The notes beneath the pieces were generated by a model, which made no database searches, had not been told where the DNA came from, and saw only the letters and a program-made list of their open reading frames with translations. The translations under genes were made by a program, and so were the position numbers. Positions 1-64,000 of a DNA stretch of 64,000 nucleotides are shown here, piece by piece; position 1 is the stretch's first letter, and each line of letters begins with the position of its first letter. Source of the DNA: Mucilaginibacter myungsuensis (GTDB lineage Bacteria > Bacteroidota > Bacteroidia > Sphingobacteriales > Sphingobacteriaceae); NCBI RefSeq assembly GCF_015222005.1, contig NZ_JADFFL010000006.1, positions 186,001-250,000 on the forward strand, written 5' to 3'.

Positions 1-1086
1 TACCGGATGAAGTCGCTGACGCTATCGACACGGTCGCGCCAGTTGAATATCCAGAACCTGCAACTGGAGCCGGTAGATCCTGACCGTTTTTTTGATAAAA
101 GCAGGAATGACCGGTTCACCATCAATATGGACTCGGTACAACTGAACGATTTTGATTTCCTTAGCTATCACAAATATCGCAAGCTTAGTGCAAGTAGCCT
201 TAAACTAACTAACGGACGATTGGGCGTGTTCAATAACCCATACCTGAAAGAGCGTAACCGAATAGCGCAGGGTAAAAAGCAGATAGGCGACCGTGCGGTC
301 ACGTTCCCCAATGCAGGAATCTATAAATTAAAGACCGATCTAAAGATAGATTCCGTTCAGATCAAAAACCTTCACGTTAGCTATACTGAGTTGAACGCCA
401 AGTCGCAAAAAACTGGCTACGTTACCTTTAACCATACAAATGGCACTATCACTAACCTGACCACCAATGATGAGGCATTGCAAAAGAACAAGTATTGCAA
501 CATTATATTAAAGACCAACTTTATGAGCAAGGCGGCGCTTGAGGTGGCTTTTAAATTTGATATGGCGGGCAGAGATCTTGCTTATAGTTATAAAGGCCAC
601 CTTGGTGCTATGAACCTTGGGCGCGTTAATCCCGCAACTACAACTTTGGGCATGGTAAAGATACGGTCGGGCAATATGAGCAGCTTTGATTTCGATATTA
701 AGGCTAACCGACACGGATCTAAAGGTAAGATCAGTTTTATTTACAGCGACTTTAAAGTAACACTGCTTAAGCCTGATACTGCCAAAAATAAAATGAAGAA
801 GTTGACGCTGGCATCATTCTTCGCCAATGCGCTCATCATCAAACACAACAATCCGGATAATGTTGGCGAACTCCCGCGGGTAGGTTACGTAAATGTGGCC
901 CGACCGATAGGTGATCCATTCTTTAAAACCATCATTCGAACTTTGATGTCCGGGATAAAGCAATGTATTGGCTACAATACAAAAAAAGAGAGCGAAATGA
1001 TGTCGCACGAAGCTAATCGCAAAGCGAAAAAAGAAGAGAAGGAAAAGGAAAAAGAGCGCAAGAAGCGCCATGAGAATAAAAAGTAG
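1..1086 (+). CDS. C-terminal part of an AsmA-like / DUF748-type protein (5' end outside window)
   Basis: The reading frame is open from the first base and stops with TAG at 1084-1086, so the gene almost certainly begins upstream; the ATG at 7 is probably internal. About 361 residues are visible. They are rich in beta-strand-like alternation with repeated 'tl-i-dsv-i' segments, as in the long AsmA-like proteins thought to shuttle lipid between inner and outer membranes. Near the end comes a hydrophobic turn (FFKTIIRTLMSGIKQCIGY), then a very basic tail of Lys/Glu/Arg (about residues 330-361). That arrangement resembles the ends of Bacteroidota DUF748/AsmA-like proteins as I recall them. The family call is an inference; the N-terminal anchor that would settle it lies outside the window. 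Confidence 0.5.
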   Translation, partial: YRMKSLTLSTRSRQLNIQNLQLEPVDPDRFFDKSRNDRFTINMDSVQLNDFDFLSYHKYRKLSASSLKLTNGRLGVFNNPYLKERNRIAQGKKQIGDRAVTFPNAGIYKLKTDLKIDSVQIKNLHVSYTELNAKSQKTGYVTFNHTNGTITNLTTNDEALQKNKYCNIILKTNFMSKAALEVAFKFDMAGRDLAYSYKGHLGAMNLGRVNPATTTLGMVKIRSGNMSSFDFDIKANRHGSKGKISFIYSDFKVTLLKPDTAKNKMKKLTLASFFANALIIKHNNPDNVGELPRVGYVNVARPIGDPFFKTIIRTLMSGIKQCIGYNTKKESEMMSHEANRKAKKEEKEKEKERKKRHENKK

Positions 1087-1136
1087 TTCAGTGGCAGTGG
1101 GAGTAGTAGTTGCGCCGTTCGTGGTTAAACAAATAA

Positions 1137-1505
1137 CTACTGACCCGCGGGCCAAAACGCATCCTCGATATGATTTAACCTGTGCGTGCCCTCACGTTGG
1201 ATCAGGATAGCGATGATATCAAATCGTACTTCGCCCTGGTGGTTCATCAGGTAAATATACTCGCCGGCGGCGGTGGCTATTAGTTTTTGCTTACGCTTGT
1301 CCACAAAATCTTCGGGTTCGCCAAAATAATTACCGCTGCGGGCTTTTACTTCCACGAAAATGATCTGTTTGTTCTTGTAGGCGATGATATCGATCTCGGC
1401 TTTGCCGTGGCACCAGTTCTCGTCCATGATCTCGTAACCGGTAGCTTCCAAGTGGGCTTTGGCTAATGCTTCGCCTTTGCGGCCAAGATCGTTGTGCGAT
1501 GCCAT
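1137..1505 (-). CDS. YraN family (UPF0102) endonuclease-like protein
   Basis: The 122-residue protein has the usual YraN length and opens with the typical 'LGRKGEALAKAHLEATGYEI' segment. A PD-(D/E)xK-type core follows: E37-I-D39, a short loop, then E52-V-K54 with A-R-S-G after it. These residues form the metal-binding nuclease site in related folds; YraN's cellular role is not firmly established, although a Holliday-junction-resolvase-like fold has been proposed. Its ATG overlaps the dnaG stop by one base (TAATG on the minus strand), which indicates translational coupling behind the primase gene. The pairing with dnaG fits a DNA-metabolism role, but that is inference. Confidence 0.88.
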   Translation of the reverse strand: MASHNDLGRKGEALAKAHLEATGYEIMDENWCHGKAEIDIIAYKNKQIIFVEVKARSGNYFGEPEDFVDKRKQKLIATAAGEYIYLMNHQGEVRFDIIAILIQREGTHRLNHIEDAFWPAGQ

Positions 1506-3427
1506 TATTTAGATATAACGGTGCCGAAATATTCGGTGATCTTCTTCTCCACCTTTTTCATAAAGATGTACTGGCTTTGCAGTATCTCCTGGTCTGTCTC
1601 GCTGGTGCTGGTTTGCAGATCGGCCAACAATTTATTCAAGATCTTGCCTACCTTTTGTTTTTTAAGGTGGAAGATTGCGCCCAATACCGCAGCCCGCAGT
1701 TTCAACTCCTCGCCCGGCACAAAAATGCTGTGCATATCCAGCCAATTCTCGCTCAGCATATAGCGGGTAGCGATCATATCTACCGTAAGGTCAACAACCT
1801 GCTTTTCGTGGTAGTGGATAAAGTACTGCTCATCGGGCAGTTTACCCTGATCAATCTCCGACTTATAAATATCGATAAACTGCTTACAGGACGGATGGTC
1901 AAATTCTACATCGCTCAATTCCGCTATCATGAACGGGCCAATGTAAGTATTGGTGATGCCATCCCAATCGATCATTTTGTTACCATACAATAACAGCAAG
2001 CGGATGATCTCTTTTTCCTGAGTTTCTCCATCAGCCTCGGTCGCCGTACGCTCGATCTCGGTAGCTATCGGCGCATCCTCGTAAGGCGTTTGGAAAGAGT
2101 CAGGCTGATCATTTTTGCGCATTTTAGCCTGGCGCATCTTGTTCAGTTCGGTAAGCAGGGCGCGCTCGTCTATCTGCATCACCCTGCTACATTCCTTAAT
2201 GAATACAGACGCCTTGATCGAATCAGGTATCTTGGCGATGCTTTCTACCACCTCGCGGATCACACCTGCCCGCAGGATGGGGTCTTTACCGGCCTCTTTC
2301 AGCAGGATATCGGTCTTGTAAAGGATAAAATCCTTACGGTTATCGTCGATATATTTTTTAAAAGCGCTGCTGCCTAACAGGCGCACATAGGTATCCGGAT
2401 CGTGTCCGTCGGGGAACAGGACCACCTTCACGTTCAGGCCTTCTTCCAATATCAGGTCCAACCCGCGTAGCGATGCTTTAATACCTGCCGCATCACCGTC
2501 ATAAAGGATGGTCACGTTCTTGGTCAAGCGGCCGATCAGTTTGATCTGCTCTACCGTTAACGACGTGCCCGATGATGCCACCACATTCTCTATCCCGGCC
2601 TGATGTACCGATATCACGTCGGCATAGCCTTCTACCAAATAGCAATTATCCTCATCGCGGATGGCTTTCTTGGCAAAGTTCAATCCGTATAATACGTTCG
2701 ATTTATGGTAGATCTCGCTCTCGGGCGAGTTCACGTATTTTGGTACGTTCTTATCGGTCTTAAGCGTCCTACCACCAAAGGCGATCACCCTGCCGGTATA
2801 GCTATGTATCGGGAACATCACTCGGCCACGGTAACGATCGTACAGGTTGCCGTTATCGCGCTTGACCGACAAACCACTCTCTACTATGAATTCTTCCTGA
2901 TACCCTTCTTTTAAGGCTTGGGCCGAGAAAGCTTCCCACTGATCGGGTGAGTAACCCAGTTCGAATTTCTTGATGGTCTCAGTAGTAAAACCGCGCTCTT
3001 TAAAATAGCTGAGGCCGATAGCCTTGCCTTCGTCGGTCTCCCACATGCTATCTTGAAAGAACTTAGCGGCGTACCCCGATACGATCATCAAACTTTCGCG
3101 GCGGTTCTCGGCTTCTTTATTCTCCGGCGATGTTTGGGTCTCTTCAACCTCTATACCGTACTTTTTAGCCAGCCACTTTAACGCTTCGGGGTAGCTGAAT
3201 TTCTCCAGCTCCATTAAAAAGGTTACCGCAGAGCCACCCTTGCCGGTAGAGAAATCCTTGAAAATGCCTTTAGCCGGAGACACCGTGAACGACGGCGTAC
3301 GCTCGTTAGCAAAAGGCGACAGACCAATATAATTGGCCCCGCGTTTCTTCAGCTGAACGAATTCGCCGATCACCTCCACAATATCTGTGGCTTCCATTAT
3401 ACGGTCGATGGTGGGTTTGGTGATCAT
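1505..3427 (-). CDS. dnaG: DNA primase DnaG, with a zinc-binding domain lacking all four zinc ligands
   Basis: The 640-residue primase lays RNA primers at the replication fork. Order of domains: N-terminal zinc-binding fold (about 1-100), TOPRIM catalytic core with EGYAD (about 266-270), DGD (about 308) and DPD (about 345), then a C-terminal helicase-binding region. The zinc fold keeps its scaffold and exact C-x2-H-x17-C-x2-C spacing, but the ligand positions read Ser37, Ala40, Asp58 and Thr61, so zinc cannot bind in the usual way. I recall the same replacement in flavobacterial DnaG, so it is probably a lineage trait. The ATG at 3425-3427 was chosen over a TTG 15 bases upstream because the TTG lies inside the promoter box (3440-3447) and the family normally begins near this Met. 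The stop overlaps the yraN start. Confidence 0.96.
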   Translation of the reverse strand: MITKPTIDRIMEATDIVEVIGEFVQLKKRGANYIGLSPFANERTPSFTVSPAKGIFKDFSTGKGGSAVTFLMELEKFSYPEALKWLAKKYGIEVEETQTSPENKEAENRRESLMIVSGYAAKFFQDSMWETDEGKAIGLSYFKERGFTTETIKKFELGYSPDQWEAFSAQALKEGYQEEFIVESGLSVKRDNGNLYDRYRGRVMFPIHSYTGRVIAFGGRTLKTDKNVPKYVNSPESEIYHKSNVLYGLNFAKKAIRDEDNCYLVEGYADVISVHQAGIENVVASSGTSLTVEQIKLIGRLTKNVTILYDGDAAGIKASLRGLDLILEEGLNVKVVLFPDGHDPDTYVRLLGSSAFKKYIDDNRKDFILYKTDILLKEAGKDPILRAGVIREVVESIAKIPDSIKASVFIKECSRVMQIDERALLTELNKMRQAKMRKNDQPDSFQTPYEDAPIATEIERTATEADGETQEKEIIRLLLLYGNKMIDWDGITNTYIGPFMIAELSDVEFDHPSCKQFIDIYKSEIDQGKLPDEQYFIHYHEKQVVDLTVDMIATRYMLSENWLDMHSIFVPGEELKLRAAVLGAIFHLKKQKVGKILNKLLADLQTSTSETDQEILQSQYIFMKKVEKKITEYFGTVISK

Positions 3428-3439
3428 ATTTGCAGGGTA

Positions 3440-3447
3440 CAAATGTA
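3440..3447 (-). promoter_or_regulatory. -7 box of the dnaG promoter (TACATTTG)
   Basis: This is an exact match to the Bacteroidota -7 consensus TAnnTTTG, read on the minus strand. It ends 13 bases before the dnaG ATG, so the predicted leader is under 10 nt. No clear -33 TTG is visible. It argues against the TTG at 3440-3442 as a start codon. Confidence 0.6.
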
Positions 3448-3587
3448 CGGGAAAACGCTTAACCCACGGCGCGAGTTACTATTGAGTATTCCACAAATGG
3501 CACCGCAAAAAGTTAATATCTTTTTAACGTATTGACTGCAAGTATGGTTCGTTGGTCGATCGGGTCTCCATTCTTTATTCCTGATCC

Positions 3588-3611
3588 GTCGCCCGTTTTC
3601 TCACGGGCGAC
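3588..3611 (-). terminator. GC-rich hairpin after the four-gene exported array
   Basis: A 9-bp perfect stem (GTCGCCCGT/ACGGGCGAC) with a 6-base loop lies just past the stop of the last array gene. There is no T-run on the minus strand, so it may be a weak terminator or an mRNA-stabilising hairpin. Confidence 0.45.
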
Positions 3612-3622
3612 TTTCGACCGCT

Positions 3623-4726
3623 TTAATTCGTTCCTTCGGGTTTATAGTCGCTTGGTAGCTGGTCGCCCAAACGCATCAGCCCCCATTTACCGTTCTGGCT
3701 GATGTTGCAATCGATACAATTGCCCGCCCTGTCTATCTTAACCGGGCGCTCGTCCATACTCAAAAGCGTGCTGGTCACGGCCCGCACTATCCTGCGTAGT
3801 TTAAATGGTTCCCCCTGGTTTTTAAACGACGCTGCTTTTTTAGGGTCGTAGTTGGCATACATCATCTTAAAATGCAGCGTTTTAAAAGCGTTGTCCACCA
3901 CTTTTGTCAGCGTATCAAAATTGGCAGGGCGATGGTCGATATAAAGATATCCTGGTGCCGAGTTTTTAGGCTCATCAAAACGCGCGTGAACGGTAAAGCC
4001 CTCCTGCAATACGTTGCCTTTGTAAACAGCACGCAAAAAACGGCGGAGCGATCCTTTATATGTATCCGCCCGGTTTTTGGCCCATTGTTTTTTTTGCTTG
4101 TCGGTGCCGTCCATTTCTTCAAACACGGCGTCGCCGGCAATGGTGCTGTAATTGCTGCCAAGCGTATGCCTGAAACTTTTTAACTGGTAACGGATCTTAT
4201 ACCCCAGGCGGTTGTTCATCACGATCAAAAAGTCGTCGGCGTCGGCCGTTAAATATTGCCGTCCAGTGGTCAGGTTCACAACTTCTTCATTCAGCAATTT
4301 ACAACTGCGGCCGTTATCGCTCTCGCCTAAAAGTTCGCGTTTAAATAGCGAGTAATATTCGCTCAGGTTAGCCTTGTTGCCGATCACTACTTCCCGCAAT
4401 GCAGTGGGTTTAATCTTTAGGCTGATACTGATATCAGCCGACCTTTGTATCAATTCGACGGTTGCTGTCGCCGCGTGGTAGCCCAGCATTTGTACCGATA
4501 CCTGATAGCTGCCCGGTGCCAGGCTTGGGAACGCGAATGTGCCGTTGTTATCCGTCGGCATAATGCGGGTAGTACCGTTGATGAATACGGTGGCGGCCCG
4601 CATCGGTTCGCCCTTTTCGCCGGTGACCTTGCCGCTAATGGTGAATTTAGTTTGCGCGCTTGCCAAAAGCGGGAGCAAGAACAGCAGTATACTCAGCAAA
4701 GGTGTTTTAAGATCGGGTAGTGTCAT
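3623..4726 (-). CDS. Exported CarboxypepD_reg-domain protein, array member 4
   Basis: This 367-residue protein has a signal peptide (residues 1-24, cut after A-S-A, mature end Gln25). A CarboxypepD_reg-like beta-sandwich follows at about 27-105 ('SGKVTGEKGEPMRAATVFI', 'GTFAFPSLAPGSYQVSV'), then 'TALREVVI'. The remaining ~250 residues match the other three array members, with conserved 'DDFLIV', 'LGYKIRY', 'Q-KQWAKNR-Y-GS--RF-RA-Y' and a closing 'GKWGLMRLGDQLP-DY-P'. There is no TonB plug or barrel and no T9SS C-terminal domain. The gene starts 12 bp after the stop of the preceding array gene, so it is probably co-transcribed with it. It is the most divergent copy. Function unknown; a periplasmic or outer-membrane-associated role is inferred. 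Confidence 0.8.
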   Translation of the reverse strand: MTLPDLKTPLLSILLFLLPLLASAQTKFTISGKVTGEKGEPMRAATVFINGTTRIMPTDNNGTFAFPSLAPGSYQVSVQMLGYHAATATVELIQRSADISISLKIKPTALREVVIGNKANLSEYYSLFKRELLGESDNGRSCKLLNEEVVNLTTGRQYLTADADDFLIVMNNRLGYKIRYQLKSFRHTLGSNYSTIAGDAVFEEMDGTDKQKKQWAKNRADTYKGSLRRFLRAVYKGNVLQEGFTVHARFDEPKNSAPGYLYIDHRPANFDTLTKVVDNAFKTLHFKMMYANYDPKKAASFKNQGEPFKLRRIVRAVTSTLLSMDERPVKIDRAGNCIDCNISQNGKWGLMRLGDQLPSDYKPEGTN

Positions 4727-4738
4727 ATTATTAAAAGG

Positions 4739-5899
4739 TTATTTACCGGGTTTATCGGGCCGGTACTCAAAAGGTAACTGATCGCCTATGCGCATGCGGC
4801 CCCATTTGCCTATCATCAAAAATGGCATCTCGCCGGCCACCTTGCCTCGGTTATCAATAATGGCCTCGCCCTCGGGCAGGCGCAGTACACTGCAATCATC
4901 GGTCATATCAACCTCGCCGCTTTGGCCGCCCTCATCTATCGAGAGCATATTGAGCGCCCCGCCCTTTGCGCTGTACTTGATAAAAAGGTCGGGGGTGAAT
5001 TTCAAAGAAATGAACGAGGTATCGATCACCCGCAGGATGGTATCAAAGCGGACCGCCCGAGGGTTAATACTCACCGGCGGGCGCATGCGCGAGTTAAAGT
5101 CGGCATTACTGCTTTGATAGCGACCGATCAGTTGCCGCACTAAAAAACCTTCGTTAACGGCAGTACGCTTGTTGTTGAAGATGGTGCGGAAAAAATGCGT
5201 AGATGAACCGTAGTACGCTTTTAGCCGATTCTCACGCCATTTCTTTTTTTGAACGGCTGTTCCGCTCATATCTTCAAAGCTGGTCTCGCCATCGTAATTG
5301 GTGACACCCACGCGGCCGTTATACTCAAAAAACTTAAGCAGGTATTTTACCCGGTAGCCCAATTCCGGGTTATCCACGATCAGGAAGTCGTCGCTGCTAC
5401 CCTTCAGCATCGATCGGTCATCCTCGTCGTAATTCAATCGTAGCACCTCGGGATTAGCAATCTTGCAATTACGCCCATTTTTTGTTAAGCCTAAAAAGCA
5501 TTCTTTAAACAGCTTGTACTTAGCGTCCCAGTCCTTATCAGTAGCTTTTATCACCACCTCGCGCAGGGCTGTAGGGTTGGGTTTCATTTCGATCGTCATA
5601 TCCGCCATACTTTCTTTAATGGTCACATTTTGAAAGTATGGCGTGTAGCCGATCATCTTTACGGTGATAATGTACGATCCCGCGCTAAGTCCTTGAAAAC
5701 TGAATTTTCCGTCAACATCCGTAGGAGTGATCTTCATGGTGCCACCCAAAAACACGGTAGCGGATGGCATAGGGAGTTTCTGCTCGTCGATAACTTTGCC
5801 GGATATACTTAAAGTTTGTGCAAAAGCGGTACCCTGCGCAAAAAAACAGCACATAACAATAGTAAGGGTACGGATAAAAGACAAGAAGGTTTGATGCAT
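4739..5899 (-). CDS. Exported CarboxypepD_reg-domain protein, array member 3
   Basis: A 386-residue paralogue with a signal peptide cut after A27 (mature Gln28), a CarboxypepD_reg domain (about 29-107: 'ISGKVIDEQKLPMPSATVFL', 'DGKFSFQGLSAGSYIITVKM', 'GYTPYFQ'), then 'TALREVVI'. Its conserved C-terminal region carries 'SSDDFLIVDNPELGYRVKYLL', 'YDGETSFEDMSGT' and 'KWGRMRIGDQLPFEYRPD'. The N-terminal 100 residues are almost identical to array members 1 and 2, while the rest differs more, which points to gene conversion or strong constraint on the first domain. It has its own promoter, shared in sequence with array member 1. It probably leads a two-gene transcript with the 3623-4726 gene. Confidence 0.82.
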   Translation of the reverse strand: MHQTFLSFIRTLTIVMCCFFAQGTAFAQTLSISGKVIDEQKLPMPSATVFLGGTMKITPTDVDGKFSFQGLSAGSYIITVKMIGYTPYFQNVTIKESMADMTIEMKPNPTALREVVIKATDKDWDAKYKLFKECFLGLTKNGRNCKIANPEVLRLNYDEDDRSMLKGSSDDFLIVDNPELGYRVKYLLKFFEYNGRVGVTNYDGETSFEDMSGTAVQKKKWRENRLKAYYGSSTHFFRTIFNNKRTAVNEGFLVRQLIGRYQSSNADFNSRMRPPVSINPRAVRFDTILRVIDTSFISLKFTPDLFIKYSAKGGALNMLSIDEGGQSGEVDMTDDCSVLRLPEGEAIIDNRGKVAGEMPFLMIGKWGRMRIGDQLPFEYRPDKPGK

Positions 5900-5917
5900 G
5901 AGGCTTATCGGGGAAAG

Positions 5918-5948
5918 TAAAGATACCGAAAAGTTTGGATAAATGCAA
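5918..5948 (-). promoter_or_regulatory. Promoter of array member 3 (TTG, 20-base spacer, TATCTTTA)
   Basis: On the minus strand a TTG (5946-5948) is followed by 20 bases and TATCTTTA (5918-5925), close to the Bacteroidota TTG/TAnnTTTG pair. The box ends 19 bases before the ATG. The same arrangement with nearly identical sequence lies before array member 1 (8418-8448), so the promoter was duplicated with the gene. Confidence 0.65.
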
Positions 5949-5980
5949 TAACGAGTCTGCCAAAAAGCAGGTTGAACATT

Positions 5981-7141
5981 TTACTTTTTAGGCGGATCGG
6001 GTTGATAGTCGAATGGTAATTGGTCCCCTACGCGCATTGAACCCCAGCGACCAGTTATAACCATTTTCGCATTGTTGGCTATCCTTCCACTCCTGTCAAT
6101 AAGGGCTTCGGCAAAAGCATCTTCGCTATCGGGAGGTGTCAAAATAGATTGTTCATCATGATCAAAGGTAACTTCGCCCTTCCTGGCATTTTCACTGTTG
6201 GAAAGCTTCTTTAAAAGGCTTTTTTGGGGGTCATAATGGACGATAAGATCTCGTTTAAATCTTAATTCGATGAAAGAGGTATCTATCACCGTTACGATCG
6301 TATCGAATTTGATCGGGAGCGAGTCGGCCTTTGCCGGAAGCCGCAAACGTTGGCCAAGTTGCTCGTTCCTGACCTCCCACCATTTCATAATGCCGCGTGC
6401 CAAAAAACCTTCTTTTATCGGTGCCTGCGGACCATTATAAAGCGCACGGAAAAAGTGCATAGCCGATCCGTAATAGGCTTTAAACCGGTTTTGCTGCCAC
6501 TTAGCTTGTTGTTGTGGTGAGCCTGTCATCTCCTCAAAGCTTTTTTCGCCATTAAATTTGGTGCCTTGCGAATTGAGGTCGTATTCAAAGGAATTAAGCA
6601 AAAACTTAATGCGGTAACCAAGTTCAGGATTTTCAATGATCAGGAAATCGTCGCTACTGGCTTTGAGCAGGTTCTTATTATTCAGATACCGTAGTTGTAG
6701 CACTGTGGGGTTAAGTATTTTGCACCGTAGACCGTTTCTGGTAATGCCTAAAAATGATCTTTTGAACAATGCGAATTTTTCCGGCCATTCCTCATCGCGG
6801 CCGCTGATGTTTACTTCGCGCAGAGCCGTTGGGTTTGGGTTCATCTGGATCACCAGGCCGCTGGGACTTTGCTTAATGGTCACGCTTTGGAAATATGGCG
6901 TGTAGCCGATCATCTTTACCGAAATGATGTACGCCCCCGCACTAAGTCCATGGAAACTGAATTTACCATCTACATCGGTAGCGGTTATCTTTTTTGTACC
7001 GCTCAAAAACACGGTAGCCGATGGCATAGGGAGTTTTTGCTCGTCGATAACTTTGCCCGATATGCTTAATGTTTGTGAGAAAGCGATGCTGTGCGTAAAG
7101 AAACAGCACGCAGCTATGATAAGGGTGCGGAAAATTGACAT
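5981..7141 (-). CDS. Exported CarboxypepD_reg-domain protein, array member 2
   Basis: A 386-residue paralogue. The signal peptide is cut after A-F-S (mature Gln23); the CarboxypepD_reg domain (about 24-102) is nearly identical to those of members 1 and 3. The shared C-terminal region has 'SSDDFLIIENPELGYRIKFLL', 'FNGEKSFEEMTGS', 'QNRFKAYYGSAMHFFRALY', 'EGFLARGI' and 'GRWGSMRVGDQLPFDYQPD'. The upstream 94 bp does not carry the promoter copy seen before members 1 and 3. It may be transcribed from array member 1 or from a promoter I could not resolve. No catalytic motif is visible, and the function is unknown. Confidence 0.82.
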   Translation of the reverse strand: MSIFRTLIIAACCFFTHSIAFSQTLSISGKVIDEQKLPMPSATVFLSGTKKITATDVDGKFSFHGLSAGAYIISVKMIGYTPYFQSVTIKQSPSGLVIQMNPNPTALREVNISGRDEEWPEKFALFKRSFLGITRNGLRCKILNPTVLQLRYLNNKNLLKASSDDFLIIENPELGYRIKFLLNSFEYDLNSQGTKFNGEKSFEEMTGSPQQQAKWQQNRFKAYYGSAMHFFRALYNGPQAPIKEGFLARGIMKWWEVRNEQLGQRLRLPAKADSLPIKFDTIVTVIDTSFIELRFKRDLIVHYDPQKSLLKKLSNSENARKGEVTFDHDEQSILTPPDSEDAFAEALIDRSGRIANNAKMVITGRWGSMRVGDQLPFDYQPDPPKK

Positions 7142-7235
7142 AAAAAATGGACTAATAAGGTTTAATAGTAGGCGAGTATATCACAAACTCGAAATGTTTT
7201 GACTAACGGCATAACGAAAGGTTTGATCTGTAAGT

Positions 7236-8399
7236 TTATCGGCTATTCCCCTGCGGATCTGGCCGGTATTCGAAAGGCAGCAGATCGCCAATACGCAGAT
7301 AGCCCCACTTGCCCACGATCAGTAAAGACATATCGCCGGCCACCTTACCGCGGCTATCAATAATAACCTCGCCACCGGATAGCTGCATGATCGATGCCTC
7401 GGTGTCAAAACTCACCTCTCCGTTATTACCACTCTCGGCAATTTTCAGCATCTTTAAAGGGCCGCCATTTTTGTTAAATCTAATAAACATATCACGCTGA
7501 AATTTCAAGGCGACGAAGCCGCTATCCAACACTGTTACAATAGTATCCAGCTTGACAGGATGCGGATCAATGATCACGGGCGGTCGCATGCGTTGGATCA
7601 TCTCGTTATTTGCTAAAGCGTAAGGTTCCATAATGCCCCGCACCAAAAAGCCTTCGTTAATTGGGCTTAGCTTGCCTGCATAAACCGCGCGGAAAAAATG
7701 CATCGGCGAACCGTAGTAGGCATCGCGCCGGTTCTGTTGCCATTTGGCCTTTTGTTCAGGCGTTCCATCCATGTCCTCAAAACTTGTTTCGCCATCGTAA
7801 TTGGTGGTCACCATGCGGTGGTCGTACTCAAACTTTTTGATCAGGTATTTAACGCGATAGCCAAGTTCGGGATTCTCGATGATCAGGAAATCGTCGCTGC
7901 TGCCTTTCAACTGGTTCCTGCCATTCTCGTACCATAACCGCAGTACGGTAGGGTTAATGATCTTGCACTTGCGGCCGTTCTTGGTAGTGCCTAAAAACGA
8001 CTGTTTAAATAGCGCGTACTTGTTGCGCCATTCTTTATCGTCGGCACTGATCTTTACCTCGCGCAGAGCGGTTGCGTTCGGTTCCATCTCTATGACGATA
8101 TCCGTCATACTTTCCTTAATGGTGACGTTTTGGAAGTATGGCGTGTAGCCAACCATCTTGACGGTAATAATGTACGAACCCGGGCTAAGTCCCCGGAAGC
8201 TGAATTTACCGTCAACATCGGTAGCGGTGATCTTTTTTGTACCGCCTAAAAATACGGTGGCCGATGGCATGGGGAGTTTTTGCTCGTCGATAACCTTGCC
8301 GGATATGCTTAAGCTTTGTGCAAAGGCAGTACCTTGCGCAAAAAAACTGAACGCAACTATAGCAAGGGTACGGAAAACAAACAAGAAGGCTTGGCGCAT
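7236..8399 (-). CDS. Exported CarboxypepD_reg-domain protein, array member 1
   Basis: The frame extends to a TTG at 8429, but the ATG at 8397-8399 was chosen. It aligns with the start of array member 3 (M-x-Q-x-F-L-x-F-x-R), and the TTG lies inside the promoter. The protein is then 387 residues: signal peptide cut after A27 (mature Gln28), CarboxypepD_reg domain (about 29-107), 'TALREVKI', and the shared ~270-residue region with 'SSDDFLIIENPELGYRVKYLI', 'YDGETSFEDMDGT', 'AYYGSPMHFFRAVY', 'NEGFLVRGI' and 'GKWGYLRIGDLLPFEYRPD'. CarboxypepD_reg domains usually stand at the N terminus of TonB-dependent receptors. Here the receptor part is replaced by a domain I recognise only as a recurrent Bacteroidota unknown. 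Confidence 0.82.
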   Translation of the reverse strand: MRQAFLFVFRTLAIVAFSFFAQGTAFAQSLSISGKVIDEQKLPMPSATVFLGGTKKITATDVDGKFSFRGLSPGSYIITVKMVGYTPYFQNVTIKESMTDIVIEMEPNATALREVKISADDKEWRNKYALFKQSFLGTTKNGRKCKIINPTVLRLWYENGRNQLKGSSDDFLIIENPELGYRVKYLIKKFEYDHRMVTTNYDGETSFEDMDGTPEQKAKWQQNRRDAYYGSPMHFFRAVYAGKLSPINEGFLVRGIMEPYALANNEMIQRMRPPVIIDPHPVKLDTIVTVLDSGFVALKFQRDMFIRFNKNGGPLKMLKIAESGNNGEVSFDTEASIMQLSGGEVIIDSRGKVAGDMSLLIVGKWGYLRIGDLLPFEYRPDPQGNSR

Positions 8400-8417
8400 A
8401 AGGTTTATTGGGGAGAA

Positions 8418-8448
8418 TAAAGATAGCAAAAAATTTGGATAAATGCAA
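8418..8448 (-). promoter_or_regulatory. Promoter of array member 1 (TTG, 20-base spacer, TATCTTTA)
   Basis: On the minus strand, TTG at 8446-8448 and TATCTTTA at 8418-8425 lie 19 bases before the chosen ATG. About 50 bp around it is nearly identical to 5900-5950, including the motif CATTTATCCAAA between the two boxes. Confidence 0.65.
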
Positions 8449-8517
8449 TAGCCGGGTCATCAATAAGCGATATAAATATTATGACAAAACCCTAACCTTA
8501 AAATGAGGTTACTCAAC

Positions 8518-8525
8518 TACATTTG
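8518..8525 (+). promoter_or_regulatory. -7 box before the OYE gene (TACATTTG), very close to the ATG
   Basis: An exact TAnnTTTG match whose last base lies 5 nt before the ATG at 8530. If transcription starts the usual few bases after the box, the mRNA would be leaderless or nearly so. Confidence 0.5.
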
Positions 8526-8529
8526 ATAT

Positions 8530-9603
8530 ATGGATCCTTTACTGTTCACTTCCTTCAAAATAAAAAGCGTTGAATTACGCAATCGCATTGTGGTATCGCC
8601 GATGTGCCAGTATTCTGCAACGGACGGGTTTGCCGATAACTGGCATCTGGTGCATTTGGGTTCCCGTGCAGTAGGTGGCGCGGGAATGATCATTACCGAG
8701 GCCACAGCAGTATCGCCCGAGGGCCGCATCAGCTTTGCCGATCTTGGTATTTACAAAGACGAGCACATCCCAAAGCTAAAAGAGATAACCGATTTCATCC
8801 ATCAACACGGCGCCATAGCGGGTACGCAACTGGCCCACGCCGGCCGCAAAGCCAGTCACCAGCAACCTTGGGCGGGCGGAAAGCAGATCCCGTCTAATGA
8901 GCCGAACGGCTGGCAGACCGTAGCGCCCAGCGCTATCCCTTTCGGCAATGATGCTGAAGCGCCTGCCGAACTGGATAAAGCCGGCATCGAAAAAATAAAA
9001 GCTGATTTTAAAGCCGCAGCAGCCCGGGCCCTGCAAGCAGGTTTCAAACTGATAGAACTGCACGGCGCGCATGGCTACCTGTTCCACCAATTCCTGTCGC
9101 CGCTTAGTAATCAGCGTACCGATGAATACGGCGGATCTTTTGAGAACAGGGCAAGATTTTTATTAGAGACCATTGACGAGGTGAAACAAGTTTGGCCTAA
9201 TGACCTGCCGCTGTTCGTCCGACTCTCGGCTACCGATTGGACAGAAGGAGGTTGGGATATCACAGAGACCGTTGCGTTAGCTAAACTGCTGAAACAAAAA
9301 GGTGTGGATATTATCGATACCTCGACCGGTGGCAACGTGCTGGCTAAAATACCCCTTAGTCCGGGTTACCAGGTGCAATTTGCCGATCAGATCCGTCGCG
9401 AAGCAGAGATAGCCACCGGGACCGTCGGCCTGATCACCGATGCACAACAAGCCGAAAATATTTTGCAGGAAGGCATGGCCGACCTGGTCCTGATGGCCCG
9501 CGAATTATTACGCGACCCTAACTTCCCGCTCCGTGCGGCGCATGAACTGGGTTACGAAATAAAATGGCCTGAGCAATATGAACGGGCGAAATGGCGCGAT
9601 TAA
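8530..9603 (+). CDS. Old yellow enzyme family NADPH:flavin oxidoreductase (YqjM/NamA type)
   Basis: A 357-residue FMN TIM-barrel reductase predicted to reduce activated C=C bonds of enones, nitro compounds and similar electrophiles with NADPH in the cytosol. It belongs to the YqjM-like (thermophilic-like) OYE class. Cys26 and Tyr28 ('SPMCQYSA') stand at the same numbers as the diagnostic YqjM residues; H178-x-x-H181 in 'ELHGAHGYLFHQFLSP' forms the substrate anchor; and 'QYERAKW' near the end matches the arginine-bearing tail that reaches the neighbouring subunit's active site. 'QRTDEYGGSFENRARF' is the family signature. It lies upstream of, and in line with, an osmC gene, which suggests a joint role in electrophile and peroxide stress. 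Confidence 0.93.
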   Translation: MDPLLFTSFKIKSVELRNRIVVSPMCQYSATDGFADNWHLVHLGSRAVGGAGMIITEATAVSPEGRISFADLGIYKDEHIPKLKEITDFIHQHGAIAGTQLAHAGRKASHQQPWAGGKQIPSNEPNGWQTVAPSAIPFGNDAEAPAELDKAGIEKIKADFKAAAARALQAGFKLIELHGAHGYLFHQFLSPLSNQRTDEYGGSFENRARFLLETIDEVKQVWPNDLPLFVRLSATDWTEGGWDITETVALAKLLKQKGVDIIDTSTGGNVLAKIPLSPGYQVQFADQIRREAEIATGTVGLITDAQQAENILQEGMADLVLMARELLRDPNFPLRAAHELGYEIKWPEQYERAKWRD

Positions 9604-9678
9604 TTCAAAAGTTTAAAGTCAAAAATCAAAACCCTATATTCGGGTTCTTTTCACATCAATTATAATTATAACATAACC

Positions 9679-10098
9679 ATGAAACGTACAGCAAATGCAC
9701 ATTGGAACGGCACATTAAAAGATGGCCAGGGCGAGATCAGCACACAAAGCACCGTGTTGAACAAAACACAATACTCTTTCAAGACCCGCTTTGCCGATGG
9801 CGTGGGCACTAACCCCGAAGAATTACTGGCTGCCGCACATGCAGGCTGCTTTACTATGGCTGTAAGCGCAGCATTAACTCAGGCTGGCTTCACTCCGGGC
9901 GATCTGACCACCGACGCTATCCTTGATCTGGATATGCAGGCCCTAAGCGTGACCGGCATACACCTGGAACTGAAAGCCAGTGTGATAGACGGCGTTGACG
10001 AAGCAAAATTTAAAGAAGTTGCAGAAGGCGCTAAAGCCGGTTGCATTATCTCAAAAGCATTGAGCGTACCTATCACTTTAAACGTGACCTACGCATAA
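9679..10098 (+). CDS. OsmC family peroxiredoxin
   Basis: A 139-residue OsmC/Ohr-type thiol peroxidase that removes organic hydroperoxides. Both catalytic cysteines are present in their family settings: Cys57 in 'AAAHAGCFTM' (peroxidatic) and Cys122 in 'AKAGCIISKAL' (resolving). Length and the opening 'A-A-WNG-LKDG-G' are typical of OsmC rather than Ohr. It follows the OYE gene by 75 bp on the same strand and ends at a strong hairpin terminator, so the two may share a transcript. Confidence 0.93.
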   Translation: MKRTANAHWNGTLKDGQGEISTQSTVLNKTQYSFKTRFADGVGTNPEELLAAAHAGCFTMAVSAALTQAGFTPGDLTTDAILDLDMQALSVTGIHLELKASVIDGVDEAKFKEVAEGAKAGCIISKALSVPITLNVTYA

Positions 10099-10130
10099 GC
10101 TGGTCTGTAAAAACACATAGAGCATCTGAC

Positions 10131-10177
10131 AAAACAGAAACGGCCTGAAAGAAGATCTTTCAGGCCGTTTCTGTTTT
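10131..10177. terminator. Bidirectional terminator between osmC and the AI-2E-type permease gene
   Basis: A perfect 21-bp inverted repeat (10131-10151 with 10157-10177) has a 5-base loop. The arms begin with AAAA and end with TTTT, so the structure works in both directions between two converging genes. Confidence 0.9.
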
Positions 10178-10193
10178 GTGTCTTGACTCTTAC

Positions 10194-11306
10194 TCAACTC
10201 TTCCCTTCAACTATCTTTTCGGAAACACTTGGCTTGCGCCCCCAGCGTTTTACGTGAGTAGGGACGGTATCGCCTAATAGTTTGCCCCATGGTTTCAGGT
10301 CGTCTATACGGTCAAAAATGATCTTGAGCACTGCGATGATCGGGATGGAAAGGAACATGCCCGACACACCCCAAAGCTGATTGCCCAACAGCACCACAAT
10401 AATGGATATCAGTGCGTTGATCTGCACTTTAGATGATACTATCCGTGGCACCAGGATATTGTTGTCGATAAACTGGATGACCGCGTATGCGCCGATCACT
10501 CCCAGTTGGGTAGTGAAACCGTCCTTGGTAACAGTGGCCATCAGTACGGGTAGTAATATCGCCACGATGCCGCCCAAGTAAGGGATCAGATTAAGTATAG
10601 CGCCAATGCAACCGATCAGTACAGCGTACTTAACCCCCAATAATAGCAATGCTACCGAATTCATAGCCGCCACGATGAGCATCTCTATCAACAGGCCTAC
10701 AATGTAACTTTGGATAGCGCCTTTGGTCTCTGTTAAGATCTCGGCAACGTTCTTGGAGTTCTCTTCTTTAAATATCTCGAAGATGAAATTAAGTATCAGC
10801 GTTTTGTAATAAAGCATCAGGAACATGTACACCGGCAGCAAAAAAATAATGCTTAATGTACCTAACAGCGTCCCTACTGTTTTACCCACCATCGCCTGGC
10901 TGTTGTTCAAGGCATCCTGGATCATACCGGTCTGCTTTTTGGTAGCTATACCGAATTTGTGCTCTATCCATTGTTGCAGGTCGTGGCTCATACTGTCGAA
11001 CTTAGACTTTAACATGGGCAACGACTCGGTGAATTGCGCTATCTGGGTACTTAAAAAGTAAAACAGGGCCGACACGAATATTACCGCTATAGTAAGGGTG
11101 AGGATAATGGCCAAGATCTGCGACACACCCCATTTTTGCAGACGGTTACATAGCGGATTAAGCAAAATGGAGAGGAAGGCGGCGAAGGCCAGTGGTACCA
11201 GCAGGTCGGTAAGTACCGAGCAGATGAATACGACCAATACCAAACCTAACAGCACGGTAGTGGTCTGAAAATAAAAAGGATACTCTTTTGTCTTAGGGGA
11301 CGTCAT
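10194..11306 (-). CDS. AI-2E family transporter (PerM/YdiK-like membrane protein)
   Basis: The frame runs back to 11528, but the region before 11306 is a degenerate intergenic repeat. The ATG at 11304-11306 gives a 370-residue protein starting 'MTSPKTKEYPFY' directly before the first membrane span. About eight hydrophobic segments are visible: paired helices at about 15-60, one near 75-100, then a cluster from about 160. The family motif block 'LLLGVKYAVLIGCIGAILNLIPYLGGIVAILLPV' is broken up by loops, and 'VPRIVSSKVQINALISIIVVLLGNQLWGVSGMFLSIPI' follows as expected. Family members are annotated as AI-2 exporters, but several instead act as Na+/H+ antiporters or have no known substrate. Transport function is likely; the substrate is not known. 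Confidence 0.88.
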   Translation of the reverse strand: MTSPKTKEYPFYFQTTTVLLGLVLVVFICSVLTDLLVPLAFAAFLSILLNPLCNRLQKWGVSQILAIILTLTIAVIFVSALFYFLSTQIAQFTESLPMLKSKFDSMSHDLQQWIEHKFGIATKKQTGMIQDALNNSQAMVGKTVGTLLGTLSIIFLLPVYMFLMLYYKTLILNFIFEIFKEENSKNVAEILTETKGAIQSYIVGLLIEMLIVAAMNSVALLLLGVKYAVLIGCIGAILNLIPYLGGIVAILLPVLMATVTKDGFTTQLGVIGAYAVIQFIDNNILVPRIVSSKVQINALISIIVVLLGNQLWGVSGMFLSIPIIAVLKIIFDRIDDLKPWGKLLGDTVPTHVKRWGRKPSVSEKIVEGKS

Positions 11307-11407
11307 GATCAATAGTTTTAATACACAGCAAAGCAGCAGATCGGCCCAATTGTTTTCAGGATGAAGGAGTTTTGTGCAGATCACAACCGATCGGCCTGAT
11401 CCTGATA

Positions 11408-11494
11408 GCGGAGCGAAGCGATTGCTACGATAGCAGAGTGTACTTGCAGAGTCGACCCTTGATCGTATACATTGCTTCGTCCCTCGCAACGACG
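11408..11494. repeat. Degenerate copy of the CGTCATTGCGAGG... inverted-repeat element
   Basis: Left arm 11408-11431 and right arm 11462-11494 pair imperfectly. The right arm 'ATTGCTTCGTCCCTCGCAAC' matches the perfect element at 54799-54893 with a few substitutions. It lies between divergently placed genes. Confidence 0.7.
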
Positions 11495-11572
11495 TGGTTC
11501 TGCAATTCAGTGACACAAAAATATCCACTTCGCCCCAACATTTTTTACCTATCCGCCTTTATTAAAAATCAT

Positions 11573-11580
11573 TACCTTTG
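11573..11580 (+). promoter_or_regulatory. -7 box of the cyclophilin gene (TACCTTTG)
   Basis: Exact TAnnTTTG match, with its last base 23 nt before the ATG at 11603. No -33 TTG at the expected distance. Confidence 0.55.
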
Positions 11581-11602
11581 ACCTCTTTTAAATTTAAGAA
11601 CA

Positions 11603-12064
11603 ATGAGCAAAGCAATAATCAAGACCGCCAAAGGCGACATGACCGTTGAGTTTTACGAGAACGACGCGCCTAAAGCAGTAGCCAACTTTAAAAAATTAGC
11701 TAAAGAAGGTTTTTACGATGGTGTAACTTTTCACCGTGTATTGCCTGATTTTGTGATACAAGGCGGTTGCCCTTTCTCTAAAGATCCGTCTACCGCTTAC
11801 AAAGCTGGTTCGGGCGGTCCGGGTTACCATATCGATTGCGAATTGACCGGCGAGAACCAATACCATGATCGTGGTGTGTTATCAATGGCGCATGCCGGCC
11901 GTAATACAGGTGGCTCACAATTTTTTATCTGCCACAGCCGTAATAATACCGCTCACTTAGATCGTAACCACACTTGCTTTGGTAAGGTGATCGAGAACGT
12001 TGACCTTGTTGACGATATCAAACAGGGTGATAAGATCTTGTCTGTAGAAGTAATTGAAGGATAG
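11603..12064 (+). CDS. Peptidyl-prolyl cis-trans isomerase, cyclophilin type
   Basis: A 153-residue single-domain cyclophilin that speeds proline isomerisation during folding. Family motifs are intact: 'FYDGVTFHRVLPDFVIQGG' with the catalytic Arg, 'GVLSMAHAGRNTGGSQFFI' and 'LDRNHTCFGKV'. There is no signal peptide, so it acts in the cytosol. Its insertion after 'QGGCPFSKDPSTAYKAGSGGPGYHIDCE' is typical of the PpiB-like group. It is followed by an inverted repeat and the DUF5606 gene on the same strand. Confidence 0.95.
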   Translation: MSKAIIKTAKGDMTVEFYENDAPKAVANFKKLAKEGFYDGVTFHRVLPDFVIQGGCPFSKDPSTAYKAGSGGPGYHIDCELTGENQYHDRGVLSMAHAGRNTGGSQFFICHSRNNTAHLDRNHTCFGKVIENVDLVDDIKQGDKILSVEVIEG

Positions 12065-12136
12065 TGATCAGTGACCGGTTGATCGGTGACCAGTTCTTAT
12101 GTAACTGACCACCGGTCAACTGATCACCGGTTAACT
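12064..12136. repeat. Imperfect inverted repeat of the GTGATCAG/ACCGGT family
   Basis: Left arm 12064-12095 and right arm 12103-12136 pair imperfectly and are built from the words GTGATCAG, ACCGGT and TGATCGG. Related single copies occur at 23072-23095 and 44868-44883, both intergenic. It may form a hairpin after the cyclophilin gene. Confidence 0.65.
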
Positions 12137-12158
12137 GATTAACTGACAACTAACAAAA

Positions 12159-12659
12159 ATGAATTTACAAGGAATAGTAGCGGTATCGGGCAAACCGGGT
12201 TTGTGGAAAGCGCTATCGCAAAATAAAACAGGCTTCATTTTAGAAAGCCTCGACGAGAAAAAGACCAAGCTGGTAGCCAACATCTCTACCGCTAAACTGG
12301 CCGCTTTAGACGAGATCACCATTTTTGGGGATGACGAAGACATCCGTTTAAAGGACGTGTTGGACCGTATCAAGGGCGTAGCATCTGTACCTGACGCTAA
12401 AGCTGACGGCACTACACTACGCAAATTTTTCCGCGAAGTTGCCCCCGGCCACGACGAGGAGAAAGTTTACGCATCAGACATGAAGAAGATCGTAAGCTGG
12501 TTCGGTATATTGAAGGGTTTACCGTTGTTTGACGAGGCTGATCCTGCTGCTGCGGATGACGAAACTCCGGCTGTTGAAGAGACCACTGCGGTTGAGGACA
12601 ATGTAGATGAAAAAACTACTGCTAAGAAAAAGCCTGTTGCTAAGAAGCCGGCTAAGTAA
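12159..12659 (+). CDS. DUF5606 domain-containing protein
   Basis: A 166-residue cytosolic protein. The first ~130 residues ('MNLQGIVAVSGKPGLWK', 'SLDEKKTKLVANISTAKLAALDEI', 'IRLKDVLDRIK', 'DMKKIVSWFGILKG') match the Bacteroidota DUF5606 family as I recall it. The tail (about 130-166) is low complexity: acidic Asp/Glu/Ala/Thr, then Lys/Ala/Pro repeats ('KKKPVAKKPAK'). Such a tail often accompanies nucleic-acid or ribosome association, but that is speculation. Function unknown. It ends at a strong terminator. Confidence 0.82.
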   Translation: MNLQGIVAVSGKPGLWKALSQNKTGFILESLDEKKTKLVANISTAKLAALDEITIFGDDEDIRLKDVLDRIKGVASVPDAKADGTTLRKFFREVAPGHDEEKVYASDMKKIVSWFGILKGLPLFDEADPAAADDETPAVEETTAVEDNVDEKTTAKKKPVAKKPAK

Positions 12660-12672
12660 GCTTAGCGAGCAT

Positions 12673-12713
12673 AAAGGGAAAACCCGAGGTGATGAACCTC
12701 GGGTTTTCCCTTT
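12673..12713 (+). terminator. Intrinsic terminator after the DUF5606 gene
   Basis: A perfect 18-bp stem (12673-12690 with 12696-12713) with loop GATGA, followed by further T residues. Confidence 0.9.
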
Positions 12714-12759
12714 TTACACAACATGTCGAGTTCTTAGATTCCCAAGCTGATATGACAAG

Positions 12760-12878
12760 GGGTGTCACCCTGAGCCCGTCGAAGGGCGACGTGCGCAGGG
12801 AATGGTCGATATGCACGGTTACCACTTGCAAAGTGTCAAGCCACCGCACCATGGTTCGACGCGCTCACCATGACACCC
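12760..12878. repeat. Inverted-repeat element with GTGTCACCCTGAGC...TCGAAGG ends
   Basis: Arms 12760-12783 and 12855-12878 are 24-bp imperfect inverted repeats (three mismatches) enclosing about 70 bp. The end sequence resembles a word I recall as widely dispersed between Bacteroidota genes. No ORF of its own is convincing. Confidence 0.72.
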
Positions 12879-12894
12879 TAATAAAACCCGTGAT

Positions 12895-12916
12895 GCGTAG
12901 GAACGAAGCAATGACG
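12895..12916. repeat. Half copy of the CGTCATTGCGAGG... element
   Basis: GCGTAGGAACGAAGCAATGACG shares the 'GAACGAAGCAATGACG' core with the element at 54799-54893 but lacks a partner arm. It abuts the end of the CDF gene. Confidence 0.5.
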
Positions 12917-12923
12917 ATCAGGT

Positions 12924-13832
12924 CTACTCACCCTTCAGGGGGTTAGGGGGCTCCGGCTCAAAGGTACAATGCGTTATACCCAAATGCTCCATCTTATGCC
13001 GAAGGTCATGCTTGATCTTGTCAAACGCATGCAGATCAGATGAGGCTATCCTAACATGCGCCGTAAGCGCGATCTCGGTAGTGCTTAATGCCCACACGTG
13101 TACATGCTCCACACCAACAATGCCGTCGACTTTTAATAATTCAGTTTTGATGGTCTCCAATTCGATATCTACAGGCACGCCGTCCATTTCCAGCCGCAGA
13201 CTGTTCTTCAACAATCCCCAGGTACCGCCGATGATGACAATGACAATGATCAGGCTCACCGCGCCATCCACCCAATACCATCCCGTAAATTTTATGATCA
13301 AACCGGCAACCACCACGCCTAAGGATACGATGGCATCCACCGCCATGTGCAGGTAGGCACCTTTCACGTTCAGGTCGCGATCCTTGTCTTTCATAAATAA
13401 CCACGCCGTGAAACCGTTGATCCCAATGCCTACGAAAGCCACCCAGGCTATCGTACAGCCTTCCATCGGTTCGGGGTGTCCGAAGCGGATGACGGCCTCG
13501 TAGGCAATAAAGCCTACAGCCACCAGCAAGATCAGCGCGTTAAAGAACGATACAAATATGGTTGACCGTTTATAGCCATAAGTGTAACGCTTGTTCGATT
13601 TTACCTTAGCCAACTTAAAAGCCATTAATGCAAGAGCCAAACTGGCTACATCGCTCAGGTTATGCCCGGCATCTGTCAGCAGTGACAATGAGTTGGTGAT
13701 GAAACCCGCAGCAGCCTCCACCACAACAAAGCCCATATTGAGCACGATGCCCCAAATAAAGGCGGCATTCAAATGGTCCAGCTTAACGGCGTGGCTATGG
13801 TCGTGTCCGTGGTGATCGTGTTCGTGTGGCAT
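12924..13832 (-). CDS. CDF family cation efflux protein (CzcD/ZitB-like)
   Basis: The ATG at 13830-13832 was chosen over an upstream frame start because the family begins here with a His-rich N terminus ('MPHEHDHHGHDHSH'). The 302-residue protein exports Zn2+ or similar divalent metals in exchange for protons. Six membrane segments are visible. The transport-site residues are present in helix 2 ('LLTDAGHNLSD', H and D) and helix 5 ('HMAVDAIVSLG', H and D). The C-terminal ferredoxin-like cytoplasmic domain (about 200-290) contains 'GVEHVHVWAL'. The last eight residues, PPNPLKGE, are encoded by a CCCCCTAACCCCCTGAAGGG-like sequence that looks like a dispersed intergenic repeat overlapping the gene end. 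Confidence 0.93.
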   Translation of the reverse strand: MPHEHDHHGHDHSHAVKLDHLNAAFIWGIVLNMGFVVVEAAAGFITNSLSLLTDAGHNLSDVASLALALMAFKLAKVKSNKRYTYGYKRSTIFVSFFNALILLVAVGFIAYEAVIRFGHPEPMEGCTIAWVAFVGIGINGFTAWLFMKDKDRDLNVKGAYLHMAVDAIVSLGVVVAGLIIKFTGWYWVDGAVSLIIVIVIIGGTWGLLKNSLRLEMDGVPVDIELETIKTELLKVDGIVGVEHVHVWALSTTEIALTAHVRIASSDLHAFDKIKHDLRHKMEHLGITHCTFEPEPPNPLKGE

Positions 13833-13861
13833 GGTGCTTATCGTATATATAACGTTCCCTT

Positions 13862-13949
13862 CTGGCTTCAGTTTGCAACTGAAGCCTACCGATGACAGCA
13901 AGTCTCAGACTTCCGCTATCCCGAAGCTTCAGTCACAGACTGAAGCCAG
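13862..13949. repeat. Nested inverted repeat of the GGCTTCAGT...ACTGAAGCC family
   Basis: Outer arms CTGGCTTCAGT (13862-13872) and ACTGAAGCCAG (13939-13949) are perfectly inverted. Each side also contains its own small palindrome (13864-13886 and 13926-13946). It lies between the CDF gene's start and the rlmH stop, both on the minus strand, and could be the rlmH terminator. Confidence 0.75.
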
Positions 13950-13956
13950 CTTAATT

Positions 13957-14430
13957 TTACTCATGATGATAAGGCTCGCCCTTTATAATCGTGTGCGCCC
14001 TATACAACTGCTCCACAAAGAACAGCCGCACCATCTGGTGCGAGAACGTCATCCGCGATAGCGAAAGCTTGTCATTAGCACGTTGGTAAACCGAAGCATC
14101 AAAACCATACGGCCCGCCGATCACAAATACAATGCTTGAGGTCGAACTGATATTCTTTTTATCCAGATATGCCGCGAACTGACCAGAGGTGAATTCTTGC
14201 CCCTTTTCATCCAGCAGGATCACAAAGTCGGTATTGGTGACTTTTTTTAAGATCATCTCGGCTTCTTTTACCTTTTGCTGATCTTGGGTGAGGGCTTTGG
14301 TATTCTTCAGTTCGGGCAGGTCGATCAGCTCCAGCTTGGTGTAATGTTTCAGGCGTTTCAGGTATTTGTCTATCCCTTCGCGGATGTAGGCATCCTCTGT
14401 TTTACCGATACTGAGCAGCGTGACTTTCAT
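13957..14430 (-). CDS. rlmH: 23S rRNA (pseudouridine1915-N3)-methyltransferase RlmH
   Basis: A 157-residue SPOUT-class methyltransferase that modifies pseudouridine 1915 in helix 69 of 23S rRNA on assembled ribosomes. Length and motifs are those of the family: N-terminal 'MKVTLLSIGKTED', 'LLDEKGQEFTSGQFA', the trefoil-knot SAM-binding segment 'FVIGGPYGFD', 'LSLSRMTFSHQMVRLFFVEQLYRAHTI' and the near-invariant C terminus 'GEPYHHE'. It is divergent from the mutS-like gene with 95 bp between starts. Confidence 0.97.
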   Translation of the reverse strand: MKVTLLSIGKTEDAYIREGIDKYLKRLKHYTKLELIDLPELKNTKALTQDQQKVKEAEMILKKVTNTDFVILLDEKGQEFTSGQFAAYLDKKNISSTSSIVFVIGGPYGFDASVYQRANDKLSLSRMTFSHQMVRLFFVEQLYRAHTIIKGEPYHHE

Positions 14431-14525
14431 ATAAATTGGGTCCGTAAGTCGGAAAGACCGAAAGTCGGGAAGAAATTGTCAATAACCAAAGATCTGACGT
14501 AATTTGCGCTTCCATCATATTTACC

Positions 14526-16328
14526 ATGAGCCAAACCATTATAGCCGGATACCAGCAACAAGCCCAAGCAGCGCAAACCAGTATAGACGAATTAAGTAAA
14601 GAGATCAACTCCTATTCGCTGATGCGTCTGGGTGTTTTTGGGTCGGTGGCGGTGGCGGTCTATTTGTCTATGCAAACTACGGGGATCGCTTTGTTCCCTT
14701 CGCTTTGCGCGGTGCTTTTGGCGGTCTTTGTTTGGCTGGTGGCTAAACAAAGTAAATTGGAGCAACAGCGCGAATATCACCGTGCCTTAAAAACAGTGAC
14801 CGAGAACGAGATCAGGAGCTTGACCGACCGCGGCAATATCTACGATAACGGCTCGGCCTATGCTAACGATAAGCACCACTATACCTCCGATCTGGATATT
14901 TTTGGCAAGCTATCCTTATATCAACTCACCAACCGCGCCGCTACCTTACCCGGCAAAGATGTGTTGGCTGCCTGGTTATCATCTCCATCCACTAAAGAAA
15001 ATATCCTTACCCGACAGCAGGCGGTAAAAGAGATCGCCGCCAAGAACGACCTGAAACTGGATCTGCAAGCCCGTTTGCTATTTGCCAACTCATCCGGCGC
15101 AGGTCAACTGGATAAATTATTTGTTTACCTCACCACACCGCTGCATTTACCGGGCGAGCAATGGTTGCGCACCTACGTTAAGCTTGCGCCTTATTTATTG
15201 GCGGGTTCCATCTTAGCGGCGGTATATGTTCCGTTGGTTACTTTGCTTGCGGTTGCGCTGGGCATTTTTAATATGGGGGTACTGGTATCGCGGGGTGGTT
15301 TTATTGCCAAGTCGGGTTTTGTGGCCGATAAAATAGGGCAGGTGCTGGGTAATTATGCTGATGTTTTTAAGGTATTAGAGAACGAGCAATGGGCATCGGA
15401 AGGCTGCAAAGTTTTGGCCGATAAATTAAAGATCAACGGCACATCCAAACGCATCGCCCAACTATCCATCCTCATCAATAAGTTAAGCTACAGCCTGATC
15501 ATGGTCGTAGGCTTTATCCTCAACGTTTTCTTTCTGTGGGCGCTGAAGCAGATCATCGCTATAGAGGACTGGAAACGCGACAATAAAGACAGCCTGGAAG
15601 ATGCCTTCAATGTGATAGGTGAGTTTGAAGCATTGATGGGACTGGCCGGTCTGCATAAAAACTTCCCCGACTGGACTTTCCCGACCATCGCCGCCGGCGA
15701 CGGTTATACCTACAAAGCCACCAACATTGCCCATCCGCTCATTGCGCCTGGCATCAGCGTGGCTAATGATTTTGAACTAAGCGACACCTACAAGGTCGAT
15801 ATCATTACCGGATCTAATATGGCAGGCAAAAGCACCTTCCTGCGCACCGTTGGCATTAATGCCGTGCTTGGCCTTTGCGGTGCGCCGGTATGTGCCGATA
15901 GTTTGGAACTGTCTGTCATCCGGGTGATCACTTATATGCGGATCAAAGACTCGCTGAACGAGAGCACCTCCACCTTTAAAGCCGAACTCGACCGCCTGCA
16001 AATGCTCTTAGCCGCCGTTGAGCACGATGAGAAAGTTTACTTTTTGATAGACGAAATGCTTCGGGGCACCAATTCGGTAGATAAATATCTTGGCTCTAAA
16101 GCCGTGATCAAGCAACTCATCGCCAAACGTGGCGTTGGGCAGGTAGCCACGCATGATCTGCAGATAGCCAGGTTAGAGGATGAATACCCCGACTACGTCC
16201 GCAATTATTATTTCGACATACAAGTGCAGGACGGTGAGATGCTGTTCGATTACCGCATTAAGCATGGCGAGTGCAAAACCTTCAACGCGTCGATGTTGCT
16301 GAAACGCATCGGTATTGATGTAGCGTAG
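14526..16328 (+). CDS. Membrane-anchored MutS-like ATPase (lacks the mismatch-recognition domain)
   Basis: A 600-residue protein whose C-terminal third is a MutS ABC-type ATPase: Walker A 'GSNMAGKST' at about 429-437, the signature-like 'DSLNESTSTFKAELDR', Walker B/D-loop 'FLIDEMLRGTNSVDK' at about 505-519 and 'ATHD' after it. The mismatch-binding domain I (Phe-x-Glu) is missing. The N terminus instead carries two hydrophobic helices (about 32-75), with further hydrophobic stretches at about 220-255 and 320-343 around the lever region, so the protein is probably membrane-bound. Such MutS paralogues are common in Bacteroidota and are annotated as mismatch-repair proteins, but a role in canonical repair is doubtful. 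Function unknown. Confidence 0.85.
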   Translation: MSQTIIAGYQQQAQAAQTSIDELSKEINSYSLMRLGVFGSVAVAVYLSMQTTGIALFPSLCAVLLAVFVWLVAKQSKLEQQREYHRALKTVTENEIRSLTDRGNIYDNGSAYANDKHHYTSDLDIFGKLSLYQLTNRAATLPGKDVLAAWLSSPSTKENILTRQQAVKEIAAKNDLKLDLQARLLFANSSGAGQLDKLFVYLTTPLHLPGEQWLRTYVKLAPYLLAGSILAAVYVPLVTLLAVALGIFNMGVLVSRGGFIAKSGFVADKIGQVLGNYADVFKVLENEQWASEGCKVLADKLKINGTSKRIAQLSILINKLSYSLIMVVGFILNVFFLWALKQIIAIEDWKRDNKDSLEDAFNVIGEFEALMGLAGLHKNFPDWTFPTIAAGDGYTYKATNIAHPLIAPGISVANDFELSDTYKVDIITGSNMAGKSTFLRTVGINAVLGLCGAPVCADSLELSVIRVITYMRIKDSLNESTSTFKAELDRLQMLLAAVEHDEKVYFLIDEMLRGTNSVDKYLGSKAVIKQLIAKRGVGQVATHDLQIARLEDEYPDYVRNYYFDIQVQDGEMLFDYRIKHGECKTFNASMLLKRIGIDVA

Positions 16329-16434
16329 GTGTATACAGCGTGGGTGTATACACTACATACACCTTTAAGTGTCTGATTATCAATTTTAATATTTTTTTGA
16401 TGTTTGTTAAACTTTTGTGGGATGGTTTGTTCAA

Positions 16435-16490
16435 AGCGGGCCTTATATGATAAAGCGCCGGGTACGTTGACTTTATCATATAAGCCCGCT
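16435..16490. terminator. Inverted repeat between converging mutS-like and A2M genes
   Basis: Arms AGCGGGCCTTATATGATAAAG (split as 16435-16441 and 16442-16455) and 16471-16490 pair with one unpaired base and enclose a 15-base loop. It lies between converging genes and probably serves as a bidirectional terminator, although T-runs are absent. Confidence 0.6.
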
Positions 16491-16515
16491 ACACACCAAT
16501 TCAACCTCATCCCAC

Positions 16516-19500
16516 TTACTCTATCCTCAACTTCTTCATCCCCTCCCGTCCGTAAAACACCGGGAAGTACATCATCTCGGCTTTGGCGGGGTTAACGGTG
16601 TAGTTGCCGCTGTAGCGGGGCATCAGGCTAATGGTAAAGGTATGTTTACCGGCGCTAAGCTTGCGGCAGAAAATGCTCACTTTGTTTTTAAAGTACTCGC
16701 GGTGAACCTCGCCGTTGCCGTAGCCCTGTGGTTTGCCGTTGTACGAGCATCCTGCCGGGATGGGTATCTCTACCATCACCATATCGGCGTCGGCACGGGC
16801 GGTAACTTCAGCGGTCAAAGTAATGGCATCGCCGCCTTTGGCTTGGGTGATCTTGGTACGGCCGTTATCAAAACGGGTATCTACGGTAAAGTCGCCGCTC
16901 ACTTTGGCGGGGTTTGGGTTCCAAAATTTTTGATAGGCGGTAATGTACACCGACATATCTCCGCTTTTTTGGATATTCAGTTTGGCGTTACCGTCAAGCT
17001 TAACCTCGTAAGGGAATTTGGTCACTGTCTCTATTTTACTACCGCTAATGCTGAGCGATGCCGGGCGGGGCTTTTCGCCGGCTATCAGCATATCAGGCAA
17101 AATGGTCTCTAAGATCTGCGCCGACTCATACGTATTGCGCCAGCTGCCGTTGCCGCGCTGCTCTAAAAAATAGTTGCGCAGTTTGCCCAGCAGTTGCGGG
17201 TGCTTGCCCTCGGTTCTCAGGATCTTGTAAGCCAGCAGGCTATTCTGAATAGAGTTATTGAACAGGTAATAACCCTGCTGCCCCCAATACACATTACCGA
17301 ACATGGTGGTCTTCATCCCTTTCAACAAACTGTCTATCACTATCGGCAGGCCAATAACCTGGCGGGCATGCATCAGTCTCAGTTTTTCATTGTCAGATAC
17401 CATGTCTCTCAAGGACAGCTCCTTTTCATACCTGCTCATGATCAGCTTAAGATCGGCCGATGAACCCAGCATCTTCAGCAAGGCGATCACCCGCAATTTA
17501 TCCTCGCCCTTGTACGCATCCGACTGGAACATCAGGTAATTGATCAGCTCGCGCTGGTTCACTGTTACCTCGTAACCCTGCGCTTTGGCGGTCAGCAAGG
17601 CCTCGCTTACGTGCATACTTATCCAAAGCTCTTCGGGGGTATCTTTCCACCAGCCCCAAACGCCTTGCCCTTTACGGTTCTCGTTCAGGCGTTTGATCAG
17701 GTCTTTAATGGCATTGTCCCATTTAAACGGTTCTTTCAAATAGGCGCGTATCTGTTTTTCGGCCAGCAGGGCTTTTAGTTTCGATGCCAGTTGCTCGTTA
17801 CATAGGTACTCGTAATCGCGCAGGTGTTGTACCTCATCCAGCAGTACCGGCAAGGCCGACGCTTCGGCACGCAGGGTAACTTCTTTCAGGTTGGCATCGA
17901 ACGTTAAGTTGATCGCCGTATCCCTTTCCAGCGTTTTAAAAATGCCTTTGGTCTCTAAGGTGCCCTGTTCAAAAACGGGGATAGCGCGGTACTCGCCATC
18001 GGCGTAACCGTTGGGGCGGTTTATGGTGTATTCAAAACGAAGGCTGTCGCTTGATGCTACCACTTTAAAAGTGTCGATGTAGGCATTCTTGATAGTCAGC
18101 TTGTTATCAGCCAAAACTTGCCCGTTAAATTTAAATTTGCGACCCACAGCCACAGTATCTGCCGTGTAGTTCATCAACTTACCAATGGTAGCAATACTAT
18201 CGCATTTAATGGCGAATTGCGGTGCAGTAAAATTGGCGCTCACTGGCTTGTAAGCTTTTACCGAACCTTCGGTAAAGCCAGTTTGGCGCTTATCAGTAAT
18301 GCCTACCATAAAGGTGCGCCAGTTGGTGATATCATCGGGGTAGGTCACCTTAAAGCGTACTTTACCTTCGGCATCGCTGCTGAGTTTGGGCTGCCAGTAG
18401 GCATAGTCAGAGAAATTGCGGCGCAACAACATACCACCGCCGGCCATCTCGGGCATCATTTTATTTTTCCCCTTAACGGTCGATATCAGGATCACCCCGT
18501 ACGCGCCGCGCGATCCGTACAAAGCCGTAGCCGATGCATCCTTCAATATCTCCATCCCGGTTATTTCGTCCTGCTTTAGTTCCTGAAGCGGGTTGCCATC
18601 GGCAGGGATGCCGTCCACAATATATAAGGGGTTACCGCCCGTCCCGTTGCCTGCTGTAGATAAGCCACGGATGCTGACCGAGCCACGCATGCCCGGCGCA
18701 CCGGTATTGTTCTGGATATTTAACCCGGCCACTTTGCCTTGCAGCAGTTGTTCTACATTGGCTACCGGCTTATCCTGGTCCTCGCGTGCGGTGATGATCG
18801 TAGATGAGCCTGTGGTCTGCTCGCGGGTGCGCCTGACATAGCCACGGATCATGGCCGCGCGCATAGCAATAATAGAGGTGCGTAGCAGGTGCACCGTTAC
18901 GGCAGTATCTGTGCGGATGGCCGCCCGCTCGGTATCGTAAACATCAAGCGAAATGCGGATAGAACCTTTAGCCGGTACGGTGAGTTTGAACCTGCCATTT
19001 TTATCGGTAACCGTACGGTGCTGTGTCCCGGTCACCGTAACGGTCGCCCCTGCCAGCGGGAAACGATCTTTCAAATCTATCACTCTCCCGGTCATGGTTT
19101 TATTGAAGGTCAGCCAGTTGGGGTCACGATCAAAGAACGCCTCCCTAATGGCATCGCTGCAAGCTTTGACAGATGCGCCCTCTATCTGATCGATCAGTAT
19201 CTGGCCTATGCGGTTACTCATGCTATCGGCCGGATGTGGCGTGATAGCGCCCAGGTTATAGTAATTGCCACCGTTGGGTTCAACCACAATGTTGTTTTGG
19301 ATGTGATAGCTATTGCCATCCATCAAATACAGCATACGGTACTCCCCGGGCTGGTAACCAAAGAAATGCGTATTGTTGGCCGATACGATCTGCAAATAGT
19401 CGGCATCATCCTTTTTAAATATCAGCACGCATTTAATACGGTAGTTTGCCTGTTTGGGCAGCAACGGCCCGGCGGTCACATACAGTTTGGTATTGCCGCT

Positions 19501-22413
19501 CTGATAGCTGTATTGGTTAAAGTAATTAGACACACGCTGATCCAACTGCTTTTGCCACATAGTATCGATGGCGTTTCGGGTCAGCACATATTGCTTATAG
19601 GCATCGTAGCTGTAATTCCGCGGCAATTTAGTATCGAACGGATAGCCTGCAGGCAGCGACTTTTGCTTGATCAGCCCCGGCGAAATATCGAACGAGTAAT
19701 TACCCTCGCTGTAGAAGCTTTGTTGCAGATAGTCCTTCATATCAAGATCTACCTTGTTTTGGGCAAATGGCCCCACCAGCACACCTACCGATCCGTTATT
19801 ACGACTGTAGTTATCGCTGCTGCGCGAGTTAACCAAATGTATCCGCCCATTTTGCTCCAACGTAACCATGCGGTCGCTCAAGGAATACGGCGCCAGCTTG
19901 ATCATGTAATTGCTCATCAGATCACTCTCATGCCGGGTGAGGGTATCGGGCATGGGCAATATCCTGGCTATCTTGTTCTGCACGGTATCGGCATTAACGG
20001 CTAAGATCAGTTTTTTACCGGCGGGGATCTTGATATTTTGCAATTCTATTAAATGGTTTTTGGTACGCATGCGAATGCTCCAGATCAGCGTATCCACCGC
20101 GAAACTGTATTGCGGATATTCCTGGGCCTGATCAAAAAATACAGGCTTATCGTTAATATACAGGATATGCACCGGCTGTATCTCGCCGTCCTTCATCACA
20201 AAGGGGGCTATTTGGGTAAGCTTATCGGACGTAGGCTCGGCTATTTTAAAAGTATCTTTTGGATGCGTGAACTGAAAGTAGCTGATGGTATCCAAACCCT
20301 GCGCAAGCCCCCAACGCTGCCAATTAAGTTTCAGCTCGCCATCGCGGTTGGGGTTGATCTGTTCGTTAACAAAAGGCTTTAGCTTACGATACGGATAGGT
20401 TTTACCCAAGTAAGGGATCGCGGGGCCGTAATACTGCTCAAATTTACCGGTGATCCCATAAGCGGTAATGTCGGCCCCGGCTACGGGTTTGCCTTTATGG
20501 TCGGTCACCTCGGCAACTACTTCGGCTTGCTGACCGGGATAAACGGCCATTGGTTTGGTCACTTTGATATTGAGTACCCTGTCCTGATAGGGCACTTGTT
20601 GCTCCAGATATTGCGGACGGCCGCCCCAAATAAAGTTGACCAACAACGATACGCTACCGCTGCTTTTGTAGCTGCGCTTGTAGTCCAGTTCGGTACCGCT
20701 GCCCTGGGCCAGCACCTTTTTACCGCCGAACACCGTGTACCAAAATTTAAGCTTTCGCGGATTGTTGACATGCAGAAAAAGCGAATCGGCCGTGCGGTAG
20801 CCTTGCGGATCTACATTGGCCCCGGTGTTGCTCACCACATGCAGGGCGTTCAGTTCGCCCACCTTTACCGAGTAACTTTGCAGCATGGGGTCGATGGCGA
20901 TCTTTGCAGGTAGACTGATGGTGCGGGTAACCAGCGCGTCTTCTTGCTTATGCTGATACTCCTTTAATGTAGCCGTGGCAGGCGTTGATCTGCCCGATAC
21001 CAGGTACTCCATCTTTAACGAGTCGCCCTCGGCTTTAGCCGAAAGGGTGCGGTTATCATAGTCCCAGTTAATGTTATGATACTCCACGCGGCTTTCGTTA
21101 TTACTGTTCAGCAATTGGGTGCTCACGTTCAGATTCATTTTTAATTTGGGGAAGATCGAGTCGGGGATCATAAATTTGGTCTCGCCCACGGCATCCAGCG
21201 GTATTTGGAAAATACCCAGGGTATCGCGCACAAAATCATATGGGTTAAGGTACTCGCTCACATATCCCAGGCGCACAATAATGCGCACCCGTGCATCGGG
21301 AACGTTCAGCCCGTTATCATCCGTCGCCTTGAAGTAGAACGGCACCGGCACACCCGGCGACTGGCTGTACCCATCCTTACGGACGGTGAATTTATTGGTC
21401 TTTAGTTCGTACTCCTCTACCCTAAAGCTACCGGTATGGTATCCCGGAGGATCGCGGCGGTACTCTCCGTCGGCCCGCTTGTCTGTAGAGACCGGGCGAC
21501 CATCCTTACCCATCGGCTCTAAATTTATCCGGTAGGTTTCGTCGATGTCCAGATCCAGGCTATCGTCCAGCTTAAATTGATATTCAAAGCCACCCTTGCG
21601 GTATGCGTTCACCGTGCCCAGCAATTTGCCGCCCGGCTTGCTATCAAGTATCCGCACTGCCAACTGCTTATCGTTGATGGGTTTTTTATTGCCTTTTTGC
21701 AGGATGAAGGCCTTAAACTTCACCGTATCGTTAGGGCGGTACTTAGGTTTATTAAAAATGATAAAGCCCGGATTGGTCCCCTGCGGAAAGTTGGTCTGCC
21801 GCGCCTTTGTTTTGGACTTTTTGCTAAACGGAGCTGTAATACGGCTCCACAAGCTGCTTTTCTTCTTTTTGCCGAAAAAATACCCTTCATCAAGCTTGTT
21901 CTCGCCGTATTGATGGAAATTGCTCACGCCCTGATACACGGCCTTGATCAGCATCTTATCCGGTTTTTGAGCGGTGTGGTAAGAGCGAGAGACCTCGTCA
22001 TACCTGATCTGTTTTTTACCCACGGTTACCACCGCGGTGGTGACCTCCTGATAGGTGCTATCCAGTAACACAAAACGCATATCGACCCCGTTGAGCAACT
22101 GCTTAAAAATAACCGACGGCTTTTGGATAAGCCGGTATTGTAATTTATTGAGCGAGGCATATACTTCCAGATAATTACCCGGGGCCAGGCGCAGATCGGG
22201 CTTGGTGCCGGTGAGGTATTTGTAAACAGGCTCTTTCAGCAGCTCATCTTTAAAATCGTCTTCCTTTTCGTTGATGAATAACAGGGTCGAGGCATCGTCC
22301 AGCCGGTAGATGTAAGTATAAGGGCTATTGGTGCGGCTATCCGTCAACGGCTTTTGGCCGAAGGAAAGGATAGATGCGAAGATGAAAAGCAACAAGGTCA
22401 AAGACTTCTTCAT
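16516..22413 (-). CDS. Alpha-2-macroglobulin-like protein with an inserted SusC-type CarboxypepD_reg and TonB-plug module
   Basis: The ATG at 22411-22413 gives 1965 residues with a signal peptide cut after G19 (mature Gln20; no lipobox). Macroglobulin domains begin with an MG2-like segment ('YRPNDTVKFKAFI', about 220-315) and continue to about 1090. Then comes a foreign-looking insert: a CarboxypepD_reg domain (about 1107-1175, 'GRVIDLKDRFPLAGATVTVTG') and a SusC/RagA-type plug (about 1215-1315, 'LLQGKVAGLNIQNN', 'SIRGLST', 'PLYIVDGIP', 'ILKDASATALYGSRGAYGVI'). The A2M domain ('ITNWRTFMVGITD', about 1370) and a thioester domain follow. The thioester motif is intact as Cys1538-Asn-Glu-Gln1541. 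The protein ends with an A2M-type receptor-like domain. Bacterial A2Ms trap proteases in the periplasm; no pbpC partner lies nearby. No beta-barrel follows the plug. Conventional A2M function plus a docking role for the plug is inference. Confidence 0.88.
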   Translation of the reverse strand: MKKSLTLLLFIFASILSFGQKPLTDSRTNSPYTYIYRLDDASTLLFINEKEDDFKDELLKEPVYKYLTGTKPDLRLAPGNYLEVYASLNKLQYRLIQKPSVIFKQLLNGVDMRFVLLDSTYQEVTTAVVTVGKKQIRYDEVSRSYHTAQKPDKMLIKAVYQGVSNFHQYGENKLDEGYFFGKKKKSSLWSRITAPFSKKSKTKARQTNFPQGTNPGFIIFNKPKYRPNDTVKFKAFILQKGNKKPINDKQLAVRILDSKPGGKLLGTVNAYRKGGFEYQFKLDDSLDLDIDETYRINLEPMGKDGRPVSTDKRADGEYRRDPPGYHTGSFRVEEYELKTNKFTVRKDGYSQSPGVPVPFYFKATDDNGLNVPDARVRIIVRLGYVSEYLNPYDFVRDTLGIFQIPLDAVGETKFMIPDSIFPKLKMNLNVSTQLLNSNNESRVEYHNINWDYDNRTLSAKAEGDSLKMEYLVSGRSTPATATLKEYQHKQEDALVTRTISLPAKIAIDPMLQSYSVKVGELNALHVVSNTGANVDPQGYRTADSLFLHVNNPRKLKFWYTVFGGKKVLAQGSGTELDYKRSYKSSGSVSLLVNFIWGGRPQYLEQQVPYQDRVLNIKVTKPMAVYPGQQAEVVAEVTDHKGKPVAGADITAYGITGKFEQYYGPAIPYLGKTYPYRKLKPFVNEQINPNRDGELKLNWQRWGLAQGLDTISYFQFTHPKDTFKIAEPTSDKLTQIAPFVMKDGEIQPVHILYINDKPVFFDQAQEYPQYSFAVDTLIWSIRMRTKNHLIELQNIKIPAGKKLILAVNADTVQNKIARILPMPDTLTRHESDLMSNYMIKLAPYSLSDRMVTLEQNGRIHLVNSRSSDNYSRNNGSVGVLVGPFAQNKVDLDMKDYLQQSFYSEGNYSFDISPGLIKQKSLPAGYPFDTKLPRNYSYDAYKQYVLTRNAIDTMWQKQLDQRVSNYFNQYSYQSGNTKLYVTAGPLLPKQANYRIKCVLIFKKDDADYLQIVSANNTHFFGYQPGEYRMLYLMDGNSYHIQNNIVVEPNGGNYYNLGAITPHPADSMSNRIGQILIDQIEGASVKACSDAIREAFFDRDPNWLTFNKTMTGRVIDLKDRFPLAGATVTVTGTQHRTVTDKNGRFKLTVPAKGSIRISLDVYDTERAAIRTDTAVTVHLLRTSIIAMRAAMIRGYVRRTREQTTGSSTIITAREDQDKPVANVEQLLQGKVAGLNIQNNTGAPGMRGSVSIRGLSTAGNGTGGNPLYIVDGIPADGNPLQELKQDEITGMEILKDASATALYGSRGAYGVILISTVKGKNKMMPEMAGGGMLLRRNFSDYAYWQPKLSSDAEGKVRFKVTYPDDITNWRTFMVGITDKRQTGFTEGSVKAYKPVSANFTAPQFAIKCDSIATIGKLMNYTADTVAVGRKFKFNGQVLADNKLTIKNAYIDTFKVVASSDSLRFEYTINRPNGYADGEYRAIPVFEQGTLETKGIFKTLERDTAINLTFDANLKEVTLRAEASALPVLLDEVQHLRDYEYLCNEQLASKLKALLAEKQIRAYLKEPFKWDNAIKDLIKRLNENRKGQGVWGWWKDTPEELWISMHVSEALLTAKAQGYEVTVNQRELINYLMFQSDAYKGEDKLRVIALLKMLGSSADLKLIMSRYEKELSLRDMVSDNEKLRLMHARQVIGLPIVIDSLLKGMKTTMFGNVYWGQQGYYLFNNSIQNSLLAYKILRTEGKHPQLLGKLRNYFLEQRGNGSWRNTYESAQILETILPDMLIAGEKPRPASLSISGSKIETVTKFPYEVKLDGNAKLNIQKSGDMSVYITAYQKFWNPNPAKVSGDFTVDTRFDNGRTKITQAKGGDAITLTAEVTARADADMVMVEIPIPAGCSYNGKPQGYGNGEVHREYFKNKVSIFCRKLSAGKHTFTISLMPRYSGNYTVNPAKAEMMYFPVFYGREGMKKLRIE

Positions 22414-22707
22414 GTAAAACAGGTTTACATCAAGATGCGCGGGTGGTTGACATTCCATAAAGTGGGGTGGGATTTTTTTCGAAGAGAAGATCTTACATGC
22501 ATTGATCGCTTTTAGGCCAACGTCATCCCGGATCTAATTCGGGATCCGCGCGATAAGCTCAAGGGGGAAAATAGGTGTTTGGATCAATACAACCTTCTAA
22601 CAATAAACCGTTTATCAATTTTTTTCACTTTTTAATTTTACCTTTTTATTTGCCCATAGTCCTACATAACAACTAACAGTTAATATTTTTAAATAAAAAC
22701 ACTTGTT
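22414..22707. other. Divergent intergenic region between the A2M-like gene and the YR-rich protein gene
   Basis: This 294-bp stretch holds upstream signals for both divergent genes. At 22521-22547 is a small palindrome (CATCCCGGATC/TTCGGGATCC), another word I recall as a dispersed Bacteroidota repeat. The last 100 bases are very A+T-rich, as expected upstream of a strongly expressed gene. No full TAnnTTTG box was found; TACCTTTT lies in the A+T-rich stretch. Confidence 0.5.
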
Positions 22708-23067
22708 ATGAAGACGCTAAAGACATTAATAACCGCCATTATATTAACCGCCGGCTCGGTAGCCGCAGCTAACGCGCAAGTAGGTTTCCACGTAAGTGTG
22801 AACGCGCCGGGCGTGCACGTGAGGGCAGGCAATTACAGACCTGCATATCGCCGCCCTGTGGTGTACCGCGAGGTTTATCAGCCGGTCGTATATCGTGAGT
22901 ACCGCCGACCGGTAGTTTACCGTGAAGTTTACCATCCGGTACGTTACCGTAAAGTTCACCGCCCGGCTTATCGCAGGCAGGTAGTGTATCGCAACTACCA
23001 CCGCCCGGCTTATCGCCAGGTAGTTTACCGCGATCGTGGTAACCATCGTGGCCACGGAAGGTGGTAA
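22708..23067 (+). CDS. Small exported protein built of Tyr-Arg-Pro-Val repeats
   Basis: A 119-residue protein with a clear signal peptide (cut after A23 in 'AAANA', mature Gln24). After a short 'VGFHVSVNAPGVHVRAG' segment, residues 45-112 consist of degenerate repeats of the type Y-R-R-P-V-V-Y-R-E-V-Y, about eight in all, ending in a Gly/His/Arg tail. The mature protein is extremely basic and rich in Tyr, Arg and Val. No enzymatic motif is present. It could bind an acidic polymer such as DNA, LPS or exopolysaccharide, or form a structural surface layer; both are guesses. The A+T-rich upstream region suggests strong expression. The frame is supported by the signal peptide and the regular repeat. 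Confidence 0.8.
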   Translation: MKTLKTLITAIILTAGSVAAANAQVGFHVSVNAPGVHVRAGNYRPAYRRPVVYREVYQPVVYREYRRPVVYREVYHPVRYRKVHRPAYRRQVVYRNYHRPAYRQVVYRDRGNHRGHGRW

Positions 23068-23071
23068 GTTA

Positions 23072-23095
23072 GTGATCAGTTGACCGGTGATCGGT
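23072..23095. repeat. Single copy of the GTGATCAGTTGACCGGTGATCGG word
   Basis: This intergenic word matches one arm of the inverted repeat at 12064-12136 and part of 44868-44883. No partner arm is visible. Confidence 0.5.
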
Positions 23096-23205
23096 ATATC
23101 AGTAAACGGTCGCCGTTAGACAGGTGCAATGCGCTGTTCACTAAACATAAGAAACTGAGGGAGCGATAAGTGAAGACGAAGACGCGGGACACTCCCAAAG
23201 CAGAG

Positions 23206-23235
23206 CGCCGACCGGGTATCCGGTCGGCGTTTTTT
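23206..23235 (+). terminator. Intrinsic terminator before the first paired exported protein gene
   Basis: A 10-bp stem CGCCGACCGG/CCGGTCGGCG (23206-23215, 23220-23229) with loop GTAT, followed by T6. The same hairpin recurs at 23973-24003. Confidence 0.92.
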
Positions 23236-23281
23236 GTTTGCCGTCCCAATTTTGCTAAATTGCAGCCCTGATCTTTATCAC

Positions 23282-23953
23282 ATGAAAAAAAAGTACTTCA
23301 CATTATTTTTATTGGTCATCATTGTCTCTGTTGCTTCGGCACAATCGGGTGTGCCTGCCAATTTACGGGGCGACTATAACAAGATGATGGCTAACCAGTC
23401 AATGATTCAATTTAACCAGTTGATGAGCCGTAACTGGATGATGGGATATCATAATAACCCGCAGGTGAATTTCAAATACGATTTTAAGGTAACTATGCGT
23501 GATAGTTCGACCAAGATCGTCAGATCAAAGATCTATGGCGATACGGCTAACCATAAGAGTTATATATTGTTGGTAGACAAAGATCTAAAACGATCCGATC
23601 CCGCACGCGAGCAAAAGATATATGCAGATCAAACATTGTCCATTAGTCGTGTACAGCGGGATATGCACGGTACGTACGCAGTGGTCGGTTTAGCTACCGA
23701 CAGTTGCTGGCTTTTTGAAACCTTGAAGGGGCCTATCAGTGCTTACGCGAACGTGTCTGAATTAGCCGATGTAGGGGATGCTTACTTGCGGGCATTTCAA
23801 TACGGTAACGATAAGGTCAAGCCGCTTGATCCGGCTGCTTTGGAGCCGATCATCAAAACCGACCCCAAAGCCCATAAATTATTTTTGAAAAAGAAATATC
23901 TACGAGCGATAGAAAAGTACAACGACAATATTTTAGAGCAAACAAAAAAATAA
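23282..23953 (+). CDS. Exported protein of unknown function, pair member 1
   Basis: The ATG at 23282 begins a typical signal peptide (cut after A20 in 'SVASA', mature Gln21); the in-frame codon at 23234 lies in the preceding terminator and was rejected. The protein is 223 residues long. Its core ('VNFKYDFKVTMRD', 'RSKIYGDT', 'SYILLVDKDLKRSDPAREQKIY', 'GLATDSCWLFETLKGPISAYANV') is shared with the next gene at roughly 45-50% identity by eye. I know no characterised relative. The two genes are tandem duplicates, each followed by nearly the same hairpin terminator, so each is probably transcribed separately. Location is periplasm or outer membrane. Confidence 0.8.
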   Translation: MKKKYFTLFLLVIIVSVASAQSGVPANLRGDYNKMMANQSMIQFNQLMSRNWMMGYHNNPQVNFKYDFKVTMRDSSTKIVRSKIYGDTANHKSYILLVDKDLKRSDPAREQKIYADQTLSISRVQRDMHGTYAVVGLATDSCWLFETLKGPISAYANVSELADVGDAYLRAFQYGNDKVKPLDPAALEPIIKTDPKAHKLFLKKKYLRAIEKYNDNILEQTKK

Positions 23954-23972
23954 ACGTCATAGCAAAGCAAAG

Positions 23973-24003
23973 CGCCGACCGGGTATCCGGACGGCGTTTT
24001 TTG
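23973..24003 (+). terminator. Intrinsic terminator, near-identical copy of 23206-23235
   Basis: CGCCGACCGG (23973-23982), loop GTAT, CCGGACGGCG (23987-23996) with one mismatch, then a T-run. The similarity to the upstream terminator shows that the duplication unit included the terminator. Confidence 0.92.
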
Positions 24004-24064
24004 TTTGAGGGTGTAACATTCGTGATCAACATTGCGTAACTTGCATACTTTACCAATTGTAACA

Positions 24065-24676
24065 ATGAAAAAATTCTGTATCGCACTGCTGATGTTGGCA
24101 GTGATATCTTTTACGGCTGCGGCGCAGTCGGGCGTTAAGGCGGGAGAGGGCTGGATGTACGGCTACAAAAGCTCGAAACTGAACTTCACTTACGATTATA
24201 CGGTGAGGATGCTGGATAATTCGGTAAAGGTGTTCAGATCTAAGATCTATGCCGATACTGATAAGCGCAAAAGCTACCTCATTATGGTGGATAAAGACCT
24301 TGACCGCAACGATCCAAAGCGTGAGCAAAAGATCTATGTGGATCAGACCGTCAGCATCACCCGTATACAACAGGATATGCGCGGCGATTACCCGGTGATG
24401 GGCGCTGCTACCGATAGCTGCTGGCTGTTCGGGGTGGTAAAAGGCAAGATAAACGCCTACTCTAATGTGCCCGAGGTTTTGATAACCAGCGACGAGCAAC
24501 TAAGGGTATTCCAGGTGGATGACGGCGCGATGGCACCGGTAAGTTATGCAGCTTTAGCGCCGGTAATTAAAGCTGACCGCGCGGCCGACAAACAACTCCA
24601 AAAAAAGCGGCTGTATCGCGCTATCGCAAAATTCAACGACAACTATCTACGACGAGCGATAGACAAAGCCCAATAA
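24065..24676 (+). CDS. Exported protein of unknown function, pair member 2
   Basis: 203 residues from the ATG at 24065 (the family-like 'MKK' start; an upstream in-frame start at 24032 would add a non-hydrophobic extension). The signal peptide is cut after A20 ('FTAAA', mature Gln21). It shares the core 'LNFTYDYTVRMLDNSVKVFRSKIYADT', broken up by substitutions, and 'VDKDLDRNDPKREQKIYVDQTVSITRIQ', 'ATDSCWLFGVVKGKINAY' with member 1. It lacks member 1's ~20-residue Met/Asn-rich stretch after the signal peptide. The C terminus is basic and helical ('KRLYRAIAKFNDNYLRRAIDKA'). Function unknown. Confidence 0.8.
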   Translation: MKKFCIALLMLAVISFTAAAQSGVKAGEGWMYGYKSSKLNFTYDYTVRMLDNSVKVFRSKIYADTDKRKSYLIMVDKDLDRNDPKREQKIYVDQTVSITRIQQDMRGDYPVMGAATDSCWLFGVVKGKINAYSNVPEVLITSDEQLRVFQVDDGAMAPVSYAALAPVIKADRAADKQLQKKRLYRAIAKFNDNYLRRAIDKAQ

Positions 24677-24683
24677 AACAAAT

Positions 24684-24708
24684 AACGCCGACCCAAAAGG
24701 TTGGCGTT
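24684..24708 (+). terminator. Terminator after pair member 2
   Basis: AACGCCGACC (24684-24693), loop CAAAA, GGTTGGCGTT (24699-24708) with one G-T pair, followed by TATTTGTTTAT. It resembles the other two hairpins in this cluster. Confidence 0.82.
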
Positions 24709-24774
24709 TATTTGTTTATAGTTTTTCTTGCCGGTCGGCGAGGTTATCTCAAGCACGCCAATTCAGGACAAGAA

Positions 24775-26211
24775 TTAAAACTCCGCATTCTTAGGGAACC
24801 TTGGGAAAGGGATCACGTCACGGATATTACCCATGCCGGTCACAAATAACACCAATCGCTCAAAGCCCAATCCAAAACCTGCGTGCGGACAAGTACCAAA
24901 ACGGCGCGTGTCCAGGAACCACCAAAGCTCATCTTTAGGGATGCCCAGTTCGTCCATGCGTTGCTCCAGACGGTCGAGGCGTTCCTCGCGCTGCGATCCG
25001 CCGACGATCTCGCCAATACCCGGGAACAGGATGTCCATCGCGGCTACGGTCTTGCCATCATCGTTCTGGCGCATGTAGAACGATTTGATATCTTTAGGGT
25101 AATCGGTCAGGATAACCGGTTTTTTAAAGTGTTTCTCTACCAGGTAACGTTCATGCTCTGATTGAAGGTCGGCACCCCAGCCCTCGATCAGATATTGGAA
25201 TTTTTTCTTCTTGTTAGCCGGCGAATCGCGCAGGATATCGATAGCCTCGGTATAAGAGATACGAACAAAATCATTGCTCAGACAAAACTGCAGTTTATCC
25301 AGCAAGCTTAATTCAGAGCGCTCGTTCTGTGGTTTTTGTTTCTCTTCCTCGGCCAAACGCTGGTTCAGGAATTCCAGGTCCTCTTTGTTCTTTTCTAAAG
25401 CCGCGTTGATCACGTATTTCAGCATGGCTTCGGCCAGGTCGGCGTTATCTTTCAGATCGTAGAAAGCCATCTCCGGTTCGATCATCCAAAACTCCGCCAG
25501 GTGGCGGGTGGTATTAGAGTTCTCAGCACGGAAGGTCGGTCCAAAGGTGTATATATCGCTCAGCGCCATTGCTCCCAGTTCGCCCTCTAACTGGCCAGAT
25601 ACGGTCAGGTTGGTAGAGCGACCAAAGAAATCTTGCTTGTGATCTATTTCGCCGGTATCCGTTTTAGGGATATTGTTCAGATCAAAGTTAGTTACGTGGA
25701 AGGTCTCGCCGGCACCTTCAGCATCCGACCCGGTGATGATGGGCGTGTGCAGGTAAACAAAACCACGGTCCTGCAAAAACTGGTGTATAGCAAAGGCCAA
25801 CGTATTACGCACACGGAAAATGGCTCCGAAAGTATTGGTGCGGAAACGCAGGTGAGCGTTCTCGCGCAAAAACTCCAGACTATGTTTTTTTGGCTGGATC
25901 GGGTATTTCTCGGGGTCGCTATCGCCTAATATTTCGATGGTGGCAGCCGGTATCTCTACCGTTTGACCCTGACCTAAAGAGGCGATCACCGTGCCGGTAA
26001 CGCTAATGGCGGCACCTACGGTGATGCGTTTAAGCAAAGCCGGGTCGGTATTTTCAAAATCGACCACGATCTGGATGTTATTATTGGTAGAGCCATCATT
26101 TAAAGCGATAAAACGATTTTGACGGAAGGCACGTACCCATCCCTTCACAGTTACTTCGGTACCGACATGTTCGCCGGTCAATAATGCTTTAATTTTAGTG
26201 CGCTGACTCAT
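24775..26211 (-). CDS. asnS: Asparagine--tRNA ligase
   Basis: A 478-residue class IIb aminoacyl-tRNA synthetase charging tRNA-Asn. The N-terminal OB-fold anticodon domain (about 10-120: '[20 protein letters not shown]') is followed by the class II core: motif 2 '[21 protein letters not shown]' (split around residue 240) and motif 3 '[15 protein letters not shown]' near the C terminus. '[12 protein letters not shown]' is the asparaginyl rather than aspartyl form. The ATG at 26209-26211 was chosen because the upstream in-frame extension contains the promoter box. The end '[13 protein letters not shown]' is normal, so the gene is complete. Confidence 0.97.
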
Positions 26212-26232
26212 TGTAATAAATTGTATGAGCGC

Positions 26233-26240
26233 CAAAAATA
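26233..26240 (-). promoter_or_regulatory. -7 box of asnS (TATTTTTG)
   Basis: An exact TAnnTTTG match on the minus strand, 22 bases before the asnS ATG and just past the stop of the preceding lipoprotein gene. It gives asnS its own promoter. Confidence 0.58.
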
Positions 26241-26244
26241 GGGA

Positions 26245-26733
26245 TTATTTAGCTAAAGTAATTTTGAAATTTCCGTTTGTGAAGGCCAACTTTTGCGGAT
26301 AATAAGCATCGAGCGGATCGTAACGGTAACCACGTTGCAGGTTCAAAGTAAAATTACCAACGTAGATCTTATTGTCTTTGTCGTACCCAATAATGTTAAG
26401 TACGCTTTCGGCAGCAGGATCATCATGGTACTCCACAGCGGTCACGTCCCCGCCTATGGTCTCCGTATAATTAGCCTGGCTACCTTCAAGCACATACTTA
26501 CCAACGCCGGTAAATTTTATGCGAAAGCGTAAATGTTGCTCGCCCACATTTCCAAAAACAAAAAGGGAATCATTGTAGGTGTTGATCTCCTGCGTTTTGG
26601 ACACCCATTCTGCCGAGCCTTTTTTAGCTGTTAACAGATCTGGTTGCGGCCCTGCATCACAGCAATTTTTGCGGCAGGCGGTAAAGCTTAGCGCGGTAAG
26701 CAGTACTAATGATAGGATGGTAAGTTTTTTCAT
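26245..26733 (-). CDS. Small lipoprotein, pair member 2
   Basis: A 162-residue protein with a lipoprotein signal peptide ending 'LSFTAC' (Cys20 lipidated). The mature part begins with a Cys pair ('RKNCCDAG'), then 'LLTAKKGSAEWVSKTQEI', 'LRFRIKFTGVGKYVL', 'AVEYHDDPAAESVLNI' and ends 'YPQKLAFTNGNFKITLAK'. It is paralogous along its full length to the next gene upstream. The beta-rich pattern resembles small Bacteroidota periplasmic lipoproteins of unknown function. It is co-oriented with the paralogue (45 bp gap) and with asnS. Confidence 0.82.
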   Translation of the reverse strand: MKKLTILSLVLLTALSFTACRKNCCDAGPQPDLLTAKKGSAEWVSKTQEINTYNDSLFVFGNVGEQHLRFRIKFTGVGKYVLEGSQANYTETIGGDVTAVEYHDDPAAESVLNIIGYDKDNKIYVGNFTLNLQRGYRYDPLDAYYPQKLAFTNGNFKITLAK

Positions 26734-26778
26734 ATCAGCCTTTACGCTTGCGGGATGCCTAACGCTACGATCATATTG

Positions 26779-27273
26779 TTATTTAGGCAGATATATCTTG
26801 AGCCGACCTTCGGTAAGGGCAAGCTTTTGCGGATATTGGCCACCATCAAATCTATCGTACCGGTGATCGCGGAACAAGTTGGCCTTGAATACGCCATAGA
26901 TCCTCTTGGCGGCGGACGGGTAGTACTGCACATCTAAAACGCTCTCGGCAGTAGGATCAGCGTTGTATTCCATCACGGTCACGTTGCCATCAACCACGGT
27001 CAGTAACGCTATCTCGTTGCCGGTAAGCACGTATTTACCCTCGCCGTTAAACTTGATACGGAAACGAATGGTCTCCTCGTTCAGTTGGGCGGTAATGTAA
27101 AGGGAATCTTTGTAATTACTGGCTTCCTGTTTTTTTGACGTCCATTGCAACGACCCTCTTTTTAAGGTAAGTTCGTCACGATCGGGAGGTGTTGCGCAGC
27201 ATAGCCGGTTACCGCAGGAGTTTATGCTTAGTGCCACCAGCACAAGCAGTGATAAAATGGTCAGGTGTCTCAT
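26779..27273 (-). CDS. Small lipoprotein, pair member 1
   Basis: 164 residues from the ATG at 27271-27273, chosen because it opens the lipoprotein signal peptide ('LSINSC', Cys20). The shared features with member 2 are the Cys-Cys pair after the lipid anchor ('NRLCCAT'), 'LKRGSLQWTSKKQEASNYKDSLYI', split around the Gln, 'IRFRIKFNGEGKYVLTG', 'VMEYNADPTAESVLDV' and the final 'YPQKLALTEGRLKIYL'. No known domain is recognised. The pair arose by tandem duplication. It is divergent from the EamA permease gene. Confidence 0.8.
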   Translation of the reverse strand: MRHLTILSLLVLVALSINSCGNRLCCATPPDRDELTLKRGSLQWTSKKQEASNYKDSLYITAQLNEETIRFRIKFNGEGKYVLTGNEIALLTVVDGNVTVMEYNADPTAESVLDVQYYPSAAKRIYGVFKANLFRDHRYDRFDGGQYPQKLALTEGRLKIYLPK

Positions 27274-27333
27274 ATTCCTAATACGAGTACCCGTTGGCAA
27301 AGGTGATACTCGCCCAAATAAAAAATAAACACC

Positions 27334-27341
27334 TAAGTTTG
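27334..27341 (+). promoter_or_regulatory. -7 box of the EamA permease gene (TAAGTTTG)
   Basis: An exact TAnnTTTG match whose last base is 7 nt before the ATG at 27348, which predicts a leaderless or nearly leaderless mRNA. Confidence 0.52.
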
Positions 27342-27347
27342 CCCGAC

Positions 27348-28214
27348 ATGATAAACCCCAAACTCAGTCTGGTCATTGGTATTATCTGCATCGCGTTCTC
27401 GCCCATCTTTGTAAAGTTGGCCGGGGCCGACGCGGTAGCATCGGCATTTTACCGCATCCTGATCGCCTGGGTATTGCTGGCCCCGTATTGTATCATCAAA
27501 CAGAAACTGAAGATAGCGCCAAAAGATATGTGGCTGGCGCTGTTAGCAGGCGTGGTCTTCGCATCCGACATTGCGGTTTGGAACACTTCTATCCTGATGA
27601 TCAGCGCTACCGTATCAACCCTGCTGGCCAACCTTGCCCCGGTTTGGGTAGGGCTGATGAGTTTTATTTTTTTGAGGAAAAGGTCGGGCTGGTTGTTTTG
27701 GCTGGGAACGTTCGTTGCTATTGGCGGGATGCTGGTGCTGGTAGGTTTTCAGGATCTGATCAACCTTAAATTTAACCTTGGCATTGTACTGGCAGTAACG
27801 GCAAGTTTACTTTACTCTATCTACATTATGCTCACCAAGGGGCTGCTACAGCGGGTGGATACCATCACCTTTATGTTTTACAACATGCTTGGTTCAGCTA
27901 TATTTTTATTGGCCGTGGGGATGGTGAGGGGAGTAGAGATGATCCACTTTGCAACTAACACCTGGCTAAATTTTATTGGCATGGGGGCTATTTGCCAACT
28001 GCTGGGCTGGCTGACTATCAACTACGCTATTGGTAAGTTACAGGCCACCAAAACATCGGTAGCCTTGCTCAGTCAGACCGTGTTCACGGCCATCTTTGCC
28101 GCCATTATGCTGAACGAAAAGCTTGCCGCTAAAGAGGTCATTGGCAGTGTAGTCGTGCTGGCGGGGATAGGAGTGACGTTCGTTAAAATGAAAGGAGCGA
28201 AAACAGCATCCTGA
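27348..28214 (+). CDS. EamA/DMT family permease
   Basis: A 288-residue membrane protein with ten predicted helices in two EamA repeats (about 1-140 and 145-285). Family features include 'FSPIFVKLAGADAVASAFYRILIAW' in the first repeat, split at the helix boundary, and 'SVALLSQTVFTAIFAAIMLNEKLAAKEVIGSVVVLAGI' in the second. The frame can be extended to a TTG at 27294, but the ATG follows a promoter box directly and begins the first helix. DMT carriers export metabolites or take up small organic molecules; the substrate cannot be told from sequence. Confidence 0.92.
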   Translation: MINPKLSLVIGIICIAFSPIFVKLAGADAVASAFYRILIAWVLLAPYCIIKQKLKIAPKDMWLALLAGVVFASDIAVWNTSILMISATVSTLLANLAPVWVGLMSFIFLRKRSGWLFWLGTFVAIGGMLVLVGFQDLINLKFNLGIVLAVTASLLYSIYIMLTKGLLQRVDTITFMFYNMLGSAIFLLAVGMVRGVEMIHFATNTWLNFIGMGAICQLLGWLTINYAIGKLQATKTSVALLSQTVFTAIFAAIMLNEKLAAKEVIGSVVVLAGIGVTFVKMKGAKTAS

Positions 28215-28282
28215 TGCCCTTTCCGCTCCCTGATCTTTTAATTTTAACTTTTGCTTAAGACTTCCGGCTTAGAACTTCCAAC

Positions 28283-28753
28283 TTAGCCCTCCTTGGTCGG
28301 CACTACCAGCACGGGCACATCAGAATGCCTTACCACATGCTCGGCAACGCTGCCCATAATAAAGCGATCGATCCCGGTTCGGCTATGGGTCCCCAGCACG
28401 ATCATATCCGCGCCGAATTGTTTGCTACATTCCAGGATAGCATCGGCGGTGTCGCCATACTCGGTAAAGCGGGTCACTTTAAAGTCGTCGCCGTATTTGT
28501 CGGCGAATTTTTGCAGCACTTTTTTAGATACCTCCTGTTCAATGTTCATCAATTCTGGCGTAACTATATCCATGGTATTGTCATAAGACATCCCCATGGT
28601 CGAGTCTACAGGCCCCATCGGGACGCCGACCGCAGGTTCTATCACGTGGATCAGGCCAACTTCGGCTTGTAATTTATGGGCCAGTTCAAAGCCATATTCG
28701 GTAGCATGCTCGGCAAATTTGCTTTCGCCAATGCCTATCAGTATTTTTTTCAT
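28283..28753 (-). CDS. Universal stress protein (UspA family)
   Basis: 156 residues from the ATG at 28751-28753 (the upstream in-frame extension is mostly Ser/Tyr and covers the promoter). The Usp fold is complete: 'KKILIGIGESKFAEHATEYGFELAHKL' at the N terminus, broken at residue 20, and the ATP-binding 'GTHSRTG-x9-GSVAEHVVRHSDVPVLVVP' near the C terminus. Proteins of this single-domain type bind ATP and respond to starvation or redox stress. It converges with the EamA gene. Confidence 0.93.
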   Translation of the reverse strand: MKKILIGIGESKFAEHATEYGFELAHKLQAEVGLIHVIEPAVGVPMGPVDSTMGMSYDNTMDIVTPELMNIEQEVSKKVLQKFADKYGDDFKVTRFTEYGDTADAILECSKQFGADMIVLGTHSRTGIDRFIMGSVAEHVVRHSDVPVLVVPTKEG

Positions 28754-29034
28754 TTTTATAGTTGATGATGATGAGTAGTAAATATACAAACAATTGCCGG
28801 GGAATATGTTTTGCGGGGAGGTAGAGATGCTGCCCAGGATATCATCTTTTGGGAGTGCCTGCCTTGTGCATCGCGGTTAATATTCTGAGCCACCCGTCAA
28901 AGTCGGCTTTATATCGGATAAATAAAACTAAAAAAATAGTTGCAAAACTAAAACCGCTGTTATACATTTGGAGAGAACACGTCGCAGACGCATAGAAAAA
29001 TGTGCTTGCGCGATCCGCAAACCGATATCCCCTC
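28754..29034. other. Divergent intergenic region between usp and the CBM9-like pair
   Basis: The region holds a near-consensus -7 box on the minus strand (TATATTTA, 28779-28786), 26 bases before the usp ATG. Nothing else of note was recognised; an ORF across it on the minus strand is not convincing. Confidence 0.45.
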
Positions 29035-29871
29035 ATGAATAGAATATTTTTTACCGGCATTATTGTAACCCTAAACCTTATCACTTTTACCTGCATCGCC
29101 CAAGCCCAAAAACTACCCAGCAAACAGACCAACAGTTTACGTGCCCCGGCCGATATTAAGATAGACGGCAAGGCGACCGAATGGAAAGATCAGTTGCAAG
29201 CGTATAATGATGCGGTAAGCTTTTCGTACACCTTATCCAATAACGATAACGAGCTGTTCTTGACCGTCCGTTGTGCCCTGCCATCGGTAGTACGCAGGAT
29301 CATGAACGGTGCGATAAGTTTGAATATCTATAAATCGGGGCAAAAGACCGAGAAGGACCCAATCAGTATCACTTATCCATTATTTGAGGGCAACACGAGG
29401 TTCAGGCCGCAATTTTTTGCGCCCAAACCCCACCCGGGCGGTGTGGTCATGTTCCCGCCGCCGCAGGTGGTAGCGTCGGAAGAACCGCCATTAAAAGACC
29501 CGATACCTGATTCGTTGCTGGAGGTTAACAATACCAAATTCGCGGCGCTGGCCAAAGTGATCGGCATTAAAGGAATACCTGGATTGGATGCCCAGCTATC
29601 CGTTTATAACGATGATGGCATTAAAGCCGCCGGCCGTTTCGATAACCTAATGGTTTATACCTACGAGCTATCGGTATCGCTCAAACACCTCGGACTAAAG
29701 GCAAGTGACGCACATAAATTTCTTTATCAGTTAAAAATAAATGATGTAGAGCCAGCCCGCGCCAAACCCGTAAACAACGGCAGAGGAGGCACAAGTTACG
29801 AGGTGACCGCTGATACCCGCCTGGAACAACCCGCTACCTTTTTTTGGGCAGACTATATCTTAGCCAAATAA
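29035..29871 (+). CDS. Exported CBM9-like (DOMON-type) domain protein, pair member 1
   Basis: 278 residues from the ATG at 29035; the signal peptide is cut after A24 ('AQA', mature Gln25). The mature start 'KLPSKQTNSLRAPADIKIDGKATEWKD' (continuous across the window but broken here for length) has the 'IDGKATEW' pattern seen at the beginning of family-9-like carbohydrate-binding modules, followed by 'FSYTLSNNDNELFLTVRC'. A Pro-rich linker lies near 140-170. The module is a beta-sandwich that often binds sugars or haem-like ligands, but the key aromatic residues cannot be assigned by eye. It is followed after 4 bp by a paralogue, so the two form an operon. Confidence 0.75.
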   Translation: MNRIFFTGIIVTLNLITFTCIAQAQKLPSKQTNSLRAPADIKIDGKATEWKDQLQAYNDAVSFSYTLSNNDNELFLTVRCALPSVVRRIMNGAISLNIYKSGQKTEKDPISITYPLFEGNTRFRPQFFAPKPHPGGVVMFPPPQVVASEEPPLKDPIPDSLLEVNNTKFAALAKVIGIKGIPGLDAQLSVYNDDGIKAAGRFDNLMVYTYELSVSLKHLGLKASDAHKFLYQLKINDVEPARAKPVNNGRGGTSYEVTADTRLEQPATFFWADYILAK

Positions 29872-29875
29872 CACC

Positions 29876-30649
29876 ATGAACAACCTGAAACTGGTCCTGC
29901 TTTTAACCCTCGTCAGCCTATCGGCGTACGCTCAAAAACTGCCTAACAAGCAAACGGCAAGCCTTCGCGCACCTGCCACTATTAAAATAGATGGAAAGAC
30001 CGACGAGTGGAAAGATCAGTTTCAGGCGTTTAATAGTGCACTCTTGGCCAACTATACCTTATCAAACGACGACGAGAACCTGTACCTGATCATAAAAGTA
30101 AAACCCTTCCTGGTGGTAGATAAGATCATACGTAACGGCGTTGTTTTTACCATCAACCATACTGTCGACAAAAAAGACACAGCGGCGGTTGTGATCACCT
30201 ACCCCATGTTACAACGCGCCGACCGCAACGCCATCGCCAATAAATTTAATATGAGTATCGGCGTGCACGATGCAACTGATGATAAAAGCGATCCCGTACA
30301 GACGTTGAATACGCTCATGGCTAAGCGCTCAAAAAACATAGGCGTTAAGGGTATCAAGGAAATTGCCGATGACAGCATCTCTGTTTATAACGACACCGGC
30401 GTTAAGGCTGCCGCCAAATTTGCCAAGCCGCTGACCTATGTTTATGAATTGGCCATCCCGTTAAAATATCTCAACCTGCCCAATAATGGCGCAGGGGCGT
30501 TCAGTTATCATATCCAATTTAAAGCCGGTGCCGGACTCGGTAATACTACGTTCGTATCTACAAGGTCAGATCTGCTGCCTCCGCCGCCGATCAACAGCGT
30601 TTCGGTGGCCGATACGGATATGTGGGGACAGTATAAGTTGGCGAGGTGA
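29876..30649 (+). CDS. Exported CBM9-like domain protein, pair member 2
   Basis: A 257-residue paralogue of the preceding gene: signal peptide cut after A19 ('AYA', mature Gln20), then 'KLPNKQTASLRAPATIKIDG', 'KTDEWKDQFQAF' and 'ANYTLSNDDENLYLIIKV'. Both proteins share a second block, 'GVKGI-E/PG..DS/AQ.SVYND.G.KAA..F' and 'YVYELAIPLKYL'. No catalytic motif is present. The four-base spacing implies co-translation. Function unknown. Confidence 0.77.
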   Translation: MNNLKLVLLLTLVSLSAYAQKLPNKQTASLRAPATIKIDGKTDEWKDQFQAFNSALLANYTLSNDDENLYLIIKVKPFLVVDKIIRNGVVFTINHTVDKKDTAAVVITYPMLQRADRNAIANKFNMSIGVHDATDDKSDPVQTLNTLMAKRSKNIGVKGIKEIADDSISVYNDTGVKAAAKFAKPLTYVYELAIPLKYLNLPNNGAGAFSYHIQFKAGAGLGNTTFVSTRSDLLPPPPINSVSVADTDMWGQYKLAR

Positions 30650-30967
30650 TGTATGCTAACTTTCTCCTGCTAAACTATTTCTTCTCCCGTTTCTTTAAGA
30701 TCTTGTAATATTCGACTCTCATCCGCAACCATGTAGTTGCGCATTTGTAAAACATCATCAGTTTTGTGAAATAACATCAAAAAATGCATGTTTTTTAGTG
30801 TTTTTTCACTCCATCTTTAACCGTGCTCTGCTGTGATCTTGCTGCATTTTTACACATTCGACTGGTAATTCTACGATCCGGAATGGCGTAATTTAGGTGT
30901 GCGCATTCCGTCAAAAAAAGCATCCATCCGAAAAAAGAATTGTAATTTTGCGGTTTGATAACCAGTT
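30650..30967. other. Intergenic region before maeB
   Basis: 318 bp without a gene. The last 25 bases contain an exact -7 box TAATTTTG (30943-30950), 18 nt before the maeB ATG. Upstream is an A+T-rich stretch with TTTTTTAGTGTTTTTTCACT, a weak partial palindrome. No RNA gene was recognised. Confidence 0.5.
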
Positions 30968-33241
30968 ATGAATAAACCCGATCGTAAAAAGGACGCCTTA
31001 AATTATCACTCGAAAGGCCGCCCCGGTAAGATACAGGTTGTACCTACCAAACCAACAAATTCGCAGCGCGACCTTACCATGGCCTACTCGCCGGGTGTAG
31101 CCGAGCCTTGCTTAGAGATAGCTAAAAACGTAGACGATGTTTACAAATACACCGCCAAGGGCAACCTGGTAGCGGTGATTAGTAACGGTACTGCCGTACT
31201 TGGCTTGGGAAATATCGGTCCCGAGGCCAGTAAGCCGGTAATGGAAGGTAAGGGTCTGCTGTTTAAGATATACGCTGATATTGACGTGTTTGACCTGGAG
31301 CTGAACACCACCAATGTGGACGAGTTCGTTAAGATCGTTAAAGCTTTAGAGCCAACCTTCGGTGGTGTTAATCTGGAGGATATCTCGGCGCCGACCTGCT
31401 TCGAGATAGAGACCCGCCTGAAAGCCGAGATGAACATCCCTGTAATGCACGATGACCAGCACGGTACTGCCATTATATCGGGCGCTGCGTTGATGAACGC
31501 TTGCGAGATACAAGGCAAACAACTGAGCGAAATTAAACTGGTGGTGAACGGTGCCGGCGCGGCAGCGGTTTCATGTACCAAAATATATCTGTCCTTAGGG
31601 GTAAAGAAAGAAAACCTGGTGATGTTCGACATCAACGGATTGCTCACCACATCCCGCACCGATCTGGACGAAATGCGTATGCAATTCGCCACCGACCGTA
31701 CCGATGTCACTGATCTTAAAGGAGCGTTGGTGGGTGCTGATGTTTTCATCGGTCTATCTGCCGGTAACGTGGTTACGCCTGATATGCTGAAAGGCATGGC
31801 ACCAGATCCGATCGTGTTCGCGATGGCCAACCCTAATCCGGAGATAGCTTATGATATCGCGGTCGAGGCCCGCCCGGATATGATCATGGCTACCGGCCGG
31901 TCAGATTTTCCTAACCAGGTGAATAACGTGTTGGGCTTCCCGTTCATCTTCCGTGGTGCGCTGGACGTACGTGCTACTGCCATTAATGAGGAAATGAAAC
32001 TGGCGGCTACGCAAGCCATTGCCGAGTTAGCCAAAAAAACTGTTCCCGAAGAGGTGAACATGGCCTACGGTACCCGTAACCTAAAATTCGGTAAAGACTA
32101 CATCATCCCTAAACCAATGGACCAACGTTTATTGGTAGAGGTATCGTCTGCCGTGGCCAAGGCGGCTGTGGAAAGTGGCGTTGCCCGTAAGGTGATCACC
32201 GATTGGGATGCTTACGCCGAGGAACTACGCGGCCGTATCACCAAGGATGATAAGTTGATGCGTAACCTATCGCTTAAAGCTAAAGCCGATCCTAAACGGG
32301 TGGTTTTTGCCGAGGCCGATAACTATAAGATATTACGTGCCGCTCAGATCGTTAAAGACGAGGGCATAGCTACACCTATCCTGTTGGGCAACCCCGATAA
32401 GATAAACAAGATCCTGAAAGAGACCGAACTGGAACTGGGTGATGTAAAGATCATTAACACCCTGGGCGAGTGTGAGAACGCCGAGATCTACGCGCAAAAT
32501 TACTTTAAGAAACGCCAGCGCCGTGGCATCACCGAATACGAGGCACGCAAACTGATGCGCGACCGTAACTATTACGGTGCCAGTATGGTAGAATTTGGCC
32601 ATGCTGATGCTTTGATATCCGGCTTGACCAAAAATTATGTTACCACAGTAAAACCTGCCTTGCAGATCATCGGCACCGAGCCGGGTGTGCGCAAGGTGGC
32701 GGGTATGTATATCATGATCACCCCTAAAGGTCCGGTGTTTTTTGGCGATACCACCGTTAACGTTGACCCAAGCGCGCAGGATCTGGTAGATATCACTGTG
32801 CTGATAGAGCGTTCGGTAAAACAATTGATCGATCAGCCAAGGGTGGCATTGCTGTCCTATTCTAACTTTGGATCTAACGAAGGCATTGTGCCCGAAAAGA
32901 CACGCGAGGCTGTTAGGATATTACATCAGGAGTATCCCGACATGATCGTGGATGGCGAAATGCAAGCCAACTTTGCTATCAACCCTAAATTATTAGAGGG
33001 CAATTTCCCTTTTAGCACACTGACAGGCAAACCGGCTAACACATTGATATTCCCCAACCTCGAGTCGGGCAATATTGCCTACAAGCTATTGCAAGAATTA
33101 GGCGGTGCCGAAGCTGTCGGCCCGGTACTATTAGGCATGAACAAGCCTGTACACGTACTGCAATTAGGCAGTTCGGTACGCGAGATCGTGAACATGATCA
33201 CCATTGCAGTAGTTGACGCGCAAGCAAGGGAAGAGAAATAA
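30968..33241 (+). CDS. maeB: NADP-dependent malic enzyme fused to a phosphotransacetylase-like domain
   Basis: A 757-residue MaeB-type protein that converts malate to pyruvate and CO2 with formation of NADPH. The N-terminal malic enzyme part (about 1-425) shows 'MAYSPGVAEPCLEIA', 'HDDQHGTAIISGAALMNA', a nucleotide-binding 'VVNGAGAAAVSC' near 196 and 'FAMANPNPEI'. The C-terminal part (about 430-757) is a phosphate acetyltransferase-like domain ('KPALQIIGTEPGVRKVAGMYIM', split by a turn, and 'FPNLESGNIAYKLLQELGGAEAVGPVLLGM'); in the E. coli homologue it regulates rather than catalyses. The gene is complete. It precedes ruvA and sprA, an order I recall in other Bacteroidota. Confidence 0.96.
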   Translation: MNKPDRKKDALNYHSKGRPGKIQVVPTKPTNSQRDLTMAYSPGVAEPCLEIAKNVDDVYKYTAKGNLVAVISNGTAVLGLGNIGPEASKPVMEGKGLLFKIYADIDVFDLELNTTNVDEFVKIVKALEPTFGGVNLEDISAPTCFEIETRLKAEMNIPVMHDDQHGTAIISGAALMNACEIQGKQLSEIKLVVNGAGAAAVSCTKIYLSLGVKKENLVMFDINGLLTTSRTDLDEMRMQFATDRTDVTDLKGALVGADVFIGLSAGNVVTPDMLKGMAPDPIVFAMANPNPEIAYDIAVEARPDMIMATGRSDFPNQVNNVLGFPFIFRGALDVRATAINEEMKLAATQAIAELAKKTVPEEVNMAYGTRNLKFGKDYIIPKPMDQRLLVEVSSAVAKAAVESGVARKVITDWDAYAEELRGRITKDDKLMRNLSLKAKADPKRVVFAEADNYKILRAAQIVKDEGIATPILLGNPDKINKILKETELELGDVKIINTLGECENAEIYAQNYFKKRQRRGITEYEARKLMRDRNYYGASMVEFGHADALISGLTKNYVTTVKPALQIIGTEPGVRKVAGMYIMITPKGPVFFGDTTVNVDPSAQDLVDITVLIERSVKQLIDQPRVALLSYSNFGSNEGIVPEKTREAVRILHQEYPDMIVDGEMQANFAINPKLLEGNFPFSTLTGKPANTLIFPNLESGNIAYKLLQELGGAEAVGPVLLGMNKPVHVLQLGSSVREIVNMITIAVVDAQAREEK

Positions 33242-33249
33242 GTTTTTTA

Positions 33250-33452
33250 GGTGAAAGGCGAAAGGTAAAAGGCGAAAGGTTTGAAGAGAAGACCTTTTAC
33301 CTTTCACCTTTATCCTTTCTTTGGTCATTAAAACCCGGTTAGAATTTTCTGAAAAACCTTTGACCTTTTGCCTTTGACCTTTATCCTTTAACTATTATCT
33401 TTCGTCGTTAATAAAAAAAAGACCTTTTGCCTTTACCCTTTCACCTTTAAGC
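33250..33452. repeat. Cluster of AAAGGTGAAAGGCG-type heptamer repeats with inverted copies
   Basis: Left arm 33254-33272 (AAAGGCGAAAGGTAAAAGG) pairs with 33293-33311 at 18 of 19 positions. Further right-hand copies (CCTTTTGCCTTTGACCTTTA and variants) continue to about 33452. The same words form the inverted repeat at 52387-52511. It lies between maeB and ruvA. Confidence 0.75.
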
Positions 33453-33461
33453 TCGAAAAAA

Positions 33462-34046
33462 ATGTACGCATACATAGATGGCAAACTGGCTTTTAAAAGC
33501 CCCGCTTACGTGGTGATAGACGCCGGGGGCGTTGGTTATCACATCAATATCTCGCTAAATACCTACTCTCAACTTGGCGATTCAGAAAAATGCAAATTAT
33601 TTACATGGCTGCACGTTAAAGAGGACGCGCATACGTTATATGGTTTTATTGACGAGGGCGAGCGGCGCTTATTTTTGCATTTGATATCAGTTTCGGGCAT
33701 TGGGGCTAATACGGGGAGGATGATCTTATCGTCCATCACTCCGCAGGAGATACAGGCTGCCATTATTGGCGGTAACGTAGCGCAGATCCAACGGATAAAA
33801 GGCATCGGCCCAAAATCGGCTCAGCGGCTGATCCTGGAGTTACAGGACAAACTGAAAAAGGATGGTCCGGATACATTGATCGCTATGCCAAGCAACGTTA
33901 CGGCTAAAGACGAGGCCTTATCGGCCCTGGTAATGCTGGGCTTTGCACGTAACGCGGCCGAAAAGGTTCTTGATCAGGAGCTTAACCGAAATGGCGGTAC
34001 ATTAACCGTTGAGCAACTGATCAAATCAGCCCTCAAAAGTTTATAA
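33462..34046 (+). CDS. ruvA: Holliday junction branch migration protein RuvA
   Basis: The 194-residue protein binds four-way DNA junctions and loads the RuvB motor. Visible parts: N-terminal OB-fold ('MYAYIDGKLAFKSPAYVVID', 'GVGYHINISLNTY', 'EDAHTLYGFIDEGER-LF'), two helix-hairpin-helix motifs ('SGIGANTGRMIL' and 'IKGIGPKSAQRLILEL'), and the flexible C-terminal RuvB-contact domain ('ALSALVMLGFARNAAEKVL'). Complete and of normal length. The stop lies 24 bp before the sprA start, consistent with one transcript. Confidence 0.97.
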   Translation: MYAYIDGKLAFKSPAYVVIDAGGVGYHINISLNTYSQLGDSEKCKLFTWLHVKEDAHTLYGFIDEGERRLFLHLISVSGIGANTGRMILSSITPQEIQAAIIGGNVAQIQRIKGIGPKSAQRLILELQDKLKKDGPDTLIAMPSNVTAKDEALSALVMLGFARNAAEKVLDQELNRNGGTLTVEQLIKSALKSL

Positions 34047-34070
34047 TTACCATTATTCAAGGCTACTTAG

Positions 34071-37000
34071 TTGGTTAAAAATTTTACTGTTAAGCTGTGG
34101 GTGTGTGCGTTGCTGGTGTCCGTTTTGGGCGGAGTTGGCCATGCTATTGCCCAGGTGAAGCAGGATTCGTCTATTATCAAAGTACCCAACATCCCGGCCG
34201 CTACCCGCAACAATCTGTCGCGCAAAGGCTACTTTGATGAGGACCCTCCGGGGTTGACCCGCACCATCGAGTACAACCCCATCACCAACCAATATGTGCT
34301 GATCCAGAAGGTGGGCAATATGATGTACCGCCCGCCACAGTACCTCACCTTTGCCGAATACCTGCAATTGCAACAGCAATTGAACCAGCGGGCCTATTTC
34401 AGGCAGTTGTCTGATAATTATGCTTACCAATCGCAGCAGCCGGGTTTTATCCCGCAGATACAGGTGCGCAGCCGCACCTTCGAGCGCATATTTGGCAGCA
34501 ATACCATATCCATTACGCCCCGCGGACAGGCAAATATGATCTTTGCCGGGCAGATAAATAGTAACGAGAACCCGCTCTTTAATACCCGTCAGCGTAAGCA
34601 GTTCAACTTTAATTTTGATCAGAACATCCAGATGAACCTGGAGGGCGCCATTGGTGATAAATTGCGTATCAATACCAATTACAATACCGACGCGCAGTAC
34701 CAGTTCGAGAACCAGATCAAGCTGGATTACACCGGCCATGCCGACGAGATCATTCAAAAAATAGAGGCCGGTACGGTAAGTATGCCATTGCCAACCACTT
34801 TGATCACGGGAACGCAAGCCTTGTTCGGTTTAAAGACCAAACTGAAATTCGGCAAGCTGGATGTTACGGGTATATTTTCGCAACAGCGGTCGCAGGCGCG
34901 TACCATCACCGTATCTAACCAAGCCCAGCAGGGCGAGTTCCGGGCTTTAGCGACGGACTACGAAGCTAACCGACACTTCTTTTTGGCCCGATACTTTCGC
35001 GATAATTATAACCGGGCGTTGGCCAATATCCCTATCATCAGCTCTAACGTAACCATTACCAAAATAGAGGTTTGGACCACCAACCGTACCAACGTTGTGA
35101 CCGACTCGCGCGACGTGATCGGGTTCCTGGATCTGGGCGAGAACAGGCCTTATAATACTACTTTGGTGCAAGGTGGTACTTCGGGGTTGCCGGCCGGTTT
35201 TGTGGGGCCGGGCTTTACGCAGCAATCCAATAACTTACTCGCTAACCTGCCGGCTGCCGCCCGCGAGACCAATTCTACCGCCCTGCAATCTTATTTTGCA
35301 AGCACTGGCGGGGTAGACAACTATGGCAAGATGACGTATGCCCGTAAGCTGAAACCAGAGGAATTTGTGCTGCACCCGCAACTGGGTTATATTTCGCTGT
35401 TAAGTCCGCTGCAGAACGATCAGATTCTGACCGTGGCTTACCGCTATACTTATAATGGTGTGGAATATCAGGTGGGTGAGTTCTCTAACGATATCCCTGT
35501 CGACCCTAATAACCCCAAGGTGCTTTACACCAAATTGTTAAAGAACGAGATACTAAAGACCACCCTGCCAACCTGGGACCTGATGATGAAGAACATCTAC
35601 TCGGTAGGTGCGTACCAGGTTAACCCGAGCAATTTTAAGGTAGTGATCTCGCGCCTGGATGAGAAATCCAACATCGAGAAAGCCATTATGGACGAGGGCC
35701 AAAATACCCGCAGCAAGCTTTGGCTGCAATTGATGGGACTGGATAACCTGAACCAGCAACAGGATAAAAAACCCGATGGTTACTTCGACTTCATCGAAGG
35801 CATCACCATCGACTCGCAGAACGGGCGTATCATTTTCCCGGTAGTCGAGCCATTTGGCGATGACCTTGCCCGGCAATTCGCCCCCGGCGAGGATGCCTTG
35901 GTTGCCCGCTATGCCTACCGCCCGCTTTACGATACCACGCAGGCCATTGCCCAGCAATTATACCCTAACTTGAACCGTTATGTGATCAAGGGTAGCTATT
36001 CGGCCACCAAAAGCTCGACCTATCAAGTGGGGATGGGTAATATCCCGCAAGGTTCGGTTATTGTGGCGGCGGGTGCTTTGCGCTTGCAGGAAGGTATTGA
36101 TTACACCATGGATTACAGCTCGGGCCAGTTAACGGTGCTCAACTCATCCATCCTGCAATCCGGCCAACCGATCACCATTAAGATAGAGAATAACGAGTTG
36201 TTCGGTGTGCAACAAAAATCCTTATACGGTACCCGTTTTGATTATCGCGCCAGCAACAAACTATTATTGGGTGCTACCATGTTGCACCTGACCGAGCAGC
36301 CGATCACCCAAAAGGAATTGACGGGCGCGGAGTCTATCTCTAACTCCATCTACGGCTTCGACGTGAACTACAGCACTAACTCGCGTCTGCTGACCAGGCT
36401 AGTGGATAAATTGCCGTTTGTAAGCACTAAGGTGCCATCCACCTTTAATTTTACGGGCGAGTTTGCCAAACTGAACCCGGGCACGCCAAGCGCGCTTAAC
36501 TTTGCCGGATCTACCAAAGGCACATCCTATCTGGACGATTTTGAGAACAGCCGTACCGTTATAGATATCAAGAGCGCTATTAACTGGCAGATATCGGGCA
36601 CGCCACAAATGTTCCCCGAGTTCCGTAACATTAACGATCTGAGTTATGGCTATAACCGTGCACGACTGGCCTTTTATAATATCGACCCGATATTTTATAA
36701 CCTGTCCGGATCTAACGTGCCGCAATTGAATAACTCGAGGGCCGAACTTTCTAACCACTACGTTAGGCAGGTGTTGGAGCAGGAGGTATTCCCTTACAAG
36801 CAGTCAGTGACGGGTCAGGCGCTGATATTGCCAACGCTGGATCTAGCTTTTTACCCAAATACCCGTGGTCCGTACAACTACACGCCCACAGGTTTTAATG
36901 CTGATGGTACGCTGCAAAACCCGCGATCGCGTTGGGGTGGTATCTTCCGCAAGTTAGAGACTAACGACTTTGAGTCGCTTAACGTAGCTTTTATTGAATT

Positions 37001-40000
37001 TTGGATGCTGGACCCATTCATCTACAAAGACAATTCGGCTGGTGGCGACCTGTACTTTAACCTTGGTAACATATCCGAAGATATTTTGTACGACGGTCGC
37101 AAAGGGTTGGAGAACGGCCTGCCTGTTGACGGCGACCTGAGCAAGGTTGACGAGACCACCTGGGGCCGCGTAGTGAAACTGCAACCGGTGATAAACGCTT
37201 TTGACAGTAACCCAACCAACCGCCTGCTACAAGACGTTGGTTTGGATGGTTTGGGTAACGCCGATGAACGTGCCAAATTTGCTACGGTGCTGAACCAGAT
37301 CAAAGCACAACTGAACCCCGCCGCCGCCGCCGCGCTGGAGGCTGACCCATCTTCGGATGATTTTCAATACTACCAGGGCCCCGCGCTGAACGATGCACGT
37401 ACCGGTATTTTGGCCCGCTACAGCCGTTTCAATGGCTTGGAGGGTAACTCTAAAACATCCGAACAATCGCAAGCCGAACTTGGTCTGCCAACCTCGGCAT
37501 CAACCTCATTACCCGATGGTGAGGATATTAATCGCGATAACAACATGAACCAGGCCGACGAGTATTTCCAATACCGCGTGTCTGTACGCCCGGGCGATCT
37601 GGCCGTGGGTACCAATAACATTGTTGATAAGGTGACCGCTAATGTGCGCTTGCAAAATGGTACCACCACCACGGCTAACTGGTATCAGTTCAGGATACCT
37701 ATTGCGGGTTATACCGCTAAATTCGGAAACATACAGGATTTTAAGGCCATCCGATTTATCAGGATGTTCACCACCAACTTTGCCGATACAGCGGTGATGC
37801 GTTTTGCTACCCTGCAACTGGTGCGCGGCGAGTGGCGTAACTACAATGCCGAAGGTTCGGCCAGCAAGGTGATCGCCGATCCGTCGCTGATCAACCCGCC
37901 GGTAGATAACTCATTGCTGAATGTTGGTACTGTGAATATTGAGGAGAATGGTACCCGTAACCCTATCCCTTACGTTGTGCCGCCGGGCATACAACGCCAG
38001 CGTGATTTTAACAACCTGCGTACCGATACCCGGTTGAACGAGCAATCGTTATCATTATCGGTATTTAACCTGCGCGATGGTTATTCGCGTGCAGCCTTCC
38101 GGACTTTCAATAACGATCTGCGCCAGTACAAACGCCTGCAAATGTTTATCCACGCCGAGGGCCAGGATGTGCGTAATGGTGAGATCAGCGCGTTCATCCG
38201 TTTGGGTGTCGACTATCAGGATAACTATTACGAGTACGAAGTCCCGCTGGCGATAACCCCGCAAGGCAGCCGTGATCCGGCCGCCATCTGGCCCGATGCC
38301 AACGCCATGAATATTGAGTTGGAACTGCTTACCCGGGCCAAACTGGCCCGTAACATGGCTACGCTGAACGGGCAGGCCTGGCCAATAACAACCCCATTCA
38401 CTTTTGTAGATGGCAACAATCGCATCACCATTAAAGGCCAACCCGATCTGAGCCGTTTGCGTGCCATTATGTTGGGTGTGCGCAACCCCTTAAAGCCGGC
38501 TAACTCTACCATTGATAATGGCTTGGAGAAGACCGCCATTGTTTGGTTCAACGAGTTGCGCCTGACCGATTTTGACCAGAACGGCGGCTGGGCGACCAGT
38601 GGTTTGATGAACACCAAATTGGCCGACTTTGCCGATGTGACCTTAGCCGGCCGCATGAGCACCATCGGTTTTGGATCGATAGATCAGCGGATGTTCGAGC
38701 GTAGCCGCAGCGAGGATAAGGCCTACGATTTTTCTACCACGTTGCAATTAGGCAAGTTCTTCCCGGACCGGACCAACATCCGCATCCCGATGTACATTAA
38801 CCTATCCAACCAAACCCGTATGCCGCGCTTTGACCCGGCCATGCCCGATGTGGAACTGAAACATACCCTTGCAGCCGCCCGTAACAGCCAGCAACGCGAC
38901 TCGATCACCCGCGCCGCGCAGGACTATACTATGCGCCGCAGCTTCAATTTTACAGATATAGGCAAGGTGCGATCACCGAATAATACCAAGCCTATCCGCC
39001 CTTGGGACGTCGAGAACTTTAAAGCAACGTACGCATTTACCAATTTTGAACACCGCGATTTTAACGTGGTTAGCGAGTTGCAGAGCACCTACCGGGTAGA
39101 TCTGCGTTACGATTATGGCGGCACACCGGCATACAAAACACCGTTCAATAAGATCAGGAGCGAGAAATTGGCACTGATCAAGGATATCAATTACAGCCTG
39201 TTCCCGGACAGGTTGAATTTCCATATCACCTTTGATCGTTTTTACTCGGAGAATACCATCCGTAACAACGACCCTAATAACTTTATCCCGATCCCGACGA
39301 ATTACAATAAGAACTTTACCATTAACCGCGTGTACGGTATCGGCTGGAAACTGACCAAGTCGCTATCGATGGATATCGACGCTACGAACCTATCTGTTGT
39401 GGACGAGCCATCGGGACGGATCACCGGCGTTAAACGCGATACCCTTTGGGAGAACCTGAAACGTTTAGGCCGTACCGTTAACTATAACCACACCATCCAT
39501 TTTGCTTACGAAACACCGGTGAGCAAATTGCCATACATGGATTGGACCAAGTTTACGGTAGATTATCAAACCAGTTTCTTTTGGAATTCGCAGCCGCAAT
39601 TTGCCATTAATTCGCCTACCTACAATGTGGGCAACACCCTGCATAATGACCGCACTATGCGCTTCACACCGGTGCTTGACTTTAACAAGTTTTACAATAA
39701 ATTCCGTACCCTGCGCGATCTTAATGACCCAAGCAAAGGCACCGGCCTTACCCGAGCCTTGTTAGGCTTCCTGACTGGATTGAAACGTGCCGAGGCGGAT
39801 TATACGCGTACCGAGGGAACCACACTGCCTGGTTATTTGCCGCAGTCCAACTTTTTTGGGCAAGACTTTAGCTACAACGCCCCGGGTCTTGGCTTTTTAT
39901 TAGGCAGCCAGGCAGATCTGCGCCAACGGGCCATTGCAGGCGGCTGGCTATCGCGCGATACCTTGCAGAACCAACTCTATACCAAAGGCCTGATCGAGAA

Positions 40001-41108
40001 CCTGGTTATCCGGACATCTATAGAACCATTTAAGGACTTCCGCATCAATTTGATCAGTAAGCGATTGGAGAATAAAAATTTCCAAACCAACTTTAAATTT
40101 CAGGAGGGCGTAGGTTTCCAAAACCAAAGTCCGATCACATCCGGTAACTACAGTATCTCGTTCTTCTCGCTGCCAACGGCATTCTCTAAGCCTTACGGAC
40201 AGGGTAACGAATCGAGCATATTCCAAAAATTCCTTGATGCGAGGCAGGTAATATCCGAAAGGTTAGGTCGCCAGAATTTGAACTCAGCAGGGCGTAACGC
40301 CGCTACCGGTTTCTATGATGGCTATGGCGCCAACTCGCAATCGGTACTGGTGTCGGCGTTCATGGCAGCCTATTCGGGTAAAGATCCTAATACTATCGGC
40401 TTGAACAACTTCCCCAATATCCCTATCCCTAACTGGGATATCGACTATCAAGGCCTGAGCCGTGTGCCTATCCTTGCCGAAGTTTTTAGTACGCTACGGT
40501 TATCGCACAGCTATCGCTCGCAATACACGGTGAACGCCTACAGTTCGCTGATCCGTTACCAAGAGGTCAATGGCGCATCTATTAACCGCGATGTGAATAA
40601 TGACTTTTTGCCTAACTACCAGTTCACCCAGGTAACGATGGAGGAAGCTTTTGCGCCGCTGATCAAGGTAGATGCCGTGTTCGCTAATAACATTAATACC
40701 AGCTTTGGTTACAACAAAGGCCGGGTGCTGAGTCTGAGTTTGCTGAACAGTCAGCTGGCGCAGATGAACGATAATGTGTTCGATTTCAGCTTCGGTTACC
40801 TCACTCGCGATTTCCGTTTTCCGTTCGGCATGTTCCAGAACGTGAAATTTAAGAACGACATGGAGTTTAAAATGACGGTATCTTATCGTGATAACAAAAC
40901 GCTGATCTACCGCGCGGATGTGCGCACTGCCGAAGTATCATCGGGCCAGCAGAACATCACCATGCGCCCGTCGATAGATTACAAGCTAAGCGACAGGTTC
41001 AATATGACGCTGTTCTATGATTCTAATATCACCAAGCCATACACCTCGCAAACCTTCAATACATCAGTGACCAACTTTGGTGTGAACATGCGGATGAGGT
41101 TTCAATAG
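34071..41108 (+). CDS. sprA: SprA, outer-membrane translocon of the type IX secretion system
   Basis: A 2345-residue outer-membrane protein; its homologue forms a very large beta-barrel through which type IX cargo crosses the outer membrane. The signal peptide (1-27, mature Gln28) precedes 'DEDPPGLTRTIEYNPITNQYVL' (split after 'EYN'), 'TPRGQANMIFAGQ' and 'LRINTNYNTDAQYQFENQIKL' (split by a turn), all typical of SprA. The remainder alternates beta-strands with long aromatic loops and ends in '.VTNFGVNMRMRFQ', a barrel-closing strand. The start is TTG at 34071: a TAG stop sits directly before it in frame, and no ATG precedes the signal peptide. It follows ruvA by 24 bp. Other T9SS genes (porV, gldKLMN, sov partners) and cargo with a T9SS C-terminal domain are not in this window. 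Confidence 0.96.
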   Translation: MVKNFTVKLWVCALLVSVLGGVGHAIAQVKQDSSIIKVPNIPAATRNNLSRKGYFDEDPPGLTRTIEYNPITNQYVLIQKVGNMMYRPPQYLTFAEYLQLQQQLNQRAYFRQLSDNYAYQSQQPGFIPQIQVRSRTFERIFGSNTISITPRGQANMIFAGQINSNENPLFNTRQRKQFNFNFDQNIQMNLEGAIGDKLRINTNYNTDAQYQFENQIKLDYTGHADEIIQKIEAGTVSMPLPTTLITGTQALFGLKTKLKFGKLDVTGIFSQQRSQARTITVSNQAQQGEFRALATDYEANRHFFLARYFRDNYNRALANIPIISSNVTITKIEVWTTNRTNVVTDSRDVIGFLDLGENRPYNTTLVQGGTSGLPAGFVGPGFTQQSNNLLANLPAAARETNSTALQSYFASTGGVDNYGKMTYARKLKPEEFVLHPQLGYISLLSPLQNDQILTVAYRYTYNGVEYQVGEFSNDIPVDPNNPKVLYTKLLKNEILKTTLPTWDLMMKNIYSVGAYQVNPSNFKVVISRLDEKSNIEKAIMDEGQNTRSKLWLQLMGLDNLNQQQDKKPDGYFDFIEGITIDSQNGRIIFPVVEPFGDDLARQFAPGEDALVARYAYRPLYDTTQAIAQQLYPNLNRYVIKGSYSATKSSTYQVGMGNIPQGSVIVAAGALRLQEGIDYTMDYSSGQLTVLNSSILQSGQPITIKIENNELFGVQQKSLYGTRFDYRASNKLLLGATMLHLTEQPITQKELTGAESISNSIYGFDVNYSTNSRLLTRLVDKLPFVSTKVPSTFNFTGEFAKLNPGTPSALNFAGSTKGTSYLDDFENSRTVIDIKSAINWQISGTPQMFPEFRNINDLSYGYNRARLAFYNIDPIFYNLSGSNVPQLNNSRAELSNHYVRQVLEQEVFPYKQSVTGQALILPTLDLAFYPNTRGPYNYTPTGFNADGTLQNPRSRWGGIFRKLETNDFESLNVAFIEFWMLDPFIYKDNSAGGDLYFNLGNISEDILYDGRKGLENGLPVDGDLSKVDETTWGRVVKLQPVINAFDSNPTNRLLQDVGLDGLGNADERAKFATVLNQIKAQLNPAAAAALEADPSSDDFQYYQGPALNDARTGILARYSRFNGLEGNSKTSEQSQAELGLPTSASTSLPDGEDINRDNNMNQADEYFQYRVSVRPGDLAVGTNNIVDKVTANVRLQNGTTTTANWYQFRIPIAGYTAKFGNIQDFKAIRFIRMFTTNFADTAVMRFATLQLVRGEWRNYNAEGSASKVIADPSLINPPVDNSLLNVGTVNIEENGTRNPIPYVVPPGIQRQRDFNNLRTDTRLNEQSLSLSVFNLRDGYSRAAFRTFNNDLRQYKRLQMFIHAEGQDVRNGEISAFIRLGVDYQDNYYEYEVPLAITPQGSRDPAAIWPDANAMNIELELLTRAKLARNMATLNGQAWPITTPFTFVDGNNRITIKGQPDLSRLRAIMLGVRNPLKPANSTIDNGLEKTAIVWFNELRLTDFDQNGGWATSGLMNTKLADFADVTLAGRMSTIGFGSIDQRMFERSRSEDKAYDFSTTLQLGKFFPDRTNIRIPMYINLSNQTRMPRFDPAMPDVELKHTLAAARNSQQRDSITRAAQDYTMRRSFNFTDIGKVRSPNNTKPIRPWDVENFKATYAFTNFEHRDFNVVSELQSTYRVDLRYDYGGTPAYKTPFNKIRSEKLALIKDINYSLFPDRLNFHITFDRFYSENTIRNNDPNNFIPIPTNYNKNFTINRVYGIGWKLTKSLSMDIDATNLSVVDEPSGRITGVKRDTLWENLKRLGRTVNYNHTIHFAYETPVSKLPYMDWTKFTVDYQTSFFWNSQPQFAINSPTYNVGNTLHNDRTMRFTPVLDFNKFYNKFRTLRDLNDPSKGTGLTRALLGFLTGLKRAEADYTRTEGTTLPGYLPQSNFFGQDFSYNAPGLGFLLGSQADLRQRAIAGGWLSRDTLQNQLYTKGLIENLVIRTSIEPFKDFRINLISKRLENKNFQTNFKFQEGVGFQNQSPITSGNYSISFFSLPTAFSKPYGQGNESSIFQKFLDARQVISERLGRQNLNSAGRNAATGFYDGYGANSQSVLVSAFMAAYSGKDPNTIGLNNFPNIPIPNWDIDYQGLSRVPILAEVFSTLRLSHSYRSQYTVNAYSSLIRYQEVNGASINRDVNNDFLPNYQFTQVTMEEAFAPLIKVDAVFANNINTSFGYNKGRVLSLSLLNSQLAQMNDNVFDFSFGYLTRDFRFPFGMFQNVKFKNDMEFKMTVSYRDNKTLIYRADVRTAEVSSGQQNITMRPSIDYKLSDRFNMTLFYDSNITKPYTSQTFNTSVTNFGVNMRMRFQ

Positions 41109-41263
41109 TTTGGAGTTAGCAGTTTGAGTGGGCAGTTGGCCGTTCTTGAACAGGGAGGAAACCAAAGACTTTTGAAAGACTATAAGGCGGTATCCCCGAT
41201 AACTTTTATATTCGGCAAAATTTACAACAAACCCTTGGCCTGCTAAGCGGTTAATTAAATGCA

Positions 41264-42340
41264 ATGAAGAAACTCGCCATACTATCCTTAAGCGCTATAG
41301 CCCTTTTTGCTGCAAGTTGCGGCGATAACAAAGTGGCGGATACCGGGATCACCCTAACACCCGAAATGGGCACCACCTACAACGCAGGAGCACCGGTAGA
41401 TATCAAAGTGAACTATCCCGACGAGATCAAACCCGATTCGGTGGTTTACCTATTAGATTCGGTACGATACACCACGGCTAAGGATGGCTCAGGATTTGCG
41501 CTTAAGACCGGTAGTATGAAGCTGGGAACGCGCCTAATTACGGCCAAGATCTTTCAGGCCGGTAAGAGTATCGATATCTCGACCAGCTTTTCGCTCTACG
41601 CTGCTAAAGCGCCCGAAGAGTTAAAGTTTGTAGTAGAAAAAGTTTTCCCACACGATACAGCAAGTTATACCGAAGGATTGATCTATCAGGACGGTATTTT
41701 ATATGAGAGCGACGGTGGCCGTGCAGGTGAGCAAACAGGCCGTTCGAGCTTACGCAAAGTTAATTTAGAGACCGGCAAACCAATAAAAGAGGTGCCCGGC
41801 GACCCGAAAGTGTTTAACGAGGGTATTGCCATAGTCGGCGATAAGCTTATCATGATGACCTACACCGAGCGCATTGGTTACGTTTATAATAAGAACACTT
41901 TAGACTTGACCAAAACTTTTCCTAACAATGTTGGGGTAGAGGGCTGGGGCTTATGTTCTGACGATAAGCAGATCTACATGGACGACAGCACCAACCGTAT
42001 CTGGTTCCTGAATAAAGACAATTACGCCGCGCAAGGATATATTGATGTGTGCGATGATAAAAGCCCCAAGATGCAGATCAACGAGTTGGAGATGATAGAC
42101 GGGAAAATATACGCCAATGTTTACACCACTAACGATATTTTGGTGATCGACCCTAAAACCGGTGCTGTACTGCAACACGTGGATATGACCGACCTGTGGC
42201 CGCTAAAAGACCGCCCGGCAGATTTTGACAGCGTAGATAAAGTATTTAACGGCATTGCCTGGGACGCCAAAGGCAAACGCCTTTTTGTGACCGGTAAAAA
42301 GTGGCCGCATCTGTATCAGATCAGGTTAGAGAAGAAATAG
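41264..42340 (+). CDS. Glutaminyl-peptide cyclotransferase (bacterial/plant beta-propeller type), lipoprotein
   Basis: A 358-residue lipoprotein (signal peptide ending 'FAASC', Cys19). After a ~100-residue beta-sandwich domain (about 25-120) comes the five-bladed propeller domain of the glutamine cyclotransferase family (about 125-355): 'FPHDTASYTEGLIYQDGILYES', split after 'TEG', then 'SSLRKVNLETG', 'NEGIAIVGDKLIMMTY', 'GVEGWGLCSDDKQIYMDDS', 'INELEMIDGKIYANVY' and 'FNGIAWDAKGKRLFVTGK'. The enzyme turns N-terminal Gln into pyroglutamate. Being anchored outside the cytoplasm, it could act on the many exported proteins here whose mature end is Gln. It lies 155 bp after sprA. Confidence 0.93.
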   Translation: MKKLAILSLSAIALFAASCGDNKVADTGITLTPEMGTTYNAGAPVDIKVNYPDEIKPDSVVYLLDSVRYTTAKDGSGFALKTGSMKLGTRLITAKIFQAGKSIDISTSFSLYAAKAPEELKFVVEKVFPHDTASYTEGLIYQDGILYESDGGRAGEQTGRSSLRKVNLETGKPIKEVPGDPKVFNEGIAIVGDKLIMMTYTERIGYVYNKNTLDLTKTFPNNVGVEGWGLCSDDKQIYMDDSTNRIWFLNKDNYAAQGYIDVCDDKSPKMQINELEMIDGKIYANVYTTNDILVIDPKTGAVLQHVDMTDLWPLKDRPADFDSVDKVFNGIAWDAKGKRLFVTGKKWPHLYQIRLEKK

Positions 42341-42455
42341 GCCGTCCCCTGATTCCCTAAAGGGGAATGAACTGCGGAGGCTGCATTGTTGGTGCTTGCA
42401 GATAATTTAAGGATGTTGCATGCGTTTAATGCATATTTGCAGCGTTAAAGTATTA

Positions 42456-42950
42456 ATGAAAAAGAGGTTTAAATTATCGGTATTGTTTGGTTTAGCAGGT
42501 TTGTGCCTGTTGTTGAACTCTTGTAAAAAGGATGCCGAGGGCACAGTAGAGGCTTTGCTGGCCCGCGGGAGCTGGCAACTGGCCTCGGTGATGCGTTATA
42601 ACTACGTAGGCGGTAACAACACCAGTATAGACACACTGAATGCTACCTGCGGGTTGAACCAGACCTTCACTTTTAATAAGGACAACACTTGTTCTTACAC
42701 CGATTTTTCGTGCATTAGCCAGACCGCCAAAGGCAGTTGGCAATTGGCTGAGGATAAGCTAACGCTGCTATCTTCATTAAGCGCTCAGGATACTTTGGCT
42801 GGTGCGCGGGTCACTGCCAAGCCCTTCACTTATGCGCGTATCATTAACCTTGGTCAGTATTCGATGGTACTGGAGACGGGCGACCTCAGTTCGTACTATC
42901 TGTCTACAGATAAGCGCCATATTAAACGCTACGGTTTTATCCGGAACTAA
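42456..42950 (+). CDS. Small lipocalin-like lipoprotein
   Basis: 164 residues from the ATG at 42456, the start of a lipoprotein signal peptide ('LCLLLNSC', Cys23). The mature protein has two copies of a 'GSWQLA' motif ('LLARGSWQLASVMRYNY' and 'QTAKGSWQLAEDKLTLLS') and 'FTFNKDNTCSYTDFSC', a layout seen in Bacteroidota lipocalin-like/DUF-type lipoproteins. Four Cys residues in the mature part could form disulphides. Function unknown. An upstream in-frame start at 42420 was rejected because it precedes the signal peptide. Confidence 0.78.
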   Translation: MKKRFKLSVLFGLAGLCLLLNSCKKDAEGTVEALLARGSWQLASVMRYNYVGGNNTSIDTLNATCGLNQTFTFNKDNTCSYTDFSCISQTAKGSWQLAEDKLTLLSSLSAQDTLAGARVTAKPFTYARIINLGQYSMVLETGDLSSYYLSTDKRHIKRYGFIRN

Positions 42951-42977
42951 TTTGTACGTAATTTTTACAAAAGATCT

Positions 42978-42985
42978 TATATTTG
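42978..42985 (+). promoter_or_regulatory. -7 box of purN (TATATTTG)
   Basis: An exact TAnnTTTG match, 42 nt before the purN TTG start. A TTG at 42952-42954 lies 23 bases upstream, slightly too far for the usual -33 element. Confidence 0.52.
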
Positions 42986-43026
42986 AGCGTGTCGAACTGT
43001 TCGGTATAAACTAATACTACACCTGC

Positions 43027-43605
43027 TTGAAAAAACGTATCGCTATTTTTGCTTCCGGTTCCGGTTCTAATGCTCAAAAGATCATGGAGCATTTTAAACG
43101 CCATCCCGATGCCGAGGTAGTTTTGATCCTCACTAATAATCCCAACGCCTACGTACTGCAACGGGCAGATAACTTTGAGATACCGACCCACATATTCAAC
43201 CGTGAAGAATTCTACAATACCGATGACGTAATCCGTCTGCTGAAGAACCTGCAGGTGGATCTGATCGTACTGGCCGGTTTCCTTTGGTTGGTTCCGGTTA
43301 CGTTATTGCAAGCATTCCCTAATAAGGTTATCAACATACACCCCGCCCTGCTACCAAAATACGGCGGCAAAGGCATGTACGGCGACCATATCCACAAAGC
43401 CGTATTAGCCGACGGTGAAGAAGAATCGGGCATCACCATTCACTTCGCTAACGAACACTTTGACGAAGGCGAGATCCTGCATCAATCTAAATTCAAGATA
43501 GATGCCGATGATACTTTAGAGGTAGTGAAATTTAAGATCCAACAGTTGGAGCATCACCATTTCCCAAGGGTGATTGAAGGGTTGTTGAAGAAGATGCGTT
43601 CTTGA
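43027..43605 (+). CDS. purN: Phosphoribosylglycinamide formyltransferase 1
   Basis: 192 residues; transfers a formyl group from 10-formyl-tetrahydrofolate to GAR in de novo purine synthesis. Motifs are complete: the phosphate loop 'GSGSNAQ' (11-17) and catalytic residues Asn103, His105 ('INIHPALLPKYGGKGMYG') and Asp146 ('FDEGEIL'), matching the known triad. The start is TTG at 43027: an in-frame TAA lies at 43012-43014, there is no ATG between, and the first beta-strand begins immediately. purH follows 1.3 kb downstream, but the two are separated by an Mrr gene and a minus-strand gene. Confidence 0.95.
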   Translation: MKKRIAIFASGSGSNAQKIMEHFKRHPDAEVVLILTNNPNAYVLQRADNFEIPTHIFNREEFYNTDDVIRLLKNLQVDLIVLAGFLWLVPVTLLQAFPNKVINIHPALLPKYGGKGMYGDHIHKAVLADGEEESGITIHFANEHFDEGEILHQSKFKIDADDTLEVVKFKIQQLEHHHFPRVIEGLLKKMRS

Positions 43606-43623
43606 GAAATTAGAGGGGAGTTA

Positions 43624-43641
43624 TCCCGATATCTATCGGGA
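43624..43641. repeat. 18-bp palindrome TCCCGATA-TC-TATCGGGA
   Basis: A perfect 8-bp inverted repeat lies 18 bp after the purN stop. It may serve as a terminator or belong to the dispersed palindrome families of this genome. Confidence 0.55.
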
Positions 43642-43672
43642 AGACGTTAGGTAAATTCCGTATATTTACCCT

Positions 43673-44596
43673 ATGCCAATTCCTGACTACCAAACCATCA
43701 TGCTGCCCTTATTGAATTTGCTTGCCAATAAACAGGCTTATTTATTAAAAGATCTTATTGAACCGTTAGCTCGTCATTTTAATTTAACTGATGATGATCT
43801 GAATGAATTATTGCCGAGTGGCCAGGGCTTTCTGTTTGCAAACAGAATCGCATGGGCAAAAACCTATCTCAAAAAAGCTGGTCTTCTTGAATCTCCTAAG
43901 CGCGGTATCGTAGTATTGACGGCAAGAGGCGAGAGTGTACTCAAAGAGAAACCTGTAAAAATTGACAACGCACTTCTGAGACGTTTTCAGGAATTTATCG
44001 ATTTCCAAACTTATAAAAAGGATGGAGCAGAAAATACGACAGTAACAGAGGCCAATTCAGATATTGATGAAGAAACTCCGGAAGAAAGGATAGAAACATC
44101 TTACCAGACGATACGTCGCTCTTTAGCTTTAGAATTATTAGATACGGTACGTCGTTCGTCCCCTATGTTTTTCGAACGTTTAGTGGTAGAACTGTTGGTG
44201 AAAATGGGGTATGGAGGTTCGATAAAGGATGCAGGTAATGCCATTGGTAAGACAGGTGATGAAGGTATTGATGGGACCATTAAAGAGGATAAATTAGGTT
44301 TAGATATCATCTACATTCAGGCAAAGAGATGGCAGGCTGGAAATGTGGTAGGTCGGCCCGAACTTCATAAGTTCGTCGGCGCATTAGCTGGCCAGGGAGC
44401 TAAGAAAGGTGTGTTTATTACTACATCAACATTTACCAAAGAGGCTTTGGGTTATACACCACGAAATGAAACTAAGATCGTTTTGATCGATGGCGAGCAA
44501 TTAGCGCAATTGATGATCGACTATAATTTGGGTGTGGCCGCGCAACGGGTATATGAAGTTAAAAGATTGGATAGTGATTATTTTGAAGAGAATTGA
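43673..44596 (+). CDS. Mrr-type restriction endonuclease (winged-helix plus PD-(D/E)xK domain)
   Basis: A 307-residue protein with an N-terminal Mrr winged-helix domain (about 5-95: 'LLNLLANKQAYLLKDLIEPLARHF', split once, and 'RIAWAKTYLKKAGLLESPKRG'), an acidic linker (about 110-145) and the Mrr nuclease core (about 160-290: 'FFERLVVELLVKMGYGG', 'TGDEGIDGTI', 'IYIQAKRW', 'GALAGQGAKKGVFITTSTFTKEA'). The Asp of 'EGIDG' and the 'QAK' form the catalytic site. Mrr-type enzymes cleave DNA carrying foreign methylation, so this is a solitary type IV defence gene; no methylase is nearby. The gene is visibly richer in A+T than its neighbours, which suggests acquisition. Confidence 0.92.
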   Translation: MPIPDYQTIMLPLLNLLANKQAYLLKDLIEPLARHFNLTDDDLNELLPSGQGFLFANRIAWAKTYLKKAGLLESPKRGIVVLTARGESVLKEKPVKIDNALLRRFQEFIDFQTYKKDGAENTTVTEANSDIDEETPEERIETSYQTIRRSLALELLDTVRRSSPMFFERLVVELLVKMGYGGSIKDAGNAIGKTGDEGIDGTIKEDKLGLDIIYIQAKRWQAGNVVGRPELHKFVGALAGQGAKKGVFITTSTFTKEALGYTPRNETKIVLIDGEQLAQLMIDYNLGVAAQRVYEVKRLDSDYFEEN

Positions 44597-44832
44597 CGTT
44601 TGACATCTTCAATGCTTATCCATTTAGACTCATCATTTTCATCTTCTTCGATTTTTAACAGATATTCCGTCAGTTCGGCATCCGTTGCAGGTCTACCAAT
44701 GCCGAATATCATATCATCGTCTGTCAAAACCCGATGCTCTTCCGCCCTCGCCTTGAAGCCACGCTCCTCGGCGAATTGCAAAGCTAAAGCGGTATCCTCG
44801 GCAGAATCGGTATCAATGATCACTCTCGTCAT
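44578..44832 (-). CDS. Small acidic protein of unknown function, possibly antitoxin-like
   Basis: An 84-residue cytosolic protein: 'MTRVIIDTDSAEDTALALQF' (an N-terminal strand-helix), a middle 'RVLTDDDMIFGIGRP', and an acidic C-terminal helix ('LLKIEEDENDESKWISIEDVKRQF', split at the Asn). Its convergent 3' end overlaps the Mrr gene by 19 bp. The size and N terminus resemble small antitoxin-like Bacteroidota proteins, but no toxin-sized partner is adjacent, so this is only a possibility. It may travel with the Mrr gene as one acquired unit. Confidence 0.62.
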   Translation of the reverse strand: MTRVIIDTDSAEDTALALQFAEERGFKARAEEHRVLTDDDMIFGIGRPATDAELTEYLLKIEEDENDESKWISIEDVKRQFSSK

Positions 44833-44904
44833 AATACTAAGTTACAATATTTTGTAAACAGAAAAAAACTGATCACCGGTCACTTATCTCTGATCACAAA
44901 AACT

Positions 44905-44912
44905 TACCTTTG
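44905..44912 (+). promoter_or_regulatory. -7 box of purH (TACCTTTG)
   Basis: An exact TAnnTTTG match, 24 nt before the purH ATG. It immediately follows a GATCACCGGTCAC repeat word (44868-44883). Confidence 0.57.
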
Positions 44913-44935
44913 CGCCTTAAAAAATAACCCTGCTC

Positions 44936-46468
44936 ATGAGTCAGTCCGTAAAGATAAAAAACGCTTTAATATCAGTTTATTATAAGGATAATCTGGAACC
45001 GATAATTCACGAACTTAACCGCCTTGGTGTTAACATTTATACCACCGGTGGCACCGAAACTTTCATTAAAGCTTTAGGTGTGGACGTGATCAAGGTAGAG
45101 GACCTGACCAGCTACCCGTCTATCCTGGGTGGCCGTGTAAAAACATTGCATCCTAAAGTGTTCGGCGGTATCCTGACCCGTCGTGGTTTAGAAGCCGATC
45201 AGCAGCAGATCGCCGAGTATCGAATCCCTGAGATAGACCTGGTTATTGTTGACTTGTACCCATTCGAAGAGACCGTTAAGTCGGGCGCCGGACAGGATGA
45301 TATTATCGAGAAGATCGATATCGGCGGTATCTCATTGATCCGCGCAGCCGCTAAAAACCATAAAGATGTGGTGATCATTGCATCTAAAGATGACTACTCA
45401 GGTTTAGAGACCTTACTGAAAGAGCAGGAAGGCACTACTACTTTTGATCAGCGCCGTAAATTTGCTGCAAAAGCATTCAATATCTCATCTAATTACGATA
45501 CTGCCATTTTCAATTATTTCAACCAGGAAGAAGGCATCCCGGCATTCAAACAAAGCATTATCGACGCTAAGACCTTACGTTACGGCGAGAACCCGCACCA
45601 ACAAGGTGTATTCTACGGTAACCTGGATGCGATGTTCAATAACCTGAGCGAGAAAGGTAAAGAATTATCGTACAATAACCTGGTAGACGTTGACGCGGCC
45701 GTTGCCCTGATCGACGAGTTTACCGAGCCTACCGTGGCTATCCTTAAACATACCAACGCTTGCGGCGTAGCAACCCGTCAATTTATTAAAGAGGCTTGGA
45801 TCGATGCTTTGGCTTGCGACCCGGTTTCAGCTTTCGGTGGTGTGATCATCACCAATACCGAGATCGATGCGGAGACCGCTTCTGAAATTGACAAGTTATT
45901 CTACGAAGTACTGATCGCGCCGGCTTATACAGACGAGGCTGTTGCTATCTTGACCGCCCGTAAAGGTCGTATCGTATTGGTACGTCAGCCAGTAGAGTTG
46001 CCACTGAAACAATTCAAGACGCTATTAAATGGCGTTATCGAACAAGATAAGGACCTGACCGTTGAAGGCCCGGCCGAAATGAAGACCGTTACCGTGCGCC
46101 AACCAAGCGAGCAGGAATTGAAAGACCTGTTCCTTGCTAACAAGATCGCCAAGAATACTAAATCTAACGCTATTGTATTGGTTAAGAACAATCAGATGCT
46201 GGCCAGCGGTGTAGGGCAAACCTCACGCGTTGACGCCTTAAGACAAGCGATCGAAAAGGCTGCATCATTCGGCTTCGACGTTAAAGGGGCATCGATGGCT
46301 TCTGAAGCTTTCTTCCCTTTCCCTGATTGTGTGGAGATAGCGGCTGAGGCAGGTATTGTTGCCGTGTTGCAACCGGGGGGATCTATCAAAGATCAACTGT
46401 CGGTAGATATGGCTAACCAAAAAGGTATCAGCATGGTGACCACCGGTGTGCGTCACTTTAAACACTAA
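44936..46468 (+). CDS. purH: Bifunctional AICAR transformylase / IMP cyclohydrolase
   Basis: A 510-residue bifunctional enzyme catalysing the last two steps of IMP synthesis. The N-terminal MGS-like IMP cyclohydrolase domain (about 1-190) shows 'TGGTETFIKALGVDVIKVED', 'SILGGRVKTLHPKVFGGIL' and 'IDLVIVDLYPFEETV'. The C-terminal transformylase domain (about 200-510) contains 'LRYGENPHQQ' and the catalytic Lys271-His272 in 'ILKHTNACGVAT', and ends 'GISMVTTGVRHFKH'. Complete. It ends at a terminator before the cell-shape operon; purH directly before mreB is a familiar order in Bacteroidota. Confidence 0.98.
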   Translation: MSQSVKIKNALISVYYKDNLEPIIHELNRLGVNIYTTGGTETFIKALGVDVIKVEDLTSYPSILGGRVKTLHPKVFGGILTRRGLEADQQQIAEYRIPEIDLVIVDLYPFEETVKSGAGQDDIIEKIDIGGISLIRAAAKNHKDVVIIASKDDYSGLETLLKEQEGTTTFDQRRKFAAKAFNISSNYDTAIFNYFNQEEGIPAFKQSIIDAKTLRYGENPHQQGVFYGNLDAMFNNLSEKGKELSYNNLVDVDAAVALIDEFTEPTVAILKHTNACGVATRQFIKEAWIDALACDPVSAFGGVIITNTEIDAETASEIDKLFYEVLIAPAYTDEAVAILTARKGRIVLVRQPVELPLKQFKTLLNGVIEQDKDLTVEGPAEMKTVTVRQPSEQELKDLFLANKIAKNTKSNAIVLVKNNQMLASGVGQTSRVDALRQAIEKAASFGFDVKGASMASEAFFPFPDCVEIAAEAGIVAVLQPGGSIKDQLSVDMANQKGISMVTTGVRHFKH

Positions 46469-46479
46469 GATCTCACCAT

Positions 46480-46507
46480 AACCCCTCTCGCAAGGAGAGG
46501 GGTTTTT
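46480..46507 (+). terminator. Intrinsic terminator after purH
   Basis: AACCCCTCTC (46480-46489), loop GCAAG, GAGAGGGGTT (46495-46504), then further T residues. Perfect 10-bp stem. Confidence 0.92.
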
Positions 46508-46634
46508 AATACATTAACCCTCAGGCGGCAACGTCTTTGGCGCGTGATAAATAACTAAACCCACACAATAATAATTTTAATTCAACGCTTTAAAGATCAG
46601 GCGATGAATAGAGATCATTAGACTTATTTTTAGC

Positions 46635-46642
46635 TAACTTTG
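46635..46642 (+). promoter_or_regulatory. -7 box of the mreB operon (TAACTTTG)
   Basis: An exact TAnnTTTG match, 25 nt before the mreB ATG. It separates transcription of the cell-shape operon from purH. Confidence 0.58.
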
Positions 46643-46666
46643 CACACTATTTTAAACACACAGTAA

Positions 46667-47689
46667 ATGGGTTTATTCAATTTTTTCACACAGGAAATAG
46701 CTATTGACCTGGGTACCGCAAATACCCTTATTATACATAATGATAAAGTTGTTGTCGACGAGCCGTCGATCGTAGCTTTTGACCGCACCACAAACAAAGT
46801 TATCGCCATTGGCCGCCAGGCTATGCAGATGGAGGGTAAAACTCACGATAATATCCGCACTGTTCGCCCATTGAAAGATGGTGTGATCGCCGACTTTAAC
46901 GCCGCCGAGCACATGATCCGCGGTATGATCAAAATGATCAACCAGGGTAAAGGCTGGTTTTTCCCGTCGCTGCGTATGGTTATCTGTATCCCATCAGGCA
47001 TTACCGAGGTTGAGAAACGCGCCGTGCGCGACTCGGCCGAGATAGCGGGCGCTAAAGAGGTTTACCTGATCCACGAGCCTATGGCTGCCGCGGTAGGTAT
47101 CGGTATAGACGTTGAAGAGCCGATGGGTAACATGATCATTGATATCGGTGGTGGTACTACCGAGATCGCGGTTATTGCCTTATCGGGTATCGTTTGTGAT
47201 CAGTCTATCCGCGTAGCGGGTGATAACTTCGACTCGGATATCGTTCAGTATATCCGTCGCCAGCACAACATCATGATCGGCGACCGTACGGCTGAAAAGA
47301 TCAAGATAGAGGTTGGTGCCGCGTTGCCTGAGTTAGCTGATCCACCTGCAGATTTCGCTGTACAAGGCCGCGACCTGATGACCGGTGTGCCTAAACAGAT
47401 CACCGTATCTTACACCGAGATAGCCCATTGCTTAGATAAATCTATCTCTAAAATAGAAGAAGCGATCCTAAAAGCGTTAGAGATCACCCCGCCGGAGTTA
47501 TCTGCGGATATCTACCAAACAGGTATCTACCTGACAGGTGGTGGTGCATTACTACGCGGTTTAGACAAACGTATCGCTGCCAAAACTAAACTACCTGTAC
47601 ACGTAGCCGAAGATCCGCTTCGCGCCGTAGTACGCGGTACCGGCACGGCCCTTAAGAATATTGGTAACTTTAAGTTCTTAATGCAATAG
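46667..47689 (+). CDS. mreB: Rod shape-determining protein MreB
   Basis: A 340-residue actin-like ATPase that forms membrane-associated filaments guiding lateral peptidoglycan synthesis. All nucleotide-site elements are visible: 'EIAIDLGTANTLI' (phosphate 1), 'MIIDIGGGTTEIAVI' (phosphate 2, about 160-174) and 'GIYLTGGGALLRGL' (adenosine, about 287-300). 'VICIPSGITEVEKRAVRDSAE' is split at the Arg; the length is normal. The short N-terminal 'MGLFNFF' is hydrophobic and suits membrane binding. It leads the operon with mreC, mreD, mrdA and rodA, although an inverted repeat stands between mreB and mreC. Confidence 0.98.
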   Translation: MGLFNFFTQEIAIDLGTANTLIIHNDKVVVDEPSIVAFDRTTNKVIAIGRQAMQMEGKTHDNIRTVRPLKDGVIADFNAAEHMIRGMIKMINQGKGWFFPSLRMVICIPSGITEVEKRAVRDSAEIAGAKEVYLIHEPMAAAVGIGIDVEEPMGNMIIDIGGGTTEIAVIALSGIVCDQSIRVAGDNFDSDIVQYIRRQHNIMIGDRTAEKIKIEVGAALPELADPPADFAVQGRDLMTGVPKQITVSYTEIAHCLDKSISKIEEAILKALEITPPELSADIYQTGIYLTGGGALLRGLDKRIAAKTKLPVHVAEDPLRAVVRGTGTALKNIGNFKFLMQ

Positions 47690-47703
47690 AAAGATGCAAG
47701 GGC

Positions 47704-47744
47704 CAAGAATCAAGAAGCGAGACTTTTTTCTTTCTTGATTCTTG
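47704..47744. repeat. Inverted repeat between mreB and mreC
   Basis: CAAGAATCAAGAA (47704-47716) and TTCTTGATTCTTG (47732-47744) form a perfect 13-bp stem; the loop contains TTTTTT. Further 'CTTGA' words follow. Located inside an operon, it may attenuate transcription or set mreB-to-mreC ratio. Confidence 0.7.
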
Positions 47745-47782
47745 ACTCTATACTCTTGATTCCCTGTCAAACTAAATAAGAC

Positions 47783-48628
47783 ATGCGCAACCTCCTGATA
47801 TTTATCACTAAGTACAACGCATTCTTTCTGTTCCTGATATTTGAGGTTGGCGCGTTGGTTATTTATGGTAAATACAACTCGTTCCAAAAGGCAAGTCTGA
47901 TCAATTCTACCAACGAGGTGACGGGGAACGTCTACGCCAAGTATAACGAGGCTGAACGCTATTTGTCGCTACAGCAGGTGAACGATCAGCTGGCTAAAGA
48001 CAACGCAGCATTACGGGCCAAGCTGAAGTCATCGTTCTATATAGACACCCTGGCTAAGCGTATGGTTAACGATACGGTCTATCTCCAGCAATATGAGTAC
48101 ACCGTTGCCCGCGTGATCAACAATAGCGTTAATAAGCGCAATAACACCATTACCATCAACCGTGGTAGCGATGCTGGTATCCAGAAAAATATGGGGGTGA
48201 TCAGTGATCAGGGTGTGGTCGGCATAGTTGTAATGGTCTCGAAACATTTTTCGATCGTGATGTCACTGCTACACAAAGAGACCTCATTTAGCGCAATGCT
48301 TAACGATGATAGGGTAAGGGGCACTATTAAATGGGCTGACAACCTGGACCCGCGCGTTGCGCAATTAGTAGATGTTAACAATAGCGCAAAGCCGCATATT
48401 GGCGAGTTGGTGGTAGCTTCGGATCAGTCATTATTCCCTACCGGTGTGCCTATTGGCCGGGTATCTAACCTGCGCACAAAAACAGGCGGCTTTTTCCTGA
48501 ATATGGAGGTGACCCTATCTGTAGATTTTAGCAAACTGCAATACGTGTACGTGGTTACCAACCGCTTAAATAAAGAACAGACCGATCTGGAACTGAAGCA
48601 AAAAGATGAGCAGAACGATATTAATTAA
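47783..48628 (+). CDS. mreC: Rod shape-determining protein MreC
   Basis: A 281-residue bitopic protein: one N-terminal membrane helix (about 12-32, 'AFFLFLIFEVGALVIYG'), a coiled-coil region (about 55-90, 'RYLSLQQVNDQLAKDNAALRAKL', split at the Asp), and the MreC beta-domain (about 105-265) with 'NTITINRGSDAGIQKNMGVIS', split after 'GSD', and 'GVVGIVVMVSKHFSIVMSLLH', split at the Ser. It scaffolds PBP2 and RodA in the periplasm. Its 3' end overlaps mreD by 23 bp, so translation is coupled. Confidence 0.95.
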   Translation: MRNLLIFITKYNAFFLFLIFEVGALVIYGKYNSFQKASLINSTNEVTGNVYAKYNEAERYLSLQQVNDQLAKDNAALRAKLKSSFYIDTLAKRMVNDTVYLQQYEYTVARVINNSVNKRNNTITINRGSDAGIQKNMGVISDQGVVGIVVMVSKHFSIVMSLLHKETSFSAMLNDDRVRGTIKWADNLDPRVAQLVDVNNSAKPHIGELVVASDQSLFPTGVPIGRVSNLRTKTGGFFLNMEVTLSVDFSKLQYVYVVTNRLNKEQTDLELKQKDEQNDIN

Positions 48629-49124
48629 TTTGGTAAGGTTTGTTGTACTGGTATTGGTGCAGGTTTTCCTGCTCAAAAATATCACGCTGTACAGCTTGTC
48701 TATCCCGTATATCTACATCCTGTACATCCTTTTATTGCCTTTCGAGATACCGAACATTTTGCTTTTCCTGCTGGCCTTTTTAACAGGTCTTACGGTTGAT
48801 GCTTTTTACGATACACCCGGACTGCATGCGGCCGCCTGCGTGCTGTTGGCTTTTGTAAGGATATTGTTCATCAATATTACGGTACAAAAAGAAGGTTTTG
48901 ATAACGAACCCGAACCAACGCTTAGCGTTATGGGTTTCCGCTGGTTCTTTACCTACGCGTCCATCCTCACCTTATTCCATCATTTCTTCCTCTTTAATCT
49001 GGAAGTTTTCAGCATTAGCGAAATACAATATACCTTCACCCGTTTTATTATAAGTTCGGTTTTTACCGTATTTTTAATGCTGATCACCGGACTATTATTT
49101 TTCAGGAGAAAAGAACGTAAATGA
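48606..49124 (+). CDS. mreD: Rod shape-determining protein MreD
   Basis: A 172-residue polytopic inner-membrane protein with about five hydrophobic segments ('FVVLVLVQVFLLKN', 'YIYILYILLLPFEIP', 'ILLFLLAFLTGLTVDAFYD', 'AACVLLAFVRILFI', 'FIISSVFTVFLMLITGLLFF'). MreD is weakly conserved; the assignment rests on size, topology, the 'G-TVD-FYD-PG-HA' motif and position between mreC and mrdA. It overlaps both neighbours (23 bp with mreC, ATGA with mrdA). Confidence 0.92.
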   Translation: MSRTILINLVRFVVLVLVQVFLLKNITLYSLSIPYIYILYILLLPFEIPNILLFLLAFLTGLTVDAFYDTPGLHAAACVLLAFVRILFINITVQKEGFDNEPEPTLSVMGFRWFFTYASILTLFHHFFLFNLEVFSISEIQYTFTRFIISSVFTVFLMLITGLLFFRRKERK

Positions 49125-51118
49125 ACAGTTTTTTTGCGCGGCGCTACGTTGTTACCATCATTTTTGTTGTTATTGCCCTGGTCTTGCTGGCCCGGCTTTT
49201 CTATCTCCAGATCGTAGACGAAAAATACATCCTGCTGGCTAAAAACAACGTGGTGCGTACCCGCATCGTGTTCCCCGCCCGCGGACCGATCAAAGACCGC
49301 AACGGTATAGTACTGGTAGAGAACCAACCCGTTTACGATATCATGGTCACCCCGAAGCAGGTGAAGCCTTTTGACACCCTGGCCTTGTGCGATCTTTTAG
49401 GCATCGATATGAAAGGCTTCCGCCTGCGTTTAGCCAACGCCAAGATCAAGAACGGCGTTACACGTGCAACAGTGTTTGAGGGGCAGCTTTCGGGAGCGCT
49501 GTACGCGTCTTTGCAGGAACGCTTATATGAGTTCCCTGGTTTTGATGTACAGCTGCGTTCGGTACGCAGTTACCCCGATTCTATTGCCGCGCACTTTTTA
49601 GGTTATACCGATGAGGTGAAAAATTATGATATAGAGAAACACGGCGGCTATTACCACCCCGGCGATTATATTGGCAGGACGGGCGTAGAAAGCTCGTACG
49701 AAGAAGCGCTGCGCGGCCAACGGGGCGTGCAGAATTTGATGGTGGATAACAAAGGCATACCTAAAGGCAGATTTGCCAATGGGGCCTATGATACTGCCGC
49801 TGTTGCCGGGGAGCAACTGATATCATCGTTAGACAGCCGCATACAAAAATTGGGCGAACACCTGATGCAGAACAAAGTTGGCAGCATTGTGGCTATCGAG
49901 CCGTCATCGGGCGAGATATTGGCCTTTGTAAGTACTCCCGGATATAATCCCAACTTGATGGTGGGCCGTAACCATGGTAATCACTACATGGATATTCAGA
50001 ACAGCCCAAATCACCGTTTGATGATACGCCCTATTCAGGCAACGTATCCGCCGGGGTCTTCCTTTAAGCCTTTAAGCGCATTGATAGCATTGCAGGAAGG
50101 GGTGATCACCAAACAAACCACTTACTTATGCCCGGGCAGGTATTTGGCCAACAATGGCAAGCCTAAGTGTACCCACGTGCATGGTCTGGTCAACTTAAGT
50201 TCGGCCATTGCCGAATCTTGCAATGGTTATTTTGCCATGGTGTACGAGAAGCTGATCAATGCCAGAGGAGCTAAAGCTACAGCTACAAGTTTAGATTATT
50301 GGGCAAGCAACGTTAATAAATTTGGGTTAGGCGTAAAGCTTGGGGTTGACCTTAATGGCGAGAAGCGCGGAAGGGTGCCCACATCCAAACTTTATAATAA
50401 ATTTTATCCTAATGGCCAATGGCGCTCAAAAACCATACTTTCTAATGCCATCGGTCAGGGTGAGGTGGAAGCCACGATGCTACAATTGGCGAATGTAGAG
50501 TGCGCTATTGCCAATCGCGGGTTCTTTTATACCCCTCACCTGATCAAAGCTATAGGAGACAAAAAAGTGATCAAACCCGAATTTACGGTTAAACACGATG
50601 TTGGCGTCGATGCGCAATATTTTGAGCAGGTGATATTGGGGATGCAACAGGTTGTAGACTATGGTACAGCACGTGCATCCAAGATCCCCGGCATTATTAT
50701 GTGCGGGAAGACCGGCACAGCACAAAATAGTGACCATAGCGGTAAGAACCACTCTGTGTTTGTGGCTTTTGCCCCGCGAGATACACCTAAGATCGCCATA
50801 GCAGTAATTGTGGAGAACTCCGGCGATGGTGGCACCTATGCCGCACCAATAGCAAGTTTTATGGTCGAGCAATATTTACGTGGAAAGATCACCCCTCGTG
50901 ATGCCGGGCCGGGTTTTTCTGTCGATTATTACAGCGGCCTGAATTTGATGCCACAGCCAAAAGTGAAAGCGCCTGTTAAGCCATTGTCTCCAAAAGATTC
51001 GATAAAGCAAAAACTGATCGACAGTGCGGCCATGAAACAACGTGCACCCAAATCACCCGCAAACCGATCAAAGCCAATTACTATAGCCATGTTGCCCAAA
51101 AAGGAGGACCGCAAATGA
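49121..51118 (+). CDS. mrdA: Penicillin-binding protein 2 (elongation-specific transpeptidase)
   Basis: A 665-residue class B PBP that cross-links new peptidoglycan in the cylinder wall. An N-terminal membrane anchor (about 9-30) is followed by the non-catalytic dimerisation domain ('PARGPIKDRNGIVLVENQPVYDI', split at the Arg) and the transpeptidase domain with all three motifs: S313-S-F-K316 ('PPGSSFKPL'), S366-C-N368 and K530-T-G-T533. The C-terminal ~70 residues are a Lys/Pro-rich tail not needed for catalysis. ATGA overlaps at both ends show tight coupling to mreD and rodA. Confidence 0.97.
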   Translation: MNSFFARRYVVTIIFVVIALVLLARLFYLQIVDEKYILLAKNNVVRTRIVFPARGPIKDRNGIVLVENQPVYDIMVTPKQVKPFDTLALCDLLGIDMKGFRLRLANAKIKNGVTRATVFEGQLSGALYASLQERLYEFPGFDVQLRSVRSYPDSIAAHFLGYTDEVKNYDIEKHGGYYHPGDYIGRTGVESSYEEALRGQRGVQNLMVDNKGIPKGRFANGAYDTAAVAGEQLISSLDSRIQKLGEHLMQNKVGSIVAIEPSSGEILAFVSTPGYNPNLMVGRNHGNHYMDIQNSPNHRLMIRPIQATYPPGSSFKPLSALIALQEGVITKQTTYLCPGRYLANNGKPKCTHVHGLVNLSSAIAESCNGYFAMVYEKLINARGAKATATSLDYWASNVNKFGLGVKLGVDLNGEKRGRVPTSKLYNKFYPNGQWRSKTILSNAIGQGEVEATMLQLANVECAIANRGFFYTPHLIKAIGDKKVIKPEFTVKHDVGVDAQYFEQVILGMQQVVDYGTARASKIPGIIMCGKTGTAQNSDHSGKNHSVFVAFAPRDTPKIAIAVIVENSGDGGTYAAPIASFMVEQYLRGKITPRDAGPGFSVDYYSGLNLMPQPKVKAPVKPLSPKDSIKQKLIDSAAMKQRAPKSPANRSKPITIAMLPKKEDRK

Positions 51119-52383
51119 GAAATGAGCAACGCAGTCTTTTTTTTAATGTTGATTGGTTGTTGATACTGATCTACGTTGCACTTTGTATGATCGGTTGGTT
51201 CAATATCCGGGCGGCAGTTTTTGACCCCGAACACACCAGTTTATTTGATACCCATACTCGCTACGGCAGCCAGTTCATCTTTTTGATAGTGGCTTTCGTG
51301 GTCGGTACTGTCATCTTGCTATTAGAGAGCCGCTTTTTAAGCGCCCTCGCGCCAACTTTTTATGTAGCGACGGTGTTGCTTTTGATCCTGGTATTGGTAA
51401 TAGGCCGCAACGTGGGTGGTAATCAAGCCTGGATAGATATAGGCGGTGGTTTCCGTTTGCAACCATCAGAATTTGCCAAATATTCTACGTGTTTACTGCT
51501 GGCCCGTTATTTAAGCGGCGTTAATATCAAGGTGACCGAGATCAAATCGTTCCTCATTGCAGGCGGTATCATCCTGTTGCCAATGCTCCTGATTCTAAAA
51601 CAGCCGGATGCGGGGTCTACACTGGTATTCTGCTCATTGATATTTGTGCTTTACCGCGAAGGGTTGTCGCCATTGTTCCTCATTATTTTCGGGTTATTGG
51701 CGGTGCTGTTCGTGTTGTCGTTATTGGTGGTTAACCAATGGTATCTCATAGCAGGCATTATGACGGCAGGCTTGTTGCTCATCTGGTTTGTAAAGCGTAA
51801 CAGGGCCTTAGCGCTTTGGGTATTGCTGGGGACGTTGCTGAGCGTCGGGTTCGTATTTGTGATCAGGCCGCTTTATACACATGGCCTGCAGTCTCATCAG
51901 CGCGAACGTATAGATCTGGTATTAGGCCTTACCAACGATACTAAACACGTAGGTTATAATCAAAATCAATCCAAGATTGCCATCGGTTCCGGAGGTATGT
52001 GGGGTAAAGGCTATTTGCAAGGGACGCAAACCAAATACTCCTTTGTACCCGAACAAAGCACCGACTTTATCTTTTGTACGGTAGGCGAGGAGTGGGGCTT
52101 TGCCGGATCCATTGTGGTAATAGGTCTGTTCCTGTTCTTGCTGCTCAGGATCATCCACGTAGCCGAACGCCAGCGATCGCCATTCTCGCGCATATACGGT
52201 TACGGCGTAGCCTCGGTCATCTTTTTCCACTTCTTCATCAACATCGCCATGACGGTGGGCTTTATGCCCGTGATCGGTATCCCGTTGCCGCTGATCAGTT
52301 ATGGTGGATCATCATTGTTAAGTTTTACGATCCTCATCTTCACATTGATCAAGCTGGACTCGAACCGGATGGGGATAGTTTAG
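51115..52383 (+). CDS. rodA: Rod shape-determining protein RodA (SEDS glycosyltransferase)
   Basis: A 422-residue SEDS-family membrane protein that polymerises glycan strands with PBP2. About ten membrane segments are visible. Family motifs: 'GNQAWIDIGGGFRLQPSEFAKY' (split at the Gly-Gly), 'KQPDAGSTLVF', 'GTQTKYSFVPEQSTDFIFCTVGEEWGF' (split after 'EQ') and 'GFMPVIGIPLPLISYGGSSLL'. The catalytic Asp region 'PEQSTDF' is intact. The loop of about 60 residues between helices before 'GLTNDTKHVGYNQNQSKIAIGSGG' is normal for the phylum. Last gene of the cell-shape operon; it ends at a long inverted repeat. Confidence 0.97.
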   Translation: MRNEQRSLFFNVDWLLILIYVALCMIGWFNIRAAVFDPEHTSLFDTHTRYGSQFIFLIVAFVVGTVILLLESRFLSALAPTFYVATVLLLILVLVIGRNVGGNQAWIDIGGGFRLQPSEFAKYSTCLLLARYLSGVNIKVTEIKSFLIAGGIILLPMLLILKQPDAGSTLVFCSLIFVLYREGLSPLFLIIFGLLAVLFVLSLLVVNQWYLIAGIMTAGLLLIWFVKRNRALALWVLLGTLLSVGFVFVIRPLYTHGLQSHQRERIDLVLGLTNDTKHVGYNQNQSKIAIGSGGMWGKGYLQGTQTKYSFVPEQSTDFIFCTVGEEWGFAGSIVVIGLFLFLLLRIIHVAERQRSPFSRIYGYGVASVIFFHFFINIAMTVGFMPVIGIPLPLISYGGSSLLSFTILIFTLIKLDSNRMGIV

Positions 52384-52386
52384 GAC

Positions 52387-52511
52387 GAGGTAAAAGGTGA
52401 GAGGTCAAAGGCGAAAGGTCTTTGATCATGACAACTATAAATAGAAAAAGGTCAAAAATGAGATAATGCGTAACGCAAACCTTTCACCTTTGACCTCTCA
52501 CCTTTAACCTC
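52387..52511. repeat. 33-bp inverted repeat of AAAGGTGAAAGG-type words between rodA and a converging gene
   Basis: Arms 52387-52419 and 52479-52511 match at 31 of 33 positions and enclose 59 bp. They are composed of the words seen at 33250-33452. Position between two converging stops suggests a bidirectional terminator. Confidence 0.8.
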
Positions 52512-52514
52512 AAA

Positions 52515-53579
52515 CTACAAATACCTTCTCCTTAACAGGTCATAAAACTTATCGGCAGTGGCTTGCTTATCAGCCCAGTTGTTTTTGGTAGCGTAGCTGC
52601 CATTCAAAAAAGCTTGTGCTTCTTCAAGCGACTTATAACGGTTCAGGATATCGATAGCTTCGCTGTAGGCCAGGCTGTAGCCGTTGAACAGGTCTTTCAC
52701 GTAAAGTAATTTATCATTCAATGATATCGCTGACTTCAGGTCAGCGATAGGCTTGCCTGCTAAATGCTCAGGTACGCGTCCTGCATTTAATTGAGCAGAC
52801 ATGCGCTCATTCAGCGTCATCACATGGTCCTCAGGAACGGCGATCACCGTATGTGGTTGCGATGCAATTATCGGCTCCGGTTGTGCGGTGATCACTTGCG
52901 CGGTAATGGCCTCTTGAACTACCGGCTCGGGTTTTGCCGTTTGTGCAACTACAGGCTCAGGCACTACTGGTCTGATCGGTTCCATAACCGACTCCGGTAA
53001 CGCCGGTTTTACTACTTCGATAAAAGGCTCGGGTTTCTGAGCTTCTACTTTTATCGGCTCCGGTTCTGCAACAGGTGCTTGTCGAGTGGTCGGTTCTTCA
53101 ATTTCCTCTTCGTCCTCGTCCCAATCCTCGCCAATATCTTCTAAAGATAATTCGTGACGGATCTGCTCAGGTCCTGCAACTGGCTCAGGTTCCGGTTCAG
53201 GAACAACTTCAGGGTTTCTGGGTATCTCGAACTCGATCACATGCGCGTCGGCATCGTCCTCTGGTTTTATCGGTGTAAAGAACGATGGTTCAGGAGTGCG
53301 CTTTTCTTCTTCGACCACAGGCTCCGGCGTAGCAACCTCGGGTAATAATTCAACAACCGGCGCAGGCGGTAAGGCCGCGACAACAGGCTGCTCTTTAGCA
53401 AGCGATGCATTCACTTTACGCAGTATCTCTATATGGCCCGACAAAAATTGGGCGTTGGCGGCCATCAGTTCTAATTCAAGATCGTTATTGAGTTCTCCGG
53501 TGGTAAGCAAATATTGGTACTGGTCGTTCAGCTCTGCCACAATGCCGCCTATCTTCTTAAAAACTTCCTGTTGCTTCAT
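52515..53579 (-). CDS. Cytosolic protein with a Pro/Glu/Val-rich linker and a conserved C-terminal domain
   Basis: A 354-residue protein with no signal peptide. Residues 1-65 form a helical N-terminal part ('KKIGGIVAELNDQYQYLLTT'). Residues ~70-260 are a low-complexity, acidic linker of P-E-P-V repeats. Residues ~265-354 are a compact conserved region ('LNERMSAQLNAG', 'PIADLKSAISLNDKLLYVKDLF', split once, 'NGYSLAYSEAIDILN', 'KFYDLLRRRYL'). I recall the C-terminal domain, with 'SAI-LNDK-L---LF', in many uncharacterised Bacteroidota proteins. The layout suggests an adaptor tethering two parts over a distance. No function can be given. It converges on rodA. Confidence 0.78.
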   Translation of the reverse strand: MKQQEVFKKIGGIVAELNDQYQYLLTTGELNNDLELELMAANAQFLSGHIEILRKVNASLAKEQPVVAALPPAPVVELLPEVATPEPVVEEEKRTPEPSFFTPIKPEDDADAHVIEFEIPRNPEVVPEPEPEPVAGPEQIRHELSLEDIGEDWDEDEEEIEEPTTRQAPVAEPEPIKVEAQKPEPFIEVVKPALPESVMEPIRPVVPEPVVAQTAKPEPVVQEAITAQVITAQPEPIIASQPHTVIAVPEDHVMTLNERMSAQLNAGRVPEHLAGKPIADLKSAISLNDKLLYVKDLFNGYSLAYSEAIDILNRYKSLEEAQAFLNGSYATKNNWADKQATADKFYDLLRRRYL

Positions 53580-53651
53580 GGGGTATAAATTGGTATCTGC
53601 ATCTCAAAAGTAGTATTAAATTGTGATATTTGCAGGCTGTAATTGGTAACG

Positions 53652-54236
53652 ATGCTGTTTAACGAAGACGTATTTAAGCGAAGAAGCGAGCTCGGCGGGA
53701 GCATAGAGGTAGTGTGCGGATCCATGTTCTCGGGCAAGACCGAAGAGCTGATACGCCGCCTGCGCCGCGCCCAGATAGCTCGCCTGAACGTGGAGATATT
53801 TAAGCCCCGTACCGATACCCGCTACCACGAGACCGAAGTGGTATCGCATAACCAAAACTCTATCCCGAGTACCCCCGTAGAAAACTCATCAGCCATCTTA
53901 TTATTGGGCAGCCATGTGCAAGTAGTAGGCATTGATGAAGCCCAATTTTTTGACGATGAGTTACCTTACGTTTGCAACAGATTGGCGAACAAAGGTGTAC
54001 GTGTGATCATTGCCGGTTTGGATATGGACTTTCAGGGTAAGCCTTTTGGTCCGATGCCTGCCCTAATGGCCATGGCTGAGTCGGTGACAAAGGTACACGC
54101 TGTTTGTGTGCGATGCGGTAACCCGGCCTTATATTCCTATCGATTAGTGCCGAGCGATACCAAGATCCTGCTGGGCGAAAAAGAAAGCTACGAACCACGC
54201 TGCCGCCAATGCTACGAGTTAGACGGTTTGGTTTAA
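53652..54236 (+). CDS. tdk: Thymidine kinase
   Basis: 194 residues from the ATG at 53652 (a TTG three codons upstream is less likely). Type II thymidine kinase of the salvage pathway: Walker A 'GSMFSGKT' (23-30), '[10 protein letters not shown]' with the catalytic Glu, '[17 protein letters not shown]', split at the Asp, and the lasso loop. Four zinc-binding cysteines are intact in 'CVRCG' and 'CRQCYE'. Length and motifs are normal. It is divergent from the linker-protein gene. Confidence 0.96.
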
Positions 54237-54393
54237 TGCTCGATATAGCCTGAGGCTCTGCAATTCAATTATTTTTTACAAAAATTGCCTTTCACGCAAA
54301 CAAAAGGCAGGGTGTTAGCTGTTTATAGCATATACCGTTGTCGCCACTGCTATCATCGGTATCCGCTTACAGATCTAATTGTTTAAGAACATC

Positions 54394-54762
54394 ATGGCTA
54401 AGAAAATACTGATAATTGAGGACGACAGGGATATCAGAGAAACTATAACCTACGCGTTAGAAGACGCGGGTTATGAAGTTGTATCGTCCGAAGATGCCGG
54501 TATATTAAAGTCGCTTGATAAGCTTAAACCCTCATTGATCCTGCTTGATAATTGGCTTACTGACTGGAAAAGCGATGCCAACGGTCAGCAACTCTGCAAA
54601 GAACTTAAGACCGACCCCAAGACCAGTCATATCCCGGTAGTTATCGTATCAGCCGTAAGCAACATCCGCGAAATAGCCGAAGCCGGACAGGCCGATGGTT
54701 ATCTTAAAAAGCCTTTTGATCTAATCGATCTGAATGCGGTGGTGGAGAAGTATGCGTTGTAG
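54394..54762 (+). CDS. Single-domain response regulator (CheY-like receiver)
   Basis: 122 residues from the ATG at 54394; an upstream TTG at 54379 was rejected. The receiver domain is complete: acidic pocket Glu9-Asp10-Asp11, phosphorylation site Asp52 ('ILLDNWLTD'), Ser86 in place of the switch Thr, and Lys106 ('YLKKPFD'). There is no output domain, so it must act by protein contact or as a phosphorelay intermediate. No histidine kinase lies in the window. The neighbourhood gives no clue to its pathway. Confidence 0.93.
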   Translation: MAKKILIIEDDRDIRETITYALEDAGYEVVSSEDAGILKSLDKLKPSLILLDNWLTDWKSDANGQQLCKELKTDPKTSHIPVVIVSAVSNIREIAEAGQADGYLKKPFDLIDLNAVVEKYAL

Positions 54763-54798
54763 GAGGGAAAAATCGGAACAACCAATCATGAAAATGCA

Positions 54799-54893
54799 CG
54801 TCATTGCGAGGAACGAAGCAATCTCTACACCCAGAGGTCCGCTTTGCAATTCGCTCTGCTAACGTAGAGATTGCTTCGTTCCTCGCAATGACG
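54799..54893. repeat. Perfect inverted-repeat element with CGTCATTGCGAGGAACGAAG ends
   Basis: Arms 54799-54828 and 54864-54893 are 30-bp perfect inverted repeats around a 35-bp core. It is the intact member of a family with a degenerate copy at 11408-11494 and a half copy at 12895-12916. The word is one I recall as widely dispersed in Sphingobacteriaceae. The layout (terminal repeats, no ORF) suits a small non-autonomous element or a REP-like hairpin. Confidence 0.85.
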
Positions 54894-54954
54894 AGGTAGA
54901 GAAGGTAACTCACATTTCCTACCAATTCAGTCTACAAATAAGCATCGATTTTTG

Positions 54955-54962
54955 TAGTTTTG
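54955..54962 (+). promoter_or_regulatory. -7 box of leuS (TAGTTTTG)
   Basis: An exact TAnnTTTG match, 26 nt before the leuS ATG. No -33 TTG was found at the expected distance. Confidence 0.57.
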
Positions 54963-54987
54963 CGCCTTATTTCGCGGATAAACTACT

Positions 54988-57771
54988 ATGGACTATCAAT
55001 TTAAGAAAATAGAGCAGGATTGGCAAAAGTTTTGGGCCGATAACCAAACGTTCAAAGCCGACAACAACTCTGACAAACCCAAATACTATGTGCTGGATAT
55101 GTTCCCTTACCCTTCGGGGGCGGGGTTGCATGTGGGCCACCCGCTGGGTTATATCGCCTCTGATATTTTTTCGCGCTATAAAAGGCTGAAAGGCTTTAAC
55201 GTGCTGCACCCAATGGGTTACGACTCGTTCGGTTTGCCGGCCGAGCAATATGCTATACAGACCGGTCAGCACCCGGCTATCACTACCGAGACCAATATCG
55301 CCACTTATCGCCGTCAATTGGATCAGTTAGGTTTCTCTTTCGATTGGAGTCGCGAAGTGCGCACCAGCTCGCCTGACTACTACAAGTGGACACAGTGGAT
55401 CTTTATGCAATTGTTCAATAGCTGGTATAATAAAGATGCAGACAAGGCAGAGTCGATCGCTAAACTGGTAGCTCATTTTGATCAGAACGGTTCGGCAGGC
55501 GTTAACGCTGTTTGCGATGAAGAAGTAGCATCATTTACAGCTGATGAGTGGAAAGCCAAGACCAACGAAGAACAACAAGCCGAATTATTAAAATACCGAC
55601 TGACCTACCTGCGCGAAAGCACCGTGAACTGGTGCCCGGCCTTAGGTACAGTATTGGCTAACGATGAGGTGAAGGACGGCTTTAGCGAGCGCGGCGGTTT
55701 CCCTGTCGAGCAAAAGAAAATGAACCAGTGGAGCATGCGCATCAGCGCATACGCCGAGCGTTTATTGCAGGGTCTGAATAATATCGATTGGCCTGAGCCG
55801 CTAAAAGAAATGCAACGCAATTGGATCGGTAAAAGCACCGGTGCGTCTGTGCGGTTCCCATTGGCTGATGCTTCTGTGGACTATATCGAAGTGTTTACAA
55901 CTCGCGTTGATACCATCTTTGGGGTTACCTTTGTGGTACTTGCTCCTGAGCATGAATTGGTAGCCGAGTTGACCACGCCTGAACAAAAACAAGGTATAGA
56001 AGCCTACATCACTCAAACTAAAAAGAAAAGCGAACTTGACCGTATGTCGGATACCAAAACGGTATCGGGCGCATTCACCGGTAGCTATGTGACCAACCCG
56101 CTTAACGGCGAGAAGATCCAGATCTGGATAGCTGATTACGTATTGGCAGGTTACGGTACCGGCGCGGTAATGGCCGTACCATCGGGCGATCAGCGTGATT
56201 ATTTGTTCGCCAAGCATTTTAACTTGCCGATAGTACCGATAATCGATATCCAAAACATCGAGACCGAAGCCGACCCGACCAAGGAAGGTAAATACATCAA
56301 TTCCGATTTCATCAACGGGTTAGACTATAAGAACGCAACCGCGACTGTAGTAGCCAAATTGGAAGAATTAGGTTTAGGTAAAGCCAAGATCAACTACCGC
56401 ATGCGCGACGCCATTTTTGGCCGTCAGCGTTATTGGGGCGAGCCGGTGCCGGTGTATTTTAAAGACGACCTGCCACACCTGATCAGCGAAGCAGAATTGC
56501 CACTATTATTACCCGAAGTAGATAAATACCTGCCGACCGAAAGCGGCGAACCGCCATTAGGCCGTGCGACCGATTGGAAACACCCTGATGGTGAATACGA
56601 ACTTTCGACCATGCCTGGTTGGGCCGGAAGCAGCTGGTATTGGTATCGCTACATGGATGCCCATAATGCTAACGAATTTGCCTCTAAAGACGCGATCGCG
56701 TACTGGAAAGACGTGGATCTGTACATCGGCGGCAGCGAGCATGCTACCGGTCACCTGTTGTACAGCCGTTTCTGGAATAAGTTTATGAAAGACCTTGACC
56801 TGGTGGTTGAGGAAGAGCCTTTCAAAAAACTGATCAACCAGGGGATGATACAGGGGAGGAGTAATTTTGTGTATCGTTTGGTAGATGCAGAAGGTCGCGG
56901 TACAAATACCTTCGTTTCTAACGGCTTAAAAGGCGACCATAAAACGTCAGCGTTGCATGTAGACGTCAATATCGTTGATAATGATGTTCTGAATATCGAG
57001 AAATTTAAAGCATGGCGCGAAGAGTATGCCGATGCTGAATTCATCTTAGAGAACGGCAAATACATCTGTGGTGTCGAAGTTGAAAAGATGTCAAAATCTA
57101 AATTCAACGTGGTTAACCCGGATGACCTGGTAGAGCGTTACGGTGCCGATACCCTGCGCATGTACGAGATGTTCTTAGGCCCGCTGGAGCAAAGCAAGCC
57201 TTGGAATACCAACGGTATCGAGGGTGTGTTCAAGTTCTTGCGTAAATTCTGGAAGCTGTTCCACAATAACGATTGGGAGTTCAACGTGTCTGACACTGAG
57301 CCGAGCAAAGCCGAATTGAAAGCCCTGCACAAGATCATCCGCAAGGTAGAGGAAGATGTAGAGCGTTTCTCGTTCAATACATCGGTATCCAGCTTTATGA
57401 TCGCCGTTAACGAGCTGACCGATCTGAAATGTAACAAGCGCGCCATCCTGCGAGAGTTGGTGGTGGTGTTATCACCATACGCCCCGCACATTTGCGAGGA
57501 GTTATGGGTGTTATTAGGCAATCCGGCAGGTAGCTTATCGCACACGGCTTATCCAAAATATAACGCATCGTATATGATAGAGGATGATTTCTCGTACCCG
57601 ATATCTATCAACGGCAAAACCAAAACTAACCTGAACATCGCCTTAAGCATGGATCCGGCAGCGGTTGAGGCCTACGTACGCGAGCATGCCGATGTACAGA
57701 AATACTTAGCCGGCGCTCCGATCAAAAAAGTGATCGTAGTGAAAGGCAGGATCGTGAATATTGTGATCTAA
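54988..57771 (+). CDS. leuS: Leucine--tRNA ligase
   Basis: A 927-residue class Ia synthetase. The HIGH motif reads HVGH (48-51) after '[11 protein letters not shown]'; the CP1 editing domain (about 230-430) includes '[20 protein letters not shown]' and '[13 protein letters not shown]' with the editing Asp; and KMSKS lies at 700-704. The anticodon-binding and C-terminal domains close the protein ('[14 protein letters not shown]'). An insertion around 150-200 ('[21 protein letters not shown]', split at the Glu, and '[13 protein letters not shown]') is typical for Bacteroidota LeuRS as I recall. Own promoter; ends at two hairpins. Confidence 0.97.
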
Positions 57772-57785
57772 GGTTGATCCTTTTA

Positions 57786-57818
57786 AGACTTACGAAGTTT
57801 TCAAAACTTCGTAAGTCT
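57786..57818. repeat. Perfect palindrome AGACTTACGAAGTTTT-C-AAAACTTCGTAAGTCT
   Basis: Two 16-base arms are complementary around a single base just after leuS. I recall a closely similar word as a dispersed palindrome in this family. It may act with the next hairpin to terminate leuS transcription. Confidence 0.75.
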
Positions 57819-57829
57819 GTCTTTATACC

Positions 57830-57870
57830 AAAAGCGGGGCGCTCTCATCGAACGCCCCGCTTTTCTTTTT
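57830..57870. terminator. Intrinsic terminator between leuS and tex
   Basis: A 12-bp stem AAAAGCGGGGCG/CGCCCCGCTTTT (57830-57841, 57853-57864) with an 11-base loop and a following T-rich run. It lies between converging genes. Confidence 0.9.
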
Positions 57871-60154
57871 ATTTGAACTTGCTGCGCAGTGCGGCAAGTT
57901 TGATCGCCATGTCGGTCTCAACCTCCGGCTTTTGGTTAGATCTGTTTTGCGAACGGTTCTGGTTTTGATTACCTCCGCCACTTTGCCTGCGGTCGTCCGG
58001 GCGGCGCTCTTGTTGTTTAGGACGCGGTTCGTTCTCTTTCATGCTTAGCGAGATACGCTTGCGGCTTTCGTCAACTTCGGTCACGGTCACCTCTACGCGT
58101 TGGGCTACTTTCAACACCTCGTTAGGGTCTTTAATAAAACGGTTAGTGATCTGACTTAAATGCACCAAACCGTCTTGGTGAACACCAATATCCACAAATG
58201 CACCAAAGGCTGTAATATTAGTAACGATGCCCGGCAACTTCATGCCCACCTTCAGATCACCGATGGCGTTAACACCATCTGTAAAGCTGAAGGTCTCGAA
58301 CTGCTCACGCGGATCACGGCCCGGTTTGGCCAACTCAGCCATGATATCATTCAGGGTAGGCAAGCCAACCGTATCACTGATGTATTTTTGCAGCGGGATG
58401 CTTTTACGTAGCTCTGCATCGCTCATCAGGCTTGCTACGGTGCAACCTTTATCCTTAGCCATTTGTTGCACCAATGCATAACGCTCGGGGTGAACGGCAC
58501 TTGCCTCTAATGGGTCCTCCGTATTGCGGATACGTAAGAAACCGGCAGCTTGCTCAAACGCCTTATCGCCCAAACGCGGCACTTTCTTCAACTCGCTGCG
58601 GCGTTTAAAGGCACCGTTCTCGTTACGGTAGGTGACAATGTTCTGCGCCAATTGCGGACCAAGACCCGATACATAAGCTAACACTTGCTTACTTGCGGTA
58701 TTCAGCTCCACACCAACTGCATTGACACAGCTGATCACCGTGTCATCCAACGATGTTTGCAGTTTATTCTGGTCCACATCGTGTTGGTATTGGCCAACGC
58801 CTATCGATTTAGGGTCTATCTTAACCAACTCGGCCAATGGATCCATCAACCTTCTGCCGATAGATACCGCGCCACGCACGGTCACATCCTTATCCGGGAA
58901 CTCTTCGCGGGCAACGTCAGATGCGGAATAGATCGACGCACCACTTTCGTTAACCATCACAATGGTCACACCCGGGATATTCAATTTACGCACAAAGGCT
59001 TCGGTCTCGCGGCCGGCGGTACCGTTGCCAATGGCTATCGCTTGTATCTTATATTTATCAACCAAAAACGGAACGGTCTTCTCAGCCTCTTTAGCCTGAC
59101 CTGCTCCCGTATGCGGGAAGATGGCGGTATACTCTTCTAACTTACCCTGCTCATCTAAACAAACAACCTTACAACCCGTACGGAAGCCCGGGTCTATCGC
59201 CATTACACGTTTCTGCCCAAGCGGTGCTGCTAACAATAACTGGCGGGCATTCTCGGCAAATACACGTATCGCCTCTTCGTCGGCGGCCTTTTTGGTCATC
59301 AGGCGTACCTCGGTCTCCATGGATGGTTTCAGCAAGCGCTTGTAACCATCGCCAATGGCTAAACGCACCTGGTCCGACGATGAGTTATTACCCTTCACAA
59401 ACTCACGGTCCATCAATGCGATGGCTTCATCCTCGGGTGGTTGCAGGTCAAGGTAAAGCACCTCTTCTTTCTCACCGCGGCGCATGGCCAAAACCCTGTG
59501 CGACGGTGCCGACTTCACCGGCTCGGTCCAGTCAAAATAGTCCTTATATTTTATTCCCGACTCTTCTTTACCCGGCGCAACTTTAGACTGAAAAGTACCT
59601 TTCTCAACAAACAAGGCACGCACCTGCGTACGCACCTCAGCGTTCTCGCTGATCTGCTCGGCAATGATATCGCGGGCACCGGCAAGGGCTTCCTCTATCG
59701 AGTTGACACCTTTTTCGGCGTCGATATATTTTTCGGCTTCCAGTTGCAGATCAACTCGGTTCTGGTCAAACACCAGGTCGGCCAATGGTTGCAGGCCTTT
59801 CTCGCGCGCTTTGGTAGCACGTGTTTGGCGTTTAGGGCGGTAGGGCAGGTAGATGTCCTCTAACAGCACCATGGTTTCGGCCTCGTTAATGGCTTTCTCC
59901 AACTCGGGCGTCAATTTACCCATATCGGTCAGCGATTTTAGGATAGCCTCACGGCGTTTATCCAGATCGCGCAGTTGCTGCACACGGTCGCGGATGGCGG
60001 CCACCTGTACCTCATCCAGGCTGCCCGTCAGCTCCTTACGGTAACGGCTGATGAAAGGGACGGTAGCGCCCTCGTCTAACAGGGCAATAGTGGCGGTCAC
60101 CTGTTTATCGGTAATGGCCAGTTCGGTTGCTATCTTATGGTGATGAGCGGTCAT
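57869..60154 (-). CDS. Tex family RNA-binding transcription accessory protein
   Basis: A 761-residue cytosolic protein. Domain order: helical Tex N-terminal region (about 1-300, 'VPFISRYRKELTGSLDEVQV' and 'LLEDIYLPYRPKRQTRATKA'), YqgF/RNase-H-like fold (about 325-450, 'VMAIDPGFRTGCKVVCLDE'), helix-hairpin-helix (about 490-560, 'YVSGLGPQLAQNIVTYRNENG', split at the Asn, and 'VPRLGDKAFEQAAGFLRI'), then an S1 RNA-binding domain (about 636-708, 'GIVTNITAFGAFVDIGVHQDG', split at the Gly, 'LVHLSQI'). The C terminus is Arg/Gln/Asn-rich. Tex proteins associate with RNA polymerase and nucleic acid; the exact role in this phylum is unknown. Confidence 0.94.
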   Translation of the reverse strand: MTAHHHKIATELAITDKQVTATIALLDEGATVPFISRYRKELTGSLDEVQVAAIRDRVQQLRDLDKRREAILKSLTDMGKLTPELEKAINEAETMVLLEDIYLPYRPKRQTRATKAREKGLQPLADLVFDQNRVDLQLEAEKYIDAEKGVNSIEEALAGARDIIAEQISENAEVRTQVRALFVEKGTFQSKVAPGKEESGIKYKDYFDWTEPVKSAPSHRVLAMRRGEKEEVLYLDLQPPEDEAIALMDREFVKGNNSSSDQVRLAIGDGYKRLLKPSMETEVRLMTKKAADEEAIRVFAENARQLLLAAPLGQKRVMAIDPGFRTGCKVVCLDEQGKLEEYTAIFPHTGAGQAKEAEKTVPFLVDKYKIQAIAIGNGTAGRETEAFVRKLNIPGVTIVMVNESGASIYSASDVAREEFPDKDVTVRGAVSIGRRLMDPLAELVKIDPKSIGVGQYQHDVDQNKLQTSLDDTVISCVNAVGVELNTASKQVLAYVSGLGPQLAQNIVTYRNENGAFKRRSELKKVPRLGDKAFEQAAGFLRIRNTEDPLEASAVHPERYALVQQMAKDKGCTVASLMSDAELRKSIPLQKYISDTVGLPTLNDIMAELAKPGRDPREQFETFSFTDGVNAIGDLKVGMKLPGIVTNITAFGAFVDIGVHQDGLVHLSQITNRFIKDPNEVLKVAQRVEVTVTEVDESRKRISLSMKENEPRPKQQERRPDDRRQSGGGNQNQNRSQNRSNQKPEVETDMAIKLAALRSKFK

Positions 60155-60774
60155 AAATTCAATTTTGCAGATGCGAAGATGAGGCGATCCCGTTTAAAAA
60201 CCAAAGTTTGTGGAAAGTATAATGGCTGTCTGAACCGCTGATCCGAATGATCACCTTAATTTCGCTGATCGGCGGAATATGAGGATGTGAATTGCGGTGT
60301 TTAATGTTCTGAGTCTTTGCAAACATCACCGATCCCAGCGGGATCTCGTGTTAATAGCAGGCGCGCAACAAGAGAAATGGCTCCGTAGGTGCCTCGTATT
60401 ATTCTGCCCGACCCATAATCAGAAAACGAACGGTCCCGTCTTTCATCGGCACCGGTAGCCCCGCTCTCTGTCCAAGTTTTGCCCCGGCCCACGATGCCTC
60501 CCCTCACGCAAAAGCTTTCCCGCCGATCGGGTTTAGGTTGAACGGTTTGTGCTTTGTCCTGCTTTATGTTTACCTGGCTCCGCTGGAGCCTTTTGATATT
60601 GGGTAGGTGACAGGCTATTAACACGCGATCCCTCCGGGATCGTACGGCGGACGAACCGAATCATATTAACTAAAAAGTCAGCGCAAATTGGTGTAATAAT
60701 TAATTAGAAGTAAAATAATTAAACCCTTTCGCTTGCGTTTATGCTTCGTTACTAACAGATTAGATCACTGTCAG
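60155..60774. other. Long noncoding region upstream of tex
   Basis: 620 bp without a convincing gene. Bases 60155-60300 hold the tex upstream region (no clear TAnnTTTG box was found). The middle is the inverted-repeat element 60331-60641. The last 110 bases are A+T-rich. An ORF across 60301-60624 on the minus strand was rejected because its codons are the repeat itself. Confidence 0.6.
60331..60641. repeat. Large imperfect inverted-repeat element (GATCCC...GGGATC, TTAATAGC words)
   Basis: The outer arms 60331-60359 and 60612-60641 are inverted copies of GATCCCxxxGGGATCxCGTG followed by TTAATAGC. Each arm has its own small GATCCC/GGGATC palindrome. Just inside, AAATGGCTCCGTAGGTGCC (about 60375-60393) and the inverse of GGCTCCGCTGGAGCC (60576-60590) form a second matched pair. 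About 180 bp of GC-rich sequence lies between. The nested arrangement resembles a structured RNA or a non-autonomous element. I recall similar 'CTCCGTAGG' and 'CCCTCCGGGATC' words as dispersed in Bacteroidota. Confidence 0.7.
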
Positions 60775-60990
60775 TTAATAGTTAATAAAAAAGCAGGCCG
60801 GGTCGGGTGGGTTGTGAGCGCCTGCTTTTTTTGTTTCTTTTTCTTGTTCATCATCTGTTTTCCATTCCCATTCTTTTAGATCTTCGTCAAAGAAAATGTC
60901 TGGGATCACCAGCGCATCATCCGCGTTTTTAGCCATTTCTTTAAAATCTTCTGTCCGTCTTTCACGATTGTCTTCTTCGATTTTACTCAT
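60775..60990 (-). CDS. Small highly charged protein; 3' end formed by a terminator hairpin
   Basis: 71 residues from the ATG at 60988-60990 (a second in-frame ATG lies four codons upstream at 61000-61002). The protein is rich in Glu, Asp and Lys ('SKIEEDNRERRTEDFKEMAK', 'IFFDEDLKEWEWKTDDEQEKETKK'-type, split here) and has no hydrophobic segment. Its last ~15 codons coincide with the inverted repeat 60787-60831, so the C terminus 'PACFFINY' is encoded by terminator sequence. Either the gene lost its original stop, or the ORF is a marginal small protein. Function unknown; it is co-oriented with the downstream large exported protein's neighbour region. Confidence 0.5.
   Translation of the reverse strand: MSKIEEDNRERRTEDFKEMAKNADDALVIPDIFFDEDLKEWEWKTDDEQEKETKKAGAHNPPDPACFFINY
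60787..60831 (-). terminator. Intrinsic terminator overlapping the small charged ORF
   Basis: A 12-bp stem AAAAAAGCAGGC/GCCTGCTTTTTT (60787-60798, 60820-60831) with a 21-base loop. On the minus strand it ends in TTTTTTATTAAC and lies before the ORF's stop codon at 60775-60777. Confidence 0.8.
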
Positions 60991-61050
60991 AATATAATTC
61001 ATTACGCCGTCGCTCCGCTGCAGCCGAGCGACGGCAAGTAGGTTTTGTAC

Positions 61051-63225
61051 CTACCAGTTTACCACCACCTTCACCCCATCCGGATTATTGTCAAATCCCA
61101 GGAATAAAGTATTAGATGAAGCATCCCAAGTCGACTTTACCTCTACGTCAGCGCCTTTGCTATCCGTCAACTTAATACTTTTTGCTTGTGCGGGTAATAA
61201 TATCCGCATGGCATTAATAGTATTGGCCGGGCTTTTAGCGGTAAAGTTGTACTGCTTGCCCGATACGCTTTCCTCATAGATACGGGCGGCGGTGGCTAAT
61301 ACCTGCGGCTTGCCTTTATTGGGTGCGCGTTTTACATTGTACAGGTACGCTTGCTCGCCGGGGTTTACGATTTTCTCTGCCAATACTGGTAACTCGGGAT
61401 CGAACAAGTCTATCACCGGGCCCTTAACAACGTATGGTTTGGTATCCTCGTTCTCGTTCAGTACAGCGACGATATCGTACGGACCGCGCTCTAAGTACAG
61501 GTTGTTCTTGATGATCAGCTTACCGGCTTTGCCGTCTATCTCATAGGCTTGTTTAATAGTATTCAGGTAGTTGGCATCTTTACCCGCTTGCATGGCAAAG
61601 TCTTTAGGGTTATCGCGCATCACATGCACCGCGCCTGCGCCTACTTTGTATTTACCTGCTTTGGCGTCCTGATCTATGCCCAATGCCTTAAACAAATGCT
61701 GCGATGGCGCTTTAAAGGTATTGCCCTTGGTGTTCCACCATTCGTAAACGCTTTGGTAGGGGTCGTCGTCTTTACCGGCGTAGATCAGTACGCCACCTTT
61801 TTTAACCCAGGCAGCCAGTTGATCATGCACTTCGGCGGCATGCGGTTTCATGTTAGAATAGCTTACTACCAATACTTTGATGTCTTTTAAAGTGGCGGCA
61901 TAACCCAGGTTTTCCATGTGGACGGTCTGCACCGGGATGCCGCGTTTTACCAACGGTAAGGTCTGCCCGTAAAAGATCGAGAACTGCGGATCCTCGAAAC
62001 CATTGTGCGTAGGAAAACGCTGGAACATCAGCGAATTACCCATCAGCACGCCGATGCCGTTAACGCCGGTCACTTTATTGGGGGATGCAGGTATATCGTT
62101 CAGCGAGTTCACCATCACTTGCATTTGGGTGGAATAGAATTTAGGGATGTATACGCTCGAATCGGTATTGGCCAATTTGTATTTGCCGGTGTAGATACGC
62201 TCGGGCCACGGCATCACCTCGTAATTGGCCACCATGGGGTACAATAATTTAGCGGTGAACGTTGCCTGATAGTTGCGCTTGTAATCGGCCCAATCGCGGT
62301 GTGCGTCCTCTATCGGGTCGGTCAAAAAGAATAGTTTACGTTTAGTAGGGGCGGTCATGGAAACCATCGAACCATATTCAAGGAACGCATTCTCGAATAC
62401 GCGCTCTTTACGTTGCCCGTTAAAGTAAGTCGGTTCACGCGAGGTACCCGTCCATACTTGTGCAATGTAACCGTCTATACTCGGCAGCGATGCTAAACTC
62501 GCCTCCGGACTAACGATCTGCCACGATGAATAATTCACCAGCGAGTGTGTCGGTATGTAAACCTTTACCTCGGTGCCTTTGCTTTTGGCGTAGGCCTTGG
62601 CATATTCAGATACCTCTTTAATGCAACGATAGTAAAGCTGGTATTTTAATTTGCTGGACAGGTAGGTGTTCTCCGCACTTTCATGCTGAGGTTTCCAGGC
62701 AAAGCCATAAAACTTCTGCCATTCCTCTTTAAATGCTTCGCTATAACCACCGCGCATCCAAAACTCGGGTTCTTCTAAAAATATCTCCTTGATGCCTACA
62801 TCTATCACCCGTTTCATTACGCCCTCCTGCATGTATTTGATAAAGGACTCGGTCGGCACAACATACGGTACATTTACGCCGTGCATAATGGGTTTGCCAT
62901 TGCGCTCTACCTGTGCCAGATCAAGGTGGTTCTTTCCGTCCCATTTGCCGGTGAAAAAATCCGAATAGCTACCCCAGGCAATGCCGGTCATGAAGGCGGT
63001 CTGATAGCCATGGTCGCGCCAGCTTTGTACGCGCTGCTCAAAGGTCATATCGCGACGGTCGTTAGTGCCGTAAACAATGGCCACGTCAGAGCGGACATCT
63101 ATAGCCGGACTCCATGGTGCGCCGGTCTGGAAGGTGGTTTTTTGCGGTAACGATGCAGTTTTGCTTTGCGCGAAGGCAGTAACAGCGGCAGTTGCTAATA
63201 GGGTAGCAAGTAAAATTCTTTTCAT
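61051..63225 (-). CDS. Large exported protein, glycoside-hydrolase-like (TIM-barrel plus amidotransferase-like fold)
   Basis: 724 residues from the ATG at 63223-63225; signal peptide cut after A19 ('AFA', mature Gln20). The N-terminal ~400 residues read like a TIM-barrel glycosidase: 'FMTGIAWGSYSDFFTGKWDG', 'HGVNVPYVVPTESFIKYMQEG', split once, and 'GIKEIFLEEPEFWMRGGYSE', where the paired Glu residues are possible catalytic acids. Residues ~450-530 ('VLVVSYSNMKPHAAEVHDQL', 'AAWVKKGGVLIYAGKDDDPY') resemble the class-I-amidotransferase-like trimerisation domain of GH42-type enzymes. A beta-rich C-terminal domain follows (about 590-724). It lacks a lipobox and a T9SS C-terminal domain. I do not recognise the exact family; hydrolysis of a plant or microbial glycan is a guess. 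Confidence 0.6.
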   Translation of the reverse strand: MKRILLATLLATAAVTAFAQSKTASLPQKTTFQTGAPWSPAIDVRSDVAIVYGTNDRRDMTFEQRVQSWRDHGYQTAFMTGIAWGSYSDFFTGKWDGKNHLDLAQVERNGKPIMHGVNVPYVVPTESFIKYMQEGVMKRVIDVGIKEIFLEEPEFWMRGGYSEAFKEEWQKFYGFAWKPQHESAENTYLSSKLKYQLYYRCIKEVSEYAKAYAKSKGTEVKVYIPTHSLVNYSSWQIVSPEASLASLPSIDGYIAQVWTGTSREPTYFNGQRKERVFENAFLEYGSMVSMTAPTKRKLFFLTDPIEDAHRDWADYKRNYQATFTAKLLYPMVANYEVMPWPERIYTGKYKLANTDSSVYIPKFYSTQMQVMVNSLNDIPASPNKVTGVNGIGVLMGNSLMFQRFPTHNGFEDPQFSIFYGQTLPLVKRGIPVQTVHMENLGYAATLKDIKVLVVSYSNMKPHAAEVHDQLAAWVKKGGVLIYAGKDDDPYQSVYEWWNTKGNTFKAPSQHLFKALGIDQDAKAGKYKVGAGAVHVMRDNPKDFAMQAGKDANYLNTIKQAYEIDGKAGKLIIKNNLYLERGPYDIVAVLNENEDTKPYVVKGPVIDLFDPELPVLAEKIVNPGEQAYLYNVKRAPNKGKPQVLATAARIYEESVSGKQYNFTAKSPANTINAMRILLPAQAKSIKLTDSKGADVEVKSTWDASSNTLFLGFDNNPDGVKVVVNW

Positions 63226-63434
63226 AGCGGTGGTTTGTACTTGCCAATGGATAAGCAAGCGGATAATAGGGAACTGTTTAAAAGGAACTGTGCAGACAAG
63301 TTAGCTATTTTGCTACTTGTTTATACAAGATGTGGTGTGTAATTATTTCTTTACGATGAAAGGACCTCAACGTATCGGGATATACAAATATACTAACAAG
63401 TTTAGTAAAATGCATTTTTATTTTAAATAATAGA
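63226..63434. other. Intergenic region upstream of the large exported protein gene
   Basis: 209 bp, very A+T-rich towards 63434 with 'ATATACAAATATACTAAC'. Both flanking genes are on the minus strand. No exact TAnnTTTG box and no RNA gene was recognised. Confidence 0.4.
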
Positions 63435-64000
63435 TCAGCCTCTGACCACCTCCTTCGACGCGGCTACCTTATTCCGCTTCTCCATCTCCTCTTCGTAGAT
63501 CAGCAAAATGAATTTGATATCGTCATCGAACTTACCCACCTCCTTAGCGGGGAAACCGTAATAAGGGGAATTGATATTAACCCTTGGACCAGCCTCGCCA
63601 ACATAAGGAGAATTGATCCCGACCGACCAAATCATGCTTGCCGACGACATTAACAGGTTAGGAGCATTAACATTTAGAGACGCACCGATACCTAAGGCAA
63701 CGCGCCCCACTGCACCATCAGGCGCTTTAGTGAAATAGAAATTCTTAAGCAGTTGATTCCAGCTCAATACGTCAGCCTGGGCGTTCATCTGTATCTCTAC
63801 AGCGCCGTATTTGCCATCCTCTTTGCCGAACTTCTCCATCGCTTTTGCGGGGTTTAGCCATTTGATGTCCCTAAAGTCCATCTTGTCAAGAGTGTAGATC
63901 GATAGCGGGTCTGCCACCTTACCATTAACGGTCAACACGGGCCGCTTGTCCAGCGAATCGATCCGTTGATAAGGTAGCTTTTGGGCTATGGTCATTCCCG
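63435..64000 (-). CDS. Secreted protein with a plug-like motif (5' end outside window)
   Basis: The frame stays open to the window edge; the ATG at 63993-63995 is probably internal. The visible start 'GMTIAQ-KLPYQR' looks like the end of a signal peptide followed by mature Gln. About 188 residues are seen. Residues 20-70 ('RPVLTVNGKVADPLSIYTLD', 'IKWLNPAKAMEKFGKEDGKYGAVEIQM', split here) follow the pattern of a TonB plug: 'VDGK...IxxIxVLxxxxAxxxYGxxGxxGVIxI'. No SusC-type barrel follows; the C terminus is Lys/Glu-rich ('EEEMEKRNKVAASKE'). Such short plug-like modules occur in Bacteroidota outside true receptors. Function unknown. Confidence 0.55.
   Translation of the reverse strand, partial: GMTIAQKLPYQRIDSLDKRPVLTVNGKVADPLSIYTLDKMDFRDIKWLNPAKAMEKFGKEDGKYGAVEIQMNAQADVLSWNQLLKNFYFTKAPDGAVGRVALGIGASLNVNAPNLLMSSASMIWSVGINSPYVGEAGPRVNINSPYYGFPAKEVGKFDDDIKFILLIYEEEMEKRNKVAASKEVVRG

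Follow-up and report, generated by a model that had tools for sequence, protein, structure and literature searches.

Why would a bacterial alpha-2-macroglobulin (A2M) carry the N terminus of a SusC receptor in its middle? The question is raised by a gene in the window, the 64,000-nucleotide stretch of Mucilaginibacter myungsuensis DNA that was analysed here. In a preliminary description, this gene was read as an A2M interrupted by a SusC-like N-terminal module, in the same order as in the receptors and with no barrel after it, and it was proposed that the plug could dock to an outer-membrane barrel or to TonB. We found no description of such an A2M in the literature, chiefly openly licensed papers. 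Two points go beyond the preliminary description, namely that the module appears to fill the bait slot and that parts of it seem to have been exchanged with receptor genes.

Architecture of the protein

The open reading frame is intact, and its coordinates were confirmed. The features of the gene and its product are as follows.

16516..22413, minus strand: whole gene, 1965-residue A2M with SusC-type cassette (open reading frame and domain searches)
22354..22413, minus strand: signal peptide, residues 1-20 (...ILSFGQ), no lipobox (by eye)
21559..21768, minus strand: MG2 domain, residues 216-285 (Pfam, below its cut-off)
19126..19224, minus strand: two predicted helices, residues 1064-1096, ahead of the cassette, LNK place (structure models)
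18880..19110, minus strand: NTE / CarbopepD_reg_2 Ig-like domain, residues 1102-1178 (Pfam and structure model)
18835..18864, minus strand: TonB-box position, residues 1184-1193, MRAAMIRGYV (alignment with relatives)
18637..18867, minus strand: low-confidence stretch, residues 1183-1259, box and first half of plug (first AlphaFold model)
18493..18822, minus strand: Plug domain match, residues 1198-1307 (Pfam)
18463..18627, minus strand: folded plug core, residues 1263-1317 (models, Foldseek)
18433..18465, minus strand: low-confidence linker from plug to alpha'NT, residues 1317-1327 (1319-1335 in the second model)
18412..18423, minus strand: alpha'NT motif R1331-x-x-F1334 (alignment, 70 rows)
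18145..18402, minus strand: A2M domain PF00207, residues 1338-1423 (Pfam)
17089..17853, minus strand: helical thioester domain, about residues 1521-1775 (structure model)
17791..17802, minus strand: thioester motif CNEQ, residues 1538-1541 (sequence)
16561..16869, minus strand: bMG10 domain, residues 1849-1951 (Pfam)
16567..16578, minus strand: EXMY lock motif as EMMY, residues 1946-1949, inside bMG10 (sequence)

Pfam and NCBIfam agree on the interruption. In Pfam, CarboxypepD_reg lies at 1106-1164 (E 8.4e-13), CarbopepD_reg_2 at 1108-1175 (E 4.3e-10), Plug at 1198-1307 (E 1.2e-16) and A2M PF00207 at 1338-1423 (E 1.7e-14). The last of these scores above its cut-off, as does bMG10 at 1849-1951 (E 1.9e-13). 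In NCBIfam, positions 1-210 of the 981 of the SusC model TIGR04056 match residues 1105-1319 (E 1.3e-55; 189 bits vs a cut-off of 368), and the SusC signature TIGR04057 matches residues 1284-1312. No barrel family and no ANA domain was matched by the protein up to E 1 in Pfam, and the slot is filled by the SusC-like cassette. The protein is a thioester-type bacterial A2M that holds a SusC-type N terminus without a barrel. Of the MG2, A2M and thioester parts that had been named, A2M and the thioester motif stand, the latter intact as CNEQ at 1538-1541, and MG2 at 216-285 stays under its cut-off (29.1 vs 32.8 bits).

The protein resembles type I bacterial A2Ms, such as ECAM of E. coli and the Salmonella A2M, in its CxEQ motif, PF00207, bMG10, EXMY lock motif (described in PMC4498604) and predicted fold after the insert. 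It differs from them in the NTE-box-plug cassette of about 225 residues in its putative bait slot and in a signal peptide without a lipobox (by eye). This signal peptide suggests that the protein is exported, with the periplasm as its probable location. Signal-like starts were found by a crude scan in 56 of the 69 relatives described below, and seven of these are lipobox-like; by eye, the seven end rather in AQ sites. With SusC/RagA receptors the window A2M shares the order of NTE, TonB-box position, Plug and SusC signature. Unlike them, it has no barrel, and its box reads MRAAMIRGYV, whereas the TonB box of SusC Bt1763 is DEVVVTG and is reported to be required for growth through Bt1763 (PMC7782687).

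The cassette and the bait-region slot

In human A2M, the alpha'NT strand with R732 and F735 comes after the bait region, and in C3 it comes after the ANA domain; its retraction upon bait cleavage has been proposed as the trigger of human A2M (PMC9352918). In the window A2M, the insert stops just ahead of the motif R1331xxF1334, of which both R and F are present in all 70 aligned rows (69 relatives and the window). By motif, spacing and place, we take these two residues as the probable equivalents of R732 and F735. Ahead of the insert, the models predict two helices (1064-1096), which we tentatively equate in position with the LNK region described for the A2M family (PMC9352918). The first AlphaFold model (residues 780-1965, mean pLDDT 81.5, pTM 0.55) aligns in its part after the insert with native A2M and complement structures: ECAM 5a42 (Z 22.1, rmsd 7.0, 598 residues), Salmonella A2M 4u48 (Z 22.6, rmsd 7.0, with an alignment that begins at 956) and human A2M 7von (Z 27.6, 619 residues, rmsd 9.0). 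In these VIA-align comparisons most of the aligned residues follow the insert, which leaves the domain ahead of it without a structural identification. The first aligned residue is model residue 556 (protein 1335), placed at ECAM 965. In protease-cut ECAM, bait residues 923-942 are described as unseen and residues 947-963 as gaining order (PMC4498604). Because of the ECAM alignment, the alpha'NT residues and the helices before the insert, the cassette is seen to stand in place of the bait region, and we have little doubt that it occupies this slot. The model that places it starts at 780 and lacks the N-terminal domains expected to make up the alpha'NT channel; alpha'NT itself is predicted with limited confidence (block pLDDT about 62 in the first model; 1319-1335 under 50 in the second). 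A folded domain in the slot ahead of alpha'NT is also reported for complement C3, C4 and C5 (PMC9352918), which share the fold after the insert; there it is an ANA domain, in contrast to the SusC cassette here.

The cassette itself is predicted to consist of folded parts joined by loose ones. In a second model (residues 930-1440, mean pLDDT 76, pTM 0.52), the NTE matches the SusC NTE 9hfj (Z 13.8, rmsd 1.4 Å, 79 residues), and SusC plugs come up in a Foldseek search, led by 8aa4 (122 columns, 43% identity, rmsd 4.4). In the first model, pLDDT drops below 50 at 1183-1259 and 1317-1327, and the intervening plug core has block values of 65-83; in the second, the values fall below 50 at 1188-1217, 1229-1231, 1236-1240, 1248-1257 and 1319-1335. 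The plug fold prediction that had been proposed as a check thus gives a folded core at 1263-1317 and a low-confidence first half of the plug. The stretch 1183-1259 is presumably disordered, and we regard it and 1317-1327 as presumed cleavage zones. Loose stretches are what a bait requires. The size of the cassette counts against a bait: its approximately 225 residues far exceed the 39-residue engineered human bait, the lengthening of which is reported to have favoured the collapsed form (PMC9352918). On balance, we lean towards the view that the cassette itself serves as the bait.

Conservation among relatives and exchange with receptor genes

At E <=1e-60, the window A2M has matches in 28 of 100 genomes sampled within the genus, 23 of 151 within the family, 41 of 201 within the order and 24 of 295 within the class, where they span mostly the A2M part alone. 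A phylum draw at E 1e-40 gave 6 of 296 genomes, one of them (G114) with a receptor alone, hence five A2Ms. These draws overlap, and the whole-genome searches scored just two to four candidates per genome, which makes absences soft; a scan of genome contigs with the whole protein as query found no relative. When named genomes were searched with an alignment of the A2M part alone, 406 relatives were obtained, the best 80 of which, at 77 loci, were kept; they come from Mucilaginibacter, Pedobacter, Chitinophaga, Niabella and other taxa. At 69 of the 77 loci the open reading frame is uncut at its 5' end and reaches 1800 aa, and the other eight (L138, L139, L140, L148, L153, L158, L190 and L200; open 5' end or <1800 aa) were left out of the alignments. 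The 69 relatives all belong to the best 80 of the 406 and are therefore near the window A2M. CarbopepD_reg_2, A2M and TIGR04056 are matched by all 70 rows (the 69 relatives plus the window), and Plug and the SusC signature by 64 each (E up to 0.01). The cassette is conserved although the relatives were fetched by the A2M part alone. The homologue count that had been proposed thus came to NTE plus A2M in 70/70 rows, with Plug in 64. C.EQ is found at 76 of the 77 loci and E.MYF at 66. Because 69 of these loci have comparable complete open reading frames with the same domains, an assembly error fusing two genes is very unlikely; this error and a missing Plug match had been named as what would overturn the preliminary reading, and Plug is matched in the window A2M and in most relatives. 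Among 26 more distant loci (L070-L095, in 24 genomes of the class and phylum draws), 22 match CarboxypepD_reg and eight match Plug (E up to 0.1). Several of the remaining ones carry, by eye, remnants resembling other receptor plugs.

The gene neighbours of 67 loci and the window showed, by eye, no functional partner, and the two largest neighbour clusters cover 23 of these 68. An A2M gene beside pbpC has been reported for a number of bacteria (PMC5764988); no pbpC was noticed by eye in the 16 largest clusters, which were viewed without family-search annotation.

To compare box and plug, the 70 A2M cassettes were aligned with 65 SusC modules. These modules were found with the window and L160 cassettes as queries, a few coming from earlier whole-protein searches, and they are biased to those types, which touches both trees, the box/plug alignment, and the part-by-part and nearest-match comparisons. 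A TonB-box-like motif is present in 59 of the 70 A2M rows by a tolerant pattern, and the relatives' consensus at this position is L.EVVVVGYG. The window A2M, with AAMI for EVVV, fails the pattern, as do ten further rows. The three V positions have frequencies of 0.86, 0.83 and 0.87 in the A2Ms vs 0.89, 0.60 and 0.57 in the SusC modules, and the G has 0.91 vs 0.72; the SusC figures are lowered because the sample mixes two types. The distance from box to plug end has a median of 102 residues in the A2M cassettes (range 55-124) vs 147 in the SusC modules (119-150). Plug stretches conserved in SusC are often absent across the A2M family: P1216, G1238, P1240 and G1241 are conserved at 0.95, 0.92, 0.98 and 0.98 in the SusC sample, vs an A2M occupancy of 0.16, 0.27, 0.41 and 0.41. 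Five members, mostly of the Chitinophagaceae (L188, L191, L192, L197 and L198), and two MAGs (L183 and L190) keep, by eye, the NTE and a box-like sequence, and the later half of the plug is absent. The window plug is an exception, with 124 residues and all four of these positions retained. Such a plug would be expected of a later import, which it apparently is.

The pattern of the family, in which the box is kept and the plug reduced, speaks for a putative handle and not a stopper. As 59 of the 70 rows keep a box-like motif, the link to TonB that had been suggested is plausible for most relatives. The box of the window A2M departs from the consensus, so its own tie to TonB may be weakened or lost. 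We rate binding of TonB by the A2M family at slightly under an even chance, and lower still for the window's own copy. The conservation of the box could also stem from repeated import. Rough dN/dS values from 20 greedily picked pairs at 72-98.5% identity, in which pS (0.52-0.66) is near saturation, are 0.067 and 0.154 for the A2M parts that follow and precede the cassette, respectively, and 0.17 for the helices. Within the cassette they are 0.21 for the NTE, 0.22 for the box, 0.33, the highest measured, for the variable part, 0.19 for the plug core and 0.23 for the linker. The cassette thus appears constrained, yet seems to evolve faster than the A2M part. As a test of the TonB box these values are indecisive, since the box does not stand out from NTE and plug core.

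The cassette of the window A2M is a mosaic, with an A2M-like NTE and a SusC-like box and plug. For its NTE, the best 8 of 147 rows are A2Ms. For residues 1179-1246, they are seven SusC proteins and one anti-sigma-like protein, with the SusC of its own genome first (75%); for the plug core all eight are SusC proteins, and the own-genome SusC comes second by one point (67%). When the whole cassette was used as query against 61 genomes of the genus, all other matches listed lay in receptor-sized frames and none in an A2M-sized frame. The own-genome SusC tops the matches listed (57%, 193.0 bits), and the next genome has 179.8 bits. Similar relationships are found in Pedobacter ginsengisoli (name inferred), which has two A2Ms in tandem. 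The cassette of one, L160, has its best match among 40 genomes in the SusC of the same genome (58%, E 2.6e-40; next-best genome E 3.2e-32), and the box and plug of the other, L062, also score best with this SusC.

A tree of 148 modules places the window cassette and the Pedobacter A2M cassettes L156, L160 and L202 within one SusC group (SH-aLRT 96), which also holds two VWA modules and one anti-sigma-like module. Seventy-two of the 80 A2M cassettes cluster separately (SH-aLRT 91, not starred), and four lie elsewhere; most A2M cassettes therefore look inherited. In a tree of 49 hand-chosen rows, the split between the SusC side and the A2M side is supported at 100/100, and the AU test speaks against a single clade for the A2M cassettes (p-AU 0.022, a soft value, as the RGY-type A2Ms were already known when the rows were picked). 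L062 groups with most A2M cassettes in the 148-row tree and with the SusC group in the 49-row tree. L060, an A2M of the genus, is a long branch of unsure placement in the 148-row tree. Its NTE and box are nearest to A2Ms (49%; best SusC 40%), and its second part is similar to a different type of receptor (47%; the best A2M cassette reaches 24% and the two best SusC rows 28-31%). By similarity, we infer putative receptor donors of two types, SusC and receptors of 930-1000 aa with NLPADIIEK..DDYGDQA. Box and plug are nearer a SusC than any other A2M in five of the 80 cassettes, three of them by margins <=9, and the NTE is nearer a SusC in four of 80. Exchange therefore happens but is not constant.

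The module is also found on other proteins. The window genome encodes a YfbK-like VWA protein, in which Pfam finds an NTE and in which a box and the beginning of a plug can be read by eye, and an M56/BlaR-like protein that combines Plug, M56 and TonB_C domains and ends in ETVIRGYVRKSK. In Pedobacter ginsengisoli, NTE and Plug occur together on a VWA protein, and adjoining it, beside a sigma-70-type gene, lies a protein with an NTE and a Plug start that is anti-sigma-like by eye. Its end was read by eye as a TonB C-terminal domain, with no Pfam match at E 0.001. Like the window A2M, these proteins have the NTE and/or the TonB box and/or the plug without a barrel; unlike it, they have no A2M, and the module is terminal or flanked by other domains. 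Such modules on VWA, M56 and anti-sigma-like proteins suggest that the module is useful by itself.

A proposed receptor-derived bait and its alternatives

The reading that we prefer, at roughly even chances, is that of an exported A2M protease trap with an exchangeable bait derived from a receptor, often with a TonB handle. In this thioester-type A2M, the N terminus of a TonB-dependent receptor would have supplied the material of the bait region. Cleavage by proteases would fall in the loose segments on either side of the small plug core and release the alpha'NT strand; the trap would then spring, and the thioester would form a bond with the protease. Most relatives retain a TonB box, through which a TonB protein would probably also tether the trap close to the receptors that it may guard. 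The bait would be modular, its pieces replaced in some members by segments resembling receptor genes; the putatively replaced segment of the window A2M resembles the SusC of its own genome. Human A2M reportedly stays functional with its bait region fully replaced (PMC8267569). Computation gives the domains, the placement in the bait slot, the conservation and the mosaic structure, from which the periplasmic location, cleavage, trapping and TonB binding are extrapolated. Points against this explanation are the AAMI of the window box, the MG2 score below its cut-off and the low pTM values of the two models.

The alternatives overlap with this reading and with each other, and their odds do not sum to one. 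The tolerance of human A2M for full bait replacement (PMC8267569) would also be expected if the slot accepted nearly any sequence and the cassette were a mere spacer, into which chance recombination between similar NTE domains imports receptor segments. The scarcity of Plug at the distant loci (8 of 26, vs 22 with CarboxypepD_reg) and the weaker constraint on the cassette (dN/dS 0.19-0.33 vs 0.067 in the A2M part after it) fit such recycling. However, all parts of the cassette look under purifying selection by these rough values, the NTE is kept in 70 and the box-like motif in 59 of 70 close relatives, and related modules occur on VWA, M56 and anti-sigma-like proteins, so that we consider a mere spacer possible but doubtful. 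An integrated decoy, which is compatible with the preferred explanation, appears unlikely in turn. Here the cassette would mimic the N-terminal end that the TonB-dependent receptors of the same cell turn towards the periplasm. Proteases that attack these receptors, or use them as a way in, would cut the decoy and be caught, and repeated copying from receptor genes would keep the decoy matched. The two donor types, the same-genome receptor modules that score best for the window and for both tandem Pedobacter ginsengisoli A2Ms (cassette or box and plug) and the high dN/dS of the variable part speak for it. The same-genome matches are, however, three cassettes only, the margin of the window over other genomes of the genus is small and is gone for the plug core alone, and the separate grouping of 72 of 80 cassettes makes most look inherited. 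Improbable to us is the fuller form in which a Bacteroidota A2M bait copies its own receptor end, is renewed by recombination, is held by TonB and is triggered by proteases aimed at receptors. In a variant, the bait may be addressed to the cell's own M56-type protease carrying a TonB C-terminal domain.

Docking of the plug into an outer-membrane barrel, as first suggested, is very improbable. The plug core does fold like SusC plugs in the models, and the window plug is nearly full length with the SusC-conserved residues kept, but it is tied to the A2M at both ends. In addition, the family plug, unlike that of SusC/RagA receptors, is shortened and often lacks the SusC-conserved stretches, although the window's own copy is not. 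Moreover, 24 of the 27 PF00593 frames of the genome also have a Plug hit (paired by contig and frame length; PF00593 misses some receptors, such as the SusC on C14), and no neighbouring barrel was noticed by eye in the 16 largest neighbour clusters. There is similarly little to be expected of a released signal, in the manner of an anaphylatoxin, in which cuts on both sides would free a fragment of TonB box and plug that acts as a signal, with M56 or anti-sigma-like proteins bearing TonB-C as possible receivers. The slot is the one reported to hold the ANA domain of C3 (PMC9352918), two loose tracts flank the plug core, and the M56 protein of the genome with its Plug and TonB_C domains would be a candidate target; yet the NTE would remain attached, and both release and receptor are hypothetical.

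To our knowledge, the natural targets of bacterial A2Ms are largely unknown. A bait with a TonB box and a plug suggests TonB as a concrete partner and proteases active at receptors as a concrete group of attackers. NTE-box-plug pieces of the SusC type recur as modules in several sorts of proteins that are not transporters. If the cassette is the bait, these A2Ms would be a natural case of the bait exchange that has been engineered in human A2M (PMC8267569), and the trap may be directed at, or linked with, the machinery for nutrient uptake.

Further A2M genes and their neighbours

The genome of the window (G000) encodes a second alpha-2-macroglobulin (A2M) of 2022 aa (locus L207:375-6443, on contig C8), in which the CxEQ thioester motif is absent and for which a Pfam search returned no match to CarboxypepD_reg or Plug. 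At G284:C1:415250-426842, in another genome, two cassette-bearing A2Ms lie in tandem, and their cassettes differ from each other. A gene that by eye resembles an SH3-NlpC/P60 cell-wall hydrolase is present in 23 of the 67 A2M-bearing loci of relatives that were read (for example, L150:1764-2544 and L154:514-1297); it was upstream of the A2M gene and on the same strand in the four of these loci that were inspected. Within the window, positions 22708-23067 encode a small protein with many Tyr-Arg-Val repeats, which had no match in a Pfam search.

Module segments on other proteins

In the genome of the window, a YfbK-like VWA protein (L204:1533-3587, contig C2) carries the CarboxypepD_reg-type domain (NTE) according to Pfam, together with a box, RGYVRRTREQT, and a plug start, both recognized by eye. 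An M56/BlaR-like protein (L205:868-2931, equal to G000:C4:8367-10430) has a TonB_C domain and two plug-end segments; its C-terminal end is ETVIRGYVRKSK. Locus L271 (493-2497 and 2538-4571), from a genome whose name was inferred as Pedobacter ginsengisoli, comprises a sigma-70-type gene, a protein judged anti-sigma-like by eye, and a divergent VWA protein. The anti-sigma-like protein bears an NTE and a plug start, and the VWA protein bears a module of the same kind.
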